Shown here: one piece after another, positions 1-23,782 of the stretch
Numbering within the stretch: position 1 is the stretch's first letter
Layout of the letters: the number at the start of each line of letters is the position of its first letter
Source of the DNA: a virus
Virus record (IMG/VR): IMGVR_UViG_3300027985_000194
Span: 1 to 23,782 of that record
Length of the DNA stretch: 23,782 nt
Strand: one strand, 5' to 3'
The notes under the pieces: model-generated
Told to the model about the DNA's origin: nothing
Seen by the model: the letters and a program-made list of their open reading frames with translations, nothing else
Databases searched by the model: none
Position numbers and translations under genes: made by a program

Positions 1-7
1 GTGAACC

Positions 8-208
8 ATGACTGAATTGCATTACAAGCCAAAACAGCCAACGATTACGCCAAAACTAGCCAAGCAGATGATACACTGCAATGAAATGTGGATTAATATT
101 TTAACTGAGCGAGTTGAATCTGGTTATTGCGTCGAGATCACACAAAAGAAAATCAATGCACATGAAGAAGAAAACGCAAGACTGAGAGATTACCTTGAAA
201 CCAAATGA
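8..208 (+). CDS. Small hypothetical protein, 66 aa
   Basis: I do not recognise this protein. It is a short, soluble, charged polypeptide with no membrane segment. The last third, from about residue 40, is rich in Lys and Glu and probably helical. The ATG is only seven bases into the window, so its Shine-Dalgarno site and promoter are largely cut off; only a GTGA-like trace is seen upstream. The stop codon overlaps the first base of an intrinsic terminator, so this is the last gene of a unit that begins outside the window, upstream of the packaging genes. In P22-like phages this position usually holds small late or lysis-region genes, but nothing in the sequence assigns a role. An upstream in-frame start outside the window cannot be excluded. 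Confidence 0.65.
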   Translation: MTELHYKPKQPTITPKLAKQMIHCNEMWINILTERVESGYCVEITQKKINAHEEENARLRDYLETK

Positions 209-230
209 CCCGCCTAGTGCGGGTTTTGTT
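208..230 (+). terminator. Intrinsic terminator after the 66-aa gene
   Basis: CCCGC (209-213) pairs with GCGGG (219-223) around a five-base loop, extended by one A-T pair, and is followed by TTTTGTT. The GC-rich stem plus T-run directly after a stop codon is the classic Rho-independent form. It separates the upstream unit from the packaging genes, so terminase transcription needs either antitermination or a promoter after this point. Confidence 0.85.
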
Positions 231-278
231 GTTGTGTTAAACTGTGATTTATGTTAACCAGCCAAGGCTGAGAGAGTT

Positions 279-713
279 ATGAGAGAATTATCAGACAAGG
301 ATGAAATCTTTTGTCAGGAATACATAATCAATAGAGATGCATCAAAGGCGTTCAGAAAATCACGCCCAAATTCAAAAGCATCCGACAAAACAGTATGGGA
401 AAATGCAAGCAGATTGCTGAAAAGCGCCAAGGTGAGCGCAAGGATTACCGATTTAATGCAAAAAGCAAGCAAGGATGCAGATGAAAAATTCGCTATAACC
501 GTGGAATGGCGTTTGCAGAAGTTAAAAGAAATTACGGATGCAGGATTGTCTCTCTATAATGATGCTCAAGGAAACGCTCGCAGAGAGAATCTAGCGGCGG
601 CGAGAGCAGCCATCCAGACCATGAACGAAATGCTTGGAACAGGTAGGGAAGATAAAACAGATATCCAGGAGAAAATAACAGTGGTGATCCAGCGTGACAA
701 CTCGCACTCTTAA
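279..713 (+). CDS. terS: Terminase small subunit
   Basis: This is the DNA-recognition subunit of the packaging motor. It binds the packaging site on concatemeric DNA and hands it to the large subunit. The N-terminus has the terminase_2-type signature: a polar segment followed by 'FCQEYI' and a helix-turn-helix-like stretch with the 'DASKAFRKS' motif at about residues 20-28. The C-terminal half is helical, as needed for ring oligomerisation. Its 144 residues compare with 162 in P22 gp3. The gene overlaps the large terminase gene by 20 bases, which suggests translational coupling. The ribosome site is weak (GAGAG just upstream of the ATG). In P22 the pac site lies inside this gene, but I could not recognise one here. 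The assignment rests on the motif and on position directly before an unmistakable large subunit. Confidence 0.85.
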   Translation: MRELSDKDEIFCQEYIINRDASKAFRKSRPNSKASDKTVWENASRLLKSAKVSARITDLMQKASKDADEKFAITVEWRLQKLKEITDAGLSLYNDAQGNARRENLAAARAAIQTMNEMLGTGREDKTDIQEKITVVIQRDNSHS

Positions 714-1959
714 ACTGTTACCGCATCAGTTTGATCTGATAACTGATACAACAACCAAAATCCTTGGGTTGTGCTCTGGTTTTGGTGGCGGAAAAACATT
801 CGCAGCTGCAAGAAAGGCTGCAATGTTGGCAATTGCAAATCCTGGTTGCGATGGGATTGTTACAGAACCGAACTATCCACTATTGACTCAAATTCTCATC
901 CCTGAACTCAAAGACGCATTCGAATATTTCGGTATCAAATACACTTTTGCAAAAGTTGATTGCATCTTCCATTTGGATATCGACGGAGTAGAGACTCGTA
1001 TTATTTGCAAGTCGATGGAGCAATATGAAAGGGCGATTGGTATCAATGCTGCATGGGTTATATGTGATGAGTTCGACACTACAAAACCTGCGATAGCTCA
1101 TCAGGCATTCATCAAATTATTGGGCCGTATTCGTGTTGGAAATATCCGGCAATTCGTAATTGTTTCGACTCCTGAAGGGTTCGGAGCGATGCACAAAATA
1201 TTTATCGAATCAAACGATGATCAGAAGCGTCTGATTAAAGCCAAGACAACGGACAACTATCACTTACCACAAGATTATATAGATACACTTAGATCTCAAT
1301 ATCCTGAACAACTGATAGCGGCATACATGGATGGTGAGTTTGTCAACCTGACATCCGGTTCGGTTTATTACAACTATTCAAGAGAAAGATGCCGAAGCAT
1401 CGAAACAATTCAACCAAATGAACCGCTACTAATCGGCCAGGATTTCAACGTTGGTAAGATGGCGTCCGTTATATTTGTTAAACGCCACAATGGTTATCAT
1501 GCGGTCGGTGAGTTAGTAGATCTATTCGATACGCCAGACGTTGTTAGAGTGTTAACTGAGCGCTATAAAAACAACGGGCACAAGATTATAATTTATCCAG
1601 ATGCATCAGGACAAAACCGAAGATCATCGGGAGCGAGTCAATCAGATGTTAACCTTCTTCGCAATGCTGGCTTTGATATTCGCGTGGGCTCTATTAATCC
1701 AGCAGTAAAAGATAGAGTTTTGTCAGTCAATAAGGCCTTTGAATCAGACCAACTGTGGGTAAATGATAAGTTATGCCCAAATATAGCGCGATGTTTGGAA
1801 CAGCAGGCTTATGACAAGAATGGGGAGCCCGATAAGCAATCAGGGCATGATCATATGAATGATGCTTTCGGCTACCCAATTGCATTCGAGATGCCTATAA
1901 TTAGACCAAGAATTAACCAGAATGTTTCTCCAATTCAAACCATTCATCACTGGAAATAG
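694..1959 (+). CDS. terL: Terminase large subunit (packaging ATPase/nuclease)
   Basis: This is the motor protein that translocates DNA into the procapsid and cuts it. The ATPase domain shows a Q-motif residue Q12, a phage-type Walker A (GFGGGKT, residues 29-35), Walker B (VICDE, residues 122-126, catalytic E126) and coupling motif III (VSTPEG, residues 157-162). The RNase H-like nuclease domain has the three expected acidic positions: D250 in 'GQDFN', D303 in 'YPDASG' and D390 in 'HMNDAF'. At 421 residues it is more compact than P22 gp2 (499) but complete. The start is GTG, inside the end of the small terminase gene. AGGAGA lies about 22 bases upstream, too far for a strong independent site, so coupling to terS is likely. 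A slightly different start is possible. Confidence 0.95.
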   Translation: MTTRTLKLLPHQFDLITDTTTKILGLCSGFGGGKTFAAARKAAMLAIANPGCDGIVTEPNYPLLTQILIPELKDAFEYFGIKYTFAKVDCIFHLDIDGVETRIICKSMEQYERAIGINAAWVICDEFDTTKPAIAHQAFIKLLGRIRVGNIRQFVIVSTPEGFGAMHKIFIESNDDQKRLIKAKTTDNYHLPQDYIDTLRSQYPEQLIAAYMDGEFVNLTSGSVYYNYSRERCRSIETIQPNEPLLIGQDFNVGKMASVIFVKRHNGYHAVGELVDLFDTPDVVRVLTERYKNNGHKIIIYPDASGQNRRSSGASQSDVNLLRNAGFDIRVGSINPAVKDRVLSVNKAFESDQLWVNDKLCPNIARCLEQQAYDKNGEPDKQSGHDHMNDAFGYPIAFEMPIIRPRINQNVSPIQTIHHWK

Positions 1960-1961
1960 CC

Positions 1962-4049
1962 ATGGCTAAATCAAAAGAAGAAAGATTGCGCGAGGTCCAC
2001 GAAAGGGCTTTGCATCAATTTGATAAGATCCAATCAGCCGCCAGAGATGAACGGCTGCAATGCTTGCAAGATAGACGTTTCTATTCTATCGCAGGCGCTC
2101 AATGGGAAGGGCCGCTCGGAATTCAGTTTGAGAATAAGCCGCGATATGAAGTAAACAAGATCCACCAGGCTGTTATGCGCGCAATCGGTGAGTATCGCAA
2201 CAACAAAATCTCTGCAATCTTTATCTCAAAGGATGGCGAAGATAACTCGAAACTTGCTGATACATGCGCGTCGCTTTATCGTGCTGTCGAGCAAGATTCA
2301 ATGGCAGAAGAAGCATATAACAATGCATTCGAAGAGGCGGCCGGTGGTGGTTTCGGTGCGTGGCGTTTGCGGTGTGTTTATGAAGACGAAGAAGACGACG
2401 AAAACGAAAGCCAGAAAGTAATCATCGAGCCGATCACAGATGCCGACTCTACCGTGTTCTTTGACCTGGACTCGAAACGTCAAGACAAGGCAGACGCAAA
2501 ACACGCATATGCGATCACTGCATACTCCCATGATGGATACAAAGCAGAATTTGGTGATGATCCTGTTTCGTGGCCTAAGGCTATTTGGCAGGTGATGTTC
2601 GATTGGTTGACTCCATCAGTTGTTTATGTTGCTGAATACTATGAAATAGAGAAAGTAAAAGAAGTCATCCACGTTTACCGCTCATTGACTGGTGAAGAAG
2701 AAAGGTATTCTGATTCTGATTTTGATAACGATGAGACATTAGAAGATACGCTCAAAGCAACCGGATGGCGTGAAGTTAGACAGAAGAAAGTAAATCGCAA
2801 AAAATGCCATAAATATATTATGAATGGCAATGAGATTCTGGAGGATTGCGGATATATTGCAGGCTCATGCATTCCTATTGTTCCCGTGTATGGTAAGCGG
2901 TGGTTTGTTGATAATGTCGAGCGGTGTTCTGGCCTGGTTCGCATCGCAAAAGATGCGCAGAGATTAAAAAACATGCAGCTATCTAAACTAGCTGAATATG
3001 CGGCGGTATCTGCAACCAACAAACCTATTCTGTTCCCTGAACAAATCGCTGGTCACCAGCAGATGTGGGCTGAGGACAATGAAAAGAATTGGCCTTATTT
3101 GTTATTGAATCAGATACAAGATGCAAATGGTAATACAGTAGCCGCTGGTCCAGTCGCTTACAGTCAAGCTCCTGATGTCCCTCCGGCGATGGCAGCATTA
3201 ATGCAGATTGTAGAAGCAGACATGCAGGATGTGCTAGGGAATCAGCAGCAAGCGGACAAAGTAGTTTCCAACATCTCTGGCGATGCGGTTGATATGATCC
3301 AGCGATCAATCTCAATGCAGACGTATATCCTACATAGCAACATGGGTCGAGCAATCCAGCGCAGTGCAGAGATTTGGCTATCAATGGCAAAAGATGTCTA
3401 TGTTGAGGAAGGTCGCAAGTTACGGTCAATCGGCGAAGATGATAAAACATCGATGATCGAACTGATGCGTCCAGTGCAGACAGAAAACGGGATCGAAAAA
3501 GAGAATGACCTATCTCGCGCAAAATTTGATGTAGCTGTTGAAGTAGGCCCATCTTCTTCTAGCAAGCGTTCTGCTATCGTCAAAGAAATCACCGGCATGA
3601 TTCAGGCGGCAGCGCCAGTGTTGGCTACTGATCAACAAACCGGTCAAGTTTTACTGATGACGGCAATGATGAATATGGAAGGCGAAGGCATTAGCGAGAC
3701 ACGAGATTTCTTTAGAAAACGGCTTGTTATGATGGGCGCGGTTAAACCAACGCCAGAAGAACAAATGATGATGCAGCAAATGCAACAACAGCCTCAACAA
3801 CCGAGCGCACAAGATGTATACTTAATGTCAGCAGCGCAACAAGCAGAAGCCGATGCAGCTAAATCCAGAGCAGATACACTCAATAAACTTTCTCAAGCAA
3901 GATTGAATGATGCGAAGACTGCAGAAACCGCAGCAAGCATCGACATTGAAAAGGGTAAACATGCGTTAGAAATCCTTAACACTGTTGGCGAGAGATTAAT
4001 GCAGCCGTCAACACAACCACAACCAGGCCAAATGCCTGAGAATAAATAG
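1962..4049 (+). CDS. Portal protein, P22 gp1 type
   Basis: This is the dodecameric portal vertex through which DNA enters and leaves and on which the terminase and tail assemble. Several stretches match the P22 portal family as I recall it: 'GGGFGAWRLRCVYEDEEDD' near residue 130, 'PIVPVYGKRWFV', 'RIAKDAQRLKNM' and 'PILFPEQIAGH' in the middle, and 'VGPSSSSKRSAI' followed by 'FFRKRLVMMG' towards the end. From about residue 600 to 695 the chain is Ala/Gln-rich and helical, as in the P22 portal whose C-termini form a long helical barrel. Length 695 against 725 in P22. The start lies two bases after the terL stop, with GGAAAT as a modest ribosome site, so the two genes are translated from the same message. 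Confidence 0.93.
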   Translation: MAKSKEERLREVHERALHQFDKIQSAARDERLQCLQDRRFYSIAGAQWEGPLGIQFENKPRYEVNKIHQAVMRAIGEYRNNKISAIFISKDGEDNSKLADTCASLYRAVEQDSMAEEAYNNAFEEAAGGGFGAWRLRCVYEDEEDDENESQKVIIEPITDADSTVFFDLDSKRQDKADAKHAYAITAYSHDGYKAEFGDDPVSWPKAIWQVMFDWLTPSVVYVAEYYEIEKVKEVIHVYRSLTGEEERYSDSDFDNDETLEDTLKATGWREVRQKKVNRKKCHKYIMNGNEILEDCGYIAGSCIPIVPVYGKRWFVDNVERCSGLVRIAKDAQRLKNMQLSKLAEYAAVSATNKPILFPEQIAGHQQMWAEDNEKNWPYLLLNQIQDANGNTVAAGPVAYSQAPDVPPAMAALMQIVEADMQDVLGNQQQADKVVSNISGDAVDMIQRSISMQTYILHSNMGRAIQRSAEIWLSMAKDVYVEEGRKLRSIGEDDKTSMIELMRPVQTENGIEKENDLSRAKFDVAVEVGPSSSSKRSAIVKEITGMIQAAAPVLATDQQTGQVLLMTAMMNMEGEGISETRDFFRKRLVMMGAVKPTPEEQMMMQQMQQQPQQPSAQDVYLMSAAQQAEADAAKSRADTLNKLSQARLNDAKTAETAASIDIEKGKHALEILNTVGERLMQPSTQPQPGQMPENK

Positions 4050-4056
4050 GTGAAAT

Positions 4057-4929
4057 ATGCAAACAATTACAACTGAACAATATTGGTTAATTGAAGAGGA
4101 AGAGGAAGAAGAGGAGGAATCCGAATTATCACTTGATAATGAAGATGAAGCTCAAGAACATGAAGATGTTAATCAGGAAGAAACATCAGAAGCCGAAGAA
4201 GAAAGCAAAGATGAATTAGATTTCTCCTTCGGTGAGCCAGAAGAAGAAAAGCAGGAAGAGGGTCACGATACTGGCTTAGTTAAGCATCTGCGCAAGACAA
4301 TTCGTGAGCAGACTCGCAGGCTGAAAGAGCTGGAATCAAAAGCCGCTCCGGCAGAAATTAAACTACCGCCACGACCGACTCTTGCTGATTGTGACTATGA
4401 CGAAGACGAATATAACAATCGTATTGATGCATGGATGCAGACGAAGAGCAAAGTAGAAGCGCAGCAGAAGCAGCAGAAAGATATCGAAGAGCAGCAGCGC
4501 AAATCTTTTGATGAGAAATTGCAGCGATACAATGACAGCAAAACAATGCTGAATGTTCGCAATTACGAAGATGCAGAAGATAACGTGCGCGACTCTCTTA
4601 ATGAGATCCAGCAAGGCGCAATCATTCAACTTGCGGCACAACCTGAAAAGTTAGTATATGCATTAGGTAACAACCAAGCACAGTTAAAGCGACTATCCGA
4701 AATCAAAGACCCTGCTCAGTTTATCTGGGAGCTATCTAAATTGGAGTCTAAATTGCAGACTAAACCAGCGAAACCAGCAACAGCGCCGGAAGGTCGAGTT
4801 AGTGGATCGGCGACACTATCAGCAACCACTGATCGCACTCTTGCAAACCTTGAAAAAGAAGCAGAGAAAACTGGCGACCGGACAAAAGTGATTCAATACA
4901 AGCGCCAACTGAAAAACAAAGGCAAATAA
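4057..4929 (+). CDS. Scaffolding protein, P22 gp8 type
   Basis: This is the internal assembly chaperone that directs coat polymerisation around the portal and then leaves the procapsid. Function is inferred mainly from position between portal and coat, together with composition. It has 290 residues (P22 gp8 has 303), almost no hydrophobic core and high helical propensity. The N-terminal third is extremely acidic, including nine consecutive Glu at residues 13-21. The centre is a Glu/Gln/Lys coiled-coil type region around residues 120-160. The extreme C-terminus is basic ('YKRQLKNKGK'), matching the positively charged coat-binding end of P22 scaffold. The ribosome site AGGTGA overlaps the portal stop codon, so translation is probably coupled. 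No protease motif is seen, consistent with a scaffold released intact rather than digested. Confidence 0.82.
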   Translation: MQTITTEQYWLIEEEEEEEEESELSLDNEDEAQEHEDVNQEETSEAEEESKDELDFSFGEPEEEKQEEGHDTGLVKHLRKTIREQTRRLKELESKAAPAEIKLPPRPTLADCDYDEDEYNNRIDAWMQTKSKVEAQQKQQKDIEEQQRKSFDEKLQRYNDSKTMLNVRNYEDAEDNVRDSLNEIQQGAIIQLAAQPEKLVYALGNNQAQLKRLSEIKDPAQFIWELSKLESKLQTKPAKPATAPEGRVSGSATLSATTDRTLANLEKEAEKTGDRTKVIQYKRQLKNKGK

Positions 4930-4935
4930 CAATAC

Positions 4936-4967
4936 TAGCCTATTACATTTTTTTGTGTGATAGGCTA
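4936..4967. other. Stable stem-loop between scaffold and coat genes
   Basis: TAGCCTATTACA (4936-4947) pairs with TGTGATAGGCTA (4956-4967), twelve pairs with one G-U, enclosing an eight-base T-rich loop. No T-run follows on the plus strand, so it does not look like a normal intrinsic terminator. A role in mRNA processing or in stabilising the coat or scaffold message is an inference. It lies in the 183-base gap 4930-5112, which otherwise holds only a short palindrome and the coat leader. Confidence 0.6.
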
Positions 4968-4988
4968 AAATGTTTCTTGACATGGTTG

Positions 4989-5000
4989 ATGTGCGCACAT
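4989..5000. repeat. 12-base perfect palindrome ATGTGCGCACAT
   Basis: A perfect two-fold symmetric sequence in the leader of the coat gene, about 110 bases before its start codon. A TTGACA hexamer sits just before it (4977-4982), but no acceptable -10 hexamer lies at 16-18 bases. The palindrome has the shape of a dimer-binding site, but no regulator is known. Confidence 0.45.
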
Positions 5001-5112
5001 TCCACATGACCAATAAAATTTGAAGGCTATCCAGTTAATAGCTGAGCAGAAAAGCCGAAAGATTAAGCGCCAACACTGGCAATGAATTTTTTGAATTAAC
5101 TGGAGGCCATAA

Positions 5113-6366
5113 ATGGCTAACGCATTTAGTAAAGAAGAGCGCATCGCGTTTGACCTTTTACTTGAAGGTTTCAATGATCAACTGGTTTTATCCAAAGCCG
5201 CATCAGTTTACAAAACCGACTCTCTGATGATGGAACGTGCCGCAGACACAATCTGGCGCCCACAACCTTACATCTCTCAATCATTTGACGGTTTAGATCA
5301 AACATCAAACTTCAAGACATACACTCAGCTTTCAGTGCCCGCATCATTGGGTTATCTTAAATCAGTTCCTTGGACAATGACATCAAAAGAATTGCGTGAC
5401 GCCCTGCAAGAACAACGTCTTGGCGATTCAGCGAAACGCAAACTGGCATCTGATGTCAACCTAGCTCTGATGAATTCTGCTGCGTATGGTGGCTCGCTGG
5501 TTGTTAAACGTACTGTCGCGGCATCAGGTTTTGATGACGTCGCACAATGTGAAGCAATCATGAATGAGCAGGGCGTTGATGCAATGGATCGCTATCTTGC
5601 ATTGTCAACCCGCGATTATAACGGCATGGCAAGCAATCTGGCGGGCCGTCAAACTCTGCAAGGTAAGCCATTGGATGCATACGATCGCGCCTATGTCGGT
5701 CAAATCGCATCATTCGACACATTCAAACTCGACTATGCGCTGCGCTTAACTGCTGCCGCTGGATCAGGAACCACACTGAACGCTGCTAATCAGTATTACA
5801 CTCCGAAAGCTCGCTCTGTTGCTGGCACTGGTGAAACGGCGAACGTTGACAACCGTTATCAGACAATCACCGTTAATAGCTCGACAAATGTTAAAGCCGG
5901 CGACTGCTTCACGATTGCTGGCGTTTATGCGGTTCACCACATCACCAAACAATCTACTGGTCAGCTGAAAACTTTCCGTGTTGTTAGCGTACCAAGTGGT
6001 ACAACTCTTCAAATCACTCCGCCAATCATTTCAGGTGGCGGCTCAACCGATGCAGAGTTGGAATACCAGAACGTTGATGCGACTCCAGCATCTAACGCTT
6101 CAATCACTTGGTTGAATACCACTTCCGCCTACATGAACCCATTCTGGCAGAAAGATGCGATCGAACTGCTTCCTGGTCGTTTAGCTGTGCCAACAGACGC
6201 GGGCGTTGCTGTGTTACGAGCAACTACTGAGCAAGGTATCGAGATTGTTATGCAAAAATTCTTCGATATCAATACATCGGTCACCAAATACCGTGTGGAC
6301 TGTCTGTTTGGCGTGGTAAACAAACAACCAGAAATGTCCGGTCTGATTCTGTTCAGCCAATCATAA
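5113..6366 (+). CDS. Major capsid (coat) protein, P22 gp5 type
   Basis: This is the HK97-fold shell protein. The P22 type is recognisable from the N-terminal 'AADTIWRPQPY' segment (residues 43-53), then 'KELRDALQ', and an inserted I-domain at roughly residues 225-340. That domain includes 'NVDNRYQTITV', 'AGDCFTIAGV' and 'FRVVSVPSGTTLQITP', closely parallel to the P22 coat I-domain. The C-terminal part ('MQKFFDINTSVTKYRVD...FGVV') corresponds to the closing beta strands of the family. Length 417 against 430 in P22. A strong ribosome site TGGAGG lies seven bases before the ATG, fitting the high expression a coat protein needs. The gene is followed within four bases by a strong terminator. Unlike lambda-type heads, no protease gene is present. 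Confidence 0.92.
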   Translation: MANAFSKEERIAFDLLLEGFNDQLVLSKAASVYKTDSLMMERAADTIWRPQPYISQSFDGLDQTSNFKTYTQLSVPASLGYLKSVPWTMTSKELRDALQEQRLGDSAKRKLASDVNLALMNSAAYGGSLVVKRTVAASGFDDVAQCEAIMNEQGVDAMDRYLALSTRDYNGMASNLAGRQTLQGKPLDAYDRAYVGQIASFDTFKLDYALRLTAAAGSGTTLNAANQYYTPKARSVAGTGETANVDNRYQTITVNSSTNVKAGDCFTIAGVYAVHHITKQSTGQLKTFRVVSVPSGTTLQITPPIISGGGSTDAELEYQNVDATPASNASITWLNTTSAYMNPFWQKDAIELLPGRLAVPTDAGVAVLRATTEQGIEIVMQKFFDINTSVTKYRVDCLFGVVNKQPEMSGLILFSQS

Positions 6367-6368
6367 AA

Positions 6369-6394
6369 TGAGGGCTCCGGCCCTCTTCTTTCTT
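6369..6394 (+). terminator. Intrinsic terminator after the coat gene, UCCG tetraloop
   Basis: GAGGGC (6370-6375) pairs with GCCCTC (6380-6385) around TCCG, giving C(UCCG)G, a member of the unusually stable UNCG tetraloop class. The stem is followed by TTCTTTCTT. It lies directly after the coat stop and before the next ribosome site. It probably lets most transcripts end after coat while some read on, or is overridden by a Q-type antiterminator. Confidence 0.85.
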
Positions 6395-6405
6395 GAGGTG
6401 ATATT

Positions 6406-6987
6406 GTGTCAATGATCCCACGTGGTGGTACACGTTTATTTCAAGTATCCGCTGGTCAATCGCTTGCTGTCGGTTGTTTCGGTGGCGGTTCATGCATTAT
6501 TAAAACAGCCCCAGTAACATTTTCTCAATTACCGGATTCATATTCAGTTCACTCAGTCGTAATCAATGATCCAACTGTAATCACTTTTGCAGATGCGACA
6601 AAAATCATGATCGAAGCGCCTTACAGTTCAGATGTTGAGTTTGATTATGGAGACGCGCCGGTTCTGTCAATCTATGGTAAATCTGTCGAGGCTGGAATCA
6701 TTGCTCATGCAAGCGGCGGCCAAGCTAACGCAACTCAAATTGTATCAGCAATTAACCGGATCGGAACTGTTGGCACCACTGGTGATTCAGTCAAATTGCC
6801 ATCGGCTACTGTTGGAAAAATGGTTTCAGTGTTCAATGATGGTGCTAATGCTGCTGATGTTTTCCCGCAGACAGATGAAATTATTGGATCATTGTCCGCC
6901 GATACTTCCGTGTCTGTTGCTGTTGGAAAAGGGATCATGTTTTCCTGTTCGGTTGATGGTTCATGGGATTCTGTAGTTGGAGCGTAG
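6406..6987 (+). CDS. Putative head decoration or structural protein, 193 aa
   Basis: I cannot name this protein. It is Gly/Ser/Ala/Val-rich with alternating hydrophobic residues, typical of an all-beta virion protein. It seems to have two parts: residues 1-95 with many short strands, and residues 107-193 with 'VKLPSATVGKMVSVFNDG' followed by 'ADVFPQTDEIIG' and 'SVAVGKGIMFSC'. The second part resembles a small beta domain repeatedly seen in phage decoration and tail-associated proteins. The start is GTG at 6406 with GAGGTGA five bases upstream; an in-frame ATG two codons later is an equally plausible start. It follows the coat terminator, so it may be made in smaller amounts than coat. A role on the capsid surface is inferred from position only. 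Confidence 0.7.
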   Translation: MSMIPRGGTRLFQVSAGQSLAVGCFGGGSCIIKTAPVTFSQLPDSYSVHSVVINDPTVITFADATKIMIEAPYSSDVEFDYGDAPVLSIYGKSVEAGIIAHASGGQANATQIVSAINRIGTVGTTGDSVKLPSATVGKMVSVFNDGANAADVFPQTDEIIGSLSADTSVSVAVGKGIMFSCSVDGSWDSVVGA

Positions 6988-6997
6988 AAGATAAAGT

Positions 6998-7141
6998 ATG
7001 CCGTTGAAAAAAGGTAAGTCTAAAAAAGTAATCTCTCAGAATATCGCCACTGAGATTAAAGCCGGTAAACCTCAAAAGCAGGCTATTGCTATCGCTATGA
7101 ATGAGGCCGGTAAATCGAAAGCGAAAAGTAAAAAGAAATAA
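6998..7141 (+). CDS. Small conserved basic phage protein, 47 aa
   Basis: A short Lys-rich protein beginning [13 protein letters not shown], with '[22 protein letters not shown]' spread over residues 17-38 and a Lys/Ser tail. I recognise this pattern ([28 protein letters not shown]) as a widespread family of very small proteins in tailed phages, but I know of no established function. The high positive charge suggests nucleic acid or acidic protein binding, which is inference. The ATG follows the previous stop by ten bases. The ribosome site is poor (GAAGATAAAG). Conservation of the motif is the main reason to believe the gene. Confidence 0.8.
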
Positions 7142-7160
7142 TGTGATGCATGTTGCATTT

Positions 7161-7189
7161 TTGTTGTGATAGTGAACTAAGCTTATAGT
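7161..7189 (+). promoter_or_regulatory. Weak sigma70-like promoter candidate
   Basis: TTGTTG (7161-7166), a 17-base spacer, then TATAGT (7184-7189). The -10 matches five of six consensus bases and the -35 only three. It lies just before a strong ribosome site and could give extra transcription of the genes from 7206 onward. Motif evidence only. Confidence 0.25.
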
Positions 7190-7205
7190 AACAAAGGAGC
7201 GCATT

Positions 7206-7397
7206 ATGTTTATCAAACTACCGCACAACGAAATGCACACTATGGACGGACGCCGCCTGATTTGGTTGGCGTCCATCGAGGCACATTTACCGCATCCTAA
7301 ATGGGATGATAATGGTTTTGATACCATAGATGGACGATTAGTTATGATTGATTTTGAGCATGACGGCGTGCAAATATCCGACGAGGGTAGTGTATAA
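7206..7397 (+). CDS. Hypothetical protein, 63 aa
   Basis: I do not recognise this protein. It is small, His- and Asp-rich and acidic overall, with no membrane segment. The motif 'DDNGFDTIDGRLVMIDFEHDG' (broken here by its surroundings) at residues 34-54 alternates charged and hydrophobic residues and suggests a small beta sheet. A near-perfect ribosome site AAAGGAG lies seven bases before the ATG, so it is very probably translated. Its stop codon overlaps the next start (TAATG), indicating coupling to the 88-residue gene that follows. The two may be co-expressed head completion or connector factors, since they lie between coat and the gp4-type tail factor, but this is only position. Confidence 0.7.
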   Translation: MFIKLPHNEMHTMDGRRLIWLASIEAHLPHPKWDDNGFDTIDGRLVMIDFEHDGVQISDEGSV

Positions 7398-7663
7398 TGA
7401 CTATAATGCTGTATAAATACCCAGGCGAGCACGAAATCGATCATGATTTCTACGACTGGCAAATTATAGACGAGTCTCAAGTCGAGGCTCTTGCTGTTGA
7501 CGGTTGGGAATTGTCACCAAAGGCAGCAAAAGAGGCTTACGAGTCACGGCCATTAACACGAGATGAGCTAGAGATCAAAGCGAAAGATTTGGGTATTAAG
7601 TTTGATGGAAGAACATCAGATCAAAAACTTGAATCTCTAATCATATCCAAAATGACGGAGTAA
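7397..7663 (+). CDS. Hypothetical protein with LEM/HeH-like C-terminus, 88 aa
   Basis: Not assignable to a named protein. The N-terminal half (residues 1-50) contains 'HDFYDWQIIDESQVEAL' and 'GWELSPKAAKEA', which look like short amphipathic helices. The last third, 'LTRDELEIKAKDLGIKFDG' then 'RTSDQKLESLI', fits the helix-extended-helix (HeH/LEM-like) pattern: a Leu-rich helix, then 'LGIKFDGRTSDQKL', then a second helix. In phages this module occurs in small head-associated and DNA- or protein-binding proteins. The start overlaps the preceding stop, and a GAGGG sequence ten bases upstream serves as ribosome site. Role is unknown; location between the coat and tail-factor genes suggests a head-tail junction or DNA-associated part. 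Confidence 0.7.
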   Translation: MTIMLYKYPGEHEIDHDFYDWQIIDESQVEALAVDGWELSPKAAKEAYESRPLTRDELEIKAKDLGIKFDGRTSDQKLESLIISKMTE

Positions 7664-7666
7664 AAA

Positions 7667-8152
7667 ATGTCTTGGACTAAGAAAGAGTTAATCTTGCAGG
7701 CGTTTGAAGAGATTGGGCTCGCTTCTTATGTCTTTGATCTTGAACCCGAACAATTACAGTCTGCCGGTCGTCGCCTTGATGCGATGATGGCTGGATGGGC
7801 TGCTAACGGAATCCGCGTTGGATACCCTTTAAGCCGCAACACGGCAGAAGTTGATATCACAGCAGATAGCAATCTGCCAGATTGGTGCATTGAGGCTGTA
7901 TATGCAAACCTATCTGTACGATTAGCGCCTAGTCATGGCAAGGCGGTTCAAGCTGAGCTAAAGCAACTTGCTGATGCTTCGTACAACAATCTAGTTAATC
8001 AGGCTACTCTGCCAACAATTGAGCGAGTATTACCACATACGATGCCTCGTGGTGCTGGTACGAAACCGTGGCGCAATTTCAATAATCCATATTTAAACAA
8101 ACAGCCCGATCAAATTGATGTCGGTGACGATGGCCCATTAATTCTGGAGTAA
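7667..8152 (+). CDS. Tail accessory factor, P22 gp4 type
   Basis: In P22, gp4 is the first protein added below the portal after packaging; twelve copies form a ring that receives gp10 and the tailspikes. This 161-residue protein (P22 gp4 has 166) shares the family layout: an N-terminal helix 'KELILQAFEEIGLAS', then 'LQSAGRRLDAMMAGWAANGI' with the conserved Met-Met-x-x-Trp pattern, 'YPLSRNTAEVDI', a helical pair ('WCIEAVYANLSVRLAP'), and a late 'MPRGAGTKPW' matching P22 'MPTGSGNSF'. P22 gp4 has been reported to have peptidoglycan-degrading activity; I see no recognisable catalytic motif to confirm that here. The ribosome site GGAG overlaps the previous gene's end, and the next gene follows in three bases. 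Confidence 0.85.
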   Translation: MSWTKKELILQAFEEIGLASYVFDLEPEQLQSAGRRLDAMMAGWAANGIRVGYPLSRNTAEVDITADSNLPDWCIEAVYANLSVRLAPSHGKAVQAELKQLADASYNNLVNQATLPTIERVLPHTMPRGAGTKPWRNFNNPYLNKQPDQIDVGDDGPLILE

Positions 8153-8155
8153 TAG

Positions 8156-8602
8156 ATGAGCACTATTAACCAACTGAACGCCGTTGATTCTCCAGAATCT
8201 GGGGATCTGCTGGCGTTATATATTCAACAGTCCGGAGATGCTAGAAAGCTATCATTCGGCAATCTGCTTGCTTGGATCCAATCTAATGTTGATTTCCCAG
8301 CGGCATTAACAAAACAGTATTCAATCCCATCGACTGGGTTCAATGTTTCTGTCACTGATGGAAATTATTGGCTGATTCTTTCTCCTGCTGGCACGCTGGC
8401 AACTGGAACAATCACTCTGCCATCTGTTATAAATTTAGATGATGGAGATGAGATTCTAGTGAATAGCACACAAACAATCACATCATTAACGATCAATGAT
8501 TTAGACGCATCATCAGTTGGCATGCCAACAACTATCGGCGCGGGCGGTTCATTCAGACTCAAATTCGACTCTATTACACAAACTTGGTATAAGGTAGGTT
8601 AA
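8156..8602 (+). CDS. Small virion structural protein, 148 aa
   Basis: The N-terminus 'STINQLNAVDSPESGDLLALYIQQSGDARK' (split by function here) follows a pattern I recognise from many podoviruses, where proteins begin with a short region on loading 'GD' signals and continue into a beta domain. The remainder has 'WLILSPAGTLATGTITLP', then 'DGDEILVNSTQTITSLTI', and ends 'FRLKFDSITQTWYKVG', which is the typical closing of a small beta-sandwich in phage structural proteins. It is probably a tail or head-surface component. The exact location in the virion is not known to me. A GGAG ribosome site precedes the ATG by seven bases, and the gene is packed between the gp4-type gene and another small structural gene. 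Confidence 0.72.
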   Translation: MSTINQLNAVDSPESGDLLALYIQQSGDARKLSFGNLLAWIQSNVDFPAALTKQYSIPSTGFNVSVTDGNYWLILSPAGTLATGTITLPSVINLDDGDEILVNSTQTITSLTINDLDASSVGMPTTIGAGGSFRLKFDSITQTWYKVG

Positions 8603-8603
8603 T

Positions 8604-8900
8604 ATGTCAGTTTTACAAACTTTGAACCCTGCCTACGGGAAAGGCATTACTGGATCGGTGACTGGGACTAGCGCAGCATCAGAGATCGGTTTTGGCCACA
8701 AAACTTTATGCTTAACAAATCTCGGCGCAGAAACTGTTTATGTGCGTGTTGGATTATCTGGTGTTGTTGCCACAACCTCCGACTATCCCGTTTTATCTGG
8801 AACTCAAGTTACGATCACGAAAGACCAAGATCACACGCATATTGCATACAAAACAGGCACCGCATCATCTCTTCATATCATTCCTGGCGAAGGGTTCTAA
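8604..8900 (+). CDS. Small beta-rich structural protein, 98 aa
   Basis: A short Gly/Thr/Val-rich protein with 'LCLTNLGAETVYVRVGLSG' (residues 34-52) and 'YPVLSGTQVTITKDQDHTH'. The pattern of a domain that places a small ordered beta sheet around 'NLG..TVYVR.G' is frequent in small phage virion proteins encoded next to tail genes. No enzyme motif or membrane segment is seen. AGGTAGG ten bases upstream serves as ribosome site and overlaps the end of the previous gene. The stop is one base before the next start region. The following gene's reading frame is also open through much of this gene, but that is coincidental. Confidence 0.7.
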   Translation: MSVLQTLNPAYGKGITGSVTGTSAASEIGFGHKTLCLTNLGAETVYVRVGLSGVVATTSDYPVLSGTQVTITKDQDHTHIAYKTGTASSLHIIPGEGF

Positions 8901-8901
8901 C

Positions 8902-10383
8902 ATGCACAGAGCTAGATCGACAAAAAGAACGCGAGATGGGACAACATTTGTACCATCAATGCTGTTCGCGCAGGGAGTGGGTGGATTCTGGCTCGACCCG
9001 TCCGATATGTCCACGATGTATCAGGATTCCGCTGGCACAATACCGGTGACGGCGGTTGAGCAGCCGGTAGGGCTGATGCTGGATAAGTCCAGAGGGTTGA
9101 TGCTTGGGCCGGAGTTGGTTAGTAATACCACTTTTGATTCATCTAACAACTGGGTTTTACAATCTGGGTGGGTCGTGTCGAATGGTATTTTAACAGCAAC
9201 GAATGTCCCCGCATACCAATCGGGAACTACAACTCCGTTATTGACCACACTTGTTTCGGGTAAATTGTATAAATGTACGTTTACAATAACATCATTTACC
9301 AGCGGTGGAATACGAGTTCAATTCTCTGGCGGTACCACAGTTAATTCAACCGCAATATCAGCGTCTGGGACTCACACAATTTATATCAAAGCTGAAGCTG
9401 CTCATATCAACGTTGGTGTCCAACCAGTTGTAAATGGAACAACATTGTCAATAGATAATTTTTCATTAAAAGAGCTCTACGGCAACCACGCCACACAATC
9501 GGTGACAGCATCACGGCCTGTGCTGAGTGCACGTAAAAATGTGTTACTCGCTACTGAAACATTAGCTACACAATCTGTTACGTCTATTGCCGCACAATAC
9601 ACGCTGTCGTTCACCGGCACAGGCAGCGTCACACTGTCCGGCACTGCTACAGGTACGCTAACCGGCACCGGAGTAAATGACCGCGTATCACTCACCGTAA
9701 CACCGACAGCTGGCACATTAACGCTTACAGTGTCAGGTAGCGTCACTAAAGCACAACTTGAGTTAGGCACTTCCGCAGGCCCGTATCAACGCGTCAACAC
9801 CGCAACGGACTACGACACCGATCCGCGGTATTTTCCGAAATATCTTCAGTTTAGCTCAGCAGTAGCAATCGACGACTTCCTAAATCTTCCGTACATGAGC
9901 CTATACAACGGAGGCGCTGCCAGCATTGTCTGTGCGAGAGATGCGGTATCACAGGCTACTGATACTTATGTCATCAGTGAGCGCTCCACCACGGATGCAG
10001 ACCCGAAATACTTCCCATCTCGTCAGCTCGCCAGCGCAGGGAATATGGATGCGTACATTAGTGATGATGCGGGCTCCGTGATATTGGATACTGTCGGCTC
10101 ACCCTTCAGTGGTGTGGCTAACGCGGTCATCCGGTCGATTGTGGATTCGGGCAATAACCTCAAGTTGTTCAAAAATGGCGTGCTTGCTGCAAATGATAAC
10201 TACACGCGGTCAGGTACGTTAACGCTGAATAACACCACCATTGGTGCCTCCGTCTCAACCACAACCAGTAACTACGCATCAATGAAATTGTACGGGCTGA
10301 TAGTAACTAAGTCAGCGTTAACGGACGCTCAACGCATTGCCTGTGAACGTCATTTGTCACGCAAAGCGGGGATAGCACTATGA
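8902..10383 (+). CDS. Multidomain virion protein with CBM-like and LamG-like beta-sandwiches
   Basis: A 493-residue protein that looks like a tail fibre or capsid-surface adhesin. Domains in order: a short N-terminal segment with 'FWLDPSDMSTMYQDSAGT' (residues 29-46), common at the start of phage surface proteins; a carbohydrate-binding-module-like sandwich at about 70-192 ('NTTFDSSNNWVLQSG' to 'IDNFSLKEL'); a Thr/Ser/Gly-rich beta domain at 195-300; and a concanavalin/LamG-like domain at about 310-493 ending 'SALTDAQRIACERHLSRKAG', the typical closing helix of such phage domains. The reading frame is open 54 codons further upstream, but ATG 8902, with GAAGGG seven bases before it and directly after the preceding stop, is the better start. 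Base composition is much more GC-rich than neighbours except in the CBM-like part, suggesting mosaic origin. Binding of host glycans is inferred. Confidence 0.75.
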   Translation: MHRARSTKRTRDGTTFVPSMLFAQGVGGFWLDPSDMSTMYQDSAGTIPVTAVEQPVGLMLDKSRGLMLGPELVSNTTFDSSNNWVLQSGWVVSNGILTATNVPAYQSGTTTPLLTTLVSGKLYKCTFTITSFTSGGIRVQFSGGTTVNSTAISASGTHTIYIKAEAAHINVGVQPVVNGTTLSIDNFSLKELYGNHATQSVTASRPVLSARKNVLLATETLATQSVTSIAAQYTLSFTGTGSVTLSGTATGTLTGTGVNDRVSLTVTPTAGTLTLTVSGSVTKAQLELGTSAGPYQRVNTATDYDTDPRYFPKYLQFSSAVAIDDFLNLPYMSLYNGGAASIVCARDAVSQATDTYVISERSTTDADPKYFPSRQLASAGNMDAYISDDAGSVILDTVGSPFSGVANAVIRSIVDSGNNLKLFKNGVLAANDNYTRSGTLTLNNTTIGASVSTTTSNYASMKLYGLIVTKSALTDAQRIACERHLSRKAGIAL

Positions 10384-10754
10384 GCAACTGGACACACACT
10401 CTAACCGTGATTGTGCCCGAGCCGCTGATGGATGTCGGTAATCAGCTAGCACTGGCAATGGGCACGTCAGAGGATGATATTAATACTTTCCGTAGCGCTG
10501 ACTGGACGGATGGGGTTAACAACTACGCCGTGGCACACACCGTGGCGGTCGAGCAAATTCTGGACTATTTTGCCCAGCTCCCCGCCGAATTACAGGAAGG
10601 GGTAGTGTTTCCGACAGTGGCAACTAACGAGACCGGCAACACCATGCTAACTGGTAGCGACATGGCTACAATTCAGGTCTTTGTCGATGCGGATCCGTTC
10701 ACGGTGTTTGGTCTGCTGAACCTGACGTGGAGGCCAGCTGATGTCCTTGCTTAA
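10380..10754 (+). CDS. Hypothetical protein, 124 aa, adjunct of the surface protein
   Basis: I do not recognise a named family. The protein is acidic, with 'VIVPEPLMDVGNQLALAMGT' near the N-terminus and 'VFVDADPFTVFGLLNLTWRP' (residues 103-122) near the C-terminus. It starts in an ATGA overlap with the stop of the large surface-protein gene, and its own end overlaps the next gene by 14 bases, so the three form one translational unit. All three share the raised GC content of this block and probably moved together. A chaperone or small structural partner of the upstream adhesin is a reasonable guess from coupling alone. Confidence 0.65.
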   Translation: MSNWTHTLTVIVPEPLMDVGNQLALAMGTSEDDINTFRSADWTDGVNNYAVAHTVAVEQILDYFAQLPAELQEGVVFPTVATNETGNTMLTGSDMATIQVFVDADPFTVFGLLNLTWRPADVLA

Positions 10755-11001
10755 AGCTATCGCTAACCGCCTGTTCGTCATCCTGCTGGCGCTCGATCAA
10801 TTGGTATGCGGCGTCATCTGGCTGCGGCCTGATCATACCATTAGCGGTGAAGTTGGTTACGCTGCGCTAAACGGTAAGCGTTGGGCTATTATTGCTGAGC
10901 GTGTCATTGATGGAATGCCGTGGTTTGGTTCAGGCCATTGCTTTAACTCGATCGAGTGGGACGAAATAAACAAACCCAAATTCTCGTTATGGGATGAGTG
11001 A
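10741..11001 (+). CDS. Small membrane-anchored phage protein, 86 aa
   Basis: One N-terminal hydrophobic segment (about residues 10-28, 'RLFVILLALDQLVCGVIWL') is followed by a polar part with 'DHTISGEVGYAALNGKRWA' and 'GHCFNSIEWDE'. I recognise the layout 'ALDQL-n-PD-T-S-x-Y-x-x-x-x-GKRW ... D-x-x-x-W-x-x-x-HC' from a widespread family of small proteins in phages and prophages of Proteobacteria, often in tail or lysis regions. To my knowledge it has no proven function, though it is sometimes given unreliable enzyme names. The start lies within the preceding gene and the stop within the start of the gp10-type gene, so it is tightly coupled. It belongs to the GC-rich block. Insertion in the host inner membrane is inferred. 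Confidence 0.72.
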   Translation: MSLLKAIANRLFVILLALDQLVCGVIWLRPDHTISGEVGYAALNGKRWAIIAERVIDGMPWFGSGHCFNSIEWDEINKPKFSLWDE

Positions 11002-12406
11002 CATGCAAATACCTATTCTTAATGGAATTTACACTGATGAACAATCTGATTTCAGAACATCATATCCTGTAAACATGATCCCCGTACCGAAAACAACCGG
11101 AATCAGCGAGGGATATTTGCGCCCTGCTGATGGAATTATCCAGTTTGGCGCGGGTCCAGGAATTGATCGCGGCGGGATAAATTGGAACGGTGTTTGCTAT
11201 CGGGTAATGGGATCAAAACTTGTTTCAATTTCATCAAGCGGAGTTTTGACGACAATTGGCGATGTTGGAAGTGATGGAAAACAGGTATCATTTGATTATT
11301 CATTCGACAGATTAGCTATCGCATCAAATCAAAATCTATACTATCTGCAAGGTACATCATTAACTCGTGTTATAGATACCGATCTTGGAAGTGCGTTAGA
11401 TGTCAAATGGGTTGATGGATATTTTATGACAACCGATGGTGATTATTTAGTCGTCACTGAATTAACCGATCCGACATCCGTGAATCCACTGAAATACGGT
11501 AGTTCAGAAGCAGATCCAGATAAAATTAAAGGTCTATTAAAGCTTCGAAATGAAATATATGCGCTGAACCGATACACGATCGAGGCATTTCAAAACGTTG
11601 GCGGCGACAATTTCCCATTCTCTCGCATCGAAGGCGCATACATAATGCGCGGCACTGTTGGTACTCATGCTTTCGCTATGTTCTTGGAATCAATAGCTTT
11701 TGTCGGTGGAGGAAGAAATGAACAAGTTGCTGTATGGATTGGCTCGAACGGTTCAACAACTAAAATTTCTACTCGTGAAATAGACCAAATTCTTCAAGAA
11801 TACGCAGAGGCCCAATTATCTGAAATTGTGTGCGAAGTAAGAATCACAAATGGTCATCAATTCCTTTATGTTCACTTGCCTAATAAAACATTAGTTTATG
11901 ACGGCGCAGCATCACAAACAGTTTCAATGCCTGTTTGGTTTATTCTTGCATCAAGCGTTAACGCTGACTCAACATACAGGGCGAGAAACTTTGTATATTG
12001 TTATGACAAATGGCTATGCGCAGATCCAACATCAACAAAACACGGTTATCTGACTAATGAGATCTCATCACATTATGGCGATTTAACTGGATGGGAATTC
12101 GGCACAGCGATTGCTTATAACAACAGCATGGGGGCGATATTCCACCAGTTAGAATTAGTCGCGTTGACAGGTCGCGCAGAATTCGGTGATGATCCGGTGA
12201 TATTCACTCAATATTCAATTGACGGTGAAAACTGGAGCCAAGAAAGACCGCGGCGCGTCGGGAAATCAGGCGAAAGAAATAGGCGTATCGTTTGGTTGCA
12301 AAACGGATTTATGCGTAATTTTCGAATTCAGAAATTCAAAGGAACGAGTGATTGTCATGTTGCTGTTGCGCGACTTGAGGCAACTTTGGAGGCGCTAAAT
12401 GTCTGA
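10994..12406 (+). CDS. Tail plug / packaged DNA stabilisation protein, P22 gp10 type
   Basis: In P22, gp10 forms a hexameric tube below gp4 that seals the portal channel and carries the tail needle. This protein has 470 residues (P22 gp10 has 472) and the same beta-propeller-like composition. Matches to the family as I recall it include 'YPVNMIPVPK' near residue 25 (P22 'LPVNMLATPK'), 'EGYLRPADGI', 'VCYRVMGSKLVSI' (P22 'AVYRVCGGKLYKG'), 'LLKLRNEIYALNRYTIEAF', 'KTLVYDGAASQT' (P22 'HVLVYDASSSQN') and 'QYSIDGENWSQER' near the C-terminus. The ATG overlaps the end of the membrane-protein gene. Base composition returns to the AT-rich phage average here, marking the right edge of the GC-rich block. 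Confidence 0.9.
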   Translation: MSDMQIPILNGIYTDEQSDFRTSYPVNMIPVPKTTGISEGYLRPADGIIQFGAGPGIDRGGINWNGVCYRVMGSKLVSISSSGVLTTIGDVGSDGKQVSFDYSFDRLAIASNQNLYYLQGTSLTRVIDTDLGSALDVKWVDGYFMTTDGDYLVVTELTDPTSVNPLKYGSSEADPDKIKGLLKLRNEIYALNRYTIEAFQNVGGDNFPFSRIEGAYIMRGTVGTHAFAMFLESIAFVGGGRNEQVAVWIGSNGSTTKISTREIDQILQEYAEAQLSEIVCEVRITNGHQFLYVHLPNKTLVYDGAASQTVSMPVWFILASSVNADSTYRARNFVYCYDKWLCADPTSTKHGYLTNEISSHYGDLTGWEFGTAIAYNNSMGAIFHQLELVALTGRAEFGDDPVIFTQYSIDGENWSQERPRRVGKSGERNRRIVWLQNGFMRNFRIQKFKGTSDCHVAVARLEATLEALNV

Positions 12407-13622
12407 TGATGTGCGTCTATTAACGAGAACTCAGATTGCGTCTTTCATTAAAGACCAAAGAACTTTACGCGCATTCGAACAATTAACGTCTAATGTTTCT
12501 CAAAATATCCCTGCTTCTTTTGCTGATGTTTATTCAAAAATAGAAGAATTATTAATTGAAGCTGGTATTGCTGACACCAAGTCAAGTCAAGCGATCGATG
12601 CGATAAATCGACTATCGAATGCAATTGAGATGGCGGCATTAAGCCCAAACAAAGAACAAAGCGCAGTTGATTATCTCGACATAAACCAGTCTTACATGCC
12701 CGCATGGAAAGAAGGGCGCTTGTTTTATGATAAATGGGCGCATTCACTGGCTTATTATAACGATGACGAGAATGTAACTGTCAACATCGGGCGAGAGGGC
12801 TTGGTGCGCGTTTACAACAACACAGGTGCAGAGATACCAAACGGTAAAGCGGTGTTTATTACTGGCGCAGATACAGGCTTCCCGACTGCAGCAATGGTGT
12901 CTGCTGCAACGATTGATTCTCAGGGCGTGCTCGGAATTTCAACAGAATCGATTGCAAACGGAAAACATGGGTATATTTGCACTACTGGATTAGTCCATGA
13001 TTTAGATATGTCATCATATTCTGTGGGAGATATTCTTTATTTGTCGCCAACTACAGCGGGAGAATTAACAGATGTAAGACCAATTCAGCCTAACTATGTT
13101 GTGGAAATGGCTCTTGTCACTGATAACGATACAACAGTAGGTGCATTGTTTGTCAGGGTGCAGAAATTAGAATGGTTTCCAAACTTAGAAATCGTATTAA
13201 CTGCTGCATCAACTATACTGCCAACAACGCCAACAGTCATAAAGCCAGACGCAACAATCAGAAGCGAGGGTGTTACATATGACTCATCGACTGGTATAAT
13301 CACATTCAATCAGTCGCAAAATTACACAGTAGCGTTTTTGATAAATGCAACACCATCGGCGGCAAATAAAAACATTTATTTCTTTTTCGATGAGAATTAC
13401 GGATCTGGATGGGTTCCCAAGCTGTATTCTGGACGACAGTTAAACCTGCCAAATTCAACAGAAACTCAGGTTCCTGCTGTAATTTCAAGATATTATGAGG
13501 TTGGAACACAGTTAAGATTTCAGGTTTGGGGTGATTCAACAATCACTCTGGTTACTTCAGATTTGCCAGGGACAACAGCGGGAACAGTCAAGAAACCAGC
13601 ATTTAGGGTGACGATAGCATGA
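12399..13622 (+). CDS. Virion structural protein, possible needle or fibre equivalent, 407 aa
   Basis: The position directly after the gp10-type gene is that of the P22 tail needle gp26, but this protein does not resemble gp26 in sequence. It begins with 'LLTRTQIASFIKDQRTLRAFE' (residues 7-27), an N-terminal pattern common in phage structural proteins, followed by a helical stretch to about residue 85. A beta region at about 105-250 contains 'TVNIGREGLVRVYNNTG' and 'GKAVFITGADTGFPTA', then 'VGDILYLSPTTAGELT', a domain widespread in phage virion proteins. Residues from about 260 to the end look like a compact beta jelly roll similar in style to C1q/TNF folds. A GGAGG ribosome site precedes the ATG by six bases. 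A trimeric fibre with a knob is possible, but not demonstrated. Confidence 0.72.
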   Translation: MSDDVRLLTRTQIASFIKDQRTLRAFEQLTSNVSQNIPASFADVYSKIEELLIEAGIADTKSSQAIDAINRLSNAIEMAALSPNKEQSAVDYLDINQSYMPAWKEGRLFYDKWAHSLAYYNDDENVTVNIGREGLVRVYNNTGAEIPNGKAVFITGADTGFPTAAMVSAATIDSQGVLGISTESIANGKHGYICTTGLVHDLDMSSYSVGDILYLSPTTAGELTDVRPIQPNYVVEMALVTDNDTTVGALFVRVQKLEWFPNLEIVLTAASTILPTTPTVIKPDATIRSEGVTYDSSTGIITFNQSQNYTVAFLINATPSAANKNIYFFFDENYGSGWVPKLYSGRQLNLPNSTETQVPAVISRYYEVGTQLRFQVWGDSTITLVTSDLPGTTAGTVKKPAFRVTIA

Positions 13623-13954
13623 CAATTACAGTTGTTAATATTATTCCGGCAAAACAGGCCGAAGGAGCGCAAACTTCTCAATACACTGCGGTAAATTGCA
13701 AGACACTGATTGATAAGTTTACAGCGACAAACATCACATCTAACAATGTAACAATCAGCGTGAATCTTGTTGCGAGCGGGGATAGCTCGTCTAGTTCAAA
13801 TTTGGTTGTTTCTGCTAGAGCGATTGCTCCTAATGAAACATACACATTCCCTGAATTGGTTGGGCAGTCATTGGAATCCGGTGACGCAATTTCAACATTA
13901 GCCGGAACAGCATCTGCGTTGGTAATTAGTGCAAGTGGTCGAGAAATAACCTAA
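13619..13954 (+). CDS. Small beta-rich virion protein, 111 aa
   Basis: A Thr/Ser/Val/Ala-rich protein with alternating strands ('NVTISVNLVASGDSSSSSN' and 'NLVVSARAIAPNETYTFPEL', residues about 42-80). The form fits a small all-beta accessory domain such as those encoded beside fibre and decoration genes; I cannot name the family. The start shares an ATGA overlap with the preceding structural gene, so the two are probably produced together and may act together. A 59-base gap follows, without a terminator, before the next gene. Confidence 0.68.
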   Translation: MTITVVNIIPAKQAEGAQTSQYTAVNCKTLIDKFTATNITSNNVTISVNLVASGDSSSSSNLVVSARAIAPNETYTFPELVGQSLESGDAISTLAGTASALVISASGREIT

Positions 13955-14013
13955 AATATAACTATTCACATTCGCTGAGTATAGGCCACCAGCAGCCATA
14001 ACGGAGCATCCAA

Positions 14014-14475
14014 ATGGCTTATACTTTGCGACCATCTATCAAATATGAATTAGAGCAAATCTATTCAGATCCTTATATTATCAATTCGGTATCTACTGAT
14101 AACTTCACGCCAGAACCAATCGGGCATGGTTGCGTTAATTATTTCTCATGCTTTGACGGTATCGAATTTTGCGGATGTTATTTACTGATCCGCCAAACAG
14201 TTCACGAAATAGAATTACATGCACTATTGAACAAAAAAGGAATGCGGAAATCTCGTGAATTCGGGAGGCTAATTCTAGATCAATGTTTTTCTGATGAGCG
14301 AATATTTAGAGTTACAGGATTGATTCATTCTCACATGCGAAAAGTGGTGAACTATGCATTGAAATTCGGATTTAAGATTGAAGGGTTTAAAAGAATGACA
14401 GAGACAAAGAATTCATTGCCTGTCGGGACTTATATTTTAGGATTAACGAGAGGTGATTATGGGCGGCGTAGTTAG
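14014..14475 (+). CDS. GNAT-fold protein in the P22 gp14 position
   Basis: The sequence has the layout of a small acetyltransferase-type (GNAT) protein of 153 residues. A central beta hairpin ('FCGCYLLIRQTVHEIELHALL') is followed by a helix ('GMRKSREFGRLILDQCF'), a strand ('RVTGLIHSHMRKVVNYALKFGFKIEG') and a final strand ('NSLPVGTYILGLTR'). The 'N/K-x-x-x-x-x-x-x-FGF' segment is a standard feature near the acetyl-CoA site. In P22 and relatives, gp14 (DUF2824-like) lies between the tail plug genes and gp7 and is needed for infectious particles. This protein occupies the same place. Whether it has acetyltransferase activity is unknown. A moderate site ACGGAGC precedes the ATG. Its end overlaps the next gene by 17 bases. 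Confidence 0.75.
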   Translation: MAYTLRPSIKYELEQIYSDPYIINSVSTDNFTPEPIGHGCVNYFSCFDGIEFCGCYLLIRQTVHEIELHALLNKKGMRKSREFGRLILDQCFSDERIFRVTGLIHSHMRKVVNYALKFGFKIEGFKRMTETKNSLPVGTYILGLTRGDYGRRS

Positions 14476-15091
14476 CGGGATCGGTAATTTTATCGGAGAT
14501 CTAACCGGAGCGAATCGGCAGGCTGATGCGGCATCTGCTGCTGCTAATCAACAGTCAGCACAATATAACCAAGCAATCGATTTACAAAATCAGCAATTCA
14601 ATAAAATTGTTGAAATGTTATCTCCTTATGTTTCTGCTGGCTCATCTGCGTTGACTGGTCAACAGAATTTATTGGGGTTAAACGGGACTGGAGCGCAACA
14701 AACGGCGATTAATGCAATTCAGAGCAGCCCGACATATAAGACATTATTGCAGCAAGGTGAAAACTCAATTCTTCAAAATGCTTCTGCAACTGGTGGTTTA
14801 CGTGGTGGTAATACTCAATCAGCATTAAGCCAATTCTCTCCAACATTGTTAAATAACTTGATCCAGCAGCAATATTCAAATCTTGGTGGATTAACTAGCT
14901 TGGGGCAAAGCTCAGCTGCAATGCAAGGAACTGCGGGGCAAAATATGGCTAATAATGTTAGCAATCTGCTAGGAAATATCGGACGGACGCAAGCTGGATC
15001 GACAATAGCGCAAGGCAATGCGGCGCAAAGCGGATTAAATTCAGCATGGAATATCGCTGGAAATCTGTTAAGTCTTGGAGGTTTATTCTAA
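14459..15091 (+). CDS. Ejection (injection) protein, P22 gp7 type
   Basis: This protein travels with the DNA into the host during infection. After a short N-terminal Gly-rich part with an amphipathic 'VVSGIGNFIGDLTG' (about residues 3-16), it becomes an Ala/Gln/Asn/Ser-rich helical protein. Around residues 100-135 it carries 'LLQQGENSILQNASATGG' followed by 'LRGGNTQSALSQ', a motif I recognise from gp7-type DNA transfer proteins of podoviruses. It ends with the hydrophobic 'WNIAGNLLSLGGLF'. I chose ATG 14459 because GAGAGG lies five bases before it; an in-frame GTG two codons earlier would overlap that site. Length 210 against 229 in P22. The next gene starts on the base after the stop, so the three ejection genes are one unit. 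Confidence 0.87.
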   Translation: MGGVVSGIGNFIGDLTGANRQADAASAAANQQSAQYNQAIDLQNQQFNKIVEMLSPYVSAGSSALTGQQNLLGLNGTGAQQTAINAIQSSPTYKTLLQQGENSILQNASATGGLRGGNTQSALSQFSPTLLNNLIQQQYSNLGGLTSLGQSSAAMQGTAGQNMANNVSNLLGNIGRTQAGSTIAQGNAAQSGLNSAWNIAGNLLSLGGLF

Positions 15092-16366
15092 ATGGCACTT
15101 GAACCAGTAAACTACGGATCTATGCAGATTGCTCCTGCCGATTTAGGCGGAATCATTGGTGATGTTTTGAAACAAAGGCAAACCAACGAATTAAAACAAC
15201 AGTATGCGACGGATTTAAAATCAGCATTTAATGATGGATCTCCCACTGCGATGGCTGCGCTTGCGTTGAAATATCCAGGTCAGGCGGAAGGAATTAAGTC
15301 TTTCATGGGGACGATGACCGCCGAGCAAAACAAAAAACAGATGGACGATTTAACGGATGGATATTCTGCTCTGCTTAACGGAAGAAAAGATGTAGCTCTT
15401 TCATTACTTGATCAACATATCAAAGCCGGAGAAAACACAGGAGAAGACACATCTCAACTGCAAAATCTCAGGCAGTTGGTTGATGCCGATCCAAAAACAG
15501 CGATGACCCACATTGGATTTACGCTTTCTAATTTGATGGGCGGTGAGCAATTCAAAAACACATTTGAAAATGTGAATCCTGCTGCGATATCAAAAACACA
15601 AAGTGAAGCGCAAATCAAACAGCTTGAAGCGGAAGGCAAACCTACTGAAATAGCGTTAGGTCAGCAAAAAACCGCTGAGGAAATTAAATCGGCACAATCA
15701 ACGAGAGAAAACGCGCAAATAGAGCAGCAATTAAAAGGAATTGATCGCCAGATTGCAATGGCAGATTCAGAAACGAAGCGCCAAGAACTGCAATTAAAAC
15801 GAGATGAATTGGTTCAAAAACAACAGCAGACCGGAGTTTCTGCAACAGAGGGCGCTCAGGATACGCTTGATACATTGAATAACACGATGAGCACAGTAGA
15901 TTCATTGATGAATTCTCCTTATCTAGAATCAAGCTTTGGTGTTGGTACATTAACAGGTAAAGTTGCAGGGATGATTCCTGGATCTGAGTCCACTGATTTT
16001 AATGCGCAAATTGAAACGTTAAAGTCTCAACAATTCTTGGCTCAGGCAAAACAACTTAAAGGTATGGGCGCATTATCCGATGCAGAAGGTGCAAGATTAG
16101 AAAGGGCGGTATCAAGCCTTGATCGTGATCAGTCACCCAAAGCGTTCAAGAATTCACTCGGCGTAATCAAATCGACTCTTCAAAAAGCTCAAAATAAACT
16201 GGTGGCATCGGGTAAATTACCAACCGCAGGCGGATCTTATGTAATGCAGCATCCTGTGTATGGAAATGTTACTGAGGGAACAATTAATAAATTATTGGCT
16301 CAATATCCCGGAGCTACGCGAGACCAAGTTATTCAATATCTCCAGCAATCTGGAGGGAAGCAATAA
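15092..16366 (+). CDS. Ejection (injection) protein, P22 gp20 position
   Basis: A 424-residue helical protein with few aromatic residues, in the place of P22 gp20 (471 aa), which is ejected with the DNA. The first third is globular-helical. Residues about 165-250 are Gln/Lys/Glu-rich and look like a coiled coil. The C-terminal third has 'LKSQQFLAQAKQLKGMGALS' followed by 'DAEGARLERAVSSLD', a conserved segment I recognise in internal virion and DNA-transfer proteins of many podoviruses. The start ATG immediately follows the gp7-type stop with GGAGG ten bases upstream. The stop overlaps the next start (TAATG). A role in forming the trans-envelope channel is inferred from P22, where gp7, gp16 and gp20 act together. 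Confidence 0.83.
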   Translation: MALEPVNYGSMQIAPADLGGIIGDVLKQRQTNELKQQYATDLKSAFNDGSPTAMAALALKYPGQAEGIKSFMGTMTAEQNKKQMDDLTDGYSALLNGRKDVALSLLDQHIKAGENTGEDTSQLQNLRQLVDADPKTAMTHIGFTLSNLMGGEQFKNTFENVNPAAISKTQSEAQIKQLEAEGKPTEIALGQQKTAEEIKSAQSTRENAQIEQQLKGIDRQIAMADSETKRQELQLKRDELVQKQQQTGVSATEGAQDTLDTLNNTMSTVDSLMNSPYLESSFGVGTLTGKVAGMIPGSESTDFNAQIETLKSQQFLAQAKQLKGMGALSDAEGARLERAVSSLDRDQSPKAFKNSLGVIKSTLQKAQNKLVASGKLPTAGGSYVMQHPVYGNVTEGTINKLLAQYPGATRDQVIQYLQQSGGKQ

Positions 16367-18768
16367 TGGCTAAAAGCAAAGCATCTTACATGGATCCTTA
16401 TTGGACAGATCTATCGACAAGCGCAGAAAAGAAAGCTGGTATCCCTGCTGGTTTATTAACTGCTATTGTTCAGAACGGAGAACGCAGTAATCCAGATCAA
16501 GTGTCAGAGAAGGGAGCGACAACCGTCTACCAAATCACTCCAGCGACACGAAAACTGATTCTCGATAGATACGGCATAGACACTGCACTTAGTGATGAGA
16601 ATGCAGCAGAAGGCGCGTCATTGCTTTTAAAAGAGGGCCTCGATCGTAACAACGGAGATGTATCTCAGGCTGTTGGTGAATATCACGGCGGAGTGAATCG
16701 TGATAATTGGGGGCCAAAAACAACAGCATACCAAAACAGGGTAATGAAAGGGTTTGATTCTGCAAAAATAAATGTGATGTCAAAAGATTTTGCGGATTGG
16801 ATGAGCCAGAATCAAGTTCAACCATTAGGGAATCAATTAACACAACAAAACAATGTTCAGCCAGTTGATTTGCCAGCAGCACAAAAACCGACAGAATCGG
16901 ATGTGCCACTTGATACAACTCAAAATGTTAATCCAGATTTGACGGCTGGATTTGGTCAGTTTTTAGCTGATACACAAGCGGCGCAGCAAGCAGATGCAAG
17001 CAAAGGAGAGCCAACTCAGCAAACACTAGCCGATATTATAACTGGCGCTGGTGAGGCTGGATTATCTACCGCTACCGGACTTTTATTCGGTATGCCTAAT
17101 TCCATGATTGAGTCAGCAAAAGGGATTGGAGCATCCATTCTTAACGGTACATATGGAACGCAGCAAGCCGCGGACGCAGTTGAGCGGCAAGCAGCACAGG
17201 CAGCACAAAACGTAACATATGCACCAAGGACTGAAACAGGTCAGCGTTATGCTGGAAATGTCGGGAAAGTGATGGAACAATTAACACCAATTATTCCAGA
17301 GGTGGCCCCCGTTGGTATAGCTGCTGAATCATTACGGTCTGCGGCTCCAGTTGCAAGAGTTGCAACAGGAAAAGCGATCACAAGAACAGCGGAAACAGCA
17401 AAAACATTCGCCGATAAAACTAAGCAGATGTTTGGCGGGGATACAGCGGCAGCCCCAAAATCTATCGGTGCAGCAGAAGTTGCGGCGGCAGACGTTAGAG
17501 CAGCAAAAGCAGCAAATCTACCCGTTCCGGTAACACTAACAAAAGGCGCAGAATTGCGATCTCCGGAGCAATTAGCATTCGAAAAAGAGGCAATGAAAAA
17601 TCCAGATATTGGCGCGCCATTACGGAATAGAGCGGAAGAGAACAATCTTCAAACTTTACAGAACTTTGACGAGATACTTGATAGCACTGGTGCGTTGGCT
17701 CCTGATTTAGCAGAAACGGGGAACAAAGTTATTACAGCATTATCTTCTGGGCTAAAAGAAGCGAAAAACAAAACTAATGCCGCATATAAAAAAGCTAGAT
17801 TATCAGAAGAGGCTCAAGCGCAAGTTGATCTGAATCAACCGCTAAAATCTGGTGATTTCGAAGGAACGTTAACTGATTTCCTGAATGGTAAAGCTGAGGG
17901 TGTCCCGTCATCTGCCGCTTCTGATTCAATTAAGGCTATTGGTGAAAAATTAGGGATCTTTGCCAGAGATGAGCGAGGACAATTAAAAGCAAATCCAGTA
18001 ACGGTCGGTCAACTTGAAGATTTCAGAAAAGAGTTAAGTGGTGTTTCAAAATGGGACGATGCTGTTGGGCGTAGAGATGAAACGATTGTTAAAAATCTAA
18101 TTGATCAATCTACTGAACCTGTAGCTGGCCCGTTATATAAAGAGGCTAGAGGATTGCGAGCAGAGCAAGGTAAAAGATATGAAAACAGAGCGGTAGTTGC
18201 CAGACTACTTGAAAACAGAAAAGGAATGGATGATCCGCAAATCGCAGTAGACCAAGTTTTCAATAAGTCAATTTTGAATTCTTCTCCTGATGAAATTCAA
18301 TTCCTAAAAGATGTTTTGCATAAATCTGGCGCTGACGGAGAGCAAGCATGGAACGAGTTGCAAGGCGCAACATTAAAACACATCAGGGACGAATCAACGA
18401 AAGGAATGGGAATGGATTCTCAGGATCGACCAATTATTTCACCATCCAAACTGCATCAGGTCGTGAATCAACTAGATAAAAATGGTCGTCTTGATATTGT
18501 TCTCGGAACAAAAAACGCGAATATCATTCGTGATTTAAACGATGTTGTGCGATATGTGAATACAACCCCACCAGGAACCCTGATAAATAACTCAGGCACT
18601 GCCGGAATGATAATGGCAGCAATGGCGGAAGCGGGAGCAACTGGCGCACTTACTGGGCTTCCAGTTCCGGTATTAGCTATGCTTAAACAAATAACCGCGC
18701 ATATTCGCAACAATAGGCTTAAAATAAAGGTCAATGACGCATTAAACAAACACAAGGGCGGGTTCTAA
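16366..18768 (+). CDS. Ejection protein with lytic transglycosylase domain, P22 gp16 position
   Basis: This is the largest ejection protein, 800 residues compared with 609 for P22 gp16. The N-terminus carries an SLT-type lytic transglycosylase domain at about residues 20-125. It includes 'AGIPAGLLTAIVQNGERS' with candidate catalytic E39, then 'VSEKGATTVYQITPAT' (the usual GA-x-G-x-x-Q-x-x-P-x-T block, with T-V-Y in place of G-L-M), and 'AVGEYHGG' in place of the AYNAG motif. This would cut peptidoglycan during genome entry. Residues about 205-250 include a Gly/Ala-rich hydrophobic segment ('GEAGLSTATGLLFGMPNS'). The centre is helical, and another hydrophobic segment ('GMIMAAMAEAGATGALTG') lies near residue 750. 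Both could insert in the membrane. GGAGGG precedes the ATG, which overlaps the gp20-type stop. Confidence 0.85.
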   Translation: MAKSKASYMDPYWTDLSTSAEKKAGIPAGLLTAIVQNGERSNPDQVSEKGATTVYQITPATRKLILDRYGIDTALSDENAAEGASLLLKEGLDRNNGDVSQAVGEYHGGVNRDNWGPKTTAYQNRVMKGFDSAKINVMSKDFADWMSQNQVQPLGNQLTQQNNVQPVDLPAAQKPTESDVPLDTTQNVNPDLTAGFGQFLADTQAAQQADASKGEPTQQTLADIITGAGEAGLSTATGLLFGMPNSMIESAKGIGASILNGTYGTQQAADAVERQAAQAAQNVTYAPRTETGQRYAGNVGKVMEQLTPIIPEVAPVGIAAESLRSAAPVARVATGKAITRTAETAKTFADKTKQMFGGDTAAAPKSIGAAEVAAADVRAAKAANLPVPVTLTKGAELRSPEQLAFEKEAMKNPDIGAPLRNRAEENNLQTLQNFDEILDSTGALAPDLAETGNKVITALSSGLKEAKNKTNAAYKKARLSEEAQAQVDLNQPLKSGDFEGTLTDFLNGKAEGVPSSAASDSIKAIGEKLGIFARDERGQLKANPVTVGQLEDFRKELSGVSKWDDAVGRRDETIVKNLIDQSTEPVAGPLYKEARGLRAEQGKRYENRAVVARLLENRKGMDDPQIAVDQVFNKSILNSSPDEIQFLKDVLHKSGADGEQAWNELQGATLKHIRDESTKGMGMDSQDRPIISPSKLHQVVNQLDKNGRLDIVLGTKNANIIRDLNDVVRYVNTTPPGTLINNSGTAGMIMAAMAEAGATGALTGLPVPVLAMLKQITAHIRNNRLKIKVNDALNKHKGGF

Positions 18769-18769
18769 A

Positions 18770-19123
18770 ATGATCGAAGAATTAGTACAACGCGCATTCG
18801 CAGCAAGAAACGCGGCGCACTTGGCGCACTGGCGCACAAAATCATATGCTCAACATGTTGCCTTAGGTGATTTTTACGATGGAATTGTTGGCGCAATTGA
18901 CGATATTGTTGAAAATTATCAAGGTGTTTTTGATCTGATTTTTGTCAAAGATTTACCAGAAACGAAACAAAAAGACATTATCAAACAACTTGAAGATGAT
19001 TTAGTTTGGATCAATAAAAATCGGAAAGAAATTTGCAAAGGACTTCCTGCTCTCGACAATCTGCTTCAATCTCTCGAATCTTGCTACATGAAAACGATTT
19101 ACAAATTAAATAACTTATCATAG
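18770..19123 (+). CDS. Dps/ferritin-like small phage protein, 117 aa
   Basis: A small helical protein with 'AAHLAHWRTKSYAQHVALGD' and 'FYDGIVGAIDDIVENYQG' in its first half. The H-x-x-H-W spacing (H17, H20, W21), followed by H29, a Phe-Tyr-Asp (35-37) and a later Glu on the same helix, is strongly reminiscent of Dps and other ferritin-like four-helix proteins. I associate it with the DUF5856 family found in several unrelated tailed phages, for which I know no established function. At 117 residues it is shorter than true Dps (about 160), so it may form a half-bundle that dimerises. It lies between ejection and tailspike genes. It could be a virion component, or it could bind DNA or metal; none of this is shown by sequence alone. 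Confidence 0.7.
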   Translation: MIEELVQRAFAARNAAHLAHWRTKSYAQHVALGDFYDGIVGAIDDIVENYQGVFDLIFVKDLPETKQKDIIKQLEDDLVWINKNRKEICKGLPALDNLLQSLESCYMKTIYKLNNLS

Positions 19124-19130
19124 GTGGATC

Positions 19131-21158
19131 ATGGCAACTCCTTATTTGATACAACAGCCAGAAGTCATTTTTAATGACATATCTGGCGAGCCTCTTGAAG
19201 GCGGGTACATTTATATCGGTCAGGAAAACCTAAATCCACTGACTTATCCGGTTCAATGCTACGCCGATGAAGCTCTGACCATTCCGGTAGCGCAGCCAAT
19301 TAGAACAATTGGCGGGTACACGGTTATTAATGGCCGCGCATCAAATTTTTATGCCGGAGAAAAATTTTCGATTGCAATTTTAGACAAAAACCAAGTGCCT
19401 ATATACTCATCCTTGTCGTGGGTAGATTCGCCAAATCTAACCCTAAGAGGTGAATTAGCCGATAGCCTAGGGTCAAATATTATCGGATATGACAATGCCG
19501 AAGCATATGACACTGGAACCGTTGGTGCAGGAATGCTTTCGATAGAGTCAGACGTTACAGCATTAGAGAACTATACCCCGTCAGAATTCATGACTCTTGC
19601 CACTGTTCTAAAAAAAGCAAATGACGGCGGTGCGATAACGATCGCATGTTACGGAGATTCGCTAACATACGGACAAGATACATCTGGAACAGGAACCGGA
19701 GATCCGATAAATGGGGCATCTCAAACAAGAAGTCCAAATCCATATCCAGAGGCACTGCGGACAAGTCTGACCACAATTGGGTTTTCTGCGACCGTTTACA
19801 ACAGGGGGTATCCTGGCGACACGTCTTCTGATGGGCTTTCCAGATGGGCTGCGGCATCAAGCACGGATGTTTCTATTATAATGTATGGAACAAATGATGC
19901 GCTTAATCTTGGCGGAACTGGCCTTGTTAGCGTTGACGATTTCAGAATAAACATTTCAGCGATGATCGAAAGGGAGAGGGCAAAAGGATCAGTTGTTATT
20001 CTGATGTCACCACCTGATGTTGCAGAGAGAATAAAGAATGCAAAAATAGCTCCTTATCGTGCACAGATGAAATATCTTGCTGATGCCTATTCTATTCCAT
20101 TTATTAATGCAGCAGAACAAATTGAAACTATTACAGCAAAGTGGACGGATAATGTACATCTGACGTCATTTGCATACAACGAGATGGGTTGGCACATAGC
20201 CGCTTTGTTCTCAAACAGAGCCGGAGCAATTCAGCATGTATGCGCTGGACAAATTTATCATCCAACGGATCATATTGGCTATGGTGGGTCTACATCATTT
20301 AAGACAATATCCGGAGCAAAGGGTAATAATCTAGCGATATCGCTTGATCCATTGGATGTTTACGCGATCGGTGTTTATTGTGACACGGATGTTTTGGCGA
20401 TAATTCATAGCTTGAACTCGCAAGGAACTGCATCTGAGATAAAAGCATATTACGCAGGAGAAAGCTCAGCGACAAGTGGCGTTGAATCATCAGCATTGTC
20501 TCATACAAGTTCCACTGGTTTTAGGCAAAGCCTAACAGCACAGAAATTAAGCAAAGGATATAGGACTCTTTATATATTAAATATCGGTTCTGTTTCTGCT
20601 TATATAGAGGCAATTGAATTCAAGGGATTATCTCAGGGTGCGATGAACAGGGGATTTTTCCATAAAAGTGAAGCTCTAAGTGGATCATTCCAGCCAGCAA
20701 GATATTCCTCTTCTGTCAATGGGTGGGTAATGTCAGATGTTAGCAGGATGCTCACTTCTAATTGCCAGTTTGTTGCAAAACTAACGCTGGCAACAGTAAA
20801 TACAGGTGGCATTGCACTGATGGATGGAATGCAAACGGCGCCAGACAATTTCGCATTAAACGCAATTTTTGCCTTGAGATCTGCTGATTCTCTGATTATT
20901 AGAGAGTTGATAAACGGTTCAGCAACCGGAGACACAACAGCCGGAAGCATCTTCCCTGCCACTGGATCATGGACTGGTGAAATTGAAATGGAAATATCCG
21001 GAACGACATGTAACATCTATGTTGATGGAGCTTTAGCTTTAAGCAAGCCAAATATAACTATAAACAGGGGATATCCAGCGGTTTATGGCTCTACATCACA
21101 AAGATTGATTTGTCATGGTGCGTTAATTAAAGGATATACGAAAGCAATTTACGAATAA
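19131..21158 (+). CDS. Tailspike with P22-type head-binding domain and SGNH esterase
   Basis: The receptor-recognition protein. Residues 1 to about 105 form a P22-tailspike-type head-binding domain ('PEVIFNDISGEPLEGGYIYIG', with later 'PIRTIGGYTVINGRA' and 'FSIAILDKNQVPIYSS'), which docks to the tail machine. From about 168 to 362 an SGNH hydrolase domain follows, with all four blocks visible. Block I is GDS (catalytic S177), block II G226 in 'NRGYPGD', block III GTND (N255) and block V DNVH (D340, H343). Such domains act as esterases and in tailspikes of other phages remove acetyl groups from O-antigen or capsule. There is no beta-helix lyase or glycosidase pattern. Residues 380-675 are beta-rich, including a jelly-roll-like C-terminus. 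The ribosome site AGGTGG overlaps the previous stop. The gene ends at a strong bidirectional terminator. Confidence 0.88.
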   Translation: MATPYLIQQPEVIFNDISGEPLEGGYIYIGQENLNPLTYPVQCYADEALTIPVAQPIRTIGGYTVINGRASNFYAGEKFSIAILDKNQVPIYSSLSWVDSPNLTLRGELADSLGSNIIGYDNAEAYDTGTVGAGMLSIESDVTALENYTPSEFMTLATVLKKANDGGAITIACYGDSLTYGQDTSGTGTGDPINGASQTRSPNPYPEALRTSLTTIGFSATVYNRGYPGDTSSDGLSRWAAASSTDVSIIMYGTNDALNLGGTGLVSVDDFRINISAMIERERAKGSVVILMSPPDVAERIKNAKIAPYRAQMKYLADAYSIPFINAAEQIETITAKWTDNVHLTSFAYNEMGWHIAALFSNRAGAIQHVCAGQIYHPTDHIGYGGSTSFKTISGAKGNNLAISLDPLDVYAIGVYCDTDVLAIIHSLNSQGTASEIKAYYAGESSATSGVESSALSHTSSTGFRQSLTAQKLSKGYRTLYILNIGSVSAYIEAIEFKGLSQGAMNRGFFHKSEALSGSFQPARYSSSVNGWVMSDVSRMLTSNCQFVAKLTLATVNTGGIALMDGMQTAPDNFALNAIFALRSADSLIIRELINGSATGDTTAGSIFPATGSWTGEIEMEISGTTCNIYVDGALALSKPNITINRGYPAVYGSTSQRLICHGALIKGYTKAIYE

Positions 21159-21160
21159 CA

Positions 21161-21190
21161 AAAAGCCCTCTATCTGAGGGCTTCTTTAAT
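21161..21190. terminator. Bidirectional intrinsic terminator between tailspike and leftward genes
   Basis: AAGCCCTC (21163-21170) pairs perfectly with GAGGGCTT (21176-21183) around a five-base loop. On the plus strand it is followed by CTTTAATT and on the minus strand by a run of five T then GTTATT, so it works in both directions and better leftward. It stops the tailspike transcript and the leftward accessory operon. A second small inverted repeat, GACATCCTGATGTC, lies at 21192-21205. Confidence 0.87.
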
Positions 21191-21295
21191 TGACATCCTG
21201 ATGTCGTGATAATCTTGCTCAAAGTTCGTTGACTTGTCCAAACGATATATGAGCCACATAACTCGTAAATGTTCAACATTCTTTGATCTGCACAT
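21170..21295 (-). CDS. Very small leftward protein, 41 aa, overlapping the terminator
   Basis: Reading leftward from an ATG at 21295, this frame gives 41 residues beginning MCRSKNVEHLRVMW and ending 'MSIKEALR'. It has a textbook ribosome site: GGAGG lies five bases upstream, inside the coding sequence of the preceding leftward gene. The protein is balanced in charge with a helical C-terminal half and has no membrane segment. The stop codon TAG is in the loop and descending arm of the shared terminator, so the last four codons (Glu-Ala-Leu-Arg) also make its ascending arm. It overlaps the preceding gene by 23 bases. I do not recognise the protein. The strong ribosome site, natural composition and fit to the end of the operon support it as the sixth gene of the leftward unit. 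Confidence 0.72.
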   Translation of the reverse strand: MCRSKNVEHLRVMWLIYRLDKSTNFEQDYHDIRMSIKEALR

Positions 21296-21527
21296 ATTTA
21301 CCTCCAGGTAATTTGCTTGCACATTCGGCGCAAAAATATCTATTTTCTATTCTTATTCTTTTAATTTCGATAACTTCATTTGTTGCGTTTGTAGGTAAAT
21401 AATTGCTACCCACAAATTTTGGTGTTTTTACTTCTTTTTTAACGTAAAGCCAGTTTACACCCTTGGTAACAAGTTTATCGTTATACTTGCATTTTTCATT
21501 TGAGCAGAATCTTTCATACTCTTTCAT
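21273..21527 (-). CDS. Leftward small protein with four-cysteine zinc-binding pattern, 84 aa
   Basis: The protein has two cysteine pairs, C8-x4-C13 near the N-terminus and C66-x2-C69 near the C-terminus ('FCAECASK'). Fifty residues of mixed strand-forming, Lys-rich sequence lie between them. This arrangement suggests a zinc ribbon-like or knuckle-type structural metal site, although the first pair is wider than usual. No catalytic motif is seen and I cannot assign a family. The start overlaps the end of the upstream 71-residue gene by 14 bases, and the end overlaps the next tiny gene, so expression is coupled. The ribosome site is weak (GCGGA). Small zinc-binding phage proteins often act on host transcription or defence factors, but no such role is shown here. 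Confidence 0.68.
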   Translation of the reverse strand: MKEYERFCSNEKCKYNDKLVTKGVNWLYVKKEVKTPKFVGSNYLPTNATNEVIEIKRIRIENRYFCAECASKLPGGKYVQIKEC

Positions 21528-21729
21528 TGCATCCGCCTTGGTTCGCGTGATTTTGCAGTATCACCCTTGTTCCCTGCTCGTCCATCATGATAAAACAATT
21601 ACTTGTTCTCATGGTAATAAATGGATAAGTCAAACGAAGAGCATGATAAGCGGTGCTCATGTTTTCGTAACCTGTTACGAACGAATTGGATACTCTCATA
21701 TCCGGTGTTACAGTCTTGCATGTAATCAT
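21514..21729 (-). CDS. Leftward hypothetical protein, 71 aa
   Basis: Unrecognised. The protein starts 'MITCKTVTPDMRVSNSF' and includes 'TAYHALRLTYPFITMRTSN' and 'CFIMMDEQGTRVIL'. The alternation of hydrophobic and polar residues suggests a small alpha/beta fold without membrane anchors. The reading frame is open ten codons further upstream, but I chose the ATG at 21729 because AAGGAGA lies six bases before it, a very good ribosome site; the longer start has none. A 67-base gap separates it from the gene upstream, the only real gap in the leftward cluster. No good promoter is visible in this gap. The next gene starts within its last codons. Confidence 0.66.
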   Translation of the reverse strand: MITCKTVTPDMRVSNSFVTGYENMSTAYHALRLTYPFITMRTSNCFIMMDEQGTRVILQNHANQGGCNERV

Positions 21730-21796
21730 GATGTTTCTCCTTCTGTTTGATATAAGCATAGTCTATTATTAATATCTATCTTTGACATGCATTACA

Positions 21797-22075
21797 TTAT
21801 TCGACAATTTCAAAACCATTTGCAATCGCAACATCAGCAGCAGTTAACCACTTTCCTTTTACTTTTCCATCTAAACTACACCAACCGACATCATCGGCAA
21901 TTGCTATTGTTTCGCATGGTTCAAATGGTGGCGTGCGTTTTCCAACCATTAAGATCTCGCGTTTATATTGATCAAGACTGCGAAACATCACATATAAATG
22001 GTCATTTTTTCGTAAATTCATCATTTCAATCCGGTAATATTCAATAGTGTAAAATCCGCGAATCGTTGCGATCAA
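21797..22075 (-). CDS. Leftward hypothetical protein, 92 aa
   Basis: Not recognised. The mix is typical of a small soluble alpha/beta protein: 'RKNDHLYVMFRSLDQYKREIL' in the middle, then 'TIAIADDVGWCSLDGKVKGKW' and a closing helix 'LTAADVAIANGFEIVE'. The assigned start is a TTG whose last two bases form the TGA stop of the upstream gene (TTGA), with AGGAAG about 12 bases upstream. A double ATG at residues 18-19 is an alternative start, but its ribosome site is weak. The late motif of an aromatic-rich strand followed by 'GKVKGKWLTAADV' could be a peptide- or nucleic-acid-binding surface, but this is speculation. Coupling to the neighbours suggests one functional unit. Confidence 0.6.
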   Translation of the reverse strand: MIATIRGFYTIEYYRIEMMNLRKNDHLYVMFRSLDQYKREILMVGKRTPPFEPCETIAIADDVGWCSLDGKVKGKWLTAADVAIANGFEIVE

Positions 22076-22356
22076 ATGTCACAGTTTCTTCCTCTCAGGC
22101 ATCTAATGCCAAGGCAAGCGCACATTGTTGGCGACTGACGGATAATTTTATTTCTTGCCAGTTTTTTTATCGCAAGCTCTCTGTTAACATCTGTCAAGCC
22201 AACTAGCGGCGGTACGATTATATCGAGCACTGTATCAATAGACATTCCATGCTCAACCATTTCGACGAAATCACGTGCCGAATCATTAGGAATAAACCAT
22301 GACTTTTTAATTCGTAGCGAATTATATCTCTCCTGGATTTCACTAATAACAATCAT
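22072..22356 (-). CDS. Leftward hypothetical protein with Cys-rich C-terminus, 94 aa
   Basis: Not recognised. The N-terminal two thirds appear helical: 'VISEIQERYNSLRIKKSW', 'SARDFVEMVEHGMSIDTVLD' and 'NRELAIKKLARNKIIRQ', reminiscent of small DNA-binding or adaptor proteins, though no clear helix-turn-helix can be assigned. The last 17 residues carry four cysteines (C79, C81, C86, C92) with several Arg, which might bind metal. AAGGAG lies ten bases before the ATG and inside the upstream gene, whose end overlaps this one by 14 bases. It shares the TTGA stop/start overlap with the next gene. No function can be assigned. Confidence 0.66.
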   Translation of the reverse strand: MIVISEIQERYNSLRIKKSWFIPNDSARDFVEMVEHGMSIDTVLDIIVPPLVGLTDVNRELAIKKLARNKIIRQSPTMCACLGIRCLRGRNCDI

Positions 22357-22639
22357 CGAAATAATGCTCCTTCATCCCTTCTTCCGCAAAATCACGCAGA
22401 AGCGTCCATAAGTGTTCATTCCCGCTTTCAAGCAGGTCATACGTGCGCTGTCTCCAGCGATTTCGGCGTACCCAGTAACCAACGCGCGATGCGTTTTTAT
22501 CTTCGCGCATTTCGTCATATGCGCACCACAATGCCTCTGTCAGCTTTCCGCTTATAAGCAACCAATCTAAAAAATCAGCTATATTATTCACAAATATATT
22601 TTGTGCGCATTTCTCAATCTCTGTTTTCGTGAAAATCAT
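22343..22639 (-). CDS. First gene of the leftward cluster, hypothetical, 98 aa
   Basis: Not recognised. The protein is largely helical, rich in Trp, Arg and acidic residues ('FLDWLLISGKLTEALWCAYD', 'YWVRRNRWRQRTYDLL', 'HLWTLLRDFAEEGMKEHYF'), with no membrane segment or enzyme motif. A very good ribosome site AAGGAG lies eight to nine bases before the ATG. As the promoter-proximal gene of the cluster it should be the most strongly expressed. Small, acidic, helical first genes in phage accessory operons often bind host proteins, but this is a general observation rather than evidence for this one. It is read away from the lysis genes and starts about 110 bases from the holin. Confidence 0.7.
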   Translation of the reverse strand: MIFTKTEIEKCAQNIFVNNIADFLDWLLISGKLTEALWCAYDEMREDKNASRVGYWVRRNRWRQRTYDLLESGNEHLWTLLRDFAEEGMKEHYFDDCY

Positions 22640-22660
22640 TCTTCATTCTCCTTGTTTGTT

Positions 22661-22690
22661 TTGATAACAATATCACTACACAAAAATAAT
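22661..22690 (+). promoter_or_regulatory. Candidate rightward promoter for the lysis genes
   Basis: TTGATA (22661-22666) and AATAAT (22685-22690), each five of six to the sigma70 consensus, separated by 18 bases. Predicted start near 22697, about 80 bases before the holin start. It would let the lysis pair be transcribed although the region upstream is read leftward and closed by the terminator at 21161-21190. Confidence 0.5.
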
Positions 22691-22692
22691 TC

Positions 22693-22708
22693 TGTGATTT
22701 AGATCAAT
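22693..22708. promoter_or_regulatory. CRP/FNR-like palindrome between divergent promoters
   Basis: TGTGATTTAGATCAAT matches the CRP half-sites (TGTGA-n6-TCACA) at eight of ten positions. Its core GTGAT-TTAG-ATCAA matches the FNR pattern (TTGAT-n4-ATCAA) at nine of ten. It overlaps the predicted start points of both the leftward and rightward promoters, so a bound host regulator would more likely repress than activate. Motif evidence only. Confidence 0.35.
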
Positions 22709-22736
22709 TTTATACACAATAGAAAATACAAATCAA
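22709..22736 (-). promoter_or_regulatory. Candidate leftward promoter for the accessory cluster
   Basis: Read on the minus strand: TTGATT (22736-22731), a 16-base spacer, then TATAAA (22714-22709). The -35 matches four of six and the -10 five of six. The predicted start is near 22702, about 60 bases before the first leftward gene, which has a strong ribosome site. It fits transcription of the whole leftward cluster. Confidence 0.5.
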
Positions 22737-22776
22737 AGAGCGCATAATTAACATGACTAATCAATTAGGGGGATTT

Positions 22777-23244
22777 ATGTTTTCAGCACTATTTTCATTT
22801 CTGGGTGGCTCAGCGTTTCGCATGATTTGGGGCGAGATTTCATCATTCGTTGAAAAGCGGCAAGAGCACGCACAAGAAATCGAAAGAATGAAACTGCAAG
22901 GCGAACTAGACAACTATGAGCATGCTAGAAATATGGAGGCGCTGCGGGTTCAATCCGAGCTTGGCATCAAAGAGGTGCAGATCAAGTCTGTCGCCGATTT
23001 GGCAAACATTGACGCCGAAGGATTCTATCGAGCGTTTGAGGCAGCAGAAAAGCCATCTGGAATAGCCTGGGTTGACGCGTGGGCTAAAGTGATACGACCA
23101 TTAACAGCGACACTCTGCATTGCAATGCTTGGCCTTGCATTCTATCAGGGCGGGTTTGTTGTTACTGCCTTCTTCATGGACTTGATCAGCTCAGTGCTAG
23201 GTTTCTTTTTTGCTGATCGGTCATTAGCAAAACGGGGGAAATAA
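22777..23244 (+). CDS. Holin, 3TM (GTA-type) family
   Basis: This protein permeabilises the inner membrane to release the endolysin. The N-terminal 'FSALFSFLGGSAFRMIWGE', the charged coiled-coil part with 'KRQEHAQEIERMKLQGEL', 'GIKEVQIKSVADLANIDA', and the C-terminal 'IRPLTATLCIAMLGLAFY' ending 'VLGFFFADRSLAKRGK' are the hallmarks of the 3TM holin family often placed beside phage lysozymes. I chose ATG 22777 (155 residues) because AGGGGGA lies just before it and it gives the usual family N-terminus. An in-frame ATG at 22753, eight codons upstream, would give 163 residues and has only a distant AAAGAG. Dual starts are known in holins, so both may be used. The stop overlaps the endolysin start (TAATG). 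Confidence 0.85.
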   Translation: MFSALFSFLGGSAFRMIWGEISSFVEKRQEHAQEIERMKLQGELDNYEHARNMEALRVQSELGIKEVQIKSVADLANIDAEGFYRAFEAAEKPSGIAWVDAWAKVIRPLTATLCIAMLGLAFYQGGFVVTAFFMDLISSVLGFFFADRSLAKRGK

Positions 23245-23693
23245 TGGACATGAGCAGCGCGGTGATTGTTGCTCGGAATCTATGCCTAAAATATGAAGGC
23301 ATATATCTGAGTCCGTATTTGTGCCCCGCGGGAGTAGCTACGATCGGAGTTGGAGCTACTTACTACGAAAACGGCGTTAAAGTTCAATTAACTGACAGCT
23401 CAATCACGAAAGATCGCGCGCTGGAGTTGTTGGACTGGATGCTTGAAAAGATTTATTTTCCCGGTGTCATGAACCTATGCGCATCAATCGACAAACCAGA
23501 GCGCCTTGGATCGATAACTGACTTTGCTTTCAATCTCGGTATTAATGCACTTAAAAATTCAACACTCAGACGAAAAATTCTTGCTGGTGATTGGGAAGCG
23601 GCAAAGAAAGAGATAATGAAGTGGAATAAATCCGGAGGTAAAGTTCTTGGCGGATTGACAAAAAGACGCAAATCAGAAGCTGAATTTTTGTGA
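23244..23693 (+). CDS. Endolysin, GH24 phage lysozyme with E-C-T catalytic triad
   Basis: This muramidase degrades peptidoglycan at the end of infection. The GH24 family core is present: 'LKYEG' with catalytic E18, 'YLCPAGVATIGVGATY' and the late 'GGLTKRRKSEAEF' that matches the family's G-L-x-x-R-R-x-x-E signature. Aligned to T4 lysozyme (E11, D20, T26), the spacing gives E18, C27 and T33, so Cys replaces the usual Asp; related phage lysozymes with 'CPAG' exist and a T4 D20C variant retains activity. The N-terminus is not hydrophobic, so it is not a signal-arrest-release type and needs the holin. Length 149 is usual. GGGGGAAAT before the ATG serves as ribosome site and overlaps the holin end. 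A second in-frame ATG is at residue 3. Confidence 0.9.
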   Translation: MDMSSAVIVARNLCLKYEGIYLSPYLCPAGVATIGVGATYYENGVKVQLTDSSITKDRALELLDWMLEKIYFPGVMNLCASIDKPERLGSITDFAFNLGINALKNSTLRRKILAGDWEAAKKEIMKWNKSGGKVLGGLTKRRKSEAEFL

Positions 23694-23719
23694 AAATAAA
23701 TGTATGATATAAAATATCA
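23688..23719 (+). promoter_or_regulatory. Weak promoter candidate with overlapping inverted repeat
   Basis: TTGTGA (23688-23693), a 16-base spacer and TAAAAT (23710-23715) form a plausible promoter. The -10 overlaps a perfect interrupted palindrome TGATAT-AAA-ATATCA (23705-23719). The pair could be a promoter with an operator, or a chance AT-rich palindrome. It lies between the endolysin and the last gene. Confidence 0.3.
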
Positions 23720-23737
23720 CATTAAAGAGGAATAAAA

Positions 23738-23782
23738 ATGGGTTCCGGAAATGGCCGATCACGATCAAGCTCAGGCGGTGGC
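23738..23782 (+). CDS. Gly/Ser/Arg-rich protein, 5' part only (cut by window end)
   Basis: An open frame begins at the ATG with AAGAGG seven bases upstream, a good ribosome site. Only the first 15 codons are present: MGSGNGRSRSSSGGG. The low-complexity Gly/Ser/Arg start gives no family. In the position after an endolysin a spanin (Rz) gene is common, but a spanin begins with a membrane segment, which is not seen here. The rest of the gene lies outside the window. Confidence 0.55.
   Translation, partial: MGSGNGRSRSSSGGG

Follow-up and report, generated by a model that had tools for sequence, protein, structure and literature searches.

Comparison of two phages supports the view that a cluster of six small leftward open reading frames (ORFs) in a P22-type phage is an exchangeable accessory cassette of unrecognized non-virion genes. 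We propose, with a probability of about 0.5, that this cassette is an accessory operon with a class II promoter, switched on by a host regulator that senses oxygen or cAMP. The window analyzed, 23,782 bases long, is an entire IMG/VR virus contig, and a second cassette is carried by the 41.9-kb siphovirus-type phage IMGVR_UViG_3300037458_000317 (hereafter G001); only these two cassettes are known. New here is a near-identical FNR/CRP-like palindrome that stands at the start of both. The ORFs, the presence of the g1–g4 set in a second phage type, the palindromic box, the spacing of −10 hexamers from it, and the terminators are direct observations.

The window phage is of the P22 type, with podovirus-type virion genes. 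Its rightward genes lead from the terminase (nearest relative in Salmonella phage LSPA1, 64%) through a P22-like portal (nearest relatives in Manatee Spring phages, 55–60%) and the tailspike to a 163-aa protein and a phage lysozyme. A DNA similarity search found no match among near or distant phages or E. coli genomes. The six-ORF cluster sits on the minus strand between the tailspike and the lysis genes and is the sole leftward unit within the window; the remaining minus-strand ORFs of at least 100 aa are all antisense inside large rightward genes, in agreement with the first-pass annotation, in which all other genes ran rightward. In the tailspike (19131–21158), a P22-like head-binding N-terminus is joined to a GDSL-type esterase domain, and the C-terminal part matches phrog_21878. 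Between the virion genes and the tailspike, positions 18770–19123 encode a 117-aa DUF5856/phrog_858 protein, a family labeled as starvation-inducible transcriptional regulator.

The cluster has the following components:

22343–22639, minus strand: g1, 98 aa
22072–22356, minus strand: g2, 94 aa
21797–22075, minus strand: g3, 92 aa from a TTG start, or about 75 aa from Met18 (ATG at 22024)
21514–21729, minus strand: g4, 71 aa
21273–21527, minus strand: g5, 84 aa, a four-cysteine protein
21170–21295, minus strand: g6, 41 aa, with a good ribosome site, ending at the terminator
21160–21186, minus strand: intrinsic terminator, a stem-loop with a T run that closes g6 (−16.7 kcal/mol, z −4.75)

Every length, overlap, and gap given for these ORFs by the first-pass annotation was reproduced from the coordinates, with overlaps of 14, 4, 14, and 23 bases and a single gap of 67 bases. 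Shine-Dalgarno-like sequences upstream of the ORF starts match the ribosome sites it had reported, and its single terminator corresponds to the strong stem-loop at the g6 stop. Read on the plus strand, 21160–21186 scores as a terminator as well, one for the tailspike side. The 92-aa TTG start of g3 is uncertain because homology to the G001 protein begins at Met18. For g5 and g6, the evidence consists of the ORFs, the ribosome sites, and the terminator.

The second cassette was found, as fragment L002, by following the 163-aa gene through IMG/VR. G001 has homologs of g1–g4 (37–49% identity), which agree with the window in order, strand, and position. The g1 homolog (L002 5366–5052) is 37% identical over 75 aa (E 1e-18), that of g2 43% over 91 columns (E 2e-17), that of g3 49% over 43 aa (E 5e-8), and that of g4 37% over 59 aa (E 2e-11). 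The G001 g2 is longer (152–158 aa, with an extra C-terminal part), and a frameshifted remainder of this part was sought in the window and not found. The order in the G001 cassette is g1, the longer g2, a 110-aa protein of phrog_343 (a family with no assigned function), g3, an 84-aa protein, g4, and an 82-aa protein. Since four of the six ORFs are conserved as proteins and in order in another phage, the cluster exceeds chance, and g1–g4 represent four new protein families with an order kept across two phage types. The cassette is exchangeable, because other genes have been swapped in and out around the shared g1–g4. The first-pass annotation had named matches to virion or lysis proteins and decay of the frames in relatives as arguments against its proposal; no virion or lysis family was matched, and g1–g4 are intact in the relative.

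Terminators were found at the ends of both cassettes. With the promoter box and the shared g1–g4 set, they fit the self-contained reverse unit that had been described from the window alone. The last G001 cassette gene is overlapped at its end by the frame of a possible tiny protein with a single membrane span (L002 3256–3399, minus strand), which runs as far as the terminator. A tblastn search with the joined G001 cassette proteins found no match in phages. The G001 cassette is on the same strand as recombination and helicase genes. G001 also carries a lambda-J-like tail tip and an S-type holin, so the cassette and the lysis pair have moved between phage types. The genome, which IMG/VR lists as linear, looks essentially complete because nearly the same 49-aa ORF is present at both contig ends. 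In addition, the C-terminal part of a 547-aa window protein (8740–10383) is 47% identical to a protein of the G001 structural region (28714–29511), another exchange between the two phage types.

The genes to the right of the cassette have a wider distribution:

22753–23693, plus strand: lysis pair, consisting of the 163-aa protein (22753–23244; phrog_6637, a family with no assigned function, in a holin-like position) and a phage lysozyme (23244–23693)

This pair lies outside the leftward operon but travels beside the cassette, with G001 counterparts that are 84% (163-aa protein) and 74% (lysozyme) identical. A so far unnamed holin or spanin-like protein is the probable identity of the 163-aa product. 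The pair is widespread, with 107 viral loci confirmed, and is also present in five bacterial genomes (Polaromonas, Rhodoferax, Duganella, Comamonadaceae, and Gallionellaceae). The survey of related loci that had been suggested for this cluster thus found g1–g4 kept in order, with gene replacements, in G001 and the cassette families absent from the other approximately 85 loci carrying the same lysis pair. The cassette is rare or fast-evolving.

For the six cluster proteins, no family match was found in Pfam, PHROGs, or NCBIfam, in keeping with the earlier failure to recognize any of them, or in PADLOC, which covers defense proteins and does not bear on inhibitors. PDB sequence searches gave chance-level matches only. 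A tblastn search with the six joined proteins found no match in phages or plasmids at E values up to 1, and g5 and g6 have no homolog anywhere searched. Viral scans with g1 alone and g5 alone found no relative, and those with alignments of g1, g2, and g3 recovered only G001. Among bacteria, g2 had no match in the bacterial genome collection, and g1 was found neither in 369 genomes from the taxonomic class to which a Polaromonas locus belongs nor in the five bacteria with the lysis gene; these pattern-based scans were strict, so that absence from them is weak evidence. One g2 match among the same 369 genomes has two internal stops and was judged to be chance.

The g1 model is all-helical (pLDDT 83.7), and a fold search with it found no fold neighbor. 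A DUF3603 match for g1 (E 0.004, below the cut-off) was set aside, as the G001 homolog has no DUF3603 match. For g4, a beta-beta-alpha-beta-beta-beta fold is predicted (pLDDT 82.9), and the fold search gave only weak roadblock/longin-like PDB matches and nameless small phage proteins. Two members had been suggested to hold zinc sites. This holds up for g5, in which C8, C13, C66, and C69 form the only convincing four-cysteine set in the cluster and could possibly bind zinc, and not for g2, in which the cluster of C79, C81, C86, and C92 is lost in the G001 homolog, where only C79 clearly aligns.

The start of the cassette is marked by this element:

22693–22707, minus strand: FNR/CRP-like box TTGATCTAAATCACA upstream of g1, the sole exact TTGATNNNNATCACA match in the window

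The box was discovered by comparing the two phages, with no prior search for FNR sites. In a blastn alignment of the two cassettes, 17 bases matched immediately before g1, at a nearly equal distance from the start codon, in upstream regions that are otherwise hardly alike. The near-identical palindrome TTGATnTArATCACA opens both cassettes (AATTGATCTAAATCACAG in the window and TATTGATTTAGATCACAG in G001). The palindrome (22694–22707 in the window) agrees in 9 of 10 positions, with the same spacer, with the FNR box TTGATnnnnATCAA. A scan for the CRP box TGTGAnnnnnnTCACA with zero or one mismatch gave no match. The box is a hybrid of one FNR-like and one CRP-like half-site, perfect for neither. 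Under the exact pattern TTGATNNNNATCACA, which was defined after two of the four sites had already been seen, there is one copy in the window and three in G001, and shuffled G001 sequences have a mean of 0.065 copies, with none of 200 shuffles reaching three. The exact pattern is absent from 946 kb of related loci, which differ in base composition. The two extra copies in G001 are upstream of the 49-aa gene (196–47) and inside the cassette before the 84-aa gene, and the box may define a small regulon in that phage. At the former copy (G001 47–268), the 49-aa gene heads an operon that comprises small genes, a PhoH-like ATPase, and a terminase.

Hexamers with at least four matches to the −10 consensus, at offsets measured from the box dyad, were found as follows:

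22667–22672, minus strand, window: candidate −10 TATTGT toward g1, with TG two bases upstream (extended −10, TGaTATTGT), at offset 29 from the dyad, which places the dyad at −40.5
G001, toward g1: GATAAT
G001, toward the divergent HTH gene: TATTAT
G001, before the 49-aa gene: TATAGT
G001, before the 84-aa gene: extended TGtTATTAT

In five of the six gene-facing directions, such a hexamer is thus present at offset 29 or 30, with the dyad at −40.5 or −41.5 from a start that is itself a prediction; the background rate is 4–11% per direction. The exception is the direction toward the 163-aa gene in the window, which has no −10 hexamer at the class II offset. The window hexamer matches in four of six positions and is weak alone; extended −10 elements occur in two of the five promoters. 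The first-pass annotation's one candidate promoter gains substance from this conserved box and −10 hexamer upstream of g1. Transcription is predicted to start near 22660, so that the leader would span about 20 bases and include an AAGGAG ribosome site. Of 23 E. coli promoters that are activated by FNR and have known starts, 19 have the site at −41.5 ± 4; narG, dmsA, and nirB have it at −41.5, and focA-pflB and yfiD at −40.5 (PMC3688515). A comparable box was shown to be functional in a chlorite dismutase promoter (PMC7349173).

A host CRP/FNR-superfamily regulator would be the simplest reading of the box. No CRP/FNR gene was found in the window or the G001 record, and no cNMP-binding domain (PF00027) in G001 or in the window, the latter being a fragment. 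The palindrome may instead be the operator of a phage-encoded activator or repressor acting on the same cassette, with no host CRP/FNR protein involved. A candidate is the 139-aa two-HTH protein of G001 (10384–10803; L002 5497–5916), which is divergent from the cassette, with the box centered between both promoters. The three boxes in G001, as expected of a phage regulon, and the identical hybrid half-sites in all four boxes point the same way. However, no such HTH gene adjoins the window cassette, the tandem-HTH protein matches a CRP-type HTH (PF13545, HTH_Crp_2) only below threshold, and the 9/10 match to a host motif at a known promoter spacing would be a coincidence for an unrelated operator. 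We consider this explanation rather unlikely, though a serious competitor.

It is less probable still that the cluster is an ordinary accessory operon with a constitutive sigma-70 promoter, its palindrome being an unimportant inherited remnant or chance. A consensus scan does find sigma-70-like sites in the region (e.g., 22736–22707), at chance frequency, and two cassettes of shared ancestry could share upstream sequence. Yet these upstream regions are otherwise hardly similar, and two more boxes, with the same −10 spacing, precede other genes of G001. As for the products, the first-pass annotation had suggested superinfection exclusion or an immI-like immunity region, of which the reverse orientation near a P22-type tailspike is reminiscent. 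Against exclusion, membrane segments are absent from all six proteins (maximum 19-residue hydropathy 1.38), and neither immunity nor exclusion families were matched in Pfam, PHROGs, or NCBIfam, leaving this suggestion very improbable.

Under activation by the host regulator, the cassette would be a single transcription unit, with one promoter and one terminator, that opposes the late genes and yields six small, soluble proteins. We infer that a host CRP/FNR-superfamily protein, which would sense oxygen as FNR does or cAMP as CRP does, binds TTGATCTAAATCACA at 22707–22693, contacts RNA polymerase, and activates transcription from the predicted start. Host polymerase would then transcribe the cassette early or outside the late program. 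Because the promoter would be activated by a host regulator, expression would be independent of the late program and set by host physiology (scarce oxygen or a poor carbon supply). The products might tune the host cell, possibly by takeover of host factors or by blocking defense. More tentatively, and with somewhat less than an even chance, P22-type and siphovirus-type phages would share a cassette of new families wired to a host sensor, with the switch repeated at two further promoters in G001 as a small host-state-responsive regulon lacking a phage-encoded sensor.

What specialists would find surprising is a host-sensor-like promoter common to two phage types. Should the box be a genuine CRP/FNR site, the metabolic state of the host would be read directly by the phage and used to set an accessory program, which could explain conditional phage behavior (e.g., in anoxic gut or sediment) with no phage-encoded sensor. 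Undescribed host-directed functions might well be found among the four new families, whose order is shared by both phage types.

Among known systems, the P22 immI region (mnt, arc, and ant) resembles the cluster in its proximity to a P22-type tailspike gene, whereas the cluster has no Arc, Mnt, or antirepressor match and is placed after the tailspike and before the lysis genes. Titles and abstracts of the open-access literature gave no direct precedent for phage promoters under CRP/FNR. The nearest idea is CRP acting on the filamentous phage CTXphi. Compared with class II FNR/CRP promoters of enterobacteria, the agreement with TTGATnnnnATCAA (9/10), the spacer, and the dyad positions (−41.5/−40.5 from the inferred start) are alike, whereas the boxes here are phage-borne and have hybrid FNR-like/CRP-like half-sites, and their regulator and response are putative. 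Finally, the cluster shares with "moron"-type phage accessory cassettes a self-contained promoter-to-terminator organization, an orientation opposite to the late genes, and the exchange of members between phages. It differs from them in that no lysogenic context was seen, in its four new families ordered across two phage types, and in its host-sensor-type promoter.
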